From the NCBI RefSeq assembly GCF_012927085.1, contig NZ_JABBFX010000001.1, forward strand, positions 186,001 through 250,000: a DNA stretch of 64,000 nucleotides. Direction: 5' to 3'. The notes under the pieces are model-generated. The model was given only the letters and a program-made list of their open reading frames with translations. It searched no databases and was not told the origin of the DNA. Each line of letters begins with the position of its first letter. The first letter of the stretch is position 1. Shown in pieces: positions 1 through 64,000 of the stretch. A program made the translations under genes and the position numbers. Source of the DNA: Ramlibacter agri. Its GTDB lineage: Bacteria > Pseudomonadota > Gammaproteobacteria > Burkholderiales > Burkholderiaceae_C.

Positions 1-310
1 TGTTGCTCATGTGGATCTCGAACACCGGGAAGGGCATCGCCTTGATCGCATCGTGCAGCGGCACGCCGTACTGCGTGAGCCCCGCGGGGTTCACCAGCGC
101 GCCCTGCGCGGTGTCGATGTTCTCGTGCAAGGTGTCGATCAGCGTGCCCTCGTGGTTCGACTGCACGATGTGCAGGTCGACGCCGAGCTCGCCGGCCAGC
201 TTCTGCAGCCGCTCGTTGATCTCCGCCAGCGTGGTGGTGCCGTAGATGTGGGGTTCGCGCCGGCCGAACAGGTTCAGGTTCGGGCCGTGCAGGACGAGGA
301 GGCGCGTCAT
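1..310 (-). CDS. aroQ: Type II 3-dehydroquinate dehydratase (partial, 3' end outside window)
   Basis: Removes water from 3-dehydroquinate to give 3-dehydroshikimate (shikimate pathway or quinate/shikimate catabolism). The 103 visible residues start MTRLLVLHGPNLNLFGRREP and keep the family hallmarks: the N-terminal GPNLNLFGRRE-P-IYG block with the active-site-loop Arg and Tyr, QSNHEG, and EIHMSN carrying the catalytic His. The usual block around NPAAYTHTSVAIRDAL is changed here (NPAGLTQYGVPLHDAI, with Gln for His and His for Arg), which I associate from memory with catabolic paralogues. The ATG lies two bases beyond the stop of the upstream dctP gene, so the two are co-transcribed. The C-terminus runs off the left edge. 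Family assignment is firm; a catabolic rather than biosynthetic role is inferred from the neighbour. Confidence 0.9.
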   Translation of the reverse strand, partial: MTRLLVLHGPNLNLFGRREPHIYGTTTLAEINERLQKLAGELGVDLHIVQSNHEGTLIDTLHENIDTAQGALVNPAGLTQYGVPLHDAIKAMPFPVFEIHMSN

Positions 311-312
311 CT

Positions 313-1320
313 TCACTTCTGCAGCTGCGACAGTTGTTCGGTGTAGAGCTTGACGATGGCGGGGTCGTAGCTCGCGAGGAACTTGTCGGTCACCGGCTTG
401 GCGATCTGGCGCATGCGGGCCTGTTCTGCGGGCGAGACTTCGTTGTACTTCATGCCCTTGGCTTCCAGCTCGCCGACGGCCTTGCGCGCGGCTTCGCGGC
501 TCACCTGGCGCTGGTAGGCGCGCGCCTCGATGGCGGCGTCGCTGAGGATCTTCTTCTCGGTGGGCGACAGCTTGTCCCAGAACTTCTTGCTCACCAGCAC
601 GATGTTGGCGGCGTAGACGTGGTTGGTGGCGCTGACGTACTTCTGCACTTCGTAGAACTTGTTCGACAGGATCACCGCGAAGGGGTTCTCCTGGCCGTCG
701 ACCGCCTTGGACTCCAGCGCGTTGTACAGCTCAGCGAAAGGCATCGGCACCGGGTTCGCCTTGAAGGCCTTGAAGGTGTCGAGGAACACCGGGTTCGGGA
801 TGACGCGCAGCTTCAGGCCATCGAGGTCCTCGGCGCGGGTGATCGGGTGCTTGCTGGTGGTGACGTTGCGGAAGCCCAGGTCCCAGAAGCCCAGGGCGAC
901 CAGGCCCTTTTCCGGCAGCTTGGCGATCAGCGCCTGGCCCAGCGGACCATCGAGCAGCGCATCGGCCTGCGCGAAGTTGGCCACCGTGAAGGGGAAGTCG
1001 ACCAGGCCGAACTCCTTGACGATGCCCGCCAGCGAAGTCGTGGCCGGCGCCGACATCTCCTGCACGCCGCCCTGCAGCGCCGACTGCTGCTGCAGCTCGT
1101 TGCCCAGCGTGGAGGACGGGAACTCCTGCACCTTCAGCTTGCCGCCGCTCTTGGCGGCCACCAGCTCGGCGAACTTGTGCACGCCCATGCTCACGGGGTG
1201 GTCCGTGTTGTTCAAGTGGCCGAACTTGATGACGCGCTGCTGGATGTCCTGCGCCTGCGCGAAGCCGGCGGCGAGGACAAGGGTGGCGGCCAAGGCGATG
1301 CCGCGGAGGTTTGCTTTCAC
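313..1320 (-). CDS. dctP: TRAP transporter solute-binding protein, DctP family
   Basis: Periplasmic receptor that delivers an organic acid to a TRAP membrane permease, which is not in the window. The 335-residue protein has a Sec signal peptide (VKANLRGIALAATLVLAAGF then AQAQ) and the DctP pattern: VIKFGHLNNTDHPV near the mature N-terminus, the DLDGLKLRV block holding the carboxylate-binding Arg, and FAELYNALESKAVDGQENP. I chose the GTG at 1320 because AGGAGAC stands just upstream and the signal peptide begins there; an upstream in-frame ATG would add 26 residues unlike a signal sequence. aroQ follows after two bases, and an IclR-type gene diverges upstream, so substrate import and regulation are probably linked. 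Substrate unknown; a quinate- or shikimate-like acid would fit aroQ. Confidence 0.9.
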   Translation of the reverse strand: MKANLRGIALAATLVLAAGFAQAQDIQQRVIKFGHLNNTDHPVSMGVHKFAELVAAKSGGKLKVQEFPSSTLGNELQQQSALQGGVQEMSAPATTSLAGIVKEFGLVDFPFTVANFAQADALLDGPLGQALIAKLPEKGLVALGFWDLGFRNVTTSKHPITRAEDLDGLKLRVIPNPVFLDTFKAFKANPVPMPFAELYNALESKAVDGQENPFAVILSNKFYEVQKYVSATNHVYAANIVLVSKKFWDKLSPTEKKILSDAAIEARAYQRQVSREAARKAVGELEAKGMKYNEVSPAEQARMRQIAKPVTDKFLASYDPAIVKLYTEQLSQLQK

Positions 1321-1378
1321 TGTTTGTCTCCTGAATGCGTTTTGAGGTGCGGCATCATAGGAAGGCCAACAGAATGGC

Positions 1379-1393
1379 GTTTCAAACTGGAAC
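1379..1393. promoter_or_regulatory. Candidate IclR-type operator (imperfect inverted repeat)
   Basis: The sequence GTTTCAAACTGGAAC has arms GTTTCA and TGGAAC around a 3-base centre, with one mismatch. It sits between dctP and the divergent IclR gene, 10 bases upstream of the chosen IclR start. IclR proteins bind short dyads of this size, so autoregulation and control of dctP-aroQ are plausible. Inferred from position and symmetry only. Confidence 0.4.
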
Positions 1394-1403
1394 AGCATTT
1401 CAC

Positions 1404-2207
1404 ATGACGAACACTTCCACCGGCACCGTGCAGCGCGCCTTCCGGATCGTCGAGGCGCTCGCGCACGAACCCGAAGGCATCGCGCTGGCGGATCTCGCCG
1501 GCGAGATCGGCCTGCCCAAGAGCGCGTGCCATCGCCTGCTGGCGGAACTCACGGCCATCGGCTACGTGCGGCAGTTGCGCGACCGCGGTGAATATGTGCT
1601 CACCAGCAAGCTGCCCGCGGTTGGCCTCGCCTTCCTCGGCGGCGCGGGCATCGTCGACATCGCGCAGCCGATCATCGACCGGCTCGCCGAGGTCTCGGGC
1701 GAGCTGGTGCGGCTGGCCATCGTCGACGGCGATCGCCTCACCTTCGTCGCCAAGGCACAGGGCGCGCGCTCCGGCCTGCGCTACGACCCCGACATGGGCA
1801 TCGACGTGCGCCTGTCGTGCAGCGCCGGTGGCCATGCGTGGCTGATGACGCTGTCCGATGAACGCGCGACCGAGCTCGTCGCGCGCCAGGGCTTCGGCCC
1901 GGCCAAGGAGTTCGGGCCGAAGGCGCCCACGACCTTCCGCGCATTGATGAAGGTGCTGGAAGAGGACCGCAAGCGCGGCTACGCGATGATCGTGGAGCAG
2001 TACGCGCCGGGCATGACGGCGATGGCGGCGCCGGTGACGCGGCGCGGCGCGACCGGCGCGATCGGCGTCATCACCATCGCCGGCCCGCTGATCCGGCTCA
2101 CACCGCAGCGCATGCTCGAACTGGGCCAGCCGCTGGTGGCAGCCGCCGCGGAGCTCGGGCTGTCGGGCGCGACCTCGCCGATCTTCCGGCTGCAGGCCGC
2201 GCGCTGA
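1404..2207 (+). CDS. IclR-family transcriptional regulator
   Basis: DNA-binding regulator of about 267 residues. An N-terminal winged helix-turn-helix (IALADLAGEIGLPKSACHRL, roughly residues 26-50) is followed by the IclR effector-binding domain (GELVRLAIVDGDRLTFVAKA, then VDVRLSCSAGGHAWL in the ligand pocket region). It diverges from dctP-aroQ and probably controls that operon in response to its substrate. In-frame ATGs also exist at 1335 and 1374. I prefer 1404 because the protein then has normal family length and the inverted repeat at 1379-1393 lies outside the coding region; no start has a strong ribosome-binding site. Target and effector are inferred from gene order. Confidence 0.88.
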   Translation: MTNTSTGTVQRAFRIVEALAHEPEGIALADLAGEIGLPKSACHRLLAELTAIGYVRQLRDRGEYVLTSKLPAVGLAFLGGAGIVDIAQPIIDRLAEVSGELVRLAIVDGDRLTFVAKAQGARSGLRYDPDMGIDVRLSCSAGGHAWLMTLSDERATELVARQGFGPAKEFGPKAPTTFRALMKVLEEDRKRGYAMIVEQYAPGMTAMAAPVTRRGATGAIGVITIAGPLIRLTPQRMLELGQPLVAAAAELGLSGATSPIFRLQAAR

Positions 2208-2237
2208 AGCCAAGCATTCGTACAAATTCATCGCGCC

Positions 2238-2256
2238 GGACGCTGTACATGCGTCC
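2238..2256. repeat. Perfect inverted repeat in intergenic region
   Basis: GGACGC and GCGTCC flank TGTACAT (6-7-6) in the 123-base gap between the IclR gene and the dehydrogenase operon. There is no T-run after it, so it is either a weak terminator for the IclR gene or an operator for the downstream operon. Confidence 0.35.
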
Positions 2257-2330
2257 AGACCGAGGCCCCAAAACGAAGCGCGCGTCCTAGGATGCTTGCG
2301 TAGCGCAATTCACGCTGCGGAAGCATTCCC

Positions 2331-3098
2331 ATGACAACAGACTCCGCACCGGTCCGCATCACGCGGCGCCGGCTCCTTTCCGCCGGCGCGGTGCTCCCGG
2401 TCGCAGCCACCGCCGCCTCGCAGCTGATCCGCCGCGACATGCCCTGGCAGGAAGGCACCGCCGCCGAGCCCACGGCCGCGACGCAGGCCTCGCAGGGAAA
2501 CCAATACGCCTTCCTGGCCGCCGCCGAAGCCGCCTTCGTCGAAGCGGCCGTCGCACGCATCATTCCCCACGACGAACTCGGCCCCGGCGCGCTCGAGGCC
2601 GGCGCCGCCGTCTTCATCGACCGCCAACTCGCCGGCGAATTCGGCCGCGGCGAGCGCTGGTACATGCAGGGCCCGTGGGCCAAGGGCGAGAAGACACAGG
2701 GCTACCAGACGCGGATGACGCCGGCCAACCTGTACCGCGCCGCCATCCGCGAGATCGACGCCGCGGTCGGACACGAAGGCAAGGCCGCGAGCTTCGCCAA
2801 GCTCGCCGTCGCCGAGCAGGACCGCTGGCTGAAGGACCTGGAAGACGGCAAGCCGCAACTGCCGACGGCCGATGCCAAGACCTTCTTCACCATGCTGCTG
2901 CAGAACACGCTGGAAGGCTTCTGGTCCGATCCCGTCTACGGTGGCAACCGCGACATGGCGGGCTGGAAGCTGATCGGCTTTCCCGGCGCGCACTACGACT
3001 ACACCGCCTACGTCGGCAAGCATGGCGAGGCCTTCCCGCTGCCGCCCACGGGCCTGGGCGGGCGGCCGGCCTGGCGCAAGGAGGGCAGCAATGGCTGA
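2331..3098 (+). CDS. Gluconate 2-dehydrogenase subunit 3 family protein (Tat-exported small subunit)
   Basis: Small subunit of a periplasmic flavoprotein/cytochrome dehydrogenase. The 255-residue protein opens with a twin-arginine signal (ITRRRLLSAGAVLPVAATAA, about residues 10-29). The mature part carries the family pattern: FLAAAEAAFVEAAVARIIP near residue 64 and the C-terminal FFTMLLQNTLEGFWSDPVYG block. In characterised relatives this subunit takes the folded flavoprotein, which has no signal of its own, through the Tat pore. Its stop overlaps the start of the flavoprotein gene by 8 bases, so the two are translationally coupled. The oxidised substrate (gluconate, another aldonate, a sugar or a polyol) cannot be told from this subunit. 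Confidence 0.88.
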   Translation: MTTDSAPVRITRRRLLSAGAVLPVAATAASQLIRRDMPWQEGTAAEPTAATQASQGNQYAFLAAAEAAFVEAAVARIIPHDELGPGALEAGAAVFIDRQLAGEFGRGERWYMQGPWAKGEKTQGYQTRMTPANLYRAAIREIDAAVGHEGKAASFAKLAVAEQDRWLKDLEDGKPQLPTADAKTFFTMLLQNTLEGFWSDPVYGGNRDMAGWKLIGFPGAHYDYTAYVGKHGEAFPLPPTGLGGRPAWRKEGSNG

Positions 3099-4845
3099 AC
3101 GCCTGCCGCCAGTCGACGCGTTGCTGGTCGGCTTCGGCTGGACCGGCGCCATCCTCGGCCAGGAACTCACCGATGCCGGACTCAACGTGCTCGCGCTGGA
3201 GCGCGGCGCCTGGCGCGACACGCCGACCGACTTCGCGCCGACCTTCGCGCAGGACGAACTGCGCTACTACTTCCGGCACGAACTGTTCGAGCGGCTCTCG
3301 CACGAGACGCTGACCGTGCGCAACAACATCGGCCAGACGGCCTTGCCGATGCGGCAGCTCGGCTCCTTCCTGCCCGGCTCCAACGTGGGCGGCGCGGGCG
3401 TGCACTGGAACGGCCAGACCTGGCGCTTCCTGCCCAGCGACTTCGTCGCGCACAGCCACAACCTGCAGCGCTATGGCAAGTTGCAGCAGGACATGACCAT
3501 CCAGGACTGGGGCGTCAGCTACGACGAGCTCGAGCCGCATTACGACCGCTTCGAATACATCTGCGGCATCTCGGGCCAGGCCGGCAACCTGCGCGGCGCC
3601 ATCCAGGCGGGCGGCAACCCCTTCGAAGGACCGCGCGCGCGGCCCTACCCCAACCCGCCCATGGCCATGAGCTACCCGCCCACGCTGTTCGCCGAAGCCG
3701 CGCGCTCGCTGGGCTACAAGCCCTTCCCGCAGCCTTCGGCCAACATGTCGCAGGCGTACACGAATCCTCTGGGCGTGCAGCTGGGCCCGTGCACCTACTG
3801 CGGCTTCTGCGAGAAGTTCGGCTGCGGCAACTATTCCAAGGCGACAGCACAGACCACGATCCTGCCGGTGCTGATGCGCAAGCCCAACTTCACGCTGCGC
3901 ACCGAATCCGAGGTGCTGAAGATCAACCTCGATTCCACAGGCAAGCGCGCGGTGAGCGTGACCTACGTCGACGCTGCCGGGCGCGAATACGAGCAGCCGG
4001 CCGACCTGATCGTGCTGACGGCCTACATCCTGCACAACGTGCGGCTGCTGCTGCTCTCGGGCATCGGCAAGCCCTACGACCCGGTGGCCGGCACCGGCGT
4101 CGTGGGCCGCAACTACGCGTACCAGATCACGTCCTCGGTCAACGTGTTCTACGACGACAAGCTGCTCAACCCCTTCATCGGCGCCGGCGCGCACGGCATG
4201 CTGATCGACGAGTTCAACGGCGACAACTTCGACCACTCGGGCCTGGGTTTCATCGGCGGCGGCTTCATCGGCATCGTGCAGACCGGCGGCCGGCCGATCG
4301 AGATGCACGCCACGCCCGAGGGCACGCCCAAGTGGGGCAGCGCCTTCAAGAAGGCGATCGCCAGGAACTACCTGCGCTCGACTTCGGTGGTGACGCACGG
4401 CGCGGTCATGAGCCATCGTGGCAACTACCTGGACCTGGACCCGACCTACCGCGACGTCTACGGTCGCCCGCTGCTGCGCATGACCTTCGACTTCACCGAC
4501 AACGAGCACAAGATGTCCGACTACCTGACGGACAAGGCGACCGACCTGGCCAAGGCGATGAAGCCGCGCGAGATCAAAGTCAACAAGCGCCAGGGCAGCT
4601 GGGACGTCGTGCCCTACCAGACCACGCACAACACCGGCGGCGCGGTCATGGGCACGGACCCGTCCACCAGCGTGGTGAACCGCTACCTGCAAAGCTGGGA
4701 CGTCTCGAACCTCTTCGTGCTCGGCTCCGGCGCCTTCCCGCAGAACCCGGGCTACAACCCGACCGGCACCGTCGCGGCGCTGGCCTATTGGGCCGCCGAC
4801 GCCATCCGCACGCGCTACCTGAAGGCGCCCGGGCCGCTGGCCTGA
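3091..4845 (+). CDS. GMC-family FAD oxidoreductase, large subunit of gluconate-2-dehydrogenase-type complex
   Basis: Catalytic subunit that oxidises a hydroxyl group of its substrate and passes electrons to the cytochrome c subunit. The 584 residues begin with the FAD-binding fold (LLVGFGWTGAILGQEL, glycines at 14, 16 and 19) and end with the GMC active-site pair: His513 in THNTGGAVMG and Asn556 in NPGYNPTGTVAALAYW. A Cys cluster (CTYCGFCEKFGCG, about residues 235-247) matches the Fe-S cluster motif seen in related flavoprotein subunits. There is no signal peptide, as expected if it travels with the Tat substrate encoded upstream. The ATG at 3091 has AAGGAGG upstream and overlaps the previous stop. 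Substrate unresolved: gluconate, 2-ketogluconate, fructose or sorbitol are all possible for this family. Confidence 0.9.
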   Translation: MAERLPPVDALLVGFGWTGAILGQELTDAGLNVLALERGAWRDTPTDFAPTFAQDELRYYFRHELFERLSHETLTVRNNIGQTALPMRQLGSFLPGSNVGGAGVHWNGQTWRFLPSDFVAHSHNLQRYGKLQQDMTIQDWGVSYDELEPHYDRFEYICGISGQAGNLRGAIQAGGNPFEGPRARPYPNPPMAMSYPPTLFAEAARSLGYKPFPQPSANMSQAYTNPLGVQLGPCTYCGFCEKFGCGNYSKATAQTTILPVLMRKPNFTLRTESEVLKINLDSTGKRAVSVTYVDAAGREYEQPADLIVLTAYILHNVRLLLLSGIGKPYDPVAGTGVVGRNYAYQITSSVNVFYDDKLLNPFIGAGAHGMLIDEFNGDNFDHSGLGFIGGGFIGIVQTGGRPIEMHATPEGTPKWGSAFKKAIARNYLRSTSVVTHGAVMSHRGNYLDLDPTYRDVYGRPLLRMTFDFTDNEHKMSDYLTDKATDLAKAMKPREIKVNKRQGSWDVVPYQTTHNTGGAVMGTDPSTSVVNRYLQSWDVSNLFVLGSGAFPQNPGYNPTGTVAALAYWAADAIRTRYLKAPGPLA

Positions 4846-4855
4846 GGAGCGGGCG

Positions 4856-6271
4856 ATGCGGCGAGTCACTTCCTCCTTCCTGGTCGCCTTCGCGCTCGGC
4901 ACGCTGGGCGCGGCGGGCTGGGTTGCGGCACAGCCGGACTCGGCGCCGCAGCTTCCCGTGGAACACCCCAACCCGGCACCGGCCGGCGTGAGCCCGGCCA
5001 CCGTGGAACGCGGGCGCTATCTCGTGCAGCTGGGCGACTGCGTGGCCTGCCATACGCAGAAGGGCGGCGCGCGCTTTGCCGGCGGCCGCCCCTTGCAGAC
5101 GCCCTTCGGCACGGTGCTGTCCGCCAACATCACGCCGGACGCGGACAGCGGCATCGGCCGCTGGAACGCCGACCAGTTCTACCGCGCGCTGCACGAGGGC
5201 AAGTCCGCCGACGGCAGCCATCTCTACCCGGCCTTCCCCTACAACTACTACACGCACATCACGCGCGAGGACTCGGACGCGATCTACGCCTACATGCGCA
5301 CGGTACCGCCGGTGCGGCATGACTTCGAGCGCAACAGGCTGCCCTTCCCGTTCAACATCCGCGCGCTGATGGCCGGATGGAACTGGCTGTTCTTCGACCA
5401 GGGGCCGGTGGAGCAGCGCAGCGACCGCTCCGCATCCTGGAATCGGGGCGCCTACCTGGTCCAGGGGCTCGGGCACTGCGCGGCCTGCCACACGCCACGC
5501 AACTTCCTCGGCGGCTCGAAGAACGGCGAGGCCTACCAGGGCGGGCGCTTCGGCGAGCTCTACGCACCGGACATCACGCCGAACAAGCGCACGGGTATCG
5601 GCGGCTGGAGCGACGCCGACCTGCGCGACTTCCTGCGCCTGGGCGCCAACGTGCACAGCGACGCGTCCGCCGAGATGGGCGAGGTGGTCGGCTTCTCCAC
5701 TTCGCAGATGACCGACGCCGACCGCGACGCCATCATCGCCTACGTACGCAGCATGCCGGCCTCAGCCGACGCGAAGGTCTCGGCGCCCGACGCTGCGGCC
5801 ATGAAGCAGGGCGAAGCGATCTTCCAGGACAGCTGCTCCGCCTGCCACCGCATGGACGGCAGCGGCGTGCCGCGGTTGTTCCCGCCTTTGAAGGGCAACG
5901 CCAACGTGCAGCAGAAGGACGCCACCTCGATGCTGCATTTCATCCTGGCCGGCACCCGGCGCACGCCCAACGACCGCAATCCCGCGCCGCTGTCCATGCC
6001 CTCGTATGCCTGGAAGCTCGATGACGAACAGGTGGCGGCCGTCGCCAGCTACGTGCGCAACAGCTGGGGCAACGCGGCGGAGCCGGTGGACGCGAAGGCC
6101 GTGGGCGAGCTGCGCGGCAAGCTGCATTTCGACCACGTGGCCGGCACCGAAGTGTCCACCGTGGACGCGATGCGGCACCCCGGCCCGACGACGCTGGCGC
6201 CGGCGGACACCGACAGCCGCGACAACGGCACGGCGCAGGCGGGGCGCGCCGCGGCGAGCGCGCCGCGCTAG
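4856..6271 (+). CDS. Tri-haem cytochrome c subunit of the dehydrogenase
   Basis: Electron-transfer subunit passing electrons from the flavoprotein to the respiratory chain on the periplasmic face of the membrane. The 471-residue protein has an N-terminal hydrophobic export segment (SSFLVAFALGTLGAAGWVAA) and three c-type haem sites: CVACH at 62-66, CAACH at 208-212 and CSACH at 327-331. The length and three-haem layout match gluconate/alcohol dehydrogenase cytochrome subunits. The gene begins 10 bases after the flavoprotein stop, completing a three-gene operon. Its TAG shares the palindrome CTAG with the stop of the convergent gene on the other strand, so the two ends overlap by four bases. 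Confidence 0.92.
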   Translation: MRRVTSSFLVAFALGTLGAAGWVAAQPDSAPQLPVEHPNPAPAGVSPATVERGRYLVQLGDCVACHTQKGGARFAGGRPLQTPFGTVLSANITPDADSGIGRWNADQFYRALHEGKSADGSHLYPAFPYNYYTHITREDSDAIYAYMRTVPPVRHDFERNRLPFPFNIRALMAGWNWLFFDQGPVEQRSDRSASWNRGAYLVQGLGHCAACHTPRNFLGGSKNGEAYQGGRFGELYAPDITPNKRTGIGGWSDADLRDFLRLGANVHSDASAEMGEVVGFSTSQMTDADRDAIIAYVRSMPASADAKVSAPDAAAMKQGEAIFQDSCSACHRMDGSGVPRLFPPLKGNANVQQKDATSMLHFILAGTRRTPNDRNPAPLSMPSYAWKLDDEQVAAVASYVRNSWGNAAEPVDAKAVGELRGKLHFDHVAGTEVSTVDAMRHPGPTTLAPADTDSRDNGTAQAGRAAASAPR

Positions 6272-6990
6272 AACCACTCCCCGCGCGCCAGGTAGCGCCA
6301 CTGGCCCGCGGGCAGCCCCGCCATCGGGATCCGGCCGACGCGGATGCGCCGCAGCGCTTTCAGCTGCAGGCCGACCTGCTCGCACATCCACGGCAAGGCC
6401 TCCAGCGGCAGGCCCTTGGCCGCGAAGCGCAGGCGTGTCTCGCTTTGCCAGCTGACGCGCGCCATCGGGAACGCCCGCGTCTGCCAGACCATGCCGCCGG
6501 ACAGGCGCGCCAGGCCATCGGGCTTGATCGTGCCCGCCACGTCGGCGACGAGCTCCTGCTCGATCAGCGCCGCGTCTTCCTGCAGCCGGCGCACGATGCG
6601 CCGGTCCTGGCTGAACACCACCAGCCCGCTGGCTGGGTATGGCAACGGCAACAGCGGCGCCAGGTGGACTTCGTGGCTCCTTGCATGCTTGATGCCGGAG
6701 GCGTCTTCGCTCCAGCGGGTCGCCGCGTTGACCAGCGCGCGCGCATCGTCCGGGCTGGTGTCGGCCGGCTTGTGCAGCAGGAAGGTGGCAGGCTCGATGG
6801 TCTGCAGCTTCGCTTTCGGGTCGATCTCGACCTGCTGGCCCGCGGCGACGCGGAACTGCGGCAGATCGACAGGCTGGCCGTCCACCGTCACCCAGCCTTC
6901 GGTGATGTACTGCTCGGCCTCGCGGCGCGTGCAGCCCTTGCGCGACGCGACGACGCGCGCGAGGCGTAGTGGTTCGTCTCCTTCGTCCAT
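6268..6990 (-). CDS. rRNA pseudouridine synthase family protein lacking the catalytic aspartate
   Basis: Resembles RsuA/RluF-type pseudouridine synthases: an N-terminal S4 RNA-binding domain (LARVVASRKGCTRREAEQYI to about residue 58), then a synthase-like domain with FLLHKPA, and a basic C-terminal region (LKALRRIRVGRI). Total 240 residues, a normal length. The catalytic block, normally G-R-L-D-x-x-T-x-G-L, reads LPLPYPASGLVVFSQD here, placing Pro117 where the essential Asp should be. I read this directly from the DNA, and there is no sign of a frameshift. The protein may be an RNA-binding relic or a subfamily with another role. It lies 4 bases downstream of dbpA, so a shared role in ribosome assembly is a reasonable inference. 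Confidence 0.82.
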   Translation of the reverse strand: MDEGDEPLRLARVVASRKGCTRREAEQYITEGWVTVDGQPVDLPQFRVAAGQQVEIDPKAKLQTIEPATFLLHKPADTSPDDARALVNAATRWSEDASGIKHARSHEVHLAPLLPLPYPASGLVVFSQDRRIVRRLQEDAALIEQELVADVAGTIKPDGLARLSGGMVWQTRAFPMARVSWQSETRLRFAAKGLPLEALPWMCEQVGLQLKALRRIRVGRIPMAGLPAGQWRYLARGEWF

Positions 6991-6994
6991 GGCT

Positions 6995-8377
6995 TCAATC
7001 CTTCAGCAGCCGCGCCTTGACGGTGCGGCCCTTGATGCGGCCCTGGTTCAGGCGCGCCACCACTTCGCCGGCGATGTCGCGCTGCACGGCGACATAGGTG
7101 GCGAACTCGTTGATGTCGATCTTGCCGACCTGCTCGCGCGTGTAGCCCAGGTCCGCGGTCAGCGCGCCCAGCACGTCGCCGGGGCGGATCTTGTCCTTGC
7201 GTCCGGCCTGGATGTGCACGGTGGCCATGGCCGGCAGCAGGCGGCCGCCGTCGGCCGGCGTCAGTTCGTCCAGCTGGTGCCACTTGGATTCGCGGCCCTG
7301 CAATTGCTCGATGCGGCCGACCGCGCCCATCTCGTCCAGGCTCGCGAGGCTGAGCGCCAGCCCGGTCTCGCCGGCGCGGCCGGTGCGGCCGATGCGGTGC
7401 ACGTGGATTTCCGCATCGGGCGTGACGTCGGCGTTGATCACGGCAGCGAGTCCCGCGACGTCCAGGCCGCGCGCGGCGACGTCCGTGGCCACCAGCACCG
7501 AGCAGCTGCCGTTGGCGAAGCGCACCAGCACCTGGTCGCGGTCGCGCTGGTCCAGGTCGCCGTGCAGCGCCAGCGCGCTGTAGCCCTGGGCCTGCAGCAG
7601 CTCCACCAGGTCGCGGCAGCGCACCTTGGTGTTGCAGAAGGCCAGCGTGCTCACGGGACGGAAGTGGTCCAGCAGGCGGCCGACCGTGGGCAAGCGCTCG
7701 GAGTCGCGCACCTCGTACCAGCGCTGCTCGATCTGCTCGCCGCCGTGCTGCGCCTCCACCTTCACGGTGACGGGATCGCGCAGGAACTGCGCCGCCAGCT
7801 TGGCGATGCCTTCCGGATAGGTGGCCGAGAACAGCAAAGTCTGGCGCTGGGCGGGGCACAGGCGGGCGACCTTGGCGATGTCGTCGAAGAAGCCCATGTC
7901 GAGCATGCGGTCGGCTTCGTCGAGCACCAGGGTGCCGAGCGCGTCCAGCTGCAGGTTGCCGCGGTCCAGGTGGTCCATCACGCGGCCCGGCGTGCCGACG
8001 ACGACGTGGGCGCCGTTTTCCAGACTGGTCGTCTGGCCGCGCAGCGGCACGCCGCCGGACAGCGTGACCACCTTGATGTTCTCCTCGGCCCGGGCCAGGC
8101 GCCGGATCTCGGTGGTGACCTGGTCGGCCAGCTCGCGCGTGGGGCACAGCACCAGCGACTGCACGGCGAAGCGCCGGGGGTTGAGGTTCGCCAGCAGGGC
8201 GAGCGCGAACGCGGCCGTCTTGCCGCTGCCGGTCTTGGCCTGGGCGATGAGGTCCTTGCCGAGCAGCGCGCTGGGCAGGCTGGCGGCCTGGATGGCGGTC
8301 ATCTCCAGGTAGCCGAGCCGGCGCAAATTGTCCAGCGTGGCGGGAGAGAGGGATAGAGTGTCGAAAGCCTGGGGCAT
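6995..8377 (-). CDS. dbpA: ATP-dependent RNA helicase DbpA
   Basis: DEAD-box helicase that in E. coli acts on 23S rRNA during large-subunit assembly. The 460-residue protein has the full helicase core: AKTGSGKTAAF with GSGKT at 50-54, CPTRELADQV, GTPGRVMDHL, VLDEADRMLDMGF, SATYPEGI, a conserved RG-D motif and HRIGRTGRAG. The C-terminal roughly 80 residues (IRPGDVLGALTADLG, then KIDINEFATYVAV, ending VKARLLKD) form the DbpA RNA-binding domain that recognises 23S helix 92, which separates it from other DEAD-box proteins. The ATG at 8377 gives normal family length. The pseudouridine-synthase-like gene follows 4 bases downstream. The first of two 5' neighbours on the other strand is 45 bases away. 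Confidence 0.93.
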   Translation of the reverse strand: MPQAFDTLSLSPATLDNLRRLGYLEMTAIQAASLPSALLGKDLIAQAKTGSGKTAAFALALLANLNPRRFAVQSLVLCPTRELADQVTTEIRRLARAEENIKVVTLSGGVPLRGQTTSLENGAHVVVGTPGRVMDHLDRGNLQLDALGTLVLDEADRMLDMGFFDDIAKVARLCPAQRQTLLFSATYPEGIAKLAAQFLRDPVTVKVEAQHGGEQIEQRWYEVRDSERLPTVGRLLDHFRPVSTLAFCNTKVRCRDLVELLQAQGYSALALHGDLDQRDRDQVLVRFANGSCSVLVATDVAARGLDVAGLAAVINADVTPDAEIHVHRIGRTGRAGETGLALSLASLDEMGAVGRIEQLQGRESKWHQLDELTPADGGRLLPAMATVHIQAGRKDKIRPGDVLGALTADLGYTREQVGKIDINEFATYVAVQRDIAGEVVARLNQGRIKGRTVKARLLKD

Positions 8378-8422
8378 GGCCCCGATCATTCCACAGCGGA
8401 CAATGCAGGCCTCGCTGATCCG

Positions 8423-8662
8423 ATGAAGAAAACCGTGAAACCTCCCTCTCCCTGGCCGGGCAAGGTCCTGGCGCTGCTGCGCGCCGGCAACCCGGCGGCG
8501 GCCATCGCCCAGATCAAGGTGGCGCCCGGCGTGCGCGAACTGCGGGCGCTGGAGAAGCAGATGGCCGAAGCACAGCTGACCGGCAAGTGGCGCGACGTCG
8601 ACCTCGCCATCGGCGAAAGCCTGGAGGCGCTGTCGGCCCCGCGGTTGCATCGGTCGCCATGA
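8423..8662 (+). CDS. Small conserved-looking protein of unknown function, coupled to rhlE
   Basis: A 79-residue cytoplasmic protein (MKKTVKPPSPWPGKVLALLR at the start) with no signal peptide or membrane segment. The body looks helical and charged (RELRALEKQMAEAQLTGKWR). Its TGA overlaps the rhlE ATG as ATGA, so the helicase is probably translated by coupling to it. Codon use matches its neighbours. I do not recognise a named domain; the link to rhlE suggests some role in RNA metabolism, but that is a guess. Confidence 0.65.
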   Translation: MKKTVKPPSPWPGKVLALLRAGNPAAAIAQIKVAPGVRELRALEKQMAEAQLTGKWRDVDLAIGESLEALSAPRLHRSP

Positions 8663-9906
8663 GTTTTGCCTCCCTGGGTTTATCCGCTCCGTTGCTGCAG
8701 GCCTGCGCGGCCGCCGGCTACGTCGAGCCCACGCCGGTGCAGGTGGAGGTCATTCCGCCCCTGCTGGAAGGCCGCGACCTGCTGGGCCTGGCGCCCACCG
8801 GCTCCGGCAAGACGGCCGCCTTCGCCCTGCCCCTGCTGCAGCGCCTGATTGCCGGGCGGCAGCACGCCTACCGGCGCGTGCGCGTGCTGGTGCTCGCGCC
8901 CACGCGCGAACTCGCGGCGCAGGTGGGCGAGGTGTTCCAGCGCCTGGGCACGTCCTGCCCGCGGCCGCTGAAGGTAGCCATCGTCTATGGCGGCGTCTCG
9001 ATCAACCCGCAGATGATGGCGCTGCGCGGCGGTGCGGACGTCGTGGTGGCCACGCCGGGCCGCCTGCTCGACCTGCTGGATCACAACGCGTTGCGGCTGG
9101 ACGCCGTCGAAGCGCTGGTGCTCGACGAGGCGGACCGGCTGCTGGACTTCGGCTTCGCCGCCGAACGCGAGCGCGTGCTGGCCGCCCTGCCCGAGCGGCG
9201 GCAGAACCTGCTGTTCTCCGCCACCTTCGCGCCGGACGTGCAGGCGCTGGCGGACACCTTGCTGCGCGATGCCGTGCGCATCGAGGTGGCCGCCTTGCCG
9301 GAGGCCGTGCCCGACATCGAGCAGCGCGCCATCGCGGTGGACGAGCCGCGCCGCACCGAGCTGCTGCGCCAACTGGCGAACCAGGACGACTGGCGGCGGG
9401 TGCTGGTGTTCGTGGCCACGCGCCATGCGAGCGAGAACGTCGCGCAGAAGCTGGCGAGCCGCGGCGTGCGCGCCGCCGCCCTGCACGGCGAGATGAGCCA
9501 GGGCGCACGCAGCACCGTGCTGCAGGACTTCAAGGACGGCGCCATCGACATGCTGGTGACGACCGACCTGGCGGCGCGCGGCATCGATATCCCCGCGCTG
9601 GAGGTGGTGGTCAACTACGACCTGCCGCGCTCGCCCAACGACTACGTCCACCGCATCGGCCGCACCGGCCGCGCCGGCGCCAAGGGGCTGGCGGTGAGCC
9701 TCGTCAGCGCGGCCACCGAGGCGCATTTCCGGCTGATCGAGAAACGGCAAGGCCTCGCGCTGCCGCGCGAGCAGGTGGCGGGCTTCGAGCCGACGGAGGC
9801 CGCCCCGCCGGCCTCGCCGGGGACGGGTGGGATCAAGGGGAAGAGGCCGAGCAAGAAGGACAAGTTGCGAGCGGCTGCGGCGAAGGCGGCCAGGGCTGCT
9901 GACTGA
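8659..9906 (+). CDS. rhlE: DEAD/DEAH-box ATP-dependent RNA helicase, RhlE-like
   Basis: RNA helicase of 415 residues with every core motif: Q-motif region EPTPVQVEVIPPLLEGRD, APTGSGKTAAF (GSGKT 48-52), APTRELAAQV, TPGRLLDLLD, LDEADRLLDFGF, SATFAPDV, TTDLAARGIDIP and HRIGRTGRAG. The C-terminus is a short lysine/alanine-rich tail (KGKRPSKKDKLRAAAAKAAR) that probably adds non-specific RNA affinity, as in RhlE proteins. Unlike DbpA it lacks a structured C-terminal RNA-binding domain. The start at 8659 is fixed by the ATGA overlap with the small gene upstream. In E. coli, RhlE affects ribosome maturation and RNA decay; the exact subfamily here is my judgement. Confidence 0.9.
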   Translation: MSFASLGLSAPLLQACAAAGYVEPTPVQVEVIPPLLEGRDLLGLAPTGSGKTAAFALPLLQRLIAGRQHAYRRVRVLVLAPTRELAAQVGEVFQRLGTSCPRPLKVAIVYGGVSINPQMMALRGGADVVVATPGRLLDLLDHNALRLDAVEALVLDEADRLLDFGFAAERERVLAALPERRQNLLFSATFAPDVQALADTLLRDAVRIEVAALPEAVPDIEQRAIAVDEPRRTELLRQLANQDDWRRVLVFVATRHASENVAQKLASRGVRAAALHGEMSQGARSTVLQDFKDGAIDMLVTTDLAARGIDIPALEVVVNYDLPRSPNDYVHRIGRTGRAGAKGLAVSLVSAATEAHFRLIEKRQGLALPREQVAGFEPTEAAPPASPGTGGIKGKRPSKKDKLRAAAAKAARAAD

Positions 9907-9924
9907 ACGCGAGTCAGGCACGAA

Positions 9925-9940
9925 GCCAAATATGTTTGGC
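9925..9940. promoter_or_regulatory. Palindromic operator candidate upstream of the XRE gene
   Basis: GCCAAATATGTTTGGC is a perfect inverted repeat (arms GCCAAA/TTTGGC, centre TATG). A degenerate second copy, TGAATATATTTGA, lies at 9951-9963, about 25 bases downstream centre to centre and overlapping the -35 box. Paired operators overlapping the promoter are typical of autoregulated XRE antitoxins. The stretch is AT-rich compared with everything around it. Confidence 0.55.
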
Positions 9941-9959
9941 AGGGCGAAGCTGAATATAT

Positions 9960-9988
9960 TTGACATGACACGTCCGACGGAGTACCTT
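9960..9988 (+). promoter_or_regulatory. Sigma-70-like promoter for the XRE/nucleotidyltransferase pair
   Basis: A perfect -35 box TTGACA (9960-9965) is followed after 17 bases by TACCTT (9983-9988), a weak -10. The -10 ends five bases before the XRE ATG at 9994, so the transcript would be leaderless or nearly so. No Shine-Dalgarno sequence is seen before that ATG, which agrees. Confidence 0.5.
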
Positions 9989-9993
9989 GTGAC

Positions 9994-10497
9994 ATGCCAC
10001 TCCTGAAGGAACTCGGCACAGCGGTGCGCCAACGCAGGCAGGAAATGGGCCTCAGCCAGCAGCAATTGGCCAGTCTCGTGGACCTCTCGCGGGCCACCGT
10101 CAATTCGCTGGAGACCGGAAAGCTGAACGACCTGAGCTCGAACAGGATCGAGCGGCTCGCCAACGAGCTGGGCTTTGCCGTCGGGCTCGTCGGCACGCGG
10201 CGCTCGAAGGACAAGAGCGCCATTGATGCGGCAGCCCGGATCGCCAGCGTGCCTTACACAAAGGAGTTGCCGGCGGCCGTACTTCTCGAATCGCTGAAAG
10301 AGGGGGTCGTGCCACCAGGCTACATCCCACACCTGCGCACCTTGCTCCAGGAGGCGCCCGTTGCCATCCTGGCGAACGTCGCGGATGAACTGCGGCAATC
10401 GCACGACGTTCCCGTTCCCGACACCTGGAAGCGCATGCGCATGCTTGCGGGCGTGCTGAAATGCGACCGGCGCCTGTGGCAAAGCATGCCAATCTGA
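9994..10497 (+). CDS. XRE-family helix-turn-helix regulator, probable antitoxin
   Basis: A 167-residue protein with an N-terminal Cro/C1-type HTH (RQRRQEMGLSQQQLASLVDL through SRATVNSLETG, about residues 12-43) and a C-terminal domain of about 100 residues (ELPAAVLLESLKEGVVPPGY and onward) that I do not recognise. It precedes, and overlaps by 37 bases, a gene for an AbiEii-type nucleotidyltransferase, the arrangement expected for an antitoxin that also represses the pair. Two dyads and a TTGACA box stand directly upstream. The classical partner of AbiEii is AbiEi, which has a different architecture, so this is a variant pairing. Toxin-antitoxin function is inferred from gene order and families. 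Confidence 0.75.
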   Translation: MPLLKELGTAVRQRRQEMGLSQQQLASLVDLSRATVNSLETGKLNDLSSNRIERLANELGFAVGLVGTRRSKDKSAIDAAARIASVPYTKELPAAVLLESLKEGVVPPGYIPHLRTLLQEAPVAILANVADELRQSHDVPVPDTWKRMRMLAGVLKCDRRLWQSMPI

Positions 10498-10919
10498 CCA
10501 GGCCAGGAGCCTGGACCGGCCTGTTCGAGGCAGCTCTCACGCTGACGGACCATCTAGCCACCGTCCTTGAAGAACCCGTATGGACCTTCGGCGGAGGCAC
10601 GGTGTTGATGCTGCGCATCAATCATCGCCACAGCAGGGACATCGACCTGTTCGTCCCGGATCCGCACTACCGTGGCACGCAGGCGCAGGCGCGCGATCTG
10701 TTCGACCTTTGCGCGGTTGCCGACCTGGACCCCGCGTCCATCGACCAGGCAGCGCCCTTCTTCGTGCGGAACGGCGACGCCTTCATTGCACGCCTGAAAG
10801 GAAACGCCGAGTACCTGGAAGAGGAATTCATCCACATCCAGCGAATCGACTACAAGCGCCCTTTCGAGGAGTGCCTTGCCTTGGCAGAGACCGTCATCGC
10901 CTTTGCAAGCCGGCGCTGA
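10461..10919 (+). CDS. AbiEii/MenT-like nucleotidyltransferase, probable toxin
   Basis: Short (152 residues) polymerase-beta-fold nucleotidyltransferase. The active-site signature is present: FGGGTVLMLR (44-52) followed by HRHSRDIDLFV, with Asp60 and Asp62 as the metal-binding pair. Related AbiEii and MenT toxins transfer nucleotides to target RNAs (tRNA 3' ends for MenT) and block growth. Typical AbiEii proteins are nearly twice as long, so only the catalytic core is here; it ends naturally in ETVIAFASRR with no frameshift visible. The gene overlaps the XRE gene by 37 bases in another frame. The start at 10461 lacks a strong ribosome-binding site, and a GTG at 10476 is possible. Parts of the gene are lower in GC (about 53% in one 60-base stretch I counted). 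Confidence 0.72.
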   Translation: MRPAPVAKHANLTRPGAWTGLFEAALTLTDHLATVLEEPVWTFGGGTVLMLRINHRHSRDIDLFVPDPHYRGTQAQARDLFDLCAVADLDPASIDQAAPFFVRNGDAFIARLKGNAEYLEEEFIHIQRIDYKRPFEECLALAETVIAFASRR

Positions 10920-10926
10920 CGCACTC

Positions 10927-11874
10927 TCACCGCCCCTGCCGCCAAACCCGCGGCGCCACCCCGAACCGTTCCCGGAACGCGCGGCTGAAGTGCGCGGCAT
11001 CGCTGAAGCCCCAGCGGTAGGCCACCTCGCTGATCGAGCGCTGCGCCTGGCGCGGGTCCAGCAGGTCGCGGCTGCAGGCTTCCAGCCGCTTGCCCCAGAT
11101 GTACTGCGCCGGCGTGGTCGCCTCGTGGTGGAACAGGCGGTGAATGTGCGGCACCGACAGGCGCAGCTCGCGCGCCAGTTCGCCCACGCCGAAAGCGGGA
11201 TCGCCGAGGCGCGCGGCTATCACCAGCTTCATTCGCGCGAGGTGGTACGCCGCCAGTGAGGACGGCTCGGCGCAGCTGCTGGCCGGCAGGCTTTGCAGGC
11301 CGGCGGCCAGGATGTTCAGCACGCCGTCGGCCACGGCCGCCGCGCTGGCGGGCTGCAACGCATCGACGTCCTGCCACAGCGTGCGGATCATGTTGATCAT
11401 CAGGTGGCCCGCGCCGGCTTTGCCGGACACCGCGGTGGCGGTGAGCTTCTGCGTGTCGCGCACGCGGTGGCGCAGGCGCTCGGCCGGCAGCTTCAGCACG
11501 AACTGCTGGAAGTCGCCGTCGAAGCGCAGCGCGTATTCGCGCGTGCTGTCGTACAGCGCGAAGTCGCCCGGCGCCAGCTGCGCGCTGCGGCCGTCCTGTT
11601 CGATGCGGCCGTGGCCACGCGACTGGATGCTGACCAGGAAGTAGTCGTCGGTCGCCCGCGAGATCTGGCTGGCCGTGCGCAGCACGTCCTGCGGGCCCGA
11701 GCTCACCACCGACAGGTCCAGCCCGGGGATGCGCCGGCTTTCGATGGAGCCGTCGAAACCCGGCGCGGCCGGCGCGTCGCATTCCAGCTGCACGTAGGTG
11801 CTGCAGATCATGTCGATCCAGTAGGCCAGGCGCCGCGCGGGCTCGACCGCGGCCGTGGACAGGACGTGGCTCAT
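10927..11874 (-). CDS. AraC-family transcriptional regulator (nitrilase-associated)
   Basis: A 315-residue activator-type protein. The N-terminal half is the AraC-binding-like domain (DYFLVSIQSRGHGRIEQDGR and APGDFALYDSTREYALRF). The C-terminal about 100 residues hold two HTH motifs (FGVGELARELRLSVPHIHRL, then RSISEVAYRWGFSDAAHFSR) ending at RFGVAPRVWRQGR. This layout is that of NitR, the AraC/XylS-type activator of nitrilase in Rhodococcus rhodochrous J1. The nitrilase gene diverges from it across a 122-base gap, so it very probably activates that gene in response to a nitrile or acid. The start at 11874 is supported by GAGGAGGG. Confidence 0.88.
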   Translation of the reverse strand: MSHVLSTAAVEPARRLAYWIDMICSTYVQLECDAPAAPGFDGSIESRRIPGLDLSVVSSGPQDVLRTASQISRATDDYFLVSIQSRGHGRIEQDGRSAQLAPGDFALYDSTREYALRFDGDFQQFVLKLPAERLRHRVRDTQKLTATAVSGKAGAGHLMINMIRTLWQDVDALQPASAAAVADGVLNILAAGLQSLPASSCAEPSSLAAYHLARMKLVIAARLGDPAFGVGELARELRLSVPHIHRLFHHEATTPAQYIWGKRLEACSRDLLDPRQAQRSISEVAYRWGFSDAAHFSRAFRERFGVAPRVWRQGR

Positions 11875-11996
11875 GGCGGCCCTCCTCGCTTCATTGTCGG
11901 CCGCGCGAGAAGGCGGGGCAACAAGGCCGCGATTCCTGGACAAGACGGCCCGGCGGCGGCGCGGGAACATGCAGGCCCGCACAGGAGAACAGCGCC

Positions 11997-13019
11997 ATGC
12001 CCAGCCGCAGCCACCCCAAGCCCCGCGTCGCCGCCGTCCAGGCCGCTCCCGTCTTCCTGGACATCGACGCCAGCATCGACAAGGCCATCACGCTGATGGC
12101 CCGCGCCGCCGACAAGGGCGTGAACCTGATCGCCTTCCCGGAGACCTGGATCCCGGGCTACCCCTGGTGGGCCTGGCTGGATTCGCCCGCGGGCGGCATG
12201 GCTTTCGTCCAGCGCTACCACGACAACTCGCTCACCGTCGGCTCGCCGGAGTTCCAGCGGCTCGCTTCGGCGGCGGCCCGGCACCACATGTGGCTGTCCA
12301 TGGGCTTCAGCGAGAAAGCCGGCGGCAGCCTCTACATGGCGCAGGCGCTGTTCGACGACGAGGGCCGCCTGGTGCAGGCGCGGCGCAAGCTGAAGCCCAC
12401 GCACGTGGAACGCACCGTCTTCGGCGAAGGCGACGGCAGCCACCTGGCCGTGATGGAGACGGCCATCGGCAACATCGGCTCCCTGTGCTGCTGGGAACAC
12501 CTGCAGCCGCTGACCAAGTACGCGATGTATGCGCAGAACGAGCAGATCCACATCGCCGCCTGGCCCAGCTTCTCGCTGTACCGGGGCGCGGCTTACGCAC
12601 TGGGTCCGGAGTTGAACAACGCCGCCAGCCAGCTCTATGCGGCCGAGGGCCAGTGCTTCGTCGTCGCGCCCTGCGCCACCGTCTCGAAGGAGATGGTGGA
12701 GCTGCTGTGCACCGACGAGACCAAGCGCCAGCTGCTGCGCGAAGGCGGCGGCTTCGCGCGCATCTATGCGCCCGACGGCTCGCCCCTCGGCACGCCGCTG
12801 CCCGAGACCGAGGAAGGCCTGGTGATCGCCGACCTCGACCTCGGCCTGATCTCGCTGGCGAAGGCCGCGGCCGACCCGGCGGGCCACTACTCGCGGCCGG
12901 ACGTGACGCGGCTGCTGTTGAACAAGACGCCGGGCGACCGCGTCGTGGCGCAGGCCTTGCCCGGCATGGTGATCGTCAACGAGCCGGCGCCTGAGCCACC
13001 GCTGGCGAACGAGCGCTAG
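11997..13019 (+). CDS. Nitrilase (carbon-nitrogen hydrolase family)
   Basis: Hydrolyses a nitrile to the carboxylic acid and ammonia in the cytoplasm. The 340-residue protein has the Glu-Lys-Cys triad in nitrilase context: Glu49 in IAFPETWIPGYPWW, Lys131 (or Lys133) in RRKLKPTHVERTVFGEGDG, and Cys165 in GSLCCWEHLQPL. The KPTHVER and LCCWEH motifs separate true nitrilases from amidases. The C-terminus (SRPDVTRLLLN) is normal. AGGAG lies 10 bases before the ATG. It is transcribed divergently from a NitR-like AraC gene. Aliphatic or arylacetonitrile preference cannot be decided from these motifs. Confidence 0.92.
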   Translation: MPSRSHPKPRVAAVQAAPVFLDIDASIDKAITLMARAADKGVNLIAFPETWIPGYPWWAWLDSPAGGMAFVQRYHDNSLTVGSPEFQRLASAAARHHMWLSMGFSEKAGGSLYMAQALFDDEGRLVQARRKLKPTHVERTVFGEGDGSHLAVMETAIGNIGSLCCWEHLQPLTKYAMYAQNEQIHIAAWPSFSLYRGAAYALGPELNNAASQLYAAEGQCFVVAPCATVSKEMVELLCTDETKRQLLREGGGFARIYAPDGSPLGTPLPETEEGLVIADLDLGLISLAKAAADPAGHYSRPDVTRLLLNKTPGDRVVAQALPGMVIVNEPAPEPPLANER

Positions 13020-13125
13020 CTGCGTCGTCCCGCAGTTCCTGCAGGACCACCAGCAGCGCCGCGCCCACGCTCAGCGCGCAGACACCTGCCCAGGCCCCGA
13101 CCCGGGGCCATGTCTTCTTGTTCAT
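12976..13125 (-). CDS. Possible 49-residue single-span membrane peptide overlapping the nitrilase 3' end
   Basis: Reading the minus strand from the ATG at 13125 gives a 49-residue peptide: a basic start (MNKKTWPR), one hydrophobic segment (VGAWAGVCALSVGAALLVVL, residues 9-28), then QELRDD and a Pro/Ala-rich tail ending APAR. TGGAG stands a few bases upstream of the start. It overlaps the last 44 bases of the nitrilase antisense, so nitrilase coding constraint could create part of it, but the membrane segment lies outside the nitrilase gene. Conservation is unknown. Confidence 0.4.
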   Translation of the reverse strand: MNKKTWPRVGAWAGVCALSVGAALLVVLQELRDDAASARSPAVAQAPAR

Positions 13126-13367
13126 GGCGGCTCCAGTGCGCTCCCGGCGGGAGCGCGTTCAAGCAAGGGACAGCGCGAGTTCGCTGGAAGCGAAGGTCAG
13201 CGGAAGCTGCTTCGCGTCAGCGGCAGGGAAGGTGCGGTGGCCGCAATTCGAAAGAACGGCATGCGCACGCTCGCCTGGCGGCCGGCGGAGCGGACGCTTC
13301 GGGAGCAGAGGTAGACGACGTGCGACATGGTCCGTTCAATCTAGCGGACGCCCAGCGCACGTGCCAA

Positions 13368-13380
13368 TGCAAGTCTTGCA
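13368..13380. repeat. Inverted repeat in the 291-base gap before the M16 gene 3' end
   Basis: TGCAAG-T-CTTGCA is a perfect 6-1-6 dyad, followed by another ACTTGC, giving a TGCAAGTCTTGCATGACTTG run. It lies in the gap 13126-13416 between the small peptide and the stop of the M16 gene. I see no other convincing gene or terminator there; the dyad may be a regulator site for the small peptide. Confidence 0.3.
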
Positions 13381-13416
13381 TGACTTGCGCCCGGCAATCG
13401 CATGGAGCCGGGCAGC

Positions 13417-16137
13417 TCAGTGGAACGTACCCGCCGCCACCTCGGTCAGCCGATCGAGATCCAGGTACTTCGCCAGCGCCGCATTCACCGCCTGCGCATC
13501 GAGGTGGTCGTAGGCGTCGGTCATCCTGGCGTACCAGCCCATGTCGCGACCCCAGCGCAGGTTGCTCGCCAGCAGGCCAGCCAGGTTGCCGGGCTGCGCC
13601 AGCCAGTCGGCGCGGCCGCTCACCAGCGCGCGGCGGGCAAAGCCCACTTCCAGGCTGCTGAAGCCGTTCCTGGCGCGCTGCTGCAGCTCGTCGCGGATCG
13701 CGGCGCGCAGGCGGTCGCGGTTCTGCGGCGCGAAGCTCGCGCCGATGTTGATGGCCGCGGCCTCGCCTTCGGCGCGCGGGCTGGCCGGCACGTACAGCGA
13801 GGAGCTCACGCCGTAGCTCAGGCCTTCCTGCTCGCGCACGCGCTTCCACAACGCGGTGCCGCCCGCGCGGCCGCCCAGCAGCTGCACCGCGGCGAACAGC
13901 GCGGGAAAGTCCGGCGACTCCTCGTTCATCGCCAGCGGGATGCGCGCGCTGTAATTCGCGTTGGCCTTGTCCGGCACCGGCACCTGCTCCCAGCGCGCCT
14001 TCAGGTCCGCGGGATATTCGAACAGCCAGGGCCGGTTCGGCTCAGCCGAACTCCAGTCGCCGAACAGCTGCTGCGCGCTGGCGCGCACGGCCTCCGGGTC
14101 CACCGGCCCGACCAGCGCCAGCTCGCCATGGCCAGCGCCGCCGAAGCGCTGCCAGAAGGCGCGCAGCTGCGCCGGCGTGGCGGCGCGCAGCAGGTCTGCC
14201 GTCTGCTGCAGCGTGCGCGCCGCGCGCGGGTCGCCTTCCGGGTACTGCGAGAAGGCGCGCTGCAGCGTGTTGTTGGCGAGCACGGAGGTGTCGGACTGGT
14301 TGGTCTGGTTCACCGCGAGCGAGGCCGCGCGGATGCGCTCGAAGGCGGCTTCGTCGAATTCCGGCTGCCGCAGCAGGCCGGCCAGCCGCTGCAGGAAGGG
14401 CTCGAGATTGCGCGCGGGCACTTCGAAGTTGGCTGTCAGGCCGCCGGCGCCGCTGTTCATGCGCAGCGTCGCTTCCAGCGCCAACAGGTCGCTGCGCAGC
14501 TTCTCCGAGCCCTGGGTGAACATCGGGCCGAGGTAGCTGGCCAGCACCGCGTCGCCCTTGACGCTTTCGGCCGTGCCCCAGCGCAGGCGCAGCACGCCGG
14601 TGACGCGCGCCTCCTTGGTCTGCCGCGGCAGCACCGCCAGCTGCAGGCCCGGCGCGCCGGCCACCGCCACCCGTGACTTCACCAGGTGCGCTTCGATGTT
14701 CTGCGGTGTCAGCGCGTAGTCCTCGGCCACGGCCTGCACGGTGCGGCCGCGGTAGTCACGCAGCACGTCGGCGGCGGCGACCAGCTCCGGCAAGGGCGCG
14801 CGCGCCGGCGCCGCGCTTTCCGGGATGTACAGCCCGGTGGTCCGGTTGGACGGCAGCAGCCACGTGGCGACGACGCGCTGCACGTCCGCCGGCGTCACGG
14901 CCTCGATCCAGTCCCGCTGCGCGAACAGCAGGCGCCAGTCGCCCTCGGCCACCATCTCGGTCAGGCCCAGGCTCAGGCGCTCCGGGTCGCGCAGCTGCGC
15001 CTGCACGCCTTGCAGCAATTGCGCGCGCGCTTCGTTGACGCCGCGCTCGTCCACCACCAGCGTCTCGACCGTCTTCACCAGCGCGTCCAGCGCCACGCGG
15101 CTCGCGGCCTCCGGGTCGGGCGCCGCCGGCAGCGTGACGCCGACCATCAGGTAGCCGGGATCGGTGCCCGCCATCGCCCAGGACCAGCGCAGCGCGGCCA
15201 GGTGCTTGTCGACCAGCTGCCGGTCCAGCGGCCCGCGCTCCTGCGCCAGCAGCTGCGCGAGCACGCGCGTCGCGGCGTAATCGCGCTGCGCCGCCGGCAT
15301 CACGTGGTACAGCACGGCGACGCTCGCCGGCCCGCCGACGCGCCGCAGCACCACCTGGCGTTCGCCGTCCTGCACCGGCTCGCGCGTGTAGTCGGCGGGC
15401 AGCGGCGCATCGGGGCGGCGGATGCCGCCGAAGGTCTTTTCGACGCGCTGCAAGGCCGCCGGCACGTCGAAGCGGCCGCCTATGACCAGCACCGCGTTGT
15501 CGGGCCGGTACCAGGTGCGATAGAAGGCGCGCAGGCGCTCGATCGGGATGTTCTCGACGTCGCTGCGCGCGCCCAGCGTGTCGCGGCCATAGCCGTGCCA
15601 CTGGAAGGCGGCGGCGCGGATGCGGGCGCCGAGGATGCGGTCCGGGTTGTTCTCGGCGCGCTCCAGCTCGTTGCGCACCACGGTCATCTCGCTGGCGAGC
15701 TCGCTCGCATCGAGCTTCGCGCCGGTCATGGACTCGGCCAGCCAGCCCAGCATCCAGTCCAGCGTCTCGGCGTTGTCGGCGAACTGGGCGAAGTAGTTGG
15801 TGCGCTCGTCCCAGGTGGTGCCGTTCCAGCGTGCGCCGCGGCGCGTCATCTCCAGCTTGGGGTCGGGGATGGTGGCGCTGGCCTTGAACAGCATGTGTTC
15901 CAGCAGGTGCGCGGCGCCGGTTTCGCCGTGGCCTTCCTGCTTGCTGCCCACCTTGTAGATCAGGTTGACGGTGGTGGTCGGCTTGGATGCATCCGCGTGC
16001 ACCAGCACCGTCAGGCCATTGGGGAGCGCGTACTCGGTGACGCTCTCGACTTCGCGCACCTTCTTCAGCTGCGCCTGCGCCGACGCCGCCAGCGCGAAGG
16101 CGCCCAGCGCCAGGACCAGCCTGCCCGTCCACTTCAT
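13417..16137 (-). CDS. M16-family zinc metallopeptidase (two-domain, periplasmic)
   Basis: A 906-residue exported zinc protease of the pitrilysin/insulinase family. A Sec signal peptide (MKWTGRLVLALGAFALAASA, AQA cleavage) precedes the first M16 domain with the inverted zinc motif HLLEH (His77, Glu80, His81) in GAAHLLEHMLFKASA; the third ligand is expected in the ASEMTVVRNELERAENNPDR helix about 75 residues on. The second half (from about residue 490, LAVLPRQTKEARVTG) is the inactive M16 partner domain with LRWGTAESVKGDAVLASYLG and QEGLSYGVSSSLYVPASPRA. Such single-chain enzymes degrade unfolded or small peptides in the periplasm. The mRNA leader contains nine A residues and a G-rich ribosome-binding site. 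The next gene upstream is the Bug protein, but a strong hairpin lies between. Confidence 0.9.
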   Translation of the reverse strand: MKWTGRLVLALGAFALAASAQAQLKKVREVESVTEYALPNGLTVLVHADASKPTTTVNLIYKVGSKQEGHGETGAAHLLEHMLFKASATIPDPKLEMTRRGARWNGTTWDERTNYFAQFADNAETLDWMLGWLAESMTGAKLDASELASEMTVVRNELERAENNPDRILGARIRAAAFQWHGYGRDTLGARSDVENIPIERLRAFYRTWYRPDNAVLVIGGRFDVPAALQRVEKTFGGIRRPDAPLPADYTREPVQDGERQVVLRRVGGPASVAVLYHVMPAAQRDYAATRVLAQLLAQERGPLDRQLVDKHLAALRWSWAMAGTDPGYLMVGVTLPAAPDPEAASRVALDALVKTVETLVVDERGVNEARAQLLQGVQAQLRDPERLSLGLTEMVAEGDWRLLFAQRDWIEAVTPADVQRVVATWLLPSNRTTGLYIPESAAPARAPLPELVAAADVLRDYRGRTVQAVAEDYALTPQNIEAHLVKSRVAVAGAPGLQLAVLPRQTKEARVTGVLRLRWGTAESVKGDAVLASYLGPMFTQGSEKLRSDLLALEATLRMNSGAGGLTANFEVPARNLEPFLQRLAGLLRQPEFDEAAFERIRAASLAVNQTNQSDTSVLANNTLQRAFSQYPEGDPRAARTLQQTADLLRAATPAQLRAFWQRFGGAGHGELALVGPVDPEAVRASAQQLFGDWSSAEPNRPWLFEYPADLKARWEQVPVPDKANANYSARIPLAMNEESPDFPALFAAVQLLGGRAGGTALWKRVREQEGLSYGVSSSLYVPASPRAEGEAAAINIGASFAPQNRDRLRAAIRDELQQRARNGFSSLEVGFARRALVSGRADWLAQPGNLAGLLASNLRWGRDMGWYARMTDAYDHLDAQAVNAALAKYLDLDRLTEVAAGTFH

Positions 16138-16173
16138 GAACCGCCCCCTCTTTTTTTTTGCTCAGCAGGCATC

Positions 16174-16200
16174 TTGAGCGGCGGGGGGCCGCCGCGTCAA
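16174..16200 (-). terminator. Strong hairpin between the Bug gene and the M16 gene
   Basis: TTGA plus GCGGCGG pair with CCGCCGC plus TCAA around a four-base loop, with one bulged base (11 paired positions). There is no T-run after it on the minus strand, so it is at best a non-canonical terminator for the lyase/CoA-transferase/Bug operon, or an mRNA 3'-end stabiliser. Confidence 0.4.
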
Positions 16201-16202
16201 GG

Positions 16203-17180
16203 TCAATCCAGGTGGATGTTGGCCTGCTTGATCAGCGTGGCCCACTTGGCCTGTTCGGCGTGCACGAACTTCGCCGCTTCCTGCGGGTTGCCGTGCATGG
16301 CGGTGCTCGCTTCGTCCGCCAGGCGGGCCACGACAGCGGGCTGCGTCATCGCCTTGGCGACCGCGGCGTTCAGGCGCGTCACCACGTCGGCCGGCGTGCC
16401 GGCCGGGGCGATCACCACCTTCCAGTCCACCGCCACGAAGCCGGGATAGCCCTGCTCCGCCACTGTGGGCACGTTCGGCAGCGCGTTGACGCGCTTGGCC
16501 GAAGTGACCGCCAGCGCGCGCAGCTTGTTGCCCTGCAGCATGCCCATGATGGCCTGCGGCGTGGCGAACATGAAGTCGGTCTGGCCGGCCAGCAGGTCGG
16601 TCACCGCGGGCGCTGCGCCCTTGTACGGCACGTCCACCGTCTTGAAGCCCGCCTTGGACGCGAGCATCACGCCGGACAGGTGGCCCACGGTGCCGGTGCC
16701 GGCGAGCGCCTGGTTGAGGCCGCCGTCCTTGGCCTTGCCGGCCTTCACCAGGTCGGCCAGCGACTTCCAGGGGCTGTCGGCGCGCACCACCAGCACGGTG
16801 GGCACGGCCGCCACCAGCGCCACCGGCACGAAGTCCTTGCTGGCGTCGAAGGGCATGTGCGACAGCGCCGCAGGGTTGATCGCCATGTTGGCGGTCTGGC
16901 CCATGCCCAGCGTGTAGCCGTCCGGCGCCGCCTTGGCAACCTGGTCCATGCCGATGTTGCCAGCCGCGCCCGGCTTGTTGTCCACCAGGAAGGCCCACTT
17001 GGTGTCACGCGTGATGGCATCGGCCAGCTGGCGCGTCACGGCATCGGTGCCGCCGCCGGGCGTGTAGGGCACGACGAAGCGGATGGTCTTGTCAGGCCAG
17101 GATTGCGCCAGGGCGGCGCCGGCGAAGGCACAGGCGGCGATGGCTGCGAGGGCAGCGAACTGGCGGCGATTGAGGCTCAC
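16203..17180 (-). CDS. Bug/TctC-family tripartite tricarboxylate transporter substrate-binding protein
   Basis: Periplasmic receptor of 325 residues for a carboxylate. It has an N-terminal signal (MSLNRRQFAALAAIAACAFA, with Tat-like RRQF) and the Bug hallmarks: SWPDKTIRFVVPYTPGGGTD binding the proximal carboxylate, DNKPGAAGNIGMDQVAKA, and PDGYTLGMG. No TctA/TctB membrane genes are in the window; in Burkholderiales these receptors are often orphans serving a distant permease. The start overlaps the stop of the CoA-transferase gene as ATGA, so receptor, CoA-transferase and lyase form one operon. The ligand is probably the acid activated by that transferase (inference). Confidence 0.9.
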   Translation of the reverse strand: MSLNRRQFAALAAIAACAFAGAALAQSWPDKTIRFVVPYTPGGGTDAVTRQLADAITRDTKWAFLVDNKPGAAGNIGMDQVAKAAPDGYTLGMGQTANMAINPAALSHMPFDASKDFVPVALVAAVPTVLVVRADSPWKSLADLVKAGKAKDGGLNQALAGTGTVGHLSGVMLASKAGFKTVDVPYKGAAPAVTDLLAGQTDFMFATPQAIMGMLQGNKLRALAVTSAKRVNALPNVPTVAEQGYPGFVAVDWKVVIAPAGTPADVVTRLNAAVAKAMTQPAVVARLADEASTAMHGNPQEAAKFVHAEQAKWATLIKQANIHLD

Positions 17181-18361
17181 TGGGTCTCCTTGGATGTGAA
17201 TGCTTGGATCTGTTCGGGGGAGTAGCCGAGCGCGGCGAACACTTCTTCGTTGTGTTCACCGAGCTTGGGCGGGTCGAGGCGCACTTGCGGGCGTTCGCCG
17301 CCCATCGTGATCGGCAGCAGCACGGTCTGCGTCTGCGAACCATCGGGCAGCGTGATGGGCGACAGCCCGCCGGTGGCCTGCAGGTGCGGGTCGTCCAGCA
17401 GGTCCTGCGGGCGCGTGATCGGCGCGAAGGGCAGGCCGGCCTGCTCGAAGCGTGCGGACAGTTCCTGCACCGTGAAGCCGGCGACGCGCTGGCGCAGGTC
17501 CGGCATCAGCCATTCGCGGGCGCGCACGCGGTCGTTGTTGGACTTCAGGCGCTCGTCGGCGCGCAGGTCGGCGAAGCCGAAGGCCTCGCAGAAGATCGCC
17601 CACTGCGTGTCGCTGACCACGGCCAGGAAGATCTGGCCGTCGCTCACCTCGAACACGTCGTACACGGCCCAGGCCGAGATGCGCGCCGGCATCGGCGACG
17701 CCGGCTTGCCGGTGACCGCGTACTGCAGGATGTGCTGCGCCACCAGGAACACGTTGTTCTCGAACAGCGCGGACTGGATCTCCTGGCCACAGCCGGTGGC
17801 TTCGCGTTCGGCCAGCGCCGCCATCGCGCCGATGGCGCCGAACATGCCGCCCATGATGTCGTTGACGCTGGTGCCCGCGCGCAGCGGGTCGCCGGGGCGG
17901 CCGGTCATGTAGGCGAGGCCACCCATCATCTGCACCACTTCGTCGAGCGCGGTGCGATGGTCGTAGGGGCCGGGCAGGAAACCCTTGTGGCTCACGTAGA
18001 TGAGGCGCGGGTTGCTGGCCTTGAGGCTTTCGTAGTCCAGGCCCAGCTTCTGCATCGTGCCGGGCTTGAAGTTCTCGCTGACGATGTCCGCCGTGGCGAT
18101 CAGGCGCAGCGCCGCCTCGCGGCCTTCGGGCGTCTGCAGGTCCAGCGCCACGCTCTTCTTGTTGCGGTTGAACATGGGGAAGAAGCCGGAGCCGGAACCG
18201 AGCAGCCGGCGCGTGGCATCGCCCTCGCGGCCGTGGCCCACCGCTTCCACCTTGATCACTTCCGCGCCCAGGTCGCCCAGCACGAGGCCGCAGGTGGGCC
18301 CCATGACCATGTGGGTGAATTCGACGACGCGGATGCCTTCGTAAGGGAGTCGTTTGCTCAT
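17177..18361 (-). CDS. CaiB/BaiF-family (class III) CoA-transferase
   Basis: Moves CoA from one acyl-CoA to a free acid. The 394-residue sequence shows the family pattern: GIRVVEFTHMVMGPTCGLVL, LGDLGAEVIKVEAVGHGREG, FNRNKKSVALDLQTPEGREA, and the TALDEVVQMMGGLAYMTGRP block in which the catalytic Asp is expected, ending PPKLGEHNEEVFAALGYS. It lies between an HMG-CoA-lyase-like gene (ATGA overlap upstream) and the Bug receptor (ATGA overlap downstream). The simplest reading is that it activates an imported 3-hydroxy-3-methyl-type dicarboxylate whose CoA ester the lyase then cleaves. The substrate pair is not visible in the sequence. Confidence 0.9.
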   Translation of the reverse strand: MSKRLPYEGIRVVEFTHMVMGPTCGLVLGDLGAEVIKVEAVGHGREGDATRRLLGSGSGFFPMFNRNKKSVALDLQTPEGREAALRLIATADIVSENFKPGTMQKLGLDYESLKASNPRLIYVSHKGFLPGPYDHRTALDEVVQMMGGLAYMTGRPGDPLRAGTSVNDIMGGMFGAIGAMAALAEREATGCGQEIQSALFENNVFLVAQHILQYAVTGKPASPMPARISAWAVYDVFEVSDGQIFLAVVSDTQWAIFCEAFGFADLRADERLKSNNDRVRAREWLMPDLRQRVAGFTVQELSARFEQAGLPFAPITRPQDLLDDPHLQATGGLSPITLPDGSQTQTVLLPITMGGERPQVRLDPPKLGEHNEEVFAALGYSPEQIQAFTSKETQ

Positions 18362-19284
18362 GCGACGCTCCATCCCTTGGGCAGGCCCGCTTCCGGCAGC
18401 ATGCCGTACACCGGCTCGCCGGGCAGGCCCGCGCGCAGCGGTTCGCGCGCGGCGAGCAGCTTGTCGATGTCCACGCCGGTGCACACGCCCATGGCTTCGA
18501 ACATGAAGACCAGGTCCTCGGTCACGACGTTGCCGGAAGCGCCCGGGGCATAGGGGCAGCCGCCCAGGCCGCCCAGCGACGAATCGAAGGTGCGCACGCC
18601 GACGTCGTAGGCCGCCAGGCAGTTGGCCAGGCCCAGGCCGCGCGTGTTGTGCATGTGGGCGGCGCCGGTGCGCTCGCCGATCTCGGCGCGCACGCGCTGG
18701 AACAGCCGCCGCACCTGCGCCGGGTTGGCCATGCCGGTGGTGTCGGACAGGCCGGATTCGTCGGCGCCGGCGGCGATGACCTGTCCGGCGAGCCACACGA
18801 CGTCGTCTTCGGCGACCTGGCCTTGCAGCGTGCAGCCGAAGGCGGTGGAGAGCCCCGCCTCCACCTTCACCTGCGGCGCGATCTCGTTGCGCAGGGCGAC
18901 GATGGCCCGCACCTCTTCGACCATCTGCTCGCGCGTCTTGCGCACGTTGGCCAGCGAATGCGCCTCGCTGGCCGAAACGGGAATGGTGATCTTGTGCACG
19001 CCGGCCTCGAGCGCGGCCTGGGCGCCGCGCACGTTGGGCACCAGCGCCATCACCGTCAGGCCCGGCAAGGTGAGCGCGTGGCGCACGACTGCGGCCGCAT
19101 CGGCCATCTGCGGCAGCAGCTTCGCGGGCACGAAGGAGGCGACTTCGATCTCGCGCACGCCGGCGGCGTACAGCGCGGCTATCCAGCGGAACTTGTCCGC
19201 GGTGGGCATGACGGCCTTCACCGACTGCAGGCCGTCGCGCGGGCCGACCTCGCTGACGAGGACCTCGGGGGGATTCTCTTGCAT
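18358..19284 (-). CDS. Hydroxymethylglutaryl-CoA lyase-family enzyme
   Basis: Retro-aldol lyase of the DRE-TIM metallolyase family; characterised members split HMG-CoA into acetoacetate and acetyl-CoA. The 308 residues contain VSEVGPRDGLQSVKAVMPTA (catalytic Arg, metal-binding Asp), ASFVPAKLLPQMAD, PVSASEAHSLANVRKT, the HMHNTRGLGLANCL metal-binding His pair, and GLGGCPYAPGASGNVVTED with the catalytic Cys loop. The ATG at 19284 has no clear ribosome-binding site (the leader there is pyrimidine-rich), but it gives normal length and starts directly before the first strand. It is the first gene of the operon and diverges from an IclR regulator. Other lyases of the group (e.g. for citramalyl-like CoA esters) remain possible. 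Confidence 0.88.
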   Translation of the reverse strand: MQENPPEVLVSEVGPRDGLQSVKAVMPTADKFRWIAALYAAGVREIEVASFVPAKLLPQMADAAAVVRHALTLPGLTVMALVPNVRGAQAALEAGVHKITIPVSASEAHSLANVRKTREQMVEEVRAIVALRNEIAPQVKVEAGLSTAFGCTLQGQVAEDDVVWLAGQVIAAGADESGLSDTTGMANPAQVRRLFQRVRAEIGERTGAAHMHNTRGLGLANCLAAYDVGVRTFDSSLGGLGGCPYAPGASGNVVTEDLVFMFEAMGVCTGVDIDKLLAAREPLRAGLPGEPVYGMLPEAGLPKGWSVA

Positions 19285-19294
19285 GGGGAGGAGT

Positions 19295-19313
19295 GGTTCT
19301 GTAAGATAGAACC
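19295..19313. promoter_or_regulatory. IclR-type operator between the lyase operon and its regulator
   Basis: GGTTCT and AGAACC form a perfect inverted repeat around GTAAGAT (6-7-6). The same half-site, AGTTCT followed by GTCTATGGAA, recurs at 19315-19330, giving a second imperfect site. Together they fill the space between the lyase start (19284) and the preferred IclR start (19361), so the regulator can control both directions. Confidence 0.55.
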
Positions 19314-19347
19314 AAGTTCTGTCTATGGAAATATTGGCCGAACGGCC

Positions 19348-19353
19348 GGAGGA
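19348..19353 (+). promoter_or_regulatory. Ribosome-binding site that decides the IclR start
   Basis: GGAGGA stands 7 bases before the GTG at 19361. The upstream ATG at 19325 has no such site and lies inside the second operator-like repeat, so the GTG is the better start. Confidence 0.6.
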
Positions 19354-19360
19354 TGTCAAC

Positions 19361-20101
19361 GTGCCCCGCAAGCCCCTCAACGCATCGGTCGCCGACGAGA
19401 AGCCCGCGCCCGGCGGCGCCGCGGCCGTCGACCGCGCGCTGTGCCTGCTGGCCGCCTTCCGCACCGGCGATGCCGCGCTCACGCTGACCGAACTGGCGCA
19501 GCGCTGCGGCCTGTACAAGAGCACGGCGCTGCGCCTGCTGGCCTCGCTGGAACATGCGCGCTTCCTCGAAAGGCTGGAGGATGGCCGCTATGCGCTGAGC
19601 AGCGAGGTCGCGCGGCTGAACGCCATCCACGCGGCCTCGTTCTCGCAGGACCGCGTGGTGCTGCCGGCGCTGCGCAAGCTGGTGGAGGTCACCGGCGAGA
19701 GCGCGGCCTACCACGTGCAGCAAGGGCATGGCGCGAACGCGGTGCGGCTGTGCCGCTACCGGGTGGATTCACCGCACCCGATCCGCGACTTCATCCAGGC
19801 GGGCGACGTGCTGCCCATGGCCCGCGGCACCGGCGGCCGCGTGCTGACGGCCTTCGAGCCGGAGCGCGCCAAGGCGGGCAGCGCGGCCGACCGCAAGCTC
19901 TACGCCCACATCCGCGAGGCCGGCTTCTACACCGCCATCGGCGACCGCCTGGCCGAAGTGGGCGGCATCTCCGCGCCGGTGTTCCACGCCGACGGCAGCA
20001 TCGCCGCGGCGGTGACCTTGACGATGCCTTCGCACCGCTACAAGGAGAGCCATGCGAAGCACGTGCTGGCGGCGGCGCGGGAGTTGAGCGGGCGGGTGTG
20101 A
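19361..20101 (+). CDS. IclR-family transcriptional regulator of the lyase operon
   Basis: A 246-residue regulator when begun at the GTG preceded by GGAGGA; the in-frame ATG at 19325 would add 12 residues. The N-terminal winged HTH is seen in VDRALCLLAAFRTGDAALTL, TELAQRCGLYKSTALRLLAS and GRYALSSEVARL. The effector domain includes VTGESAAYHVQQG, the PMARGTGGRVLTAF pocket segment and GGISAPVFHADGSIAAAVTL. It faces the lyase/CoA-transferase/Bug operon across a gap holding a good dyad, so it most likely represses that operon and itself until the substrate acid is present. Confidence 0.88.
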   Translation: MPRKPLNASVADEKPAPGGAAAVDRALCLLAAFRTGDAALTLTELAQRCGLYKSTALRLLASLEHARFLERLEDGRYALSSEVARLNAIHAASFSQDRVVLPALRKLVEVTGESAAYHVQQGHGANAVRLCRYRVDSPHPIRDFIQAGDVLPMARGTGGRVLTAFEPERAKAGSAADRKLYAHIREAGFYTAIGDRLAEVGGISAPVFHADGSIAAAVTLTMPSHRYKESHAKHVLAAARELSGRV

Positions 20102-20110
20102 CGCCGCCCC

Positions 20111-20935
20111 TCAGCGCTGCCCGCGCATCGCCTCCGTGAAGGCGACCAGCTGCCAGCCGCGTTCCGGCTCGGGCAGGTCCAGCACGGCCTGCGCCACGTT
20201 GCGCATGTAGGTGCAGACGTCGCCCTCGGGCGCCGACTTGATGTCGCGCGCGATGCGCTGCACGGCTTGCGGTGACATGGTCTCGCGCAGCCGCGCCGCC
20301 AGCGCCCGCACCAGGGCATCGCGCGCCTGCGAAGCCTGCAGCAGGCTCACGGAGCGCATCGGCGGGTCGCCATCCAGCTCCGCAAGGGTGGCGCGCCCGT
20401 AGACGTCCATGATCTCCTTGAACGACTGCAGGTCGACCCCCACCGCGAAATCCGACTCGAGCTGGTCGACGGCCTTTTCGGGCAGCTTGCCGAGGAACAT
20501 CGCCGCGCAGGTCTCCGCCGGCAGCTGGCCGGCCATGCGCAGCATGTAGCGCAGGAAGCTGGCCTGGTCCTCCGCGGGCAGGCGCGCGATGCCGCGCACC
20601 TTGAGCAGCTGCATGGCTTCGGGCACGGTGGCGCGCATGCGCTCGTTGCTGGCGCCCTGGCGATACAGAGCCAGCGTCAACCGCCCCAGGTACTCCGCCA
20701 GGTGCGGGTTGGCGTAAGTCCGCCGCAGCACGTCTTCGACCACCTGCGACTTGTCGGCGTCCAGCCGGCCGCCATACAGCACGGCGATGCGCTGCTGCAG
20801 CGTGTCGCCTTCCAGCTCCCGCTGCAGCATGGCGGCCATCAGGGCCTGCGCCTTTTGCTGCGTCGCCTCCTGCGCGGGCGCGCCGGCCGCGAGGAACAGC
20901 GATGCGATGGCGGCAAGCAGGCGCAGGCGGAACAT
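20111..20935 (-). CDS. Exported protein of unknown function
   Basis: A 274-residue protein with a Sec signal peptide (MFRLRLLAAIASLFLAAGAP, then AQ). The mature part is helical and charged (KAQALMAAMLQRELEGDTLQ, RRTYANPHLAEYLGRLTLAL) with two lone cysteines, at CAAMFLGK and CTYMRNVAQ, that might form a disulfide. There are no membrane segments, haem sites or catalytic motifs I recognise. GGGGAGGG precedes the ATG. The ssb terminator lies just upstream, so it needs its own promoter or read-through. Probably a periplasmic protein; function unknown. Confidence 0.7.
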   Translation of the reverse strand: MFRLRLLAAIASLFLAAGAPAQEATQQKAQALMAAMLQRELEGDTLQQRIAVLYGGRLDADKSQVVEDVLRRTYANPHLAEYLGRLTLALYRQGASNERMRATVPEAMQLLKVRGIARLPAEDQASFLRYMLRMAGQLPAETCAAMFLGKLPEKAVDQLESDFAVGVDLQSFKEIMDVYGRATLAELDGDPPMRSVSLLQASQARDALVRALAARLRETMSPQAVQRIARDIKSAPEGDVCTYMRNVAQAVLDLPEPERGWQLVAFTEAMRGQR

Positions 20936-20950
20936 GGCAAGCCCTCCCCG

Positions 20951-20990
20951 GAAAAAAGAAAACGCCTGCCGCCTGGAGAGCGGCAAGCGT
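20951..20990 (-). terminator. Rho-independent terminator of ssb
   Basis: On the minus strand ACGCTTGCCGC pairs with GCGGCAGGCGT (ten pairs, one mismatch) around a 7-base loop and is followed by TTTTCTTTTTT. It begins 24 bases after the ssb stop and ends 15 bases before the start of the next gene, so it could also attenuate read-through into that gene. Confidence 0.85.
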
Positions 20991-21014
20991 CTTGCGGCAG
21001 ACACCCTCGATTTT

Positions 21015-21509
21015 TTAAAAGGGAATGTCGTCGTCCATGTCGTCGAAGCCGGAGGCGGGCTTCGACGGCGCGGGACGGCTCGCGGGAGCGGGCGCGCGCG
21101 GCGGGGGCGCCGAGCGGCGCGGCGCCGGGGCGCCACCGCCGTCGTCGTCGCCGGCGGACGGGCCACCCATGCCCTGGCGGCCGCCAAGCAGCTGCATTTC
21201 GGTGGCGATGATGTCGGTGGCGTTCTGTTCGACGCCGTCCTTGTTGGTGAACTTGCGGTACACCAGGCGACCTTCGACGTAGATCGGGGTGCCCTTCTTC
21301 ACGTACTCACCGACGATTTCCGCCAGCCGGTCGAAGAAGGAGACGCGGTGCCACTGGGTTTCTTCGACGGTTTCGCCGCTGGTCTTGTCCTTGCGGCGGC
21401 TGGACGTGGCAACGCTGACGTTGGCGACGGCCTGCCCCGAGGGCAGGTAGCGGACTTCGGGGTCCCGGCCGCAGTTACCGACCAGGATGACTTTATTGAC
21501 GGATGCCAT
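21015..21509 (-). CDS. ssb: Single-stranded DNA-binding protein
   Basis: Coats single-stranded DNA in replication, repair and recombination and recruits partners through its tail. The 164-residue protein has the OB-fold ([20 protein letters not shown], then [20 protein letters not shown] and [20 protein letters not shown], residues 2-110), a Pro/Ala/Gly-rich linker, and the acidic tip DDMDDDIPF that binds partner proteins. A GGAGGA site precedes the ATG, and a clear terminator follows the stop. In related genomes I recall ssb directly downstream of an MFS gene that diverges from uvrA; here those two genes lie about 7.5 kb away, beyond a catabolic operon. Confidence 0.97.
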
Positions 21510-21532
21510 GGGGATTCCTCCAGATGGTGCAG

Positions 21533-21563
21533 ATTATGGAGCCTGGGCGGCACCCACCTGCAA
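21533..21563 (-). promoter_or_regulatory. Candidate ssb promoter
   Basis: On the minus strand TTGCAG (21563-21558) and CATAAT (21538-21533) are separated by 19 bases, a little long for sigma-70. The -10 lies 24 bases before the ssb ATG. Confidence 0.4.
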
Positions 21564-21622
21564 CGCGGTGGAACCCGCATCCGCCGACCCTGGGGTGACG
21601 GAAATAAGTCGCAGGCCGGCCT

Positions 21623-22537
21623 TCAGACCGCCGCCGCGGCGATCTCCATCTGCCGCAGCCGCCGCACCATGCGGCCGATGAAGTTCTGGCTGACGGCGGG
21701 CAGCACCCGCTGGCCATGCACCACGATGCCCACCTTCAGCTGGTTCAGCGCCGGCAGGTCGAAGGGCCGCCACACCACCTCGCCGCGCTCCAGCTCGCCG
21801 ATGAAGGCGATCTTGGAGAAGAAGCTGATGCCCTTGCCGGCAATGATCAGCCGCTTGATCATCTCGGTGGAATTGCAGGTCACCACCGGCTCCAGCCCGT
21901 CCCAGAACTGGGCGAATTCCGGCGACAGGGTGCTGCTGATCGGCGACTGCCCGCCCGAGCGCAGGAAGGGCTGGCGCGCACAGTCGTCCAGGCCGATCGC
22001 CTGCTTCGCGGTCAACGGATGGCCGGGCGACATCACCACGCCGACCGGCAGGGCCGCCTCGGCCACCGTCTCCAGGCCGCTGGGCAGCCGCACGATAAAG
22101 GTGAGGCCGGCATCGGCCTGGCCCGAGAGCACGTAGGACGGCACGTCCATCGGCGCGGCCGACGTGATGGTGTACGTGACGGCGGGAAAGGCCTCGGAGA
22201 ACTCCTCCACCGAGGCCGGCAGAAAGTCGTTGAGCATCGAGTCCATGGTGGCCACCTTGACGTGGCCGGTGCGCTCGCCCTTGAGCGCGTCCAGCTCGGA
22301 GCGCATCACCTGGAAGTCGTGCAGCGTGGACTGCACGTGCTTCAGCAGGCGCTCGCCCGCCGCGTTCAGGCGCATGCCGTTCGGCACCCGGTCGAACAGC
22401 TCGGTGCCCAGCTCGTCTTCCAGCTTGATGATCTGCCGGTTGATGGCGCTGGAGGCGACGTAGAGGTTCTCGGACGCCTTGCGGACCGAACCGCAGCGGG
22501 CGACTTCGACGAAATATTTCAGGACACTGGCATGCAT
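21623..22537 (-). CDS. LysR-family transcriptional regulator (last gene of the operon)
   Basis: A 304-residue LysR-type regulator: N-terminal winged HTH (MHASVLKYFVEVARCGSVRK, then ASENLYVASSAINRQIIKLE, residues 1-60) and a substrate-binding co-inducer domain (GHVKVATMDSMLNDFLPASV, VVMSPGHPLTAKQAIGLDD, IAGKGISFFSKIAFIGELER). Its start lies 19 bases inside the ferredoxin gene on the same strand, so it is the final gene of the importer/FAD/CoA-transferase operon. LysR genes usually diverge from their targets, so co-transcription is unusual and suggests a self-reinforcing circuit, or control of a target elsewhere. The sequence HPL with the -10-residue context and the IAGKG loop resemble GbpR/TsaR-like subgroups. 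Confidence 0.87.
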   Translation of the reverse strand: MHASVLKYFVEVARCGSVRKASENLYVASSAINRQIIKLEDELGTELFDRVPNGMRLNAAGERLLKHVQSTLHDFQVMRSELDALKGERTGHVKVATMDSMLNDFLPASVEEFSEAFPAVTYTITSAAPMDVPSYVLSGQADAGLTFIVRLPSGLETVAEAALPVGVVMSPGHPLTAKQAIGLDDCARQPFLRSGGQSPISSTLSPEFAQFWDGLEPVVTCNSTEMIKRLIIAGKGISFFSKIAFIGELERGEVVWRPFDLPALNQLKVGIVVHGQRVLPAVSQNFIGRMVRRLRQMEIAAAAV

Positions 22538-22857
22538 GGCGGCTGCGCGGCAACCACCGGATGATCGCAGGGAACGGGGCCGACGTCGCCGGCCCCCCCC
22601 GGCGAACCCAGGCCGCTCACCGCCGGCTCGAAGAACTCGCGGTTCACGGCCAGGAAGTGCCGCTCCGACTCCGGCAGCCGCAGGTCCTCGAAGATCGCTT
22701 GCGGCGGGCAGAAGGACACGCACACGCCGCAGTCGATGCACTCATCCGGGTGGATGTACATGGTGCGCTTGCCCTCGTAGATGCTGTCCACGGGGCAGGC
22801 CTGCACGCAGGCGCCGTCCTTGCAGTCGATGCAGGCGCTGGTGACGACGTAGGCCAT
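22519..22857 (-). CDS. Ferredoxin with two 4Fe-4S-type cysteine motifs
   Basis: Small electron carrier of 112 residues. Two clusters are indicated by CIDCKDGACVQACPVDSI (residues 9-26) and CIDCGVCVSFCPPQAI (40-55). The first has a three-residue insertion between the second and third Cys, as in 7Fe/8Fe ferredoxins of the FdxA type. The C-terminal about 40 residues (EPAVSGLGSPGGAGDVGP, ending PPCMPVS) are not part of the fold; they follow a run of eight G on the coding strand, where a frameshift error or variation could alter the tail. It starts 4 bases after the enoyl-CoA hydratase stop. It probably exchanges electrons with the FAD oxidoreductase of the same operon (inference). Confidence 0.85.
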   Translation of the reverse strand: MAYVVTSACIDCKDGACVQACPVDSIYEGKRTMYIHPDECIDCGVCVSFCPPQAIFEDLRLPESERHFLAVNREFFEPAVSGLGSPGGAGDVGPVPCDHPVVAAQPPCMPVS

Positions 22858-22861
22858 GGCG

Positions 22862-23635
22862 CTAGCGGCCCTGCCAGCGCGGCTTGCGCTTTTCCTGGAA
22901 GGCCCGCACGCCCTCTTCCGCGTCCTGCGACTGCAGCGCCTTCACCAGGGCCGGCAGCCGGACCGCCTGGGCCTGGGCCGGCGACAGGGTCGAGGTCTGG
23001 CGCACCACCTGCTTGATCGCCTGCAGCGACAGCGGGGCGCAGGCCAGGATGTTGTCGACCCAGCGCCGGACCGCGGCGTCGAGTTCGGCGCGCGGCGCCA
23101 CCTCGTTGACCAGGCCCATCTCGAGCGCGCGCTTCGCGTTGATGCGCTGGCCGGTCATCAGCATGCCCATGGCTTGCCGGTACGGCACCTGGCGCTGCAG
23201 CAAGGTCATGCCGCCATCCAGCGGCATGCGGCCCACCAGCGGCTCGGGCAGGCCGAAGCTGGCTTCCTCGGCGGCCACCACGATGTCGCAGCCCAGCACC
23301 ATCTCGAAGCCGCCGCCCAGGGCGAAGCCGTTGACGCGGGCGATGACGGGAACGTTCAGCGTCTCGCGCAGCGCGATGCCGCCGAAGCCGCCCACGCGGG
23401 AGCGAGCCCAGTACTCGACGCCCTTCACCGAAGGGTTCTTCAGGTCGGCGCCGACGCAGAAGGCGCGGTCGCCGGCGCCCGTGAGCACCACCACGCGGAC
23501 GTCGTCGCGCTGTTCGATCTCGGTCCAGATCTTCTGCAGCAGCGCCTCGGTGTCGAGGTCGATCGCGTTCAGCACGTCGGGGCGGGCGACGGTGATCGTG
23601 GCGACGTGGTCCACCACCTGGAATTGCACGCTCAT
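22862..23635 (-). CDS. Enoyl-CoA hydratase/isomerase family protein
   Basis: Crotonase-fold enzyme of 257 residues acting on an acyl-CoA, typically hydrating a trans-2-enoyl-CoA. Motifs: ITVARPDVLNAIDLDTEALL, the oxyanion-hole block GDRAFCVGADLKN, NGFALGGGFEMVLGCDIVVA and EASFGLPEPLVGRMPLDGG. Of the two usual catalytic acids, the second position lies in the GLPEPLVG segment (Glu present); the first is not obvious, so isomerase or hydrolase activity cannot be excluded. The start is fixed by the ATGA overlap with the CoA-transferase gene upstream. It presumably acts on the CoA ester produced by that transferase. Confidence 0.88.
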   Translation of the reverse strand: MSVQFQVVDHVATITVARPDVLNAIDLDTEALLQKIWTEIEQRDDVRVVVLTGAGDRAFCVGADLKNPSVKGVEYWARSRVGGFGGIALRETLNVPVIARVNGFALGGGFEMVLGCDIVVAAEEASFGLPEPLVGRMPLDGGMTLLQRQVPYRQAMGMLMTGQRINAKRALEMGLVNEVAPRAELDAAVRRWVDNILACAPLSLQAIKQVVRQTSTLSPAQAQAVRLPALVKALQSQDAEEGVRAFQEKRKPRWQGR

Positions 23636-24810
23636 GCAGAGGCCCTCACTTCGTTCAGCACTTCGTCGGTGTGTTCGCCCAGCCGCGGCGGCTCGCGCCG
23701 CAGCGCGACCTGCGCGCCGGACAGCTGGATCGGGCTGCCGATGAAGCGCAGCTTGCGGCCGGTGGACGTCTGCGCTTCCATGATCATGCGGTTGTGCAGC
23801 GTCTGCGGATCCACCAGCACCTCGCGCATGTCGCGCACCGGCGCGCACAGCAGGTCCTGTTCCTCCAGCCGCGCCAGCCAGTGTTCGCGCGTGTTGGTGG
23901 CGAACCGGTCGCGGAACATCTGGTGCAGTTCCGCCTTGTGCTTGAACTGCTGCTGCAGGCTGTCGAAGCGCGGGTCGCCCGACAGGTCCGGCAGCTCCAG
24001 CGCCGCGCAGATGTCGCGCAGCGGGTTGGCCTTGAACGCGCCCACCAGCACCAGCGCACCGGTGCTCGTCTCGAACACGCCCGACAGCGGCATGGCCGCC
24101 CAGTTCACCTCCGAGTCCTCCATCATGATCATGGCGGCTTCCTGCATCTGCATGGCCAGCATGGAGTTGTAGAGGGACACGTTGACCTTCTGGCCGCGGC
24201 CGGTCTGCTGCCGCTGCAGCAGCGCCAGCAGCACGCCCTGCACCATGTGCATGCCGGCCGTGTAGTCGGCCAGCGCCGTGGCGTAGATGGACAGCGGCGC
24301 GCCGGCGTCGGAGCGGCGCGCCATCACCCCGCTCATGGCCTGGGCCAGCACGTCCTGCCCGCCCTTGTGGGCGTTGGGGCCGGTCTCGCCGAAACCGGTG
24401 CCCACGGCGTAGACGATGCGCGGGTTCAGCTGCGCGCAGGCCTCGTAGCCGAGGCCCAGGCGCTCCATCACGCCGGCGCGGAAGTTGTTGACCACCACGT
24501 CGGCCCCGGCGATCAGCGCCTTCACCTGCTCCATCTGCGCGGCGTCGCGCAGGTCGATCTCGACGCTGCGCTTGTTGCGGTTCAGGCTGCAGAAGATGGG
24601 GTTGTCGTTGCCCGCCACCGGCTTGAAGGTGGAGCGGCTCAGGTCGCCCGCGCCCTTGCGCTCGATCTTGATGACGTCGGCGCCGTAGTCCGCCAGCATC
24701 TGCGTGCAGACCGGGCCCATCATCACCTGGGTGAAGTCGATGACGCGGATGCCGGCCAGCGGCAGCGCGGCGCCGCCCTCTTCGCGGAAGATGTCCGGGT
24801 GCGCCTTCAT
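23632..24810 (-). CDS. CaiB/BaiF-family (class III) CoA-transferase
   Basis: A second class III CoA-transferase, 392 residues. Family pattern: AGIRVIDFTQVMMGPVCTQM, LADYGADVIKIERKGAGDLS, SLNRNKRSVEIDLRDAAQ, NPRIVYAVGTGFGETGPN, then the KGGQDVLAQAMSGVMARRSD region where the catalytic Asp is expected (D of GGQDV), and PPRLGEHTDEVLNEV at the C-terminus. It has ATGA overlaps on both sides, with the FAD oxidoreductase upstream and the enoyl-CoA hydratase downstream. It should activate an acid for the hydratase. It is clearly diverged from the transferase at 17.2-18.4 kb. Confidence 0.9.
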   Translation of the reverse strand: MKAHPDIFREEGGAALPLAGIRVIDFTQVMMGPVCTQMLADYGADVIKIERKGAGDLSRSTFKPVAGNDNPIFCSLNRNKRSVEIDLRDAAQMEQVKALIAGADVVVNNFRAGVMERLGLGYEACAQLNPRIVYAVGTGFGETGPNAHKGGQDVLAQAMSGVMARRSDAGAPLSIYATALADYTAGMHMVQGVLLALLQRQQTGRGQKVNVSLYNSMLAMQMQEAAMIMMEDSEVNWAAMPLSGVFETSTGALVLVGAFKANPLRDICAALELPDLSGDPRFDSLQQQFKHKAELHQMFRDRFATNTREHWLARLEEQDLLCAPVRDMREVLVDPQTLHNRMIMEAQTSTGRKLRFIGSPIQLSGAQVALRREPPRLGEHTDEVLNEVRASA

Positions 24811-26204
24811 GCCAGGGCCTCCACGCGTTGGCGGGCGGCGCGGGCGATCGCCGGCACGTCCGGGTTGCAGCCTTCGCGGTCGCCGGGGTCGGCGCCCTGC
24901 GCGCGCAGGGTGCGCTGCACCTTCTGCACGTCGACGTTGCGCACGCTCACGCCGGCATCCACCGCCAGCGCCGCGGCCACGCCGGCCGCTTCGCCCATGG
25001 CCATGCAGGGCGGGATCTCGCGCGACATCTTCTGCGCCGCCGAGGTGGCGGAGTAGTGGCGGCCCGCCACGATCAGGTTGTCGATGCCGCGCGGCAGCAG
25101 CGAGCGGTAGGGGTAGTAGTAGTCGCGGCCGCGCGCCACGCTGTCGGCGAACCGCACGCGGTTCACCACGTCGTCCTTGCTCATCACGTATTCGCCTTCC
25201 AGCAAACGGGTCTGGCGCACGCCGGTCTGCGGCGCGACGTCGACCACGAAGCAGCTCTCGAAACCGGGCAGCCGCGTGCGCAGGAAGTCCACCGTGCGGT
25301 GGATGGCCTTGCGGCCTTCGATCTCCACCTTGGTCAGGTCTTCCACGCGCGTGCCGTCCAGGCCCGCGATGTGCGGGGCGTTGCACCACACCACGCCCGG
25401 CAGCGGGGTGCGCAGCCACCACTTGGCCCAGCTGCCGCCCAGCACCCGCTTGACCTCCCGGTCCATCGCGTCGAAGGCTTCGGGCTCCTCGCGCTCGAAG
25501 CGCTCCGCCTCCTCCGCGTCCACGCCGCCGAGGCGGAACACGGTGGTCATGATGTAGCTGCCGCCCACGTGCGGCGCGCTGGCCGAGGCGGCGACGTCGA
25601 GGTCGCCGGTAGCGTCGATCACCACGTCGCCCAGGATGGCCTGGCGACCGGCCTTGGTGTCGCAGATTACGCCTTTGACCTTGCCGTCTTCGACCAGCGT
25701 GCGCGAGAACCAGGAGTGCAGGCGCAGGTCGATGCCGTGCTGCTGCACCAGGTCCAGCGAAACGCGCTTCCAGGCGTCGGGGTCGAAGGCCGCGGCGAAG
25801 CAGATGGGATGCGGCTTCTCGTGGCTGTGGAAGTCGAAGGTGCCCCAGCGGCCCCAGCGGCGCTGGCTGGCCGGGTCGCTGCCCCACTCGTCCTCGCGCG
25901 GGAACTGCGCCAGGCCCAGCGAGGCCATGCGCTCGATCATCTCCAGGCAGTTGCCGCGCACCGAGATCTCGCGCAGGTGGCTGTCCCACATGTCGTCCAG
26001 CACCAGCACCATGCCGCCGGCGGCCAGGCCGCCCAGGTGGTTGTAGCGCTCCAGCAGCGTCACGCGGGCGCCGTTGCGCGCCGCGCCGATCGCCGCGCTC
26101 AGGCCGGCGGGTCCGCCGCCGACCACCACCACGTCCGACTTCGCGACGACGCGCACGTCGCGCACGTCTTCCCGCAGCCAATCACCGATCTGGCTCATGT
26201 TCAT
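24807..26204 (-). CDS. FAD-dependent oxidoreductase (FAD_oxidored family)
   Basis: A 465-residue flavoprotein. The dinucleotide-binding motif is SDVVVVGGGPAGLSAAIGAA (residues 23-42) followed by LLERYNHLGGLAAGGMV. The second FAD segment is VVIDATGDLDVAASASAPH, and the C-terminal one is LIVAGRHYSATSAAQKMSRE with MAMGEAAGVAAALAVDAGV. This is the architecture of PF12831 proteins, whose substrates are mostly unknown. There is no signal peptide. The start is 26204 (MNMSQ) or 26198 (second Met). The gene lies between an ABC importer and a CoA-transferase with a ferredoxin nearby, so it may oxidise or reduce the imported compound before or after CoA activation. Confidence 0.83.
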   Translation of the reverse strand: MNMSQIGDWLREDVRDVRVVAKSDVVVVGGGPAGLSAAIGAARNGARVTLLERYNHLGGLAAGGMVLVLDDMWDSHLREISVRGNCLEMIERMASLGLAQFPREDEWGSDPASQRRWGRWGTFDFHSHEKPHPICFAAAFDPDAWKRVSLDLVQQHGIDLRLHSWFSRTLVEDGKVKGVICDTKAGRQAILGDVVIDATGDLDVAASASAPHVGGSYIMTTVFRLGGVDAEEAERFEREEPEAFDAMDREVKRVLGGSWAKWWLRTPLPGVVWCNAPHIAGLDGTRVEDLTKVEIEGRKAIHRTVDFLRTRLPGFESCFVVDVAPQTGVRQTRLLEGEYVMSKDDVVNRVRFADSVARGRDYYYPYRSLLPRGIDNLIVAGRHYSATSAAQKMSREIPPCMAMGEAAGVAAALAVDAGVSVRNVDVQKVQRTLRAQGADPGDREGCNPDVPAIARAARQRVEALA

Positions 26205-26246
26205 TTCCTTGGTTGGGAGGGCGCCCCGCGCGGGACGCCCGGGATT

Positions 26247-27107
26247 TCAGTGTTGGCCGATGTCCGGCTGCCAGCGGATGACCCAGCGTTCGGCCAGGGT
26301 CACCGCCAGGAAGAAGGCCGCGGAGAGCGACGCGCTCATGACGATGGCGGCGTACAGCAGCGCGGAGTCGAAGTTGAAGGTGGCCTGGATGATCAGCGCG
26401 CCGATGCCGGTGTTCGCGCCGATCCACTCGCCCACCACCGCGCCGATCACGCTCAGCGAAGCCGCGATGCGCAGCGCCGAAAACAGGTAGGGCAACGCGT
26501 TGAACATGCGCAGGCGGAGAAAGACCTCCGCCTTGCTGGCGTTCAGCACCCGCATCAGTTCCATCGCCTGCGGGTTCACCGACTCCAGCCCGCGCACCAT
26601 GTTCACCAGCGTCGGGAAGAAGCACACCAGCGCCGCGATGGTGATCTTGGGCGACATGCCGTTGCCCAGGATCAGCACCAGGATCGGCGCCTTGGCGACC
26701 ACGGGGATCGCGTTGAACATCACCACCACCGGGAAGAAGATGTCCTGCAGCGTCTTGTTGTGGATGAACACCGTGGCCACCAGCACGGCGGCCAGGCCAC
26801 CCAGCAGGAAGCCGCCGGCCGCCTCCACGGCCGTGGGCCACAGGTTCTGCAGCAGCACGTCGTGCTTGTCCCACAGCGTCTGCAGGACCAGCAGCGGCGA
26901 CGGCGCGATGAAGGGCTTGACGCCGAAGCCGGCGACGATGGCCCACCAGGCGACCAGCAGGCCGACGATGCCCAGCGTGGGCAGCAGGCGGCGGCGCCAG
27001 ACCTTGCGCCTGCGCTCGGCCAGCCACTGCACCATCTCGGCATCCTCGCCCGCGGGCGCGGCGGCCAGCGCTCCGGCCAGGGCCGGATCCAGGGTTCGCA
27101 TGTTCAT
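26247..27107 (-). CDS. ABC transporter permease, SsuC/TauC type
   Basis: Inner-membrane subunit, 286 residues, of a nitrate/sulfonate/taurine-type importer. About six membrane spans are visible (e.g. LLPTLGIVGLLVAWWAIVAG, AAGGFLLGGLAAVLVATVFI, SALLYAAIVMSASLSAAFFL). The EAA-like coupling loop ELMRVLNASKAEVFLRLRM contacts the ATPase. SVIGAVVGEWIGANTGIGAL is the usual family block. Its ATG overlaps the ATPase stop by one base (TGATG). A 42-base gap separates it from the FAD oxidoreductase gene. Confidence 0.9.
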   Translation of the reverse strand: MNMRTLDPALAGALAAAPAGEDAEMVQWLAERRRKVWRRRLLPTLGIVGLLVAWWAIVAGFGVKPFIAPSPLLVLQTLWDKHDVLLQNLWPTAVEAAGGFLLGGLAAVLVATVFIHNKTLQDIFFPVVVMFNAIPVVAKAPILVLILGNGMSPKITIAALVCFFPTLVNMVRGLESVNPQAMELMRVLNASKAEVFLRLRMFNALPYLFSALRIAASLSVIGAVVGEWIGANTGIGALIIQATFNFDSALLYAAIVMSASLSAAFFLAVTLAERWVIRWQPDIGQH

Positions 27108-27901
27108 CAGCAGGCCTCCAGCTCGCGCCGCAGCTGCGCGCTCAGTTCCACGAAGGCGGGGGATTCGCGCACGGCCAGCGTGCGGTCCTCCGGCAGGTTC
27201 ACGGGCACGATCGTGCGCACCCGCCCCGGGTTGGCGGCCAGCACCAGCACGCGCTGGCCCAGGTAGGCCGCCTCGGCGATGCTGTGCGTGACGAACAGGA
27301 TGGTGATGCCCAGTTCCTTCCACACGCGCCGCAGTTCCTCGTTGAGCCCGTCGCGCTTGATCTCGTCCAGCGCGCCGAAGGGCTCGTCCATCAGCAGGAT
27401 CTTCGGATCGCTGGCGAGCGCGCGGGCGATCGCCACGCGCTGGCGCATGCCGCCCGAGAGTTCGTGCGGCCAGGCGTTCTCGCGGCCCTTGAGGCCCACC
27501 AGCTCCAGCAGTTCGCGCGGGCTGCGCTTGCCCTGGCGGGCGGCGCCGCCGCCCACCTGCAGCGGCAGCTCCACGTTCTGCAGCACCGAGCGCCAGGGCA
27601 GCAGCGCGGCGTCCTGGAACACGAAGCCGATGTCGCGACGCAGGCGCGCGGCTTCCGGCGTGCCGCCCAGCACTTCGATGCTGCCCTTGTTGGGCGTGAC
27701 GAGGTCCGAGACGACGCGCAGGAAAGTCGACTTGCCGCAGCCCGAGGGGCCCAGCAAGGTGAGGAACTCGCCCGCCTTCACCTCCAGGTCGAGCGAGCCG
27801 ATGGCGGTGACCGTGCGGCGCTCGCTGAAGAAGCGCACGCCGATGTCGCGGCAGCGGATGGAAGCATCCGCGGAAGCAGGCGCGGTGGCAGTGGCCAGCA
27901 T
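27107..27901 (-). CDS. ABC transporter ATPase, SsuB/TauB type
   Basis: Cytoplasmic ATPase of 264 residues that powers the importer. Walker [21 protein letters not shown]-loop [19 protein letters not shown], signature [16 protein letters not shown], Walker [15 protein letters not shown] and switch His in [15 protein letters not shown] are all intact. An N-terminal extension of about 14 residues precedes the fold. It starts 3 bases after the binding-protein stop. Confidence 0.93.
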
Positions 27902-27904
27902 GGC

Positions 27905-28936
27905 TCAGCCCTTCAGGCGCGCGGCCTCGGTGGCCTTCAGGATGTCCAGCGTCATGACATCCTCCACCTTGGGCGTGCGTGCGGTGAACTGGCCCAGGCG
28001 CGCGTACAGGTCGATCTGGTCCTTCCAGATCGCAGGGTCCATCGCGCCCCAGCCCCGGGTCTTCGTCAGCTCGCCGAAGCTGTAGCGCAGCATGGCGTCC
28101 AGGCCGGCCAGCTCGTCCTGCTTGTTCAGGTTGGGGTATTCGGCCACCAGCAGGTCCACCGCCTTTTCGCGGTTGGCTTCGGCGTACGACCAGCCGCGGG
28201 CCGTGGCGCGAAGGAAGCCGGCCAGCACCTGCGGATGCTGCTGGATCGTCTCGTTCGTCGCGTAGTAGGGCAGCGCGTACAGCTTCACGCCGCCGTCCCA
28301 CAGCGCCATGTCGACGCGGTCCTTGCCCAGCACCTTCAGCGCGGTGGTGCTGGTGAGCCAGCCAGTGACCACGTCGACCTGGCCGGTGAGCAGCGGCGTC
28401 ATGTCGGTGCCGGTCGGGACGATGGTCACATCCTTCTCGGCGACCTTGTTCTGCGCCAGCAGCGCGCGGATCAGGATGTGCGCGGTTGCGGGCAGGCCCA
28501 CCTTCTTGCCGACCAGGTCGGCCGGCTTGCGCACCGGGTTCTTCGCCAGCGAGAAGAAACAGAAGGGGTGGCGCTGCGCGCCCACCGCGAAGGCCTTGAT
28601 CGGCAGGCCCTGGGACACGGCCAGCATGACCGAGGGGCTGGACGAGACCTGGCCGACTTCGGAGCGGCCCGAAGCCACCACCGCCACGCCGTCCACGTTG
28701 GGGCCGCCGGCGGCGATGCTGAAGGCGATGCCTTCCTGGTCGAAGTAGCCGAGCCGCTTGGCGACGACCTCGCCCACCTGGTTGCCGCTGGCGATCCAGC
28801 CCAGCTGCATGCTGAGCTTGGCCTTGTCACCGGCGAATGCCTGCACCGACAGCATCGGGCCGGCGGCGGCCAGCCCGCCGGCCACAAGCGTCGAACCGAG
28901 GAAGCGGCGGCGGTGCATGTCCACGAAATGGGTCAT
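27905..28936 (-). CDS. ABC transporter substrate-binding protein, NMT1/SsuA-like
   Basis: Periplasmic receptor of 343 residues, first gene of the operon. A twin-arginine type signal (MHRRRFLGSTLVAGGLAAAG, residues 7-26) precedes the mature start at about AFAGDKAKLSMQLGWIASG. Family features: GYFDQEGIAFSIAAGGPN, GRSEVGQVSSSPSVMLAVSQ, and DLVGKKVGLPATAHILIRAL. AGGA precedes the ATG at 28936; an in-frame upstream ATG at 28984 would bury the signal. NMT1-type receptors bind small organic molecules such as sulfonates, pyrimidine precursors or aromatic acids; the ligand is unknown. The enzymes downstream suggest an acid that becomes a CoA ester. Confidence 0.9.
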   Translation of the reverse strand: MTHFVDMHRRRFLGSTLVAGGLAAAGPMLSVQAFAGDKAKLSMQLGWIASGNQVGEVVAKRLGYFDQEGIAFSIAAGGPNVDGVAVVASGRSEVGQVSSSPSVMLAVSQGLPIKAFAVGAQRHPFCFFSLAKNPVRKPADLVGKKVGLPATAHILIRALLAQNKVAEKDVTIVPTGTDMTPLLTGQVDVVTGWLTSTTALKVLGKDRVDMALWDGGVKLYALPYYATNETIQQHPQVLAGFLRATARGWSYAEANREKAVDLLVAEYPNLNKQDELAGLDAMLRYSFGELTKTRGWGAMDPAIWKDQIDLYARLGQFTARTPKVEDVMTLDILKATEAARLKG

Positions 28937-29036
28937 CTGCAATTCCTTTTGTCTCCGAGAGTGGACGAATCCTCGGTGACGCAAGGTGTGCGCGCAAGAA
29001 TGACTTTTCGCGACGGGCGCTGCCGAAATTAGCGCT

Positions 29037-29058
29037 CCGGACCAACCCTAGGGTCCGG
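29037..29058. repeat. Inverted repeat between the MFS gene and the importer operon
   Basis: CCGGACC and GGTCCGG flank an 8-base centre (AACCCTAG), giving a perfect 7-8-7 dyad. It lies 36 bases after the MFS stop and about 100 bases before the binding-protein start. No T-run follows, so it may be an operator for the operon (LysR or another regulator) rather than a terminator. Confidence 0.4.
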
Positions 29059-29094
29059 TTAAGTCGAAAGACGAAACGCGGGCCGGCCGCGGCT

Positions 29095-30303
29095 TCAGGT
29101 GGCCTCAGCCTCGTCGGCCAGCACTTCCTCGGGCGTCGGGCGGGAGGTCGGGGCCTTCATCGGCCAGGCGACCACCAGCCACACCAGCATCAGCACCGCG
29201 CAGGCGATGAACAGGCCCGAGAAGCCCGCATGCTTGGCCAGCCAGCCCCCGAGCGCGCCGCCCAGGAAGAAGCCGATCGACTGCAGCGTGTTGTAGACGC
29301 CCAGCGCGGCGCCGCGCGCCTGCGATGGCGCCACGCGCGAGGCCAGGCTGGGCTGCGTCGCCTCCAGCACGTTGAAGCCGCAGAAGAACAGGAACAGCAG
29401 CACGGCCAGCGCGGGCACGCTGGGATGCGGCGCCACCAGCAACAGACCCAGCTGCACCAGCAGCACCAAGCCGATGGAAGCGAGGAACACGGCGCGCAGG
29501 TAGCCGCGGCGCTCCAGCGGGAACAGCAAGCCGCCCATCACGACGAACGAAGCGAGCACGGCGGGCAGGTAGACCTGCCACTGCTGCTCCTTGGCCAGGC
29601 CGGACTGCACCAGCAAGGACGGCAGCACGACCCACATCGCGATCTGCACCGCGTGCAGCACCAGCACGCCCACGTCCAGCCGCAGCAGCGGCGCGTGCTT
29701 CAGCACGTCGGCCAGGCGGCCGCGCGGCACGTTCGCGTGGACCTTCGGCTCCGGCGGCGTCCACCACAGCACCACGGCGATGCAGGCCAGCGCCAGCAGG
29801 CCGGTGATGGTGAACAGTCCATGCAGGCCGATGCGCGCAGCGAGGATCGGCGAGCCCACCAGCGACAGCGCGAACATCAGCCCGATGCTGGCGCCGACCA
29901 GTGCCATCGCCTTGGTCCGCACGGTGTCGCGCGTCAGGTCCGCCAGCAGCGCGGTGACGGCAGCCGACACCGCGCCGGCGCCTTGCAGCGCGCGGCCGAT
30001 CACCAGCATGTGCAGCGTGGTCGCCGAGGCATTGAGGAAGCTGCCCGCCGCGAACACCAGCAGGCCGATGACGATGACCTTCTTGCGGCCGAAGCGGTCG
30101 CTGGCCAGCCCGAAGGGAATCTGCAGCACGCCCTGCGTCAGGCCATAGATGCCCATGGCCAGGCCGACCAGCGCAGGGTCGTCGCCGCCGGGCAGGCGGG
30201 CCGCCTCCAGCGCGAACACGGGCAGCACCAGGAACAGGCCCAGCATGCGGGCGGCGAAGATGAGGGCCAGTGAGCCGCTGGCGCGCCGCTCCAGCGGCGT
30301 CAT
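29095..30303 (-). CDS. Major facilitator superfamily transporter
   Basis: Twelve-span exporter-type MFS protein of about 402 residues from the ATG at 30303 (MTPLERRASGSL). The signature loop GLASDRFGRKKVIVIGLLVF between spans 2 and 3 is intact, and hydrophobic segments run the whole length (FITLAAR-like start LALIFAARMLGLFLVLPVFA, end AVLMLVWLVVAWPMKAP). In-frame codons reach back to 30402, but those residues are Pro/Ala-rich and precede span 1 without a clear ribosome-binding site, so the start is uncertain. It diverges from uvrA, an arrangement I know from many Burkholderiales, where ssb normally follows it. Substrate unknown; members next to uvrA are usually annotated only as MFS. Confidence 0.88.
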   Translation of the reverse strand: MTPLERRASGSLALIFAARMLGLFLVLPVFALEAARLPGGDDPALVGLAMGIYGLTQGVLQIPFGLASDRFGRKKVIVIGLLVFAAGSFLNASATTLHMLVIGRALQGAGAVSAAVTALLADLTRDTVRTKAMALVGASIGLMFALSLVGSPILAARIGLHGLFTITGLLALACIAVVLWWTPPEPKVHANVPRGRLADVLKHAPLLRLDVGVLVLHAVQIAMWVVLPSLLVQSGLAKEQQWQVYLPAVLASFVVMGGLLFPLERRGYLRAVFLASIGLVLLVQLGLLLVAPHPSVPALAVLLFLFFCGFNVLEATQPSLASRVAPSQARGAALGVYNTLQSIGFFLGGALGGWLAKHAGFSGLFIACAVLMLVWLVVAWPMKAPTSRPTPEEVLADEAEAT

Positions 30304-30484
30304 GCGGTTGGCCAGGGGGGCGGAGGCAGGGGCGGTCACGGAAGGAGGTCGTGAAAAAAGCACGCCGGCAGGCGCAGGCGGGATGGCCGGCAAACCCTGC
30401 ATTCTCCGGCATTCGAGAAAGCGGGGTGCGCGGATGCCCGTAGCGGGCTAAGATGGTTGGTTTCCCTGAACGCCGCCTGACCCC

Positions 30485-33373
30485 TTGAACGACAGCACCG
30501 AAGGCAAGTACCTGCACGCCGCCCTGGGCCAGCGGATCAGCATCCGCGGCGCCCGCACGCACAACCTGAAGAACGTCGACCTCGACCTGCCACGCTACCA
30601 GCTGGTCGTGATCACGGGCCTGTCCGGCTCGGGCAAGTCCTCGCTCGCCTTCGACACGCTGTATGCCGAAGGCCAGCGCCGCTACGTGGAAAGCCTGTCG
30701 GCCTATGCCCGCCAGTTCCTGCAGCTGATGGACAAGCCCGACGTCGACGTCATCGAAGGCCTGTCGCCGGCGATCTCCATCGAGCAGAAGGCCACCAGCC
30801 ACAACCCGCGTTCCACCGTGGGCACGGTCACCGAAATCCACGACTACCTGCGCCTGCTGTACGCGCGCGCCGGCACGCCCTACTGCCCGGTGCACGAGAT
30901 CCCGCTGCAGTCGCAGACCGTGTCGCAGATGGTCGACGCGGTGCTGGCGCTGCCCGAGGACACGCGGCTGATGATCCTGGCGCCGGTGGCGCGCGACCGC
31001 AAGGGCGAGTTCACCGAGCTGTTCGCCGAGATGCAGGGCCAGGGTTACGTGCGTTTCCGCGTGGCCGGCGAGATCTACGAATTCGACAACCTGCCGAAGC
31101 TGAAGAAGACGGAGAAGCACGACATCGACGTCGTGATCGACCGGTTGAAGGTGAAGCCGGACATCCAGCAGCGCCTGGCCGAAAGCTTCGAAGCCGCGCT
31201 GCGCCTGGCCGACTCGCGCGCCGTGGCGATGGAAATGGACAGCGGCAAGGAGCACCTGTTCAACGCGAAGTTCGCCTGCCCGATCTGCCACTACTCGCTG
31301 GCCGAACTCGAGCCGCGCCTGTTTTCGTTCAACTCGCCGGTGGGCGCCTGCCCCAGCTGCGACGGCATCGGCACCATGGAGTTCTTCGACCCGCAGCGGG
31401 TCGTCGCCTTCCCCGAGCTGTCGCTGGCCGGCGGCGCCATCAAGGGCTGGGACCGCCGCAACCCCTATTACTTCTCGATGATCGAGAGCATGGGGAAGCA
31501 CTACAAGTTCGACGTCGACACGGCCTTCGAGAAGCTGCCCGCCAACGTGCGCAAGGCGCTGCTGCAAGGCTCCGGCGAAGAGGAGGTCAAGTTCACCTAT
31601 GCGCTGGAAAGCGGCCCGTCCGCCGGCCGCAAGGTGAACAAGAAGCATCCCTTCGAGGGCATCCTTCCCAACATGGAGCGGCGCTACCGCGAAACCGATT
31701 CGGCCGCGGTGCGCGAGGAACTGGCGCGCTACCGCAGCCTGCAGCCCTGCCCCACCTGCGAAGGCACGCGCCTGCGCAGCGAAGCGCGCCACGTGCGCCT
31801 GGGCGAAGGCCCGCAGGGCCGCGCGATCTACGAGATCGGCCGCATGACCCTGCGCGACAGCCAGGCCTGGTTCGAGCAGCTGGCGCTGAAGGGCGCGAAG
31901 GCGGAGATCGCCGACAAGGTGGTGCGCGAAATCGGCGCGCGCCTGAAGTTCCTCAACGACGTCGGCCTCAACTACCTCTCGCTCGATCGCAGCGCCGAGA
32001 CGCTCTCCGGCGGCGAAGCGCAGCGCATCCGCCTCGCCTCGCAGATCGGCAGCGGCCTCACCGGCGTGATGTACGTGCTGGACGAGCCCTCGATCGGCCT
32101 GCACCAGCGTGACAACGACCGCCTCATCGGCACTCTGCAGCACCTGCGCGACCTCGGCAACTCCGTCCTGGTGGTGGAACACGACGAGGACATGATCCGC
32201 GCCGCCGACTACGTGGTCGACATGGGCCCGGGCGCCGGCATCCACGGCGGCCAGGTGGTGGCGCAGGGCACGCCGGCGGAAGTGCTGGCCGACCCGGCCT
32301 CGCTGACCGGCCGCTACATGTCGGGCGCGCTGCAGATCCCGGTGCCGAAGCAGCGCAACCACCTCGGCCAGCAGCCCGACCCGCAGGTGATCAAGATCGT
32401 CGGCGCGCGCGGCAACAACCTGAAGGACGTGACGGTGGAGGTGCCGGTGGGCCTCTTCACTTGCGTCACCGGCGTGTCCGGCTCGGGCAAGTCGACCCTG
32501 GTCAACGACACGCTGTACACGGCGGTCGCGCGCGAGCTGTACCGCGCCCACGAGGAGCCGGCGCCGCACGACGCCATCGAAGGCATCGAGCACTTCGACA
32601 AGGTGATCAACGTCGACCAGTCGCCCATCGGCCGCACGCCGCGCAGCAACCCGGCGACGTACACGGGCCTGTTCACGCCCATCCGCGAGCTGATGGCCGA
32701 GACCACCATCGCCAAGGAACGCGGCTACGGCCCGGGCCGCTTCTCCTTCAACGTGGCGGGCGGCCGCTGCGAGGCCTGCCAGGGCGACGGCGTGGTGAAG
32801 GTGGAGATGCACTTCCTGCCCGACGTCTACGTGCCTTGCGACGTCTGCCGCGGCCAGCGCTACAACCGCGAGACGCTGGAAGTGCTGTGGAAGGGCCGGA
32901 ACATCGCGCAGATCCTCGACATGACGGTGGAGGACGCCTACGAGTTCCTGAAGCCGGTGCCGTCGATCGCGCGCAAGCTGCAGACGCTGACGGAAGTGGG
33001 CCTGTCGTACATCAAGCTCGGGCAGGCCGCCACCACGCTGTCGGGCGGCGAAGCGCAGCGCGTGAAGCTGGCGCTGGAGCTGTCCAAGCGCGATACGGGA
33101 CGCACGCTCTACATCCTGGACGAACCGACCACCGGCCTGCACTTCGCCGACATCGACCTGCTGCTGAAGGTGCTGCACCAGCTGCGCGACGCCGGCAACA
33201 CCATCGTCGTGATCGAGCACAACCTGGACGTCATCAAGACGGCCGACTGGGTGATCGACATGGGGCCGGAGGGCGGCGACGGCGGCGGCACCTTGGTGCT
33301 GGCCGGCACGCCCGAGGAGCTCGCGAAGCATCCCGGCAGCCACACGGGGCGTTACCTGCAGCGCTTGCTGTAA
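30485..33373 (+). CDS. uvrA: Excinuclease ABC subunit A
   Basis: Damage-recognition ATPase of nucleotide excision repair; works with UvrB and UvrC. The 962 residues include Walker A1 [11 protein letters not shown] (about 43-53), zinc finger [13 protein letters not shown]...CPSCDGIG, first signature [19 protein letters not shown], Walker A2 [10 protein letters not shown] (663-672), second zinc module [15 protein letters not shown]...CDVCRGQ, and [16 protein letters not shown] with [13 protein letters not shown]. The start is a TTG (30485), since no ATG or GTG exists before the conserved [20 protein letters not shown] block; a rare start may keep expression low. TAAGAT at 30449-30454 could be a -10. 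I see no CTG-N10-CAG LexA box upstream. Confidence 0.97.
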
Positions 33374-33411
33374 TTCGTCTTACTGCTCCCGCCCGCCTGC
33401 GCCTACAGCTA

Positions 33412-33429
33412 AGCCAGCCCGGGCTGGCT
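33412..33429. repeat. Perfect 18-base palindrome between uvrA and the GlsB-type gene
   Basis: AGCCAGCCCGGGCTGGCT has two 9-base arms with no spacer. It lies 38 bases after the uvrA stop and 40 bases before the next start. There is no T-run; it could act as a weak bidirectional hairpin or a protein-binding site. Confidence 0.45.
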
Positions 33430-33469
33430 ACATTGGTACCAAGGCAAAAGGACGCCAAGGGAGCGCAAC

Positions 33470-33730
33470 ATGACCATCATCGGCACCATCGTCGTCGGCT
33501 TCATCGTCGGCCTGCTCGCGCGGGCCTTGAAGCCGGGCAATGACCGCATGGGCATCATCCTGACCACGCTGCTCGGGATCGCCGGCGCGCTGATCGCCCA
33601 GTACGTCGGCGAGGCCATGGGCTGGTACGCGCCGGGCCAGCCGGCCGGCTGGATCGCCTCCATCATCGGCGCCATCGTCCTGCTCGTCATCGTCGGCCTG
33701 TTCCGCGGCCGGCAGCACCGCGTGCTCTGA
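33470..33730 (+). CDS. GlsB/YeaQ/YmgE-family stress-response membrane protein
   Basis: An 86-residue inner-membrane protein with three hydrophobic segments: IIGTIVVGFIVGLLARALKP, GIILTTLLGIAGALIAQYVG and WIASIIGAIVLLVIVGLFRG. The G-rich first segment ending LLARALKPGND is the family hallmark (transglycosylase-associated protein fold). Members are induced by general stress in several bacteria; no enzymatic role is established. GGGAG precedes the ATG. A 67-residue gene follows 12 bases downstream, probably in the same transcript. Confidence 0.9.
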   Translation: MTIIGTIVVGFIVGLLARALKPGNDRMGIILTTLLGIAGALIAQYVGEAMGWYAPGQPAGWIASIIGAIVLLVIVGLFRGRQHRVL

Positions 33731-33742
33731 GGGAGGGACGCC

Positions 33743-33946
33743 ATGACTACCGCCGCCCACTTCGACGAAGCGTTCCAGCTGCGCTATTGCTCGCTGTTCG
33801 ACAGCGGCCGCGGCTTCTCCTTCCCCTGCGACGCCGCAGGCCACGTGGACCTGGACAGCCTGAGCGAGAAGGCGCGCAACAACTACCTGTACGCGCGCGC
33901 GCTGGTCGGCCGGGACTTCTCGACGCCTACGGTTTACCCGCAGTAG
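33743..33946 (+). CDS. Small conserved-looking protein of unknown function
   Basis: A 67-residue soluble protein ([20 protein letters not shown] at the start, then [20 protein letters not shown] and [17 protein letters not shown]). It resembles short proteins I recall from Burkholderiales genomes with the FPCDAxGxVDLDxLSxxARxNY pattern; no function is known to me. A strong GGAGGGAC site precedes the ATG, 12 bases after the stress-protein gene. Its last 20 bases overlap the end of the convergent pyrF gene. Confidence 0.75.
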
Positions 33947-34766
33947 GCCGCGCCGCCTGCAACACCTCGCGCGTGCGCAAGGCTTCCGCCCGCGCGGCGT
34001 CCGCGAAATCCATTCCGCTCGACGCGTAGAGGATCGCCCGCGAGGAATTCACGACGATCGCCCCGTTCTCGCGCCAGCCGGCCCGCACCGTCGCCACCGC
34101 GTCGCCGCCTTGCGCCCCGACACCGGGAATCAGCAGCGGCAAGGTCGGCGCGATCTCGCGCACCCGCTCGATCTCCGCCGGATAGGTGGCGCCCACCACC
34201 AGACCGAGCTGCCCATTGAGGTTCCACGGCCCCTGCGCCAGCCGCGCGACGTGCTCGTACAGCAGCGGCTGCCCGTCCACCGAAGCGAGGCGCTGGTTCT
34301 GCAGGTCGTCGCCGCCCGGGTTGGAGGTGCGGCAAAGCAGGAAGGCGCCCTTGTCCGGGTACTTCAGGTAGGGCTGCACCGAGTCGAAGCCCATGAAGGG
34401 CGACAGGGTCACCGCGTCGGCGCCGTAGCGCTCGAAGGCTTCGCGGGCGTATTGCTCCGCGGTGGAGCCGATGTCGCCGCGCTTGGCGTCCAGGATCACC
34501 GGCACGTGCGGCCAGTTGGCGCGCAGGTGCCGCATCAGCTGTTCCAGCTGCTCCTCGGCGCGGTGCGCCGCGAAGTAGGCGATCTGCGGCTTGAAGGCGA
34601 TCACCAGGTCGCCGGTGGCGTCGACGATGCGGGCGCAGAAGTCGTAGATGCGCGCCGCGTTGTCCTTCATGCCCTGGGGGAAGCGCGTCGGCTCCGGGTC
34701 CAGGCCCACGCACAGCATGGAGCCGTTCTGCCGTTGCGCCGCCTGCAGCCGTTCGAGGAATGTCAT
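33927..34766 (-). CDS. pyrF: Orotidine 5'-phosphate decarboxylase (type 2)
   Basis: Last step of UMP synthesis: decarboxylates OMP. The 279-residue protein is of the long, type 2 form: [16 protein letters not shown] near the start, [20 protein letters not shown], the catalytic loop [18 protein letters not shown] (Asp93, Lys95, Asp98), and the phosphate-binding end [10 protein letters not shown] with [14 protein letters not shown]. It stands alone and converges with the 67-residue gene, overlapping by 20 bases. Confidence 0.96.
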
Positions 34767-34809
34767 GCCCAGATTATCCCCCGAGGGCTTGGCACGACGA
34801 CGCTGGCGC

Positions 34810-35181
34810 TCAGCGCCGGGAGTCGAGCCCCAAGCCCTTGACAGTTCCCGTGGCCACCACGCGATCGGGCATGACCATCATCGTGAGCGCGCGGCCAATT
34901 GCGAAGAGCTGCCAGATATCCTTGTGGTGAAAGCGCTGGAGTTCGTCGAGCTGCTCGAGCCGGATCAGAACATCGTAAGGGTGGTACAGCTTCAGTCCGC
35001 CAGCGCCGGAACCGATGCGCTCAAAACGGCACGACATCCATTCTCCCGGTCGCACATCCAGCAGCGGCCGGTAAGAACGAGCGACCTGGTCAAGAGCACG
35101 CCCCGCCAGAGTCGGATCCTGGAAACTGACAACTGCCTTCAGGCAGGCGTCAGTACCAGCGGAGGGATTGGATCGCGCCAT
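34810..35181 (-). CDS. Unknown protein downstream of the putative ADP-ribosyltransferase-like gene; possible immunity/antitoxin partner
   Basis: A 123-residue soluble protein from the ATG at 35181 ([20 protein letters not shown]). It has a compact, mixed composition ([60 protein letters not shown]) with no signal or membrane segment and no domain I recognise. It overlaps the end of the upstream gene by 32 bases in another frame, so the two are co-translated. GC content is lower than the genome norm, as for the upstream gene. A role as the partner of a toxin-like protein is suggested only by this pairing. Confidence 0.5.
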
Positions 35182-35569
35182 TGAGGATGTCCAGCTGGTT
35201 GAAAGTGTACACACCGCTTCGGAAAATATGCGCATCGATGTTCGTCGAGAAATGCGCCCCGCGCGCCGCATGTGAGGCGACGACTACCTCAACGATCGCC
35301 GTGCAATCGGAGTTCGCCGCGGCGAAGGCACGGACCTCCTCCAGATCCCGTCCGAACTGCTTCATGAACGTGGGCAGGGGTCCCCAAGAGAACTTGCCCG
35401 TGGCCATGATAGAAGCGCGCTCGGGCTCCTCGACCGCGCGGTAGAGAGTGATCGTCCCTGTGGACGGAGCAGGCTTCTTCCTGGTCACCACGAGGAGTCG
35501 TTGTATCGCCGGTGCCGCCGCGTTCCAAGCGAAAGGCGTCACAAAGTAGTCCGCCTGCGAGACCGTCAC
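35150..35569 (-). CDS. Unknown protein with possible ADP-ribosyltransferase-like (toxin-type) fold
   Basis: A 139-residue protein. After an N-terminal stretch of about 40 residues comes ITLYRAVEEPERASIMATGK, then KQFGRDLEEVRAFAAANSDC, TAIVEVVVASHAARGAHFS and IFRSGVYTFNQLD. The order Y-R-A ... TG-x-F ... central helix ... V-E-V strand resembles small ADP-ribosyltransferase/RES-like toxin domains, but the resemblance is weak and I cannot confirm a catalytic triad. It has no export signal. Counted 60-base stretches are 55-60% GC, against about 70% nearby. Only 11 bases separate its start from the divergent EamA gene, leaving no room for normal promoters. It may be a transferred toxin/immunity cassette. 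Confidence 0.5.
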   Translation of the reverse strand: MTVSQADYFVTPFAWNAAAPAIQRLLVVTRKKPAPSTGTITLYRAVEEPERASIMATGKFSWGPLPTFMKQFGRDLEEVRAFAAANSDCTAIVEVVVASHAARGAHFSTNIDAHIFRSGVYTFNQLDILNGAIQSLRWY

Positions 35570-35580
35570 AATGGCCGCCC

Positions 35581-36465
35581 ATGCAAGCCCTCAGCCGCCA
35601 GCAGCTGGTCATCCTCGCTTTCATCACCCTCGCCTGGGGCATCAACTGGCCCGTGATGAAGCTGGGGGTGACCGTCTACCCGCCGCTGACCTTCCGCACC
35701 CTGTCGATGTGGTTGGGGCTGCCGGTGCTGGCGCTGGGGCTGGTGCTGCTGAAGGTGCCGTTCCGGATCCCGCGCGCCAGCTGGCGCGAGCTGCTGTGGC
35801 TGAGCGCCACCAACATGTTCGTCTGGCACGTGGCCATCCTGTTCGCGGTGCGCACCTTGTCCAGCGGGCGCTCGGCCATCCTCGGCTACACCATGCCGAT
35901 CTTTTCCGCGGTGCTGGGCGCCCTGGTCTACCAGACGCCGCTGCCGCGCCGGGCCTGGGGCGGCGTGGGCGCCGCGGCGCTGGGCGTGCTGCTGCTCCTG
36001 TGGCACGAGCTGACCGGCTTCGCCGGCCGGCCCTGGGGCGTGCTGCTCGCGCTGGTGGCCGCGGCCACCTGGGCGCTGGGCACCCAGGAGCTGCGCCGCA
36101 CGCGCATCGCGCAGCCGGCGCTCACTATCGCGTTCTGGATGACGGTGCTCACCACGCTGTTGATGACGGTGCTGGCGACCGTGTTCGAGTCCTCGCAATG
36201 GCGCATGCCCGACGCCACGGCCGGCGCCGCCATCCTGTACAACGCCGTGCTGATCTTCGGCTTCGCCCAGGCGGCCTGGATCTACCTCGCGCGCAACCTG
36301 CCGCCGGTCGCCTCGACGCTCAGCGTCATGCTGATCCCGGTGCTGGGCGTCTTCAGCGGCGCCGTGTGGCTGCACGAGGCGCTGCACTGGCAGGACTGGG
36401 CCGCGGTCGGGCTGATGGTGCTGGCCATCGCAACCGTGCTCTGGCCCGGCCGGCGGCCATCCTGA
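35581..36465 (+). CDS. EamA/DMT-family transporter
   Basis: Inner-membrane drug/metabolite exporter of 294 residues with ten predicted spans and two EamA repeats. The first opens LVILAFITLAWGINWPVMKL, and the second, from about residue 150, opens PWGVLLALVAAATWALGTQE. The final block LHEALHWQDWAAVGLMVLAI is the usual end of the second repeat. Substrates of such proteins are commonly amino acids or other small metabolites; nothing here identifies one. The ATG at 35581 places span 1 directly at the N-terminus. A low-GC gene starts 11 bases upstream on the other strand. Confidence 0.9.
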   Translation: MQALSRQQLVILAFITLAWGINWPVMKLGVTVYPPLTFRTLSMWLGLPVLALGLVLLKVPFRIPRASWRELLWLSATNMFVWHVAILFAVRTLSSGRSAILGYTMPIFSAVLGALVYQTPLPRRAWGGVGAAALGVLLLLWHELTGFAGRPWGVLLALVAAATWALGTQELRRTRIAQPALTIAFWMTVLTTLLMTVLATVFESSQWRMPDATAGAAILYNAVLIFGFAQAAWIYLARNLPPVASTLSVMLIPVLGVFSGAVWLHEALHWQDWAAVGLMVLAIATVLWPGRRPS

Positions 36466-36489
36466 CTATGATGGGGTGAGCCATACCGC

Positions 36490-39678
<3,189 letters not shown>

Positions 39679-39783
39679 GCCGAACGTTCCCGCGCACCGG
39701 AGTTTCTGTAGGACACAGCCGCATTTGGGTCAGCAGGAGGTCAGCCCATCCACGGCGCTGCCCATAATGGTCGATTCCTCGCC

Positions 39784-41706
39784 ATGAACGAGCTGGACGC
39801 CCCCCACCACGAGAACACGATCGAGCAGCGCATGCAGCTGCTGATCGAGGCGGTCGTCGACTACGGCATCTTCCTGCTCGACCCGTCCGGCCACGTCGTG
39901 TCCTGGAACAGCGGCGCCGAGAAGCTGAAGGGCTACACGCGCGAGGAGATCCTCGGCAAGCACTTCTCCGTCTTCTACCCACCCGAAGCCGTGGCCACCG
40001 GCTGGCCGCAGGAGGAACTGCGCCTGGCCAAGCTGCGCGGGCGCTTCGAGGACGAAGGCTGGCGCCTGCGCAAGGACGGCACGCCCTTCTGGGCCAACGT
40101 GGTCATCACCGCGCTGTACGGGCCCGCCGGCGAACTGCAGGGCTTCGCCAAGATCACGCGCGACCTCACCGAGCGCCGCCAGCACGAAGAGGAACTGCGC
40201 GCCAGCGAGGAACGCTTCCGCCTGCTGGTGGACAGCGTGCGCGACTACGCCATCTTCATGCTGGACCCGGACGGCATCGTCCAGAGCTGGAACTCCGGCG
40301 CCGAGGCCATCCACGGCTACGTGGCGAGCGAGATCGTCGGCCGCCACTTCCGCACCTTCTACGCGCCGCAGGACGCCGCTGCGCGCATGCCGGAAATCGA
40401 GCTGAAGGACGCCCGCGCGAACGGCCGCGTGGAAAACGAAGGCTGGCGCGTGCGCAAGGACGGCGGCCTGTTCTGGGCCAACGTGGTGGTGACGGCGGTG
40501 TACGGCGCGAGCGGCAGCCTGCTCGGTTACGCCAAGGTCACGCGCGACATGAGCGAACAGCGCCGGCTGGAGGAGCTGGAGCAGTCCAGCCGCCGCATGA
40601 GCGAGTTCCTCGCCATGCTGGCCCACGAGCTGCGCAACCCGCTGGCGCCGATCCGCAACGCGGTGACCATCATGCAGCTGGAGACGCTGCACAGCCCGGT
40701 GCTGCGCAACTGCCGCGACGTGATCGACCGCCAGCTCACGCACGTGACCCGGCTGGTCGACGACCTGCTGGACGTGGGGCGCCTCACCACCGGCAAGGTC
40801 AAGCTGCGCAAGGAGCTGCTGAAGCTGGCGGACGTCATCGGCCGCAGCGTCGAGACGGCGCGGCCCTTCATCGCCGCGCGCCGCCACACGCTGGACATCC
40901 AGCAGCCGCTGGAGCCGGTTTACCTGCACGGCGACTCCACCCGCCTGGCGCAGGTGCTGCAGAACCTGCTGGTGAACGCGGCCAAGTTCACGCCGGAAGG
41001 CGGCCACATCACCCTGGGGGTGACCGTGCAGGGCGGCTTCGTCGACATCGCCGTCACCGACAACGGCCGGGGCATCGCCCACGAGAACCTGGAGAACATC
41101 TTCCAGCTGTTCATGCAGGCGGACACGGCGATGTCCTCCCCCAGCGAAAGCGGGCTGGGCATCGGGCTCACTCTGGCGCGCTCCCTCACCGCAATGCACG
41201 GCGGCACCATCGAGGCGCGCAGCCCCGGGGCGGGCGGGGGCAGCACGTTCATCGTGCGGCTGCCCATCGCGCAGGACAGGCCGGCGCCGGCTGCGGACGA
41301 CGAGCAGGGCGACGACGCCGGTGGCCTGCGCGTGCTGGTGGTGGACGACAACCGCGATTCGGCCGACAGCGCCACCGACGTGCTGCGCCTGCTGGGCAAC
41401 CGGGTGGAAACCGCCTACGAAGGCAAATCGAGCGTGGCCCTCGTGCGGCGCTTCAAGCCGCAGGTGATCCTGCTGGACCTGGCCATGCCGGGCCTGGACG
41501 GCTACGAAACGCGCAAGCTGCTGCTGAACGAGGAGTTGGCGCAGGACGCCTACTTCGTCGCCATGACCGGCTTCGGCAACGAAGACGACAAGCGCCGCAC
41601 GCGCGCGGCCGGCTTCGATGCGCACCTGACGAAGCCGGTGGAACTGGACGCGCTGATCACGCTGCTGACCGAAGCACGCGCGCGACAGGCCGGCCGGCCG
41701 GCATAA
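39784..41706 (+). CDS. Hybrid sensor histidine kinase: two PAS, HisKA, HATPase, receiver
   Basis: Soluble kinase of 640 residues. Two near-identical PAS domains (about 18-135 and 140-262) share the pattern YGIFLLDPSGHVVSWNSGAE / YAIFMLDPDGIVQSWNSGAE, typical of a recent duplication and of PAS domains that bind haem or a small ligand. HisKA has His281 in LAMLAHELRNPLAPIRNA; HATPase has NLLVNAAKFTPEGG and GLGIGLTLARSLTAMHGG; the receiver has Asp565 in VILLDLAMPGLDGY with LTKPVEL as the switch Lys region. There is no HPt and no output domain, so phosphate must pass to a separate HPt or the receiver must act by protein contact. It lies between the GAF/HPt kinase and the TonB-receptor operon. Confidence 0.92.
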   Translation: MNELDAPHHENTIEQRMQLLIEAVVDYGIFLLDPSGHVVSWNSGAEKLKGYTREEILGKHFSVFYPPEAVATGWPQEELRLAKLRGRFEDEGWRLRKDGTPFWANVVITALYGPAGELQGFAKITRDLTERRQHEEELRASEERFRLLVDSVRDYAIFMLDPDGIVQSWNSGAEAIHGYVASEIVGRHFRTFYAPQDAAARMPEIELKDARANGRVENEGWRVRKDGGLFWANVVVTAVYGASGSLLGYAKVTRDMSEQRRLEELEQSSRRMSEFLAMLAHELRNPLAPIRNAVTIMQLETLHSPVLRNCRDVIDRQLTHVTRLVDDLLDVGRLTTGKVKLRKELLKLADVIGRSVETARPFIAARRHTLDIQQPLEPVYLHGDSTRLAQVLQNLLVNAAKFTPEGGHITLGVTVQGGFVDIAVTDNGRGIAHENLENIFQLFMQADTAMSSPSESGLGIGLTLARSLTAMHGGTIEARSPGAGGGSTFIVRLPIAQDRPAPAADDEQGDDAGGLRVLVVDDNRDSADSATDVLRLLGNRVETAYEGKSSVALVRRFKPQVILLDLAMPGLDGYETRKLLLNEELAQDAYFVAMTGFGNEDDKRRTRAAGFDAHLTKPVELDALITLLTEARARQAGRPA

Positions 41707-41809
41707 GCCGACCTGTAGGACGGCGCCGCCAAACGCGCACGCGGCGGCCGGCTCAGCCATTGAACTCCTAACATCGCGGGTTTTGTCTTTGGAGTCGGGG
41801 GAGACAAAC

Positions 41810-43708
41810 ATGGCAACGCGTGCTCGAAAACGCTGGAAGGCCGCCGCGGGCTGGCTGGCGCTCGCGCTGCTGGCCGCAGGCGCGCACGCGCAGCAGGTGG
41901 CCGCGGCCGCCGGCCTGGCGGAACTGAGCCTGGAGCAGCTCAGCGACCTGCCCGTCACCTCCGTGACGGGCCGGCCGGAAAGCCTGCGCACCGCGCCGGC
42001 TTCGGTGTATGTGATCTCCTCCGAAGACATCCGGCGTTCGGCGGCCACCAGCCTGCCGGAGGCGCTGCGCCTCGCGCCCAACCTGCAGGTGGCACGCCTG
42101 AACGCCGGCCAGTACGCGATCAGCGCGCGCGGCTTCAACAACTCGATCGCCAACAAGCTGCTGGTGCTGGTCGACGGCCGCGTCGTCTACTCCGCCATGT
42201 TCTCCGGCGTGTTCTGGGACTTCCACGACCTGGTGCTGGAGGACATCGACCGCATCGAGGTGATCAGCGGCCCGGGCGGCACGCTGTGGGGCGCCAACGC
42301 GGTCAACGGCATCATCAACGTGATCACCAAGCCGGCCGGCGCCACGCAGGGCACGCTGGTCGACGCGACGCGCTCGGCGCATGGCGGCCAGGAAGCGGCG
42401 CGCTGGGGCGGCAAGCTCGGCGAAGCAGGCCGTGTGCGCCTCTACGCGCTGGCCATCGACCGCGACAACACCAGGCACCCGAACGGCACCGAACTGGACG
42501 ACGCGGCCACCAAGCACCAGGCCGGCTTCCGCTCGGACTTCACGCTGCCCGCGGGCGGCCTCACGGTGCAGGGCGACATCTACCGCGGCGGCGACGACCC
42601 GGCCAGCGGCGCGGCGCCCAAGCTGCACGACGCCAACCTGCTGGCCCGCTGGGAAAGCCGGCTGGACAACGGCGGCCCCTACCGCCTGCAGGCCTGGTAC
42701 GACCTGCAGGCGCGCGACGAGGTCACCAGTTTCCGCAACGAAGCGCAGGTGCTGGACCTCGAGTTCACCCACGAGCCGCTGATGGCCGCCGGCCAGCAGC
42801 TGCTGTGGGGCGCCGGCTACCGCAGCGGACGCGTGGCCAACGACCCGAGCGTGCTGGTCGCGTTCATGCCCGAGGACCGCCGGCTGGACTGGGCCAATGT
42901 GTTCGCGCAATACCAGCGGCGCTTCGACCGCTGGCAGGTGACGATGGGCGCGAAGGCCGAGCGCAACACGTATACCGGCGTGGAGTTCATGCCCAGCGTG
43001 CGCGCCGCCTACGACCATGGCGGCAAGGCGACGACGTGGGTCGCGCTGTCGCGCGCGGTGCGCGCGCCCTCGCCGATCGACCGCGATTTCCACTTCCCCG
43101 GCCAGGCGCCTTACATCATCAATGGCGGACCGGACTTCAACTCCGAGATCGCCAACGTGCTGGAGCTGGGCAACCGCGGCCAGTGGGGGCGCGACCTGTC
43201 CTGGTCCGCTACGCTGTTCCGCCAGCAATACCGGGGCCTGCGCGCCGGGACCGCCACGCTGCCGGCCCTGATCTCCAATCGCATCGACGGTTACGTCGAC
43301 GGCCTCGAAGCCTGGGGCCAATGGCAGCCCGCCGAGATCGCGCGCTTCAGCCTCGGCTACCTCGGCCAGCGCAAGAACCTGCATTTCGCCGACCTGCCCA
43401 CCGACCCCACCTCGATCCCGAACCTGGGCAACGACCCGGCCTTCCAGTGGACCGGACGCGCGCAGTTCGACCTGCCGCACCGCACCGAGCTGGACCTGAT
43501 GGCCCGGCGCGTCGGCGGCCTGCCCTCGCCTGCCGTGCCGGCCTACACCTCGATCGACCTGCGCCTGGGCTGGCAGGCCACGCCGCGCCTCGAGCTCTCG
43601 CTGCTCGCCCAGAACCTGCTGGACGAGCGGCACGTGGAGTTCAATGCCACCGCCACGGCCAGCGAGTTCGGCCGCATGGTCTTCCTGCGGGCGGTGTTGC
43701 AGCTATGA
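41810..43708 (+). CDS. TonB-dependent outer-membrane receptor
   Basis: A 632-residue outer-membrane barrel with an N-terminal signal (RKRWKAAAGWLALALLAAGA, AHAQ cleavage). The plug domain is typical: SVYVISSEDIRRSAATSLPE, ISARGFNNSIANKLLVLVDG, IEVISGPGGTLWGANAVNGI. The pre-plug segment LAELSLEQLSDLPVTSVTGR marks a receptor group that I recall near signalling genes. The barrel ends RMVFLRAVLQL, without the usual C-terminal Phe. GGGGAGAC precedes the ATG at 41810. Its stop overlaps the YfiR-type gene as ATGA, and the sensor kinase follows, so this receptor is probably sensory or feeds a ligand to the periplasmic sensor. Confidence 0.9.
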   Translation: MATRARKRWKAAAGWLALALLAAGAHAQQVAAAAGLAELSLEQLSDLPVTSVTGRPESLRTAPASVYVISSEDIRRSAATSLPEALRLAPNLQVARLNAGQYAISARGFNNSIANKLLVLVDGRVVYSAMFSGVFWDFHDLVLEDIDRIEVISGPGGTLWGANAVNGIINVITKPAGATQGTLVDATRSAHGGQEAARWGGKLGEAGRVRLYALAIDRDNTRHPNGTELDDAATKHQAGFRSDFTLPAGGLTVQGDIYRGGDDPASGAAPKLHDANLLARWESRLDNGGPYRLQAWYDLQARDEVTSFRNEAQVLDLEFTHEPLMAAGQQLLWGAGYRSGRVANDPSVLVAFMPEDRRLDWANVFAQYQRRFDRWQVTMGAKAERNTYTGVEFMPSVRAAYDHGGKATTWVALSRAVRAPSPIDRDFHFPGQAPYIINGGPDFNSEIANVLELGNRGQWGRDLSWSATLFRQQYRGLRAGTATLPALISNRIDGYVDGLEAWGQWQPAEIARFSLGYLGQRKNLHFADLPTDPTSIPNLGNDPAFQWTGRAQFDLPHRTELDLMARRVGGLPSPAVPAYTSIDLRLGWQATPRLELSLLAQNLLDERHVEFNATATASEFGRMVFLRAVLQL

Positions 43709-44265
43709 ACCGCCGGCGCGCCTGCCTGCTCCTCGTGCTGCCGCTGGGCGCCGGCACGGTGGCGGGTGAATTCGCGCCCGCGCTGGGCCAGCCGGTCGGC
43801 CTGGCGCGCGAGGCCGCCGTGAAGGCCGCCTTCCTCTACAAGTTCTGCAGCTTCGTCGAGTACCCTGCCGGCGTGTTCCGCGCACCGGCCGATCCCTTCG
43901 TGATCGCCGTGTACGGCGACGACGGCGTCGCGTCGGAGCTGGAACAGATCACGAGCGGGCGCACGATCGACGGCCACGCGATCAAGGTGCGCCGCATCTA
44001 CGACGGCGACATCCTCGGCACCGTCCACCTGCTGTATGCCGGCGGCCCGCGCCTGGGGCGCGCGCGCGAGATCGCAGCGGCTGCTCGCGGCCCGGTGCTG
44101 ACCGTCACCGACAGCCCCGCGGCCGGCAGCACCGGCCCGGTGCTGTACTTCTCGCTGGAGGATGGGCGCGTGCGCTTCGGCGCTTCGCTCACGGCCGCGG
44201 CGGCCCGCAACCTGCGACTCAGCTCCAGGCTGCTGACGGTGGCACTGCAGGTGGAGGGGCGCTGA
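43705..44265 (+). CDS. YfiR-family (DUF4154) periplasmic protein
   Basis: A 186-residue exported protein. The N-terminus (RRACLLLVLPLGAGTVAGEF) is a signal sequence. The mature part has the family start VKAAFLYKFCSFVEYPAGVF and the family end VRFGASLTAAAARNLRLSSR followed by LLTVALQVEG. In Pseudomonas, YfiR is a periplasmic repressor that binds the CHASE8 sensor of the diguanylate cyclase YfiN. Here the next gene (one-base TGATG overlap) encodes a kinase with a CHASE8-like domain and HAMP, so YfiR would control kinase rather than cyclase output; that is inference. The preceding gene, with ATGA overlap, is a TonB receptor instead of the lipoprotein YfiB. Confidence 0.85.
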   Translation: MNRRRACLLLVLPLGAGTVAGEFAPALGQPVGLAREAAVKAAFLYKFCSFVEYPAGVFRAPADPFVIAVYGDDGVASELEQITSGRTIDGHAIKVRRIYDGDILGTVHLLYAGGPRLGRAREIAAAARGPVLTVTDSPAAGSTGPVLYFSLEDGRVRFGASLTAAAARNLRLSSRLLTVALQVEGR

Positions 44266-46496
44266 TGTTCGGCCTGGCGCAAGTGCGCACCCTGCAGAAG
44301 AAGCTGGACCTGATCCTGGCCCTGACCGTGGGCCTGGCGCTGCTGCTGGCGAGCGGCGCGCTGCTGGTGGTGGAAGCCGGCAAGGAATGGCGCGGCGCCA
44401 AGGACAGCCTGGCGGCGCAGGCCGAGATCGTGGGCCTGGCCAGCGAGGCGGCGCTGGCCTTCGGCGACACCAAGGTCGGCGAGCAGAACCTGCGCGTGTT
44501 GCAGGCGCTGCCGCAGGTGACGGCGGCGGCGCTGTACGACACGCAGGGACGCCAGTTCGCGCGCTTCCTCGCACCCGGCGCCGACGCAACCTCGCTGCCG
44601 CCAAGCGCGCCGCCGGTGGGCATGCAATTCGGCCTGCAGACCGCGAGCGTGGTGCGGCCGGTGCTGTCGAACGGCGAGGCCATCGGCCGCGTGTACGTCG
44701 CCGTGCGGCACGGCGTGCTGCAGGAAGTGGCCGCCTACCTGGGCCTGCTGGTCTTCACCGTGCTGGTCAGCATGTTCGGCGCGCTGCTGCTCGCGCGCCG
44801 GCTGCAGCATTCGCTGACCGACCCGATCCGGGAGGTGAGCGGCGTGGCCCGCACCGTGCTGGAAGAAGGCCGCTTCGACGTGCGCGCGCGCAAGCGCAGC
44901 GCCGACGAGGTGGGCCAGCTGGTGGACGCCTTCAACGCCATGCTGGACGAACTGGGCCTGCGCGCCCGCGTGCTGCAGGAGACCAACGAGGCGCTGCGTT
45001 CCAGCGATGCGCGCTACCAGCTGGCGGTGCGCGGCTCCAGCGCCGGCCTGTGGGACTGGGACATCGACGGCGGGGCGATGTTCTATTCGCCACGGCTGCG
45101 CGGCACGCTCGGCTACAGCGAGGACGAGTTCCCCGACGTGCCGGGCTCGCTGGCCGAGCGCATGCATCCCGAGGACCGGCCCGAGGTGGACGCCGCGCTG
45201 CAAGTCCACCTGGACCACGACGCGCCTTTCCAGGTGCAGTGCCGGCTGCGCGACCACGCCGGCCAGTGGCGCTGGTTCATGGTGGCCGGCATGGCCGCGC
45301 GCGACGACGCCGGGCGCGCCTACCGCATGGCCGGTTCGCTGATCGACATCTCGGAACGCAAGGCCTCCGAGCTGCTGCTGCAGCAGTCCAATCGCGCCAA
45401 GGACGCCTTCCTCGCCACGCTGGCGCACGAACTGCGCAACCCGCTGGCGCCACTGCGCACCGGCCTGCAGATCCTGAAGAACCCGCGCGCTGCGCCGGCC
45501 ATGCAGCAGCGCACGCTGGGCATGATGGAGCGCCAGCTGACGCACATGGTGCGGCTGATCGATGACCTGCTGGACATCTCGCGCATCAACAGCGGCAAGA
45601 TCCGGCTGGAGCTCGCACAGGCCTCGCTGCGCGCGGCGCTGCAGACCGCGCTGGAGCTGGCGCGGCCCGCCATCGACGCCGCGAGCCATGCGCTGCAGGT
45701 GGAACTGCCCGACCCCGACATCGCGCTGCAAGGCGACGAGACGCGGCTGGCCCAGGTCTTCGGCAACCTCCTGAACAACGCGGCGCGCTACACGCCGGCC
45801 GGTGGCAGCATCCGGGTGCGGGCCTGGCGCGAAGGCGAGAAAGCCTGCGTCGAGGTCCGCGACAACGGCGTCGGCATCCCGCCGGAAATGCTGGAACGCG
45901 TGTTCTCGCTCTTCACGCAGGTGGAAGGCAACACCGGCCGCGCTGCGGCAGGCGGACTGGGCATCGGCCTTTTCCTCGTGCGCACGCTGGTGGAAATGCA
46001 TGGCGGCCACGTGACGGCAACGAGCGAAGGCAAGGGACTCGGTGCCACCTTCACGGTGCGGCTGCCCTGCCTGCCGCCGGCGGCCGCACCGGCGCCGGGC
46101 CACGACAGCGCGCCGGTGGTGCGTGCCGGCGAAGTCGCGACCCGCGTGCTGGTGGTGGACGACAACGTCGATGCCGCCGAGACATTGGCCGTGCTGCTGG
46201 AGATGCAGGGCGTGCAGGCGCGCCAGGCGCACTCCGGCCAGGCGGCGCTGGAGCGGGCGCGCGAGTTCCAGCCGGACGTCGTGCTGCTGGACATCGGCCT
46301 GCCGGACCTGGACGGCTATGACGTGGCGCGGCGCTTGCGCGCGGACACGGAGCTCGCGCCGCTCAAGCTGGTCGCCCTCACGGGCTGGGGCGGCGAGCAG
46401 GATCGCGAGCGGGCGCGCGAAGCAGGCTTCGACCATCACCTGACGAAGCCGGTGGACCCGGCGCTGCTGGAAGACCTGCTGCGGCGCCTCGCCTAG
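44265..46496 (+). CDS. Membrane hybrid histidine kinase: CHASE8-like sensor, HAMP, PAS, HisKA, HATPase, receiver
   Basis: A 743-residue inner-membrane kinase. TM1 (about 16-37, LILALTVGLALLLASGALLV) and TM2 (153-176, AAYLGLLVFTVLVSMFGALL) bound a periplasmic domain (LAAQAEIVGLASEAALAFGD, VLQALPQVTAAALYDTQGRQ) that fits CHASE8, the sensor type of YfiN. HAMP follows (DPIREVSGVARTVLEEGRFD), then PAS (about 240-370), HisKA with His388 in LATLAHELRNPLAPLRTG, HATPase (NLLNNAARYTPAGG, GLGIGLFLVRTLVEMHGG) and a receiver with Asp676 in VVLLDIGLPDLDGYD. It overlaps the YfiR-type gene by one base. The output partner is not encoded nearby. The CHASE8 assignment rests on the pattern only. Confidence 0.9.
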   Translation: MFGLAQVRTLQKKLDLILALTVGLALLLASGALLVVEAGKEWRGAKDSLAAQAEIVGLASEAALAFGDTKVGEQNLRVLQALPQVTAAALYDTQGRQFARFLAPGADATSLPPSAPPVGMQFGLQTASVVRPVLSNGEAIGRVYVAVRHGVLQEVAAYLGLLVFTVLVSMFGALLLARRLQHSLTDPIREVSGVARTVLEEGRFDVRARKRSADEVGQLVDAFNAMLDELGLRARVLQETNEALRSSDARYQLAVRGSSAGLWDWDIDGGAMFYSPRLRGTLGYSEDEFPDVPGSLAERMHPEDRPEVDAALQVHLDHDAPFQVQCRLRDHAGQWRWFMVAGMAARDDAGRAYRMAGSLIDISERKASELLLQQSNRAKDAFLATLAHELRNPLAPLRTGLQILKNPRAAPAMQQRTLGMMERQLTHMVRLIDDLLDISRINSGKIRLELAQASLRAALQTALELARPAIDAASHALQVELPDPDIALQGDETRLAQVFGNLLNNAARYTPAGGSIRVRAWREGEKACVEVRDNGVGIPPEMLERVFSLFTQVEGNTGRAAAGGLGIGLFLVRTLVEMHGGHVTATSEGKGLGATFTVRLPCLPPAAAPAPGHDSAPVVRAGEVATRVLVVDDNVDAAETLAVLLEMQGVQARQAHSGQAALERAREFQPDVVLLDIGLPDLDGYDVARRLRADTELAPLKLVALTGWGGEQDRERAREAGFDHHLTKPVDPALLEDLLRRLA

Positions 46497-46497
46497 G

Positions 46498-46644
46498 GTT
46501 GACGCAGCGCGAAGCTTGCCAGCGTGTCCACGGCCCCGGAGCGACTTCGAGCGCAAGCTGCAGGACACCGAGCTGGCCTACCTGTTCTCGTCGCCGCGCG
46601 CACTGGGCGCGCTGGCGGAGAACTACGTGGGCCTGCCGTTCTAG
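46498..46644 (+). pseudogene. Possible C-terminal gene fragment without a start
   Basis: A frame ending at TAG (46642-46644) reads DFERKLQDTELAYLFSSPRA then LGALAENYVGLPF. It looks protein-like, but no convincing start or ribosome-binding site lies upstream, where the kinase gene ends. It may be the tail of a gene lost by deletion. Its stop shares CTAG with the stop of the convergent kinase gene. Low confidence; it could be chance. Confidence 0.25.
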
Positions 46645-48242
46645 CGGATCTCGCGTCCCACCATCTGCAGCTGCTCGAAGGCGCGATAGCGCGCCTCGTG
46701 CAGGGCCGCGATCTCGCCTTGCGCGGGCGCATAGGTCCTGCCGATGTGCGACATGCTGGCCATGGCGGATTGCAGGTCGGGGCTGAGCTCGCCGGCCACC
46801 GCACCCAGCATCGCGGCGCCGAGCAACACGGGCTCTTCGGCTTCGGTGGCGAGGACCGGCTTGCCGGTGACGTCGGCCAGCAGCTGCCGCACGAGGTCGC
46901 CGCGGCCGGCGCCGCCACTGATCACCACCTGCGCGATCGGAGCGCCGGCCGTCGCCTGCACTTCGATGATCTGCCGCAGGCCGTAGCCGATGCCGCACAG
47001 GCCCGCGACGTAGAGCGCGACGAGGCTGTCCAGGTCCGACTCCATGTCCAGGCCGGCGATGATCGCGCGCGCATGCGGGTCGGCGAAGGGCGCGCGATTG
47101 CCCAGGAACTCGGGCACGACGTGCAGCCCGGCCAGCAGCTGCGCCGCCTGCGACAGGCCGCCCGCCTTCTGCGCGGCGAGACCGGCGAGCATTTCGGGCA
47201 GGGACTCGCCGGCGCTTTCCGCGCGCCGCCGGGCTTCGGCTGCCGCGGGATGCATGGCCAGCAGCCGGTCGATGGCTGCACCGGTCGCCGATTGGCCGCC
47301 TTCGTTGAGCCACAGGCCCGGAACCATCGCGGAGAAGTACGGCCCCCACACGCCGGGCACGAACACCGGCTCGCGCGTGCTGGTCATCGTGCAGGACGAA
47401 GTGCCGAACACGTAGGCCATGCTGGCCTGCGCATCGCCGCCGGCGCCGACCGTGCCGATGCCGCCCGCGTGCGCGTCGATCATGCCGGCGCCCACCGGCG
47501 TGCCGGGGCGCAGCCCCAGCTCGCGCGCTGCGGCCTCGGTCAGCCCGTTCCCCACCGGCGTGCCCGGCTCGACGATCTGCCGGCCGATGCGCGCGAAATC
47601 CTCTTCTGCAAGCACGCCTAGCCCCACCTGGCGGAAGTAGCTCCCGTCCCAGCGCTTCTCGTGCGCGAGGTAGGTCCACTTGCAGGTGACCGTGCAGGTC
47701 GAGCGCGCGAGGTCGCCGGTGGCGCGCCAGCTGAGGAAGTCCGCCAGGTCGAAGAACTGCCACGCCGCATCGAACTGCGCCGGCCGGTTCTCCAACAGCC
47801 ACAGCAGCTTGGGCGTTTCCATCTCCGGCGAGATGCGGCCGCCCACGTATTTCAGGACCGCGTGGCCGCTCGCATTGATGCGCTCGGCCTGGGCTACGGC
47901 GCGATGGTCCATCCACACGATGATGTTCCGCTCGGGATCCTCCGACGGCCCGACCGCGAGCGGCTCGCCGCCCGGCCCCAGCACGACCAGTGAGCAGGTC
48001 GCGTCGAAGCCGATGCCGCCGACCTGCTCCGGCGGCACGCCGGCTTCCGCGACGGCCTGATTCACCGAGGCGCACACCGCCTGCCAGATCTCATTGCTGG
48101 ATTGCTCCACGATGGAGCCCTGGGCCTGGAACAGCGAGATGTCGCGTTTGGCCGCGGCCAGCATGCGGCCGGAAGCGTCGAAGAGGCCGGCGCGAGCACT
48201 GCCCGTGCCGACGTCCACGCCGATGACGTAGCGCGGTTCCAT
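46641..48242 (-). CDS. rbtK: FGGY-family carbohydrate kinase, probable D-ribulokinase
   Basis: Phosphorylates a pentulose in the cytoplasm; D-ribulose to D-ribulose 5-phosphate fits its neighbour. The 533 residues include the FGGY N-terminal signature YVIGVDVGTGSARAGLFDAS, FDATCSLVVLGPGGEPLAV, the substrate region CTVTCKWTYLAHEKRW and GMIDAHAGGIGTVGAGGDA, and the nucleotide-binding block VVISGGAGRGDLVRQLLADV. TCKWTYL and IDAHAGGIGT are features of the ribulokinase-like subgroup rather than of xylulokinase or glycerol kinase. Its ATG overlaps the stop of the ribitol-dehydrogenase-like gene by one base (TGATG). It is the last gene of the sulfatase/ABC operon. Confidence 0.85.
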   Translation of the reverse strand: MEPRYVIGVDVGTGSARAGLFDASGRMLAAAKRDISLFQAQGSIVEQSSNEIWQAVCASVNQAVAEAGVPPEQVGGIGFDATCSLVVLGPGGEPLAVGPSEDPERNIIVWMDHRAVAQAERINASGHAVLKYVGGRISPEMETPKLLWLLENRPAQFDAAWQFFDLADFLSWRATGDLARSTCTVTCKWTYLAHEKRWDGSYFRQVGLGVLAEEDFARIGRQIVEPGTPVGNGLTEAAARELGLRPGTPVGAGMIDAHAGGIGTVGAGGDAQASMAYVFGTSSCTMTSTREPVFVPGVWGPYFSAMVPGLWLNEGGQSATGAAIDRLLAMHPAAAEARRRAESAGESLPEMLAGLAAQKAGGLSQAAQLLAGLHVVPEFLGNRAPFADPHARAIIAGLDMESDLDSLVALYVAGLCGIGYGLRQIIEVQATAGAPIAQVVISGGAGRGDLVRQLLADVTGKPVLATEAEEPVLLGAAMLGAVAGELSPDLQSAMASMSHIGRTYAPAQGEIAALHEARYRAFEQLQMVGREIR

Positions 48243-48970
48243 CAGAGGTCGACGCTGTTGGGGAGGATCACGAGGTCGCGGATCGTCACGTTCCGCGGCC
48301 GCGACAGCATGAAGAGCACCGCATCGGCGACTTCCTGCGGCTGCATCAGGCTGCCGGAGGCCAGCGCCTCCTCCATCTTGGCCTGGGGCCAGTCGTCGAG
48401 GAGCGCCGTCACCACCGGCCCCGGCAGCACCGCGCCCACCCGCACGCCATGCTTCGCGAGCTGGCGGCGCGTGGTGTGGACAAAGGCCTGCACGGCGAAC
48501 TTGGAGGCCGTGTAGATCGGCTCCCACACCACGGGCACCACGCCCGCGATGGAACTGGTGAAGAGGATGTCGCCCGTCTTCTGCGCCACCATGTGGGGCA
48601 CGACGGCGCGCACGGAACGGAAAGCCGCGTTCACGTTCAGGTTCAACATGCGGTCCCACGCGTCGGCGTCACCCTCCTCGATGGGGCCGCCGACGTAGGC
48701 GCCGGCGTTCGCATGGAAGATGTCGAGCCCGCCCGCGCGTTCCAGGATGCGCGGCAGCATTCCGTCCACCTCGGACGGCTGCAGCAGGTCGACGACCAGC
48801 GGGATGGCGTTGTCGCCCAGCTCCGCGCACAAGGCCTCCAGCCTGTCCTTGGCCCGGTCCACCAGGACGACCTTGGCGCCCTCCGCCAGCAGCGTGCGCG
48901 CGCACGCCAGCCCGATCCCGGACGCGGCGCCGGTGATGGCCGCGACCTTTCCCTTCATGCATCCAGTCAT
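48242..48970 (-). CDS. rbtD: Ribitol 2-dehydrogenase-like short-chain dehydrogenase
   Basis: NAD-dependent oxidation of ribitol to D-ribulose is the likely reaction. The 242-residue SDR has the cofactor motif TGAASGIG (13-20), NAG in [16 protein letters not shown], and the catalytic set Ser139/Ser140, Tyr153 and Lys157 in FTSSIAGVV...PIYTASKFA. The stretches [20 protein letters not shown] and [19 protein letters not shown], and the end [15 protein letters not shown], match my memory of the Klebsiella/Rhodobacter ribitol dehydrogenases very closely, far more than a generic SDR. The ribulokinase-like gene follows with a TGATG overlap. A 21-base gap separates it from the ABC permease gene upstream. 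Confidence 0.88.
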
Positions 48971-48991
48971 GGTTCCCTCCCAGGTTCGCGT

Positions 48992-49804
48992 TCAGAACGG
49001 CAAGGCGTGCTTCGGGAACAGCTTGCGGGCGGCCAGCCGGAACAGGTAGTCCGCCAGCAGGCCCATGGCTCCCAGCGCGAAGATGCCGGCGAAGGCATTG
49101 GCCGTCTTCAGGAACAGCCGCGCGTTGTAGATCATGAAGCCCACGCCCTCGTTGGCCGCGATCATTTCCGCCGCCACCACGCTCATGAACGAGAAGCCCA
49201 TGCCGATGCGCATGCCGACCAGGATGGCCGGCACCGTGGCCGGCAGCACCACGCGCCACAGCACCTGGCGCCGCGTGGCGCCCAGGCACAGGGCCGCGCG
49301 GCTGGGGCTTTCGTCCACCGAGGCCGCGCCCGCCATCGTGTTCATGAACACCGTGAACAGCGAGGTGTAGATGATGATGGCGACCTTCGAGCCTTCGCCG
49401 ATGCCGAACCACAGGATCGCGACGCCCAGGAAGGCGATCGGCGGCACGAAGCGGAAGAAGTTGAAGAAGGGTTCCACCGTGCGCCGGACCATGCCTATGC
49501 GGCCGGCAGCCACGGCCAGCGGCACCGCGGCGAGGCAACCGACCGCCCAGCCGACCAGGATGCGGAAGTAGCTGATGCCCACCGCCTTCGGCAAGGTGCC
49601 GTCCGCGGTCAGGTTGAACAGCGCCCGGCCCACCGCCAGCGGCGAAGGCAGGAAGAAGGGGGACGTCATCGCCGACGCCGCGGCCCAGACCAGCAATGCG
49701 GCGGCGACCGCGAGAGGCGTCGTACCGTGCTTCCAGATCGCGTTGCGGATGGAAGAGGACGGTGCGGATACGACGGGCGCCGGCAAGGGTTCGCTGCCGT
49801 TCAT
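48992..49804 (-). CDS. ABC transporter permease, SsuC/TauC/AtsC-like
   Basis: Inner-membrane subunit of 270 residues with about six spans (LAVAAALLVWAAASAMTSPF, LVGWAVGCLAAVPLAVAAGR, PPIAFLGVAILWFGIGEGSK). The coupling helix is AALCLGATRRQVLWRVVLPA. The segment MSVVAAEMIAANEGVGFMIY is the usual family block. The ATG overlaps the ATPase stop as ATGA. With the ATPase and binding protein it forms a nitrate/sulfonate/sulfate-ester-type importer next to a sulfatase, as in the atsRBC system of Pseudomonas putida. Confidence 0.9.
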   Translation of the reverse strand: MNGSEPLPAPVVSAPSSSIRNAIWKHGTTPLAVAAALLVWAAASAMTSPFFLPSPLAVGRALFNLTADGTLPKAVGISYFRILVGWAVGCLAAVPLAVAAGRIGMVRRTVEPFFNFFRFVPPIAFLGVAILWFGIGEGSKVAIIIYTSLFTVFMNTMAGAASVDESPSRAALCLGATRRQVLWRVVLPATVPAILVGMRIGMGFSFMSVVAAEMIAANEGVGFMIYNARLFLKTANAFAGIFALGAMGLLADYLFRLAARKLFPKHALPF

Positions 49805-50592
49805 TGCAAGGGGGCTTTCGCGGAATGCCCGGCTTCGGCGTCGATGGCCTCGCTCAGGCGGTTGAACAGTTCGACGAAGCCGGTGGTCATGCGCTCGCGC
49901 GGCCGCGGCAGGTCGACTTCGAACACCTGGCGGATGTGCGAACCCGGGCCGCGCGTCATGATGCCGATGCGGTCGGCCAGCCAGATGGCTTCGGCGATGT
50001 CGTGCGTGACGAAGACGACGGTGCGGCGCGAGGCGTCCCAGATGCGGGTGACTTCCTTCTGCATGACGCCGCGCGTGTAGGCGTCCAGCGCCGCGAAGGG
50101 CTCGTCCATCAGCAGGATGTCGGGGCTGTTGGCCAGCACCCGGGCGATCTGCACGCGCTGCTTCATGCCGCCTGACAGCTCGCGCGGCAGCTTGCGCCGG
50201 TGGTCCGCCAGCCCGACCAGTTCGAGCATCTCGTCGACCACGGGCCGCCACTGTGCCTGCGGCTCGCCGCGCATGCGCGGACCGAAGGAGACGTTTTCCT
50301 CCACGGTCAGCCAGTCGAACAGCGCGCGGTCCGACTGGAACACGACGCCGCGGTCCTTGCCCGGATGGGCGACTGCTGCGCCGCGGCTTTCGACCTTGCC
50401 GCGGGTCGGCGTGACGAAGCCCGCGATCAGGTTCAGCAGCGAGGTCTTGCCGCAGCCCGAAGGGCCGAGCAGGCAGAAGAACTCGCCTTCGCGGATCTCC
50501 AGGTTGACGTTGCGCAGCGCCAGGTAGGAACTGCCGTCGCGCCCGCCGGAGAAGTTCATCTCCACGTCGCGCATGCGGATCGCACTGGTCAT
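49801..50592 (-). CDS. ABC transporter ATPase, SsuB/TauB/AtsB-like
   Basis: Cytoplasmic ATPase of 263 residues. Walker [21 protein letters not shown]-loop GVVFQSDRALFDWLTVEENV, signature ELSGGMKQRVQIARVL, Walker [16 protein letters not shown] and switch His VVFVTHDIAEAIWLADRI are intact. It begins 8 bases after the binding-protein stop and overlaps the permease start. Confidence 0.93.
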   Translation of the reverse strand: MTSAIRMRDVEMNFSGGRDGSSYLALRNVNLEIREGEFFCLLGPSGCGKTSLLNLIAGFVTPTRGKVESRGAAVAHPGKDRGVVFQSDRALFDWLTVEENVSFGPRMRGEPQAQWRPVVDEMLELVGLADHRRKLPRELSGGMKQRVQIARVLANSPDILLMDEPFAALDAYTRGVMQKEVTRIWDASRRTVVFVTHDIAEAIWLADRIGIMTRGPGSHIRQVFEVDLPRPRERMTTGFVELFNRLSEAIDAEAGHSAKAPLQ

Positions 50593-50600
50593 CGGCCGCC

Positions 50601-51611
50601 TCAGAGCTTGTACTTGGACAGCTGCACGCGCTTCGGGTCCACGGCCTTCAGCCACTTGCTGCTGATCCAGTTGCCCATGTCCGGCATGCTGTCGATTTCC
50701 TTGTTGGCCTTCAGGTAGTCGCCGTACGTGTAGTACATGTCGATCTGCCCGTCGGTCAGCGTGCCGGGCCAGCCGGCCGGCCAGCCGCCGTTCTTCCAGA
50801 TCTTCCTGACGTCGTCGGGCGTGAGCTGCAGGGCCTTGGCGGTGACGGCGGCGCCGGCGTCCGGGTTCTTCTTCAGCAGGTCGACGGCATCGACCCAGGC
50901 GGCGGTGAGGCGCTGCATGGCGTCGTCGCCGTTCTTCTTGACCCAGTCGCAGGTGACGTTGACGACCGAGGTGTCGCGGAAGGCCGAGCCGATGTCGCCG
51001 AAGCGGTGCACGTCGGAGCCGCCGACTTCCAGCGCCTGCGACGGCGTCGGTTCCGGCCAGATGATGCCGTCCACGTTGCCCTTGGCCAGCGCGATGGGCA
51101 GGTCCTCTTCCGCGATGTTGACGGTCTGCACCGTGTCGCGCGGGATGCCTTGCTTGGCCAGCCACATGTGCAGCGCCACTTCGCCGATGCCGCCCTTTCG
51201 CGTGCCGATCTTCTTGCCTTCCAGCTGCCTGGGCTGCGTGATGCTGGACCTGGTCACCATGCCCACGGTGTTGACGTCGACGAAGGCGATGCCGGCCTTG
51301 AAGCAGGCTTTGCCGCTTTTCAGCAGCGGCAGCAGGATGCGCGTGTTGGGGAAGGCGACGTCCAGGTCGCCGGCCAGGGCCGCTTCCATCGTGGCGATGC
51401 CGGAGTTGAAGATGCGCGATTCGACCTTCAGCCCGTGCCTGGCGGCGATGCCGTTGCTTGAATCGGCCAGCACGAACACCGGCCCGAACAGCACGTTGGA
51501 CGCGGCGCCGATGCGCACCGTGGTCGGTCCCTGCGCGAAGGCGGCCTGCCCGCACAAGGAGACCGCGAGCAGGGCCCCGCCGACGAATCTGAGGATGGAT
51601 GAGGATTTCAT
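50601..51611 (-). CDS. ABC transporter substrate-binding protein, NMT1/SsuA/AtsR-like
   Basis: Periplasmic receptor of 336 residues with a Sec signal (SSILRFVGGALLAVSLCGQA, AFAQ cleavage). Family features: TVRIGAASNVLFGPVFVLAD, EAALAGDLDVAFPNTRILLP, QLEGKKIGTRKGGIGEVALH, EEDLPIALAKGNVDGIIWPE. The Trp-rich C-terminal half (NGGWPAGWPGTLTDGQIDMY) is distinctive. It follows the sulfatase gene by 32 bases and precedes the ATPase. I infer a sulfate ester as ligand from the adjacent sulfatase; the fold alone would also allow sulfonates or other small organics. Confidence 0.88.
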   Translation of the reverse strand: MKSSSILRFVGGALLAVSLCGQAAFAQGPTTVRIGAASNVLFGPVFVLADSSNGIAARHGLKVESRIFNSGIATMEAALAGDLDVAFPNTRILLPLLKSGKACFKAGIAFVDVNTVGMVTRSSITQPRQLEGKKIGTRKGGIGEVALHMWLAKQGIPRDTVQTVNIAEEDLPIALAKGNVDGIIWPEPTPSQALEVGGSDVHRFGDIGSAFRDTSVVNVTCDWVKKNGDDAMQRLTAAWVDAVDLLKKNPDAGAAVTAKALQLTPDDVRKIWKNGGWPAGWPGTLTDGQIDMYYTYGDYLKANKEIDSMPDMGNWISSKWLKAVDPKRVQLSKYKL

Positions 51612-51643
51612 GGGTCTCCTTGGGTGTTCGCTGGTTGACGCCG

Positions 51644-53869
51644 TCATTGGCTGCGCACGGCCGCGTGCCAGAGGCCGGCCACCGCTTCGTTGTCGGCCGC
51701 GCCGAGTTCGATCTCCACGCGGTCGAGGCCGCCGTTGAAGGTGTACGGCGCCTCGTAGCGCGCCGACACCGGCGACGGGTTGTTCATCCCGCACTGCGTG
51801 CTGAGCAGGCCGAAGCCGGCCGGGAAGGCCATCGGCAGTTTCGCGGCGACCAGCAGGTGATCGTCCAGCGTCAGTTCCGCGCGCACTTGGTCGCCGTCGA
51901 TGACGAGTTCGCAGCCGAGGACATGCGGGCCGGCGGGCAGCGGCGCGTCGGCGACCACCAGCGTGTGACGGCCGGCGAGGTTGTAGTCGAAGCACAGGCG
52001 GTTGCCCTGCACGAAGAGCGAGAAACCGGCGGCGCGGCGCCCATAGGCGAGCAGCACGCCTTCGCTGCTGTCGTCGGCGCGCTCGGTGTACGCTCGGATC
52101 CTGAAAGGGCGCAGCGAGAAGTTCGGGCCGGTGTTCGGCGTCATCAGGCGCACACCTGGGTACAGCGTGAAGTTGTCGCGGCTGCTGGTGGCCGGGTCGC
52201 GGGCGAAGGCGCGGGCCTGTGCGCGGTCGTCCAATGGCAGCACGTGGTTGGCTTCGGCTTCGCGCCACCAGAGCGCGATCATCTGCTGCAAGCGCCCGGG
52301 TTCGTCGGCCGCGCGGTCCACGCATTCCGAATAGTCGCTGCGCAGGTCGTAGAGCTCCCAGCGGTCCGCTTCGTAGTCGTCGCCGGAGCGGTGGTTGGTG
52401 ACCGCCTTCCAGCCCTCGTGGTAGATGCCGCGCTGGCCGCCCATCTCGAAGTACTGGGTGTGCCGCGTCGATGCCGCCTGCTGGTCGTCGAAGGTGTAGG
52501 CGATCGACGTGCCGTGCACGGGCAATTGCTCGACGCCCCGGTACACCGTGGGCGCGGGAACGCCGGCCAGGTCCAGCATGGTGGGCGCGAGATCGATGGC
52601 GTGGTGGAACTGCTCGCGCAAGCCGCCCTCTTCGCCCAGGCGCGCGGGCCAGTGCACGATGAGGGGCGCGCGCACGCCGCCCCCGAACGTGTACTTCTTG
52701 TAGAACTTCAGCGGGGTGTTGCCCGCCTGCGCCCAGGCGGACGGATAGTGGTTGTGGGTCCAGGCGCTGCCCAGCTTGTCCATGTCCGCGAGGTTTTCCT
52801 CCAGGCTGTCCGGCAGCCCGAGGAAGTAGCGGTACTCGTTGACCGATCCGAAGTCGCCGCCTTCGCCGCTGGCGCCGTTGTCGGACAGCACCACGAACAG
52901 CGTGTCGCGCAGCTTGTCGCGCTTTTCCAGGAAGTCCACCAGGCGGCCGATCTGCGCATCGGTGTGCTCGGTGAAGCCGGCGAAGACCTCCTGCATGCGC
53001 GCGACGAGCCGCTGTTCGTCGGGGCTCAGCGAGCTCCAGTCGCGCGTGCCCGGGTTCTTGGGCGCCAGCTGCGTGTGCGGTGGCACGATGCCCATCGCCT
53101 GCTGGCGCGCCAGCACCTTCTCGCGCTCGGCGTCCCAGCCTTCGTCGAAGTGGCCGCGGTATTTGTCCAGGTAGGACTGCGGCGCCTGGTGCGGCGCATG
53201 GCAGGCGCCGAAGGCCAGGTAGAGGAAGAAGGGGCGCTCGGGCGTCGCGGCCAGGTGGTCGGAGAGGAACTCCTCGGCGCGATCGACCAGGTCCTCGCTG
53301 AGGTGATAGCCCTCGCGCTTTGGCAGCGGCGCGTAGTGCTGGTCGTACCAGAGCTCCGGGGCGTACTGGTCTTCCTCGCCGCCGAGGAAGCCGTAGTAGC
53401 GGTTGAAGCCGCGCTGCGTGGGCCAGTTGTCGAACGGGCCCACCGGGCTGCACTCCGCCGGCGGCACCAGGTGCCACTTGCCCAGTGCATAGGTGCCGTA
53501 GCCGCCTTGCTGCAGCATTTCGGCCAGCGTTGCGGCGCGCGGCGAGATCGCGCCGCGGGCGTTGTCGAAGCCGGTGTCGAAGTCCGCGAGGTAGCCCATG
53601 CCCGCCGCGTGATGGTTGCGTCCCGTCAGCAGGCAGGTGCGCGTGGGCGAGCACATGGCCGTGACGTGGAAGTTGGTGTAGCGCAGGCCCTTGCCGGCCA
53701 GGCGGTCGATGGCAGGCGTACGGATCGAGGAGCCGTAGCAGCCAAGCTGCGCGAAGCCGCAGTCGTCGAGGACGACCCAGACGATGTTGGGAGCGGCGCG
53801 TCCCGGCGTGGGGCGACGCGGCCACGCGGGCAGGGCGTCGAAAACGGTTTTGGGTCGGGACGAGGCCAT
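51644..53869 (-). CDS. Sulfatase (arylsulfatase family), cytoplasmic
   Basis: Hydrolyses a sulfate ester, releasing sulfate and an alcohol. The 741-residue protein begins with the alkaline-phosphatase-superfamily fold: NIVWVVLDDCGFAQLGCYGS (metal-binding Asp35, Asp36), the sulfatase signature CSPTRTCLLTGR with Cys73 to be converted to formylglycine, GTYALGKWHLVP, and VVLSDNGASGEGGDFGS with the second metal pair. The C-terminal about 200 residues (from NFTLYPGVRLMTPNTGPNFS) form an added beta-rich domain. There is no signal peptide, so the enzyme acts inside the cell on an imported ester, as AtsA does. It is the first gene of the operon; the leader lacks a clear ribosome-binding site. No formylglycine-generating enzyme is in the window. 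Confidence 0.9.
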   Translation of the reverse strand: MASSRPKTVFDALPAWPRRPTPGRAAPNIVWVVLDDCGFAQLGCYGSSIRTPAIDRLAGKGLRYTNFHVTAMCSPTRTCLLTGRNHHAAGMGYLADFDTGFDNARGAISPRAATLAEMLQQGGYGTYALGKWHLVPPAECSPVGPFDNWPTQRGFNRYYGFLGGEEDQYAPELWYDQHYAPLPKREGYHLSEDLVDRAEEFLSDHLAATPERPFFLYLAFGACHAPHQAPQSYLDKYRGHFDEGWDAEREKVLARQQAMGIVPPHTQLAPKNPGTRDWSSLSPDEQRLVARMQEVFAGFTEHTDAQIGRLVDFLEKRDKLRDTLFVVLSDNGASGEGGDFGSVNEYRYFLGLPDSLEENLADMDKLGSAWTHNHYPSAWAQAGNTPLKFYKKYTFGGGVRAPLIVHWPARLGEEGGLREQFHHAIDLAPTMLDLAGVPAPTVYRGVEQLPVHGTSIAYTFDDQQAASTRHTQYFEMGGQRGIYHEGWKAVTNHRSGDDYEADRWELYDLRSDYSECVDRAADEPGRLQQMIALWWREAEANHVLPLDDRAQARAFARDPATSSRDNFTLYPGVRLMTPNTGPNFSLRPFRIRAYTERADDSSEGVLLAYGRRAAGFSLFVQGNRLCFDYNLAGRHTLVVADAPLPAGPHVLGCELVIDGDQVRAELTLDDHLLVAAKLPMAFPAGFGLLSTQCGMNNPSPVSARYEAPYTFNGGLDRVEIELGAADNEAVAGLWHAAVRSQ

Positions 53870-53903
53870 TGGGGGTTCAGGCGGTGCACAATCTGCGCAA
53901 AGT

Positions 53904-53919
53904 GCGCAATCGATTGTGC
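53904..53919. promoter_or_regulatory. LacI-type operator in the sulfatase/LacI divergent region
   Basis: GCGCAATCGATTGTGC is a 16-base dyad with a single mismatched pair and a central CpG, the usual form of LacI/GalR operators. The half-site GCACAATC recurs at 53886-53893, and a related GCACAAT lies at 53990-53996. On the minus strand TAAGAT (53927-53922) could be the -10 of the sulfatase operon, which puts the operator immediately downstream of it. Confidence 0.65.
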
Positions 53920-54019
53920 GGATCTTAAGCACGCGAGGCCCGGAGGCTGCGAGGGTTTTCCCGTGCCCCGCCGGCCACGAGCAGCACGCGCACAATGCGG
54001 GCGCAGGAACAGGGGACCC

Positions 54020-55057
54020 ATGAAGAGCGGAAAGTCGACGATCTACGACCTGGCCAGCCTGGCCGGCGTCTCGGCCTCCACGGTGAGCGCGGTCCTGAGC
54101 GGCAACTGGCGCGAACGGCGGATCGCGGAAGCCACCGCGCTGAAGGTGCAGCACCTGGCCGACTCGCACAAGTACAGCGTCAACCGCCAGGCCAGCGGCC
54201 TGCGCAAGAGCCGGTCGGGCCTGATCGGCATGATCATCCCGCTGCACGACAACCGCTTCTTCAGCGAGATGGCGCAGGTGTTCGAAGGGCTGGCCCGCGC
54301 GCGCGGCTGGTACCCGATCGTCGTCAGCACCTTGCGCGACCCGGCGCTCGAACTCGAGACCGTGCGCACGCTGATCTCCTACCGCGTCGAACACCTGCTG
54401 GTGGTCGGCGCGACCGACCCCGACTCGGTCAGCCGCGTGTGCAACGGCCATGGGGTCGCCCACGTCAACGTGGACCTGCCCGGCACGATGGCCGCGTCCG
54501 TCATCTCCGACAACTATTCGGGCGCGCGGCAACTCACCGAGCAATTGATCGCGCGCTCGCGCACGCAGCGCTCACGCAAGCGCAACCGGCCCTACTTCGT
54601 GGGCGGACTGGCGTCGGACTACGCCACGCAGCGGCGGATGGAAGCTTTCAAGGACACGGTGCAGGCGCACTTGGGCGAAGTGCTGCCCGCGCAATTGAAT
54701 CCGTGCGGGTACGAAGGCGAGCTGGCCGAAGCCGCCGTGCGCACCCTGCACGCCGACCTGGGCGGCCTGCCGCGCGCGCTGTTCATCAACTCCACGATCG
54801 CGCTCGAAGGCGTGGTGCGCTTCCTCAGCCAGTTGCCACCCGAGGAACTGGCCGCCTGCACCTTCGGCTGCTACGACTGGGACCCGTTCGCGATGCACCT
54901 GCGCTTTCCGCTGATCATGGTGCGCCAGGATGTGCGGGGCCTGCTGGCCAAGGCCTTCCAGATCATCGACGACGGCCTGGCCGGCAAGCGGCCGGTGATC
55001 GAGATCCAGCCGGCGCTGGTGTTTGGGGATGGCGTCAACGCATCCACGGGCACCTAG
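54020..55057 (+). CDS. LacI-family transcriptional regulator of the sulfatase/ribitol cluster
   Basis: A 345-residue repressor. N-terminal HTH STIYDLASLAGVSASTVSAV (6-25) with hinge-helix region HKYSVNRQASGLRKSRSGLI; the C-terminal periplasmic-binding-protein-like effector domain includes GMIIPLHDNRFFSEMAQVFE, DNYSGARQLTEQLIARS, and TFGCYDWDPFAMHLRFPLIM ending in the KRPVIEIQPALVFG strand. It diverges from the sulfatase operon across 150 bases with a good LacI-type dyad, so it most likely represses that operon until a sugar or polyol is bound, and perhaps also itself. AGGGG precedes the ATG. Effector unknown; ribitol or its sulfate would fit. Confidence 0.9.
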   Translation: MKSGKSTIYDLASLAGVSASTVSAVLSGNWRERRIAEATALKVQHLADSHKYSVNRQASGLRKSRSGLIGMIIPLHDNRFFSEMAQVFEGLARARGWYPIVVSTLRDPALELETVRTLISYRVEHLLVVGATDPDSVSRVCNGHGVAHVNVDLPGTMAASVISDNYSGARQLTEQLIARSRTQRSRKRNRPYFVGGLASDYATQRRMEAFKDTVQAHLGEVLPAQLNPCGYEGELAEAAVRTLHADLGGLPRALFINSTIALEGVVRFLSQLPPEELAACTFGCYDWDPFAMHLRFPLIMVRQDVRGLLAKAFQIIDDGLAGKRPVIEIQPALVFGDGVNASTGT

Positions 55058-55058
55058 C

Positions 55059-55748
55059 TCACTGCTCCGGATCGCCGCGGACCCAGTATTCCCATTGCCG
55101 CTCCGCCACGCGCCCGGCCCAGGTGGCGCGGGCGGCGCATTGTTCGGCGGAGAGGCCCGCCTGGTCGGCGCAACCCCCTTGCAGTGCGCAGAGTTCCACC
55201 CGGGCGGCATCCTCCAGGAAGATGGCCAGCGTGAGCGCCTGCGCGACGTCGGCCCCGCCGACCAGCGCGCCGTTGACGGAAACCACCACGCCCGCGTTCT
55301 TGCCCATCGTGCGGGCCACGCCTTCGGCGGCGGAATCGTTGCGGACCAGTTCCGGGTTCGGCCACAGCGGCACCTGCGGCGCGAAATAGGCGCCAAAGCC
55401 ATGCCGGGGCCGCGGCGTGCGGCCCAAGGCGGCCAGCGCGGTCACGTGCGGCGAGATGAAGCGCAGGATCGCGTTCACATCCGGCCGCAGGCGATAGACC
55501 TCGCGGTGCATGCGCACCTCTCCCAGCACGCCTTCGGGCAGGGGCGCATCCAGGTGGACGATGCTGCCCAGGTCCTGCGGCGTCACCAGCCCCATCGGCT
55601 TGGGCGCACACACCAGGAAGGACGACGCGTCCAGGCGCACGCTGCAATGCCCGTAGGCGGTCGCCAGGCCCGCGCGGTCGCAAGCGCGGGCGAGCAGGCG
55701 CACGTCGCGCTGCTGCGCAGCCAGGTCTTTCATCGAACAGGCGGCCAT
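55059..55748 (-). CDS. Class II aldolase/adducin family protein
   Basis: A 229-residue metal-dependent aldolase or decarboxylase of the fuculose-phosphate-aldolase fold: ACDRAGLATAYGHCSVRLDA at the start, HREVYRLRPDVNAILRFIS (metal-binding His region), GKNAGVVVSVNGALVGGADV and ALTLAIFLEDAARVELCALQ. The usual paired HSH metal site is not evident; the visible His cluster is MHREVY and ISPHVTALA. Related enzymes act on hydroxy-keto acids at the end of extradiol ring-cleavage pathways. It begins 4 bases after the FAH-family stop and is the last gene of the aromatic operon. The reaction is unassigned. Confidence 0.83.
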   Translation of the reverse strand: MAACSMKDLAAQQRDVRLLARACDRAGLATAYGHCSVRLDASSFLVCAPKPMGLVTPQDLGSIVHLDAPLPEGVLGEVRMHREVYRLRPDVNAILRFISPHVTALAALGRTPRPRHGFGAYFAPQVPLWPNPELVRNDSAAEGVARTMGKNAGVVVSVNGALVGGADVAQALTLAIFLEDAARVELCALQGGCADQAGLSAEQCAARATWAGRVAERQWEYWVRGDPEQ

Positions 55749-55752
55749 GCGC

Positions 55753-56619
55753 TCACACGGGCTCGGGCACGACGCGGTTCTCCAGCACGCCGATGCCGTC
55801 GATCTCGCACCGCATCACGTCGCCCACCTGCAGGAAGCGCTGCGGCTCCATCGCCACGCCCACCCCGGACGGCGTGCCGGTCGCGATCAGGTCGCCGGGC
55901 TCCAGCGTGAAGGCGGTCGACAGGTAGGCGATCTGCGCGTAGATGTCGTGGATCATGCTGCCGGTCACGTCTTGCTGGCGCAGTTCGCCGTTGACGTACA
56001 GGCGCAGGCCAAGGGCATGCGGATCCGGCACTTCGTCGTCAGTGACGATCCACGGGCCGGTGGGGCCGCAGGTGTCGAAGGACTTGCCCAAGGTCATGGT
56101 CTGCGTGCGCAGTTGCCAGTCGCGCACGGAAACGTCGTTGCACACGGTGTAGCCGGCGATGACGGACCGCGCCTCCTGCGCTTTCACGTGGCGGCAGCGC
56201 CGGCCGATCACCACGCCCAGCTCCACCTCGTAATCGAGCTGCGCCGACACGCGCGGCAGGTGCACTTCGCCGCCGGGCCCGTTGATGCACGACACCTGCT
56301 TGTTGAACCAGACCTGCGTGGGCGGCGTGGCCACGCCCACCTTCGCGGCCTCGGCGACGTGCTTGCGGTAGTTCATGCCGATCGCGAGGTACTTCGAGGG
56401 GTTGGGCAGCGGCGCCTGCAGGCGGGCCGCCGCCAGCGGCACCATGTGGCGCGAGCCGTCCGCAGCTTGCGCGCGGGCCAGGGCGTCCGGCCCCGCGCGC
56501 AGCAGTTCGAGCATCGTGGCGGGAAGCGCCTTGTCCGCGGACGGGAGGTCGACGATGCGGTCGCCTTCGACCTTGCCGATCGAAGTGCGGCCGCCGTGGC
56601 TGTAGGTGACGAGTTTCAT
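55753..56619 (-). CDS. Fumarylacetoacetate hydrolase family protein
   Basis: A 288-residue FAH-fold enzyme. Motifs: KYLAIGMNYRKHVAEAAKVG, the metal-binding series LDYEVELGVVIGRRCRH (Glu-x-Glu), the GYTVCNDVSVRDWQ block, KSFDTCGPTGPWIVTDDEVP and LIATGTPSGVGVAMEP. FAH-family members cleave acylpyruvates, or hydrate or decarboxylate oxo-dienoates in meta-cleavage pathways. Which of these applies is not clear from the sequence, but an extradiol dioxygenase in the same operon supports a meta-cleavage role. The start overlaps the MFS stop as ATGA. Confidence 0.9.
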   Translation of the reverse strand: MKLVTYSHGGRTSIGKVEGDRIVDLPSADKALPATMLELLRAGPDALARAQAADGSRHMVPLAAARLQAPLPNPSKYLAIGMNYRKHVAEAAKVGVATPPTQVWFNKQVSCINGPGGEVHLPRVSAQLDYEVELGVVIGRRCRHVKAQEARSVIAGYTVCNDVSVRDWQLRTQTMTLGKSFDTCGPTGPWIVTDDEVPDPHALGLRLYVNGELRQQDVTGSMIHDIYAQIAYLSTAFTLEPGDLIATGTPSGVGVAMEPQRFLQVGDVMRCEIDGIGVLENRVVPEPV

Positions 56620-57869
56620 GCCTGCAGGGAAATGGAGGGTTCGGAGCGACCCGCGGCGAGGCCCCTGCGGGCCACCGGGAAGGGATAGGTGCGCGGCAGG
56701 CGCAGCATGGCCACGGCTGCGGCGGCCAGCACGACGACGAAGGCGAGCAGCACCGGCCGGTAGGAGCCGGTCGCGTCGAAGCTCGCGCCCATCACGAAAG
56801 GCCCGATGCCGGTGCCGACGGTGAAGATGGCGAACAGGTAGCCGTAGACCTGCCCGAAAGCCTTCAGGCCGAAGTAGCGGCTTTGCAGGTAGCCGATCAG
56901 GTCCACCTCCGCGCCCAGGCCCAGTCCGACCAACACGGCACCAGCCGCGGTCACCTTGGGATCGGAACCCGAGAGCAGCACCAGCACGCCCAGGGCCGGC
57001 AGCGCGATGAAGGCGACGGCGACGTAGGGACCGTGGAAGCGATCGAGGAACCAGCCGCACAGCAGGCGCCCGAAGATCAGCGAGGGTCCGATGGCGGCGA
57101 ACACCGCCACGGCGCGATCGGCCGGGATGCCGCGGTCGGTGAGCAGCGCCACCAGGTGGAAGATGATGCCGTTGGCCACCACGGGGATGCAGGTGAAGAC
57201 CAGCGCCATGATCCAGAAGTTGCGGCTGCGCACGACTTCGCGGGCGTCCATGCCGGGCAACGCCGGGGCGGCCTGGCCCGGGGCGGCACGGGCCGCGGGC
57301 TCGCGCAGGAACAGCGCGACGGCGGGGAAGGCCACGACGAACACCGTCGCGCCCAGCGCCAGGAAGGCGCCGCGCCAGCCGAAGTGCTCCAGGTAGACCT
57401 GCGACAGCTTGGGGATGATGGCCGCGCCCAGGCCCACGCCCGTCATCGCGACGCCCAATGCAATGCCGCGCTTGTCGTCGAAGGCCGCGGCGATCGACTT
57501 GGCGTAGGGCAGCGGCGCCTGGCCGCCGCTGAACAGCCCCACCAGCGAGAACATCGCGCAGAACACGAAGGCCGTGGCCGGCGCGAACGCCATCGCCGCC
57601 GTCGCCAGGGCGAACAGCGTGATGGCCGCCAGGGTCACGGGCTTGATGCCGCGCCGGTCGATGAAGCGGCCCACGAAGGGCGTCGCGATCGCCGCGAACA
57701 GGGAGCCGAGGCCCACGGCCGCCGAGGGCACCGTGCGGGACCAACCGAATTCGGCCATGATGGGTTTCATCAGGACCGAGGTGGAGAACTGGAGGATGGT
57801 GACGTTGCCGACGACCAGGCCGAGCACGGAGCCGAAGACGATCCACCAGGGGTTGCGAAAGACGTTCAC
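56616..57869 (-). CDS. MFS transporter, probable importer of the aromatic substrate
   Basis: Twelve-span permease of 417 residues. The spans run from WWIVFGSVLGLVVGNVTILQ to VLLAFVVVLAAAAVAMLRLP, and the loop VGRFIDRRGIKPVTLAAITL is the family signature. The GTG at 57869 is preferred over the ATG at 57893 because AGGAGACAAGC stands just before it, as at other starts in this window. It lies inside the aromatic operon between the flavin reductase and the FAH-family gene, so import of an aromatic acid is likely. It resembles the oxalate/formate-antiporter-like MFS subgroup. Substrate unknown. Confidence 0.88.
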   Translation of the reverse strand: MNVFRNPWWIVFGSVLGLVVGNVTILQFSTSVLMKPIMAEFGWSRTVPSAAVGLGSLFAAIATPFVGRFIDRRGIKPVTLAAITLFALATAAMAFAPATAFVFCAMFSLVGLFSGGQAPLPYAKSIAAAFDDKRGIALGVAMTGVGLGAAIIPKLSQVYLEHFGWRGAFLALGATVFVVAFPAVALFLREPAARAAPGQAAPALPGMDAREVVRSRNFWIMALVFTCIPVVANGIIFHLVALLTDRGIPADRAVAVFAAIGPSLIFGRLLCGWFLDRFHGPYVAVAFIALPALGVLVLLSGSDPKVTAAGAVLVGLGLGAEVDLIGYLQSRYFGLKAFGQVYGYLFAIFTVGTGIGPFVMGASFDATGSYRPVLLAFVVVLAAAAVAMLRLPRTYPFPVARRGLAAGRSEPSISLQA

Positions 57870-57908
57870 GCTTGTCTCCTCTTGTTGATGCACCGGGGAA
57901 CGGAAAGC

Positions 57909-58520
57909 TCAGGCCGCGGCGTCGCCGCGGTCCAGGAAGCGGCCGGCGTGGAACAGCAGCGGCGCGCGGTCCGCGTACGCAAAGCGCTCCACCCGCCCGA
58001 TGAAGATCAGGTGGTCGCCACCCTCCACCGTCGACGCCTTGCGGCACTCGAAGCGGGCCAACGCATCCTTCAGCACCGGGACTTCGCCCAGCCCCGGCTC
58101 GAAGGCCTCGCGCACGGCAGCGAACTTGTCTTCGGCGGGCCGCGCGAAGTGCATGGCCAGCGCATGCTGGTCCTGCGCCATCACGTGCACCGCGAAGTGT
58201 TCCGCCTGCGCGAAAGCGCGCAAGCTGGGCGCCTTGCGGCCCAGGCACCAGGCGACCAGTGGCGGGTCCAGCGACACGGAGCTGAAGGAGTTCACCGTCA
58301 GGCCCGCCGCCTGTCCCGTGGCGGTGCGCGTCGTCACCACGCAGACGCCGGTGGCGAAGCGGCCCAGCGCATTGCGCAATTCGCGCGGATCGACGGGCAG
58401 GTCACCCGGCGCCGGTAGCGAGGCAGCGGCGACCGCGGCATCGAAGGAATCGTTGGCGGCCGTCCACCAGGCCAGTTCGGCGGCCAGCGCGTCGTGGGTG
58501 GCGGCACGTGCGGTGCTCAT
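57909..58520 (-). CDS. Flavin reductase family protein (reductase of a two-component monooxygenase)
   Basis: Supplies reduced FMN or FAD to the oxygenase encoded nearby. The 203-residue protein carries the flavin-reductase-like fold: ELRNALGRFATGVCVVTTRT, LTVNSFSSVSLDPPLVAWCL, and the HALAMHFARPAEDKFAA region, ending ECRKASTVEGGDHLIFIGRV. An N-terminal helix of about 45 residues precedes the fold. It has an ATGA overlap with the extradiol dioxygenase gene. This type of reductase pairs with acyl-CoA-dehydrogenase-fold monooxygenases such as HsaA/HpaB, and one lies two genes upstream. Confidence 0.9.
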   Translation of the reverse strand: MSTARAATHDALAAELAWWTAANDSFDAAVAAASLPAPGDLPVDPRELRNALGRFATGVCVVTTRTATGQAAGLTVNSFSSVSLDPPLVAWCLGRKAPSLRAFAQAEHFAVHVMAQDQHALAMHFARPAEDKFAAVREAFEPGLGEVPVLKDALARFECRKASTVEGGDHLIFIGRVERFAYADRAPLLFHAGRFLDRGDAAA

Positions 58521-59431
58521 GCGCCCTCCATGGCGGCTTCGAGCGGCGCGTTCGGGGCCGCGCCGGTGAAGCAGCGCGGATCGCGCTCCGATCCCCACGC
58601 ATCCAGCCACTCCGGCGCCAGCGGCAGCTGGCGCGGCTCGCGCGCGAAACGCTCGGGAAAGGCTTCCATGCCGAAGCTGTATTCCATCGTCAGGCCGTCC
58701 GGGTCCAGGAAATACAGGAAAACGCTCTCGGACGCCGGGTGGCGTCCCGGCCCGAACACCACGGGCGACTGCGCCTTGCGCAGGCGCGCCAGGGCCCGCC
58801 CGATGTCGTCGATCTCGCTCACCATGTAATTCACGTGGTGCAGGCTGTATTCCGGCGCTGACGCAATGCCGATGCCGTGGTGCCAGGGATTGGGCCACAC
58901 GCGCAGGAAAGTGACCATCTCGCCGACCGCATCGGACACGCGGAAGTTGAGCACGTCGCGCCAGAACGCGATGGCCTCGGCGGCGCGCGGCGTGTTGAAC
59001 ACCACATGTCCCAGGCGCTGGATGCGCGCGACGCCCGGACGGAACGGCCGGGCCGTATCAGCGAGCGGCAGGTAGAACTCGATCACCGCGCCGACGCGGG
59101 GTTCGAACACGCGCAGTGCGCGCTGCTGCCGGTGGCGGGCGCACAGCGCCGGCGGGATCTCGCGCGCATCCAGGCCGGCCGCGCGCAGCCGCTCGCGCAG
59201 CGGTTCGAACTGGGACTCGTCTTCCAGCCCGAAGCCCGCCACCCGCAGGCCGGCGCTGGCGGCGGCGTGAAGCACGACGTTGTGGTGGTCGTGGTCGCAC
59301 CGCAGCAGGACCTCGCCCTCCGGACCCTGCTCCACGAACTGCAGGCCGACGATGTCCTCATAGTAGCGCCGCGAACGCGCGAGGTCGGTGACGTTCAGTT
59401 CCACCCGGCCGAATTTCTGGTATCGGATCAT
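58517..59431 (-). CDS. Extradiol ring-cleavage dioxygenase (VOC superfamily, type I)
   Basis: Opens a catechol ring next to the hydroxyls, using Fe(II). The 304-residue protein has the two-repeat glyoxalase/BphC architecture: an N-terminal VOC module (GRVELNVTDLARSRRYYEDI) and a catalytic C-terminal module with the 2-His-1-Glu facial triad at His142 (RLGHVVFNTP), His198 or His199 (YSLHHVNYMV) and Glu250 (DGLTMEYSFG). Length and spacing match 2,3-dihydroxybiphenyl or 3,4-DHSA dioxygenases. It lies between the monooxygenase and its reductase in one operon, so it probably cleaves the catechol made by that oxygenase. Confidence 0.88.
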   Translation of the reverse strand: MIRYQKFGRVELNVTDLARSRRYYEDIVGLQFVEQGPEGEVLLRCDHDHHNVVLHAAASAGLRVAGFGLEDESQFEPLRERLRAAGLDAREIPPALCARHRQQRALRVFEPRVGAVIEFYLPLADTARPFRPGVARIQRLGHVVFNTPRAAEAIAFWRDVLNFRVSDAVGEMVTFLRVWPNPWHHGIGIASAPEYSLHHVNYMVSEIDDIGRALARLRKAQSPVVFGPGRHPASESVFLYFLDPDGLTMEYSFGMEAFPERFAREPRQLPLAPEWLDAWGSERDPRCFTGAAPNAPLEAAMEGA

Positions 59432-59447
59432 GGCTGTGCCTGCGGGT

Positions 59448-60692
59448 TCAGAACTGGCCGCGCGGCGGCAGGCCGAGCCGCAGCTGGCCCGCCATGGTGG
59501 ACACCGCGTTCCAGTTGACGCTGATGTGGTGCGCCACGGCATTGACGTCGCGCCAGGCCCGCTGGATGCCGCTTTCGAGGTGGATGCCGGTGCCGCCCAC
59601 CACGTCGTAGAGGCCGTTGACGGCGTGCACGCAAAGCTTGACCGCGTAGGCATGGCCACGACGGAACGCGATGCGTTGCTCCTTGGTGAGCTTCACGCCG
59701 GCTGCCGCCAGCTCGCTGGCGGAGCGCAGATCGCGCTGCAGGATCAGTTGCGCCGCGTCGATCGCCGCTTCGGCCTCGGCCACCGCCGTCTGCACGTGGC
59801 CGAACTGCGCGATCGTGGAGCCGCCACCGGCGAAGGCGCCGCGCGTGGTGCGCGCAGCGACGCTGTCCACGAATTCATCCAGCGCGCCCTGCAGGGCGGC
59901 GACGGCGGGGTTGGCGAGCAGCGGCGGGAAGCCGCTCAGGAAGGGGATGCGGAACAGCGCTGCCTCGTTGACTAGCGCGCCGGGCGCCTGCTGCTCCAGC
60001 ACGTCCGCGAAGCTCACGCTGCGATGCGCGGGCACGAACACCTCCCGCTCGATGGCGATGTCCTTGCTGCCGGTGCCGGCGAGGCCCACGGTGTGCCAGT
60101 TGTCGACGATCTCGTAGTCGCCCCGCGGCACCAGCAAGTACATGGGCCGCGGCGGCTGGCCCGAGCCGTCGTCCACCATCGTGCCCAGCGCCAGCCAGCC
60201 GGCGTTGTCGCAGTTGCTCGCGAAACCCCAGCGGCCGTCCAGCCGGTAGCCACCCTCGACGCGACTTGCCTTGCCGGTGGGCGCGATGCAGGCGGCCAGC
60301 AGCACGTCGGGGTCGGCGGCCCACACGTCCGCCTGGGCCTGCTCGGGAAACATGCCCAGCGTCCAGGCGTTCGCCGCGCTCAGGCCGTAGCACCAGCCGG
60401 TGGACGTGCAGCCGCGCCCCAGCTCGAAGGCCAGCTGGCGCAGCTCCTCCAGCCCGAATTCCCAGCCGCCGAAGCGGCGGGGCTGCACGACGCGGTACAG
60501 GCCTGCCTCCTTCAACAGGCCGCTCACCTCGCTGCCCACGCGCCGGTCGCGCTCGGTCTGCTGGGCGCGCTCGCGCAGGAAGGGGCGCAGCTCGCGTGCG
60601 CGCTGCAGCAGTTCGTCGAAGCCAGGGCGCGTGGCGGGGGCGCCCGCCGTGGCGCGCGGCGGGCGATCGAGAAGTCCGGTCTCTGGGGTCAT
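59448..60692 (-). CDS. Flavin-dependent monooxygenase, acyl-CoA-dehydrogenase fold (HsaA/HpaB-like)
   Basis: Oxygenase component of a two-component aromatic hydroxylase. The 414-residue sequence has the acyl-CoA dehydrogenase fold: N-terminal helices (QTERDRRVGSEVSGLLKEAG, FGGWEFGLEELRQLAFELGR), the middle sheet GGYRLDGRWGFASNCDNAGW, and the C-terminal helical bundle ending VNWNAVSTMAGQLRLGLPPR. The GTGSKDI motif and the WHTVGLAGTGS segment fit group D monooxygenases. The catalytic Glu of true acyl-CoA dehydrogenases is not apparent. It is next to an extradiol dioxygenase and a flavin reductase. Substrate unknown; a phenol derived from the esterase product is likely. Confidence 0.87.
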   Translation of the reverse strand: MTPETGLLDRPPRATAGAPATRPGFDELLQRARELRPFLRERAQQTERDRRVGSEVSGLLKEAGLYRVVQPRRFGGWEFGLEELRQLAFELGRGCTSTGWCYGLSAANAWTLGMFPEQAQADVWAADPDVLLAACIAPTGKASRVEGGYRLDGRWGFASNCDNAGWLALGTMVDDGSGQPPRPMYLLVPRGDYEIVDNWHTVGLAGTGSKDIAIEREVFVPAHRSVSFADVLEQQAPGALVNEAALFRIPFLSGFPPLLANPAVAALQGALDEFVDSVAARTTRGAFAGGGSTIAQFGHVQTAVAEAEAAIDAAQLILQRDLRSASELAAAGVKLTKEQRIAFRRGHAYAVKLCVHAVNGLYDVVGGTGIHLESGIQRAWRDVNAVAHHISVNWNAVSTMAGQLRLGLPPRGQF

Positions 60693-60720
60693 GCGATTTC
60701 CTTCGGGATGGATGCGGCGG

Positions 60721-62358
60721 CTACTGGCAGGAGAAGTTGCCCGCATCGTTGGTGTCGCCGCTGCCCTTGTAGACAGCCTGGCTGGGATAGAGGCAGATCG
60801 GGCGCTGCATGGCGATGCCTTGCGCACGGTCGTTGTTCCTGAACTTCGTGGCGATGAACTGCTGCGGCGCGCTTCCTCGTTCGACCCAGGCCTGCAAGGC
60901 GGTGATGGCATCGTGCGACGCGTCGTTCGACACCGGCGTCTGGCCGATCTGGCCGATGTCGTACGGCCCCGGGCCGGTGCCGCCATGCGAGGTGCCGGGG
61001 ATCATGAACAGGCGGTAGAAGCTGCGTTGCACCGTCCGGTCCCCGCCCGTCGTGGCATCGCGCACCTGGTCGTAGTACTGCAAGGCCGCCTGCGGCAAGG
61101 CCACGCCGTCCTCCCAGCTCTGGTACTGGATCAGCTTGCCACCCGCGGCCTGGAAGGCGGAAAGGTCCGGGTTGGTCGCGTTGTTGGAGCTGAGCGCCGC
61201 CTCGAGCAAGGGCAGGTCTCGATGCATGTCGAAGGTCGATCCATTCCAGGCCGGGTCGTCCAGGCCCATCTGGTACACCGCCAGCGAATAGGCCGGGTTC
61301 ACGATGAAGCTGATCCAGTCCGCCTGCGATGAGATCGTCTGGCCGACGAACAAGGCTTGCTGCGTGACCGGGTCGCGCAGGGGCGACGTGCTTGCCGCCA
61401 CCGCATCGGCCTGCGCGGGCGTGAGGCAGGTGGCCGGGTCCTGGCCTGCCGCGCACACCAGCGCGTGCGGATCCCAGGTACAGGCCCGCGGGTCGCGAAT
61501 GATGCCGTCGACGACACCATCGGCGGCATCGCATTGCGCCACCGCGGTTCTTTGCACCAGGTTCAGCAAGGCGTTCCCCGCCGCGCCCTGGAAGCCGCTT
61601 TGCGCCAGCCGCTGGCTCGTGAACAGCATCTGGGTCGCACCCCGCGTGAAGTGCTGGATCGCGGCTCCCGCCAGGATGCCATCGAAGTCGGTCGGGTACT
61701 TCTGCGCCGCGCGCAGGCCATCGCGGCCGCCGGTCGACGTGCCGCTGTAGTACGCGTAGCGGGCGGCCTGCGCGTAGTAGGCTTGGACGACCTGCCTGGC
61801 GCCGGCGGCCACCTCGTGGACGCTGCGGCCTGCGAAGTCGGCAAAACGCTCCGGCGATTCGAAGAACCAGCTGGAGCTGAAGCCGCCCGGGCTGGTGTGG
61901 CCGCTGTCCCCCGAAGCGGTGGCGAAGCCACGCTGCAGTTGCGGTGCCATCGTGTTCCACGCGATGGTGCCGCCGAACCCGTTGGTGCCGACCTGCAGGT
62001 AGCGGCCGTTCCATCCGGTCGCCGGAAGCCACAACTCCATCGAAGTCGAAGAGCCGGGCACCGGCGATAGCGTCGCCGTGACCCGGCAGAAGGCCGGCAG
62101 GCCCGCGAAAGCGGTCGCACTGCCTGGCGGCTGGTAGGACCCGGCGGGAACGGCTTGCGCGGCGGTCACTGTGCCGTGCGCCAGCTGCAGGCCCTGCAGG
62201 TTCGCGCAGGCGATTGCAGGCGGAATGTTGGCGCTCGTGACATCGGCCGCGGGGGCGGCTGCGTCGTCGCCGCCTCCGCATCCTTGCGCGAGCGCTGCCA
62301 CGCCCAGCAGGACGACGGCGCAACGTGCTTGGGACCAGGAAGCTCTCTTGACCGGCAT
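60721..62358 (-). CDS. Tannase/feruloyl esterase family lipoprotein
   Basis: Exported ester hydrolase of 545 residues; family members release gallate, ferulate or other aromatic acids from esters. The N-terminus ends in a lipobox-like LAQGC with Cys27, so the mature protein is probably a lipoprotein. The alpha/beta-hydrolase nucleophile is Ser208 in YYSGTSTGGRDGLRAA; VGTNGFGGTIAWNTM and SGDSGHTSPGGFSSSWFF are tannase-family blocks; the catalytic His is expected in IPGTSHGGTGPGPYD. A Cys-rich lid (CDAADGVVDGI, CTWDPHALVC) is conserved in the family. AAGGAGACAAGC precedes the ATG at 62358. It is the first gene of the operon, facing a MarR gene. Confidence 0.9.
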   Translation of the reverse strand: MPVKRASWSQARCAVVLLGVAALAQGCGGGDDAAAPAADVTSANIPPAIACANLQGLQLAHGTVTAAQAVPAGSYQPPGSATAFAGLPAFCRVTATLSPVPGSSTSMELWLPATGWNGRYLQVGTNGFGGTIAWNTMAPQLQRGFATASGDSGHTSPGGFSSSWFFESPERFADFAGRSVHEVAAGARQVVQAYYAQAARYAYYSGTSTGGRDGLRAAQKYPTDFDGILAGAAIQHFTRGATQMLFTSQRLAQSGFQGAAGNALLNLVQRTAVAQCDAADGVVDGIIRDPRACTWDPHALVCAAGQDPATCLTPAQADAVAASTSPLRDPVTQQALFVGQTISSQADWISFIVNPAYSLAVYQMGLDDPAWNGSTFDMHRDLPLLEAALSSNNATNPDLSAFQAAGGKLIQYQSWEDGVALPQAALQYYDQVRDATTGGDRTVQRSFYRLFMIPGTSHGGTGPGPYDIGQIGQTPVSNDASHDAITALQAWVERGSAPQQFIATKFRNNDRAQGIAMQRPICLYPSQAVYKGSGDTNDAGNFSCQ

Positions 62359-62412
62359 GCTTGTCTCCTTGTGGGCGCCCGGTTCCGCGGGCGCGATGGC
62401 CACTTTTTTCGC

Positions 62413-62424
62413 TTGCATTTGCAA
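62413..62424. promoter_or_regulatory. MarR operator candidate, copy 1
   Basis: TTGCATTTGCAA is a perfect 5-2-5 inverted repeat, 55 bases upstream of the esterase start in an unusually AT-rich stretch. The same motif recurs at 62501-62514, and a partial copy (TTTGCTGCA) lies at 62432-62440. Confidence 0.55.
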
Positions 62425-62500
62425 CTTAGCATTTGCTGCATATGTCGGGCCGTGTATCTCTTAAATATTGGAGATGCGCTAGACCGACGGGCGGAGATTA

Positions 62501-62514
62501 CTTGCGTTTGCAAG
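62501..62514. promoter_or_regulatory. MarR operator candidate, copy 2
   Basis: CTTGCGTTTGCAAG is an inverted repeat (CTTGC/GCAAG) with the same core as the copy at 62413. The two lie 88 bases apart, one near each divergent gene, as expected for a MarR protein controlling both. Confidence 0.55.
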
Positions 62515-62569
62515 CAATAAGTGCGCGGGTTTACCCTGCGTTGCCAGGCCCTTTGCTACGATCGGCGCC

Positions 62570-63085
62570 ATGAAAACCGAGCCTTCCCGGACGGCGGCCA
62601 AGGCGGCGCGCAGCGGCAGCGAAGAAGGGAGCGCGCCTGCGCTTGACTTCGACATGGACCATGCCGTCCCAGCGCTCGTCGCGCGCGCCGGCATGCGCAT
62701 GGGGCAGGCGTTCTCGAAGCAGCTCAAGGCCTTCGATCTCAACCTGACGGAATGGCGCGTCTGCGCGTCGCTGCACCACAGGCCGCATCAACGGCTGTCG
62801 GACCTGGCGCAGAACACCGCGGCCGAACCGTCCACGCTCTCGCGCACCGTGGACAGCCTGATGCAGCGCAAGGTGCTCGTGCGGGACCGCAGCGGGGCGG
62901 ACGCGCGGGCGCTCGCCCTGAGCCTGACGCCGGAGGGCGTAGCGCTGACCGAGCGCATCATCCCGCTGGCCCACCTCTATGAACGCGTCGCCGTTGCGGG
63001 CATCCCGAAGCAGCACGTCGCGCTGCTCAAGGACATGCTGCATCGGCTCTACGAGAACATGGCCATGCTGGACGGGGACAATTGA
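62570..63085 (+). CDS. MarR-family transcriptional regulator
   Basis: A 171-residue winged-helix repressor. After a roughly 25-residue polar N-terminus come FDLNLTEWRVCASLHHRPHQ, the recognition-helix region RLSDLAQNTAAEPSTLSRTV, and the wing VRDRSGADARALALSLTPEG (Asp-x-Arg motif). C-terminal helices mediate dimerisation (MLHRLYENMAMLDGDN). It diverges from the tannase-to-aldolase operon with two copies of the TTGCxTTTGCAA dyad between them. It probably represses that operon until an aromatic acid or ester binds. Confidence 0.9.
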   Translation: MKTEPSRTAAKAARSGSEEGSAPALDFDMDHAVPALVARAGMRMGQAFSKQLKAFDLNLTEWRVCASLHHRPHQRLSDLAQNTAAEPSTLSRTVDSLMQRKVLVRDRSGADARALALSLTPEGVALTERIIPLAHLYERVAVAGIPKQHVALLKDMLHRLYENMAMLDGDN

Positions 63086-63105
63086 GGCCGGCCCCGCGAG
63101 AAAAG

Positions 63106-63744
63106 ATGCTCCGCTACTTCACCCTCCCCGTCACCCCTTTCCAGCAGAACTGCTCCGTCGTCTACGACGACCAGACCAGGCAAGCCGCCATCATCGACCC
63201 GGGCGGCGACCTCGATCGGCTGCTCGCCGAGATCGACCGGCACGGACTGAAGCTGGAACAGATCTGGCAGACCCACGCACACATCGACCACGCAGGCGGC
63301 ACCGCGGAACTCGCGCGCCGCCTGGACCTGCCGATCATTGGTCCGCATCCCGGCGACCAGTTCTGGATCACCGGCCTGCCGCAGCAGGGCGCGATGTTCG
63401 GCTTCCCGCCGGCCGAGCCCTTTGTGCCCACGCGCTGGCTGCAGGATGGCGACACGGTGGAACTGGCCGGCCACGTGCTGAACGTGCGGCACTGCCCGGG
63501 CCACACGCCGGGGCACGTGGTGTTTCACTCACCGGAGATGCAGCGCGCCTTCGTCGGCGACGTGCTGTTCGCGGGCAGCATCGGCCGCACCGATTTTCCG
63601 CAGGGCAACCACGAGCAGCTGATCGCCAGCATCACGCAGCGGCTCTGGCCAATGGGCGACGAGACGGTGTTCATTCCGGGCCACGGGCCGGAGAGCACTT
63701 TCGGGCGCGAGCGGCAGACGAATCCCTACGTCGGCGGGACCTGA
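63106..63744 (+). CDS. Metallo-beta-lactamase-fold hydrolase, YcbL/glyoxalase II-like
   Basis: A 212-residue zinc hydrolase. The metal motif THAHIDHAGG (His57, His59, Asp61, His62) is complete; further ligands are His in CPGHTPGHVVFHS, Asp in FVGDVLFAGSIGRTDFP and His in FIPGHGPESTFGRE. The size and GRTDFPQGNHEQL block match YcbL-type proteins, a short glyoxalase II relative acting on thioesters such as S-lactoylglutathione. The ATG at 63106 is preferred; an in-frame TTG at 63082 overlaps the MarR stop. It lies 20 bases after the MarR gene but is probably housekeeping. Confidence 0.9.
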   Translation: MLRYFTLPVTPFQQNCSVVYDDQTRQAAIIDPGGDLDRLLAEIDRHGLKLEQIWQTHAHIDHAGGTAELARRLDLPIIGPHPGDQFWITGLPQQGAMFGFPPAEPFVPTRWLQDGDTVELAGHVLNVRHCPGHTPGHVVFHSPEMQRAFVGDVLFAGSIGRTDFPQGNHEQLIASITQRLWPMGDETVFIPGHGPESTFGRERQTNPYVGGT

Positions 63745-63749
63745 CGCCC

Positions 63750-64000
63750 TTACTTCTTCGCCTGCTCGTACAGCCCCATCACGCGCGGCACGTTCTCGCG
63801 CAAGCGGGCGATGCGGTCCGGGCCGCTGGGGTGGGTGGACAGGAAAGCCGTTCCGGCATCGCTGCCGGACACGCGGCCCATCTTTTCCCAGAGGCTCACG
63901 GCCGCTTCCGGGTTGTAGCCGGCGCGCGCGCCCATCTCCAGGCCCACCAGGTCGGCTTCGGTCTCGTCGTCGCGGCTGAACTTGAGCGTGAGCAGCTGCG
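63750..64000 (-). CDS. M48-family metallopeptidase (partial, C-terminal end)
   Basis: The visible 83 residues contain KFSRDDETEADLVGLEMGAR, which has the third zinc ligand (Glu of ETEAD) of M48 peptidases, then AGYNPEAAVSLWEKMGRVSG and the C-terminal STHPSGPDRIARLRENVPR block typical of BepA/LoiP-like envelope quality-control proteases. The HExxH motif and signal peptide lie beyond the right edge. It converges with the MBL-fold hydrolase gene, 5 bases apart. Confidence 0.88.
   Translation of the reverse strand, partial: QLLTLKFSRDDETEADLVGLEMGARAGYNPEAAVSLWEKMGRVSGSDAGTAFLSTHPSGPDRIARLRENVPRVMGLYEQAKK

Follow-up and report, generated by a model that had tools for sequence, protein, structure and literature searches.

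A TonB-dependent receptor–YfiR–CHASE8 kinase triplet in Ramlibacter agri, a probable relative of the YfiBNR biofilm-control system

The window analysed here, a 64,000-nucleotide stretch of the Ramlibacter agri genome, contains three overlapping genes that encode a TonB-dependent receptor (TBDR), a YfiR-like periplasmic protein and a hybrid sensor kinase with a CHASE8 domain (Table 1). This triplet is a widespread relative of a system already known to control biofilms, and it probably conveys a signal from outside the cell to its interior. We assign a probability of about 0.5 to the reading that the receptor stands in the place of YfiB as the input, YfiR acts as the hub and the kinase provides the output of one envelope-spanning sensor. 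The bases of this reading are the gene order, the domains, the modelled YfiR fold, the conservation of a docking phenylalanine, the joint divergence of the components and the exclusion of YfiB-like genes.

Table 1. Positions of the triplet, its sensor elements and the upstream context genes in the window
Feature	Position	Strand	Basis
TonB-dependent receptor (TBDR), 632 aa	41810..43708	+	Pfam PF07715/PF00593, NCBIfam NF053590; TOL_0244 family
YfiR-like periplasmic protein, 186 aa	43705..44265	+	PF13689, NF053591; TOL_0243 family
Hybrid sensor kinase, 743 aa: TM-CHASE8-TM-HAMP-PAS-HisKA-HATPase-receiver	44265..46496	+	Pfam, NF053592; HK_near_YfiR_like
CHASE8 periplasmic sensor domain, kinase residues 45-145	44397..44699	+	PF17152 3.4e-16
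AALAF motif, kinase residues 62-66	44448..44462	+	Aligned to YfiN 'AAVVF' patch
Context: soluble PAS-PAS-HisKA-HATPase-receiver kinase	39784..41706	+	Pfam; 103 bp upstream of TBDR gene
Context: GAF-PAS-HisKA-HATPase-receiver-Hpt kinase	36490..39678	+	Pfam

The three overlapping genes described at 41810-46496 in the initial annotation were confirmed by their reading frames, overlaps and Pfam domains. The TBDR gene starts with the ATG at 41810, just downstream of an RBS-like gggggaga; it overlaps the YfiR gene by ATGA, and the YfiR and kinase genes overlap by TGATG. In the receptor, only Plug (2.5e-21) and the TonB barrel (3.2e-21) exceeded the Pfam cut-offs, and no STN domain was matched at E<=1. 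The YfiR protein matches DUF4154 (YfiR/HmsC, PF13689; 3.7e-29) and carries an N-terminal signal sequence recognised by inspection. The suggested CHASE8 identity of the periplasmic domain of the kinase was borne out by the profile search (59.8 bits against a cut-off of 27), and the rest of the suggested domain order also holds, with HAMP, PAS_3, HisKA, HATPase_c and Response_reg all over cut-off. The catalytic hallmarks are present (H388, the N box, the G boxes, and D676 and K728 of the receiver), and Pfam found kinase and receiver domains in place of a GGDEF domain. The locus itself lacks yfiB, the OmpA-like lipoprotein gene; the TBDR gene lies upstream, and opposite-strand FGGY kinase and SDR genes lie downstream. 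The soluble PAS-PAS kinase gene upstream, also found upstream at loci L044, L045, L046, L052, L053, L057 and L070 of the genus, is treated here as a context gene rather than as a member of the triplet.

The window triplet is not unique, and NCBIfam 20.0 already names all three families. The receptor scored 754 bits with NF053590 (TOL_0244 TBDR; cut-off 645), the YfiR protein 164.6 bits with NF053591 (TOL_0243 YfiR-like; cut-off 125) and the kinase 219.8 bits with NF053592 (YfiR-like-associated sensor kinase; cut-off 194). The model names themselves imply an association, the window genes are adjacent in the identical order, and the NCBIfam set, whose models name families only, showed no difference from the triplet in the features compared. 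Our literature search found no functional study of the TBDR-YfiR-kinase set and nothing on the receptor. A kinase output of Yfi systems is not new: divergent systems of Thauera and others likewise combine YfiR, a YfiN-type receptor and a histidine kinase, mostly without yfiB, and 'TonB' occurs zero times in the main text of that report (Malone 2012). The present survey adds the gene order, the OmpA exclusion, the F66 conservation, the joint divergence and the YfiB-linked branch.

Recurrence of the triplet across Burkholderiales had been raised as a question, and the genes proved to be conserved together far beyond that order. Of 80 receptor-anchored loci, 78 of them assessable, 66 show the TBDR-YfiR-CHASE8-kinase order; the 80 are the best of 576, lean to the TOL_0244-type subfamily and partly repeat places sampled earlier. 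These loci bear seven phylum labels, which can be wrong because many source records are metagenome bins. Because the identical gene order recurs in many genomes, the triplet is far beyond chance. A receiver lies inside the kinase or in the next ORF in 62 of the 66 loci. Across 150 genomes (taken to be G000, G008 and G060-G207), CHASE8 and YfiR were both present in 47, YfiR only in 2, CHASE8 only in 3 and neither in 98; thus, 47 of the 50 CHASE8 genomes contain YfiR. Among 77 YfiR places of the family sample, CHASE8 was located <=400 bp downstream in 63 and upstream in 9 more, with none in 5; such genome-search loci are best matches, not randomly chosen, and some loci are shared between the rank samples. 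No fused YfiR-CHASE8 frames were found among the loci up to L249.

The window triplet shares with YfiBNR of P. aeruginosa (alias AwsXRO), to which HmsCDE of Yersinia is related, the CHASE8-HAMP inner-membrane receptor with the conserved phenylalanine of the proposed YfiR site and, as modelled, the YfiR fold. The AlphaFold2 model of YfiR residues 25-186 (pLDDT 89.8) retrieved YfiR entries at all of PDB ranks 1-15 (TM 0.60-0.71), whereas the best PDB YfiR by sequence alone had an E value of 0.023. The two systems differ at both ends: the output of YfiBNR is a GGDEF diguanylate cyclase and its input is the OmpA-type lipoprotein YfiB, whereas the window locus has a kinase with a receiver and a TBDR. 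The earlier proposal of the receptor as a replacement for YfiB draws support from mutual exclusion, because an OmpA (YfiB-like) motif was detected downstream in 0 of 95 TBDR loci versus 10 of 19 loci without a TBDR (0/38 versus 9/18 among YfiR-anchored loci alone), although some YfiB-like genes may be missed because OmpA, like MCP and EAL, was detected by sequence patterns only. The structural disulfide Cys145-Cys152 of P. aeruginosa YfiR is replaced by Gly and Tyr in the window protein, which lacks both cysteine pairs; the two cysteines are kept in 15/15 and 14/15 of the OmpA-linked YfiRs versus 1/153 of the TBDR+kinase class. In the unrooted tree, moreover, the YfiB-linked YfiRs lie to the same side of a single branch.

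In the kinase, AALAF is proposed to match the AAVVF patch of YfiN, itself proposed to bind YfiR (PMC3375315, in its accessible part), which would make F66 the putative docking phenylalanine. Scored by alignment column, since the pattern AAx.F undercounts (74/153), this residue is kept in 153/153 kinase+TBDR, 25/25 other kinase, 18/18 GGDEF+TBDR, 15/15 GGDEF+OmpA and 5/5 other GGDEF sensors, and in 16 of 17 sensors with unseen output, the sole miss being a gap. Kinase residues 1-240 were modelled with a pLDDT of 92.4. The receptor, YfiR and CHASE8 diverge jointly and the kinase core apart: distances correlated between YfiR and CHASE8 (r = 0.60) and between TBDR and YfiR (0.51), whereas values with the core, where saturated distances may lower both, were 0.15 for YfiR and -0.04 for TBDR, all including shared descent. 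Mean-field coupling between YfiR and CHASE8 (233 pairs after merging of identical YfiRs, Meff 173) gave a top z of 5.3, barely above the 3.7-5.0 of five shuffles, with several pairs in TM helices, and was given no weight. The suggestion that YfiR controls the kinase is well supported at the sequence level by co-occurrence, the invariant phenylalanine and linked divergence.

In YfiBNR, YfiR represses its receptor by direct binding; in the window triplet, such binding would be a putative counterpart. In the preferred reading, YfiR would be a soluble periplasmic hub docking on CHASE8 through the F66 patch and holding the kinase in one signalling state, probably the repressed one, as in YfiBNR. 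The outer-membrane receptor would substitute for YfiB, and its ligand- or TonB-dependent state would capture or change YfiR and free the kinase, which would then phosphorylate its own receiver and, subsequently, a partner elsewhere. The GAF-PAS kinase in Table 1 is a possible candidate for the source of an Hpt domain in this relay. Inward signalling by an outer-membrane TonB receptor is the same concept as in FecA-type transducers, but these possess an N-terminal STN domain and use an anti-sigma factor, whereas the window receptor lacks STN and the triplet has a soluble YfiR instead.

It is rather unlikely, but worth considering, that the receptor imports a compound that binds YfiR in the periplasm, with loaded YfiR switching the CHASE8 kinase, so that receptor-YfiR contact would be unnecessary. 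TBDRs are importers, and LuxP switches LuxQ as a loaded binding protein. The YfiR fold also resembles that of substrate-binding proteins (5z6v and 8wgl at PDB ranks 16-17, E 2e-3; accessible part of PMC4655355), and TOL_0244, the namesake of the receptor family, is sevenfold up on n-C28 alkane versus Tween 80 in the part of PMC6304351 available. An MFS transporter adjoins 10 of the 15 Ramlibacter YfiRs of the CHASE8-less type (tblastn), but no such neighbour was found by tblastn at L188, L189 and L199, outside Ramlibacter. Moreover, we know of no YfiR ligand, and a shared partner surface accounts better for the exclusion of YfiB.

That YfiR and the kinase form an autonomous envelope sensor, with the receptor merely a co-regulated target or linked passenger, appears improbable. 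It would account for the 24 of 178 YfiR-kinase pairs without an adjoining TBDR, which are scattered over the YfiR tree (21 changes), but receptor divergence follows YfiR and CHASE8 (0.51 and 0.60) rather than the core, and YfiR adjoins the TOL_0244-type subfamily receptors in 71 of 78 assessable loci (best 80 of 576). The least probable reading is that receptor and YfiR are a pair of their own, in which YfiR might regulate or service the receptor, with the kinase as an optional extra among several: 15 of 45 YfiR places in the genus have a TBDR-YfiR pair without CHASE8 downstream, and the Ramlibacter genomes G018, G028 and G046 have such a pair with no CHASE8 match anywhere, but CHASE8 is nearby in 72 of the 77 places noted above. 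The initially proposed three-part path therefore stands as a gene set widely kept together but not as an obligatory one, given the pairs without a TBDR and those without a kinase. These pairs also count against the preferred reading, as does the absence of both cysteine pairs from the window YfiR.

Returning to the reading with the receptor as the YfiR input, one conserved three-gene set would account for a large group of sensor kinases that lack a known stimulus, and beyond the YfiB clade YfiR would gain a partner in the outer membrane. To our knowledge, inward signalling by TonB receptors has been little explored apart from the FecA type. The alkane response of TOL_0244 would offer a route to the ligand (PMC6304351, in part). 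Tentatively, YfiR signalling may take its main form, across phyla, in the TBDR-YfiR-CHASE8 unit with exchangeable output, the receptor being an energised outer-membrane sensor and YfiR the missing periplasmic signal carrier; the textbook YfiBNR system may then be an offshoot where YfiB took over from the receptor and a second disulfide arose in YfiR, a putative direction, since the tree is unrooted.

Two further candidates were considered. The idea that a second TBDR-YfiR pair feeds the single CHASE8 kinase of this genome was weakened, since all genomes in which that pair type occurs alone (3/3) have no CHASE8 match, so that such a pair can exist without this kinase. The TBDR leader motif LSLEQL..VTS was rejected as a YfiR-docking element and is a subfamily trait, because it occurs in 7/7 family receptors without an adjoining YfiR. 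The pattern matched 56 of 71 YfiR-linked receptors (loci L323 and L346 left out), and several of the 12 inspected among the 15 misses either carry the motif or represent a stretch that was cut incorrectly. In this genome, the motif is present in both family TBDRs (2/2) and in 0/9 other TBDRs.

The initial annotation had described overlapping genes for a TonB-dependent receptor (TBDR), a YfiR protein and a hybrid kinase with a CHASE8-type periplasmic domain, and this is borne out by the reading frames and by Pfam. The TBDR and YfiR frames share an ATGA overlap and the YfiR and kinase frames a TGATG overlap; the profile search matched CHASE8 at kinase residues 45-145 (3.4e-16), and the kinase hallmarks (H388, the N box and G boxes) and those of the receiver (D676 and K728) are present. 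The triplet is a genuine, well-formed and widespread signalling set, and its proteins are members of families already named in NCBIfam 20.0: the receptor matches NF053590 (TOL_0244 TBDR; 754 bits, cut-off 645), YfiR matches NF053591 (TOL_0243 YfiR-like; 164.6 bits, cut-off 125) and the kinase matches NF053592 (HK_near_YfiR_like; 219.8 bits, cut-off 194). The existence of models for all three proteins indicates that curators have already noticed the association.

The triplet and its upstream neighbours in the window
Feature	Position	Strand	Basis or remark
Open frame of 302 aa, immediately upstream of the tandem kinases	35571-36479		no match in Pfam at 1e-5 or in NCBIfam at 0.01
Tandem hybrid kinases (GAF-PAS-kinase-receiver-Hpt and PAS-PAS-kinase-receiver)	36490-41706	+	Pfam; directly upstream of the triplet
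TonB-dependent receptor	41810-43708	+	Pfam Plug and TonB barrel, over cut-off
YfiR protein	43705-44265	+	Pfam DUF4154 (YfiR/HmsC), 3.7e-29, over cut-off
Hybrid sensor kinase	44265-46496	+	Pfam CHASE8, HAMP, PAS_3, HisKA, HATPase_c and Response_reg, all over cut-off

YfiR was found in 34 of 60 genomes of the genus (CHASE8 in 30 of 59; two YfiRs and one CHASE8 in the genome under study), and in 68/200, 41/200 and 70/299 genomes of the family, order and phylum samples, which overlap. Both were sought in 150 family genomes, of which 47 carry YfiR and CHASE8, 2 YfiR only, 3 CHASE8 only (counted over cut-off) and 98 neither (Fisher 1e-32). In these genomes, CHASE8 lies ≤400 bp downstream at 63 of the 77 YfiR places, upstream at 9 and not within 4.5 kb at 5, and YfiR is absent within 4.5 kb at 8 of the 80 CHASE8 places. 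The proposed recurrence of the triplet also held in a receptor-anchored survey (query, an alignment of 12 receptors, A1; best 80 of 576 loci taken), in which 66 of the 80 loci have the order TBDR-YfiR-CHASE8 kinase and span, by record titles, Pseudomonadota, Gemmatimonadetes, Acidobacteria, Verrucomicrobia, Bacteroidota, Planctomycetota and Marinimicrobia. The other loci comprise one with TBDR-YfiR-CHASE8 and an apparent HWE/HisKA_2-type kinase by motif (L329, Caulobacter ginsengisoli), two in which the output is cut off or broken (L285 and L322), one with GGDEF, one with YfiR but no CHASE8, seven with no YfiR despite sufficient flank and two that end too early. Five Massilia/Pseudoduganella loci carry same-family receptors that YfiR does not adjoin (L293, L295, L296, L309 and L319).

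In the YfiBNR system of Pseudomonas aeruginosa, repression by YfiR is relieved by the OmpA-like lipoprotein YfiB, a place that the receptor may take in the triplet. We classified 233 unique YfiR-CHASE8 pairs (YfiR searches gave 159, CHASE8 searches 11 and the receptor search 63): 153 have a kinase with a TBDR, 24 a kinase and no TBDR on a sufficient upstream flank (one further kinase pair was not judgeable), 18 GGDEF or GGDEF-EAL with a TBDR, 15 GGDEF with an OmpA-type gene downstream, 5 some other GGDEF and 17 an unseen output. The receptor does not adjoin in 24 of the 178 YfiR-kinase pairs, which speaks against a simple three-part scheme. Where both flanks were judgeable, the OmpA motif occurred at none of 95 TBDR loci versus 10 of 19 without a TBDR (p 1.4e-9), and at YfiR-anchored loci alone at 0/38 versus 9/18 (p 6e-6). 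In an unrooted FastTree of 210 YfiRs (23 of the 233 were left out as unclassed; 80 of 207 inner branches have support under 80, and a few branches are long), the 15 OmpA-linked YfiRs form one side of a single branch (support 98); the tree requires 21 changes for the TBDR-less kinase type and 7 for the GGDEF-TBDR type. By alignment, the positions equivalent to Cys145 and Cys152 are Cys in 15/15 and 14/15 OmpA-linked YfiRs, and this pair occurs in 1/153 of the TBDR-kinase class, in which the other cysteine pair is Cys in 67/153 and 83/153. Unlike YfiBNR, the YfiR of the window has neither pair.

According to Malone 2012 (PMC3375315), yfiB is missing from most distant Yfi systems, and in these GGDEF-EAL, Hpt or sensor histidine kinases often replace GGDEF; the main text of that paper makes no mention of 'TonB'. 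No paper on the receptor-YfiR-kinase set was found in the open-licence literature, judged by titles and abstract starts, and the receptor input is the part of the triplet not found in print there. The scale of the association and the exclusivity pattern make this pathway directly testable.

The same work proposes that YfiR covers the Phe of an AAVVF patch in YfiN; the window kinase has AALAF at residues 62-66, matched to that patch. F66 and G141 are the only invariant positions in 69 diverse sensors, and the patch Phe is kept in 153/153 kinase-TBDR, 25/25 other kinase, 18/18 GGDEF-TBDR, 15/15 GGDEF-OmpA, 5/5 other GGDEF and 16/17 output-unseen sensors (the miss being a gap). The V-x-F and LL positions of YfiR are largely conserved (F 135/153; L 136/153 and 144/153). 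YfiR crystal structures fill ranks 1-15 of the structure search with the AlphaFold2 model of YfiR (pLDDT 89.8). The sensor model (pLDDT 92.4) matches WalK, itself from an integrative model, and has weak matches to periplasmic PAS-type domains such as CitA; the descriptions of the 50 matches listed name no CHASE8 domain. Pairwise divergence in the 142 of 178 kinase pairs with the core seen gave r 0.60 for YfiR-CHASE8, 0.15 for YfiR-core and 0.13 for CHASE8-core, and in the 123 with a receptor 0.51 for TBDR-YfiR, 0.60 for TBDR-CHASE8 and -0.04 for TBDR-core, with shared descent not removed and core distances possibly saturated. Within these two qualifications, the sensing side moves as a unit by these correlations and the output side is exchanged. 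Direct residue coupling between YfiR and CHASE8 gave top pairs only slightly stronger than those of shuffled controls.

Of the 66 kinase loci, 47 have a receiver inside the kinase, 26 have one in the ORF that follows (15 of them nowhere else) and 4 have neither. The next ORFs were called mechanically (59 of 60 used, L285 omitted; in two cases the preceding protein is a non-kinase or of HWE type), and 27 of the 59 match Response_reg, 6 GGDEF and 5 EAL, so that some YfiR-linked kinases probably still feed c-di-GMP. One protein, P0063, joins CHASE8-HAMP to an MCP signalling domain (PF00015), which gives the same sensor type a chemoreceptor output. The window kinase has no response regulator after it on the same strand, the first downstream genes (FGGY kinase and SDR) being on the opposite strand, and a candidate partner for it is the upstream kinase with the Hpt domain. 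The PAS-PAS kinase between them is soluble; such a kinase also lies upstream in 7 other genus loci.

A less likely reading is that TBDR and YfiR are a pair of their own to which the kinase is optional. At 15 of 45 YfiR places in the genus, TBDR-YfiR has no CHASE8 downstream, although the kinase is upstream of the receptor in L053 and divergent in L043; three genomes whose only TBDR-YfiR pair is of this type lack any CHASE8 match. Of the 15 CHASE8-less Ramlibacter YfiRs, 10 are followed by an MFS gene (no receptor was seen in one of the 10, L048). These MFS neighbours and CHASE8-free genomes favour a transport or receptor-service role for the CHASE8-less YfiRs. The same neighbours and pairs keep alive a further alternative, in which the receptor imports a compound and YfiR, once loaded with it, switches the CHASE8 kinase. 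As a functional clue, TOL_0244 of Thalassolituus, the namesake of the receptor family and not the Ramlibacter receptor itself, was sevenfold up on n-C28 versus Tween 80 and was likened by its authors to OmpS of Alcanivorax dieselolei, reported to be necessary for alkane detection (PMC6304351).

The second TBDR-YfiR pair of the R. agri genome (G000:C1:291733-295362; L004:3734-7363) has an MFS transporter gene after it and lacks a kinase, and in L188, a locus outside the genus, the gene after YfiR is FMN-reductase-like. In L045, L046 and L047, YfiR-kinase follows other hybrid kinases with no receptor between; the CHASE8 kinase of L045, whose genome is 63% complete, is broken up over several frames. 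Permuted orders, either CHASE8-GGDEF/YfiR/TBDR or CHASE8 protein/TBDR/YfiR, occur in L170, L184, L267, L175, L180 and L186.
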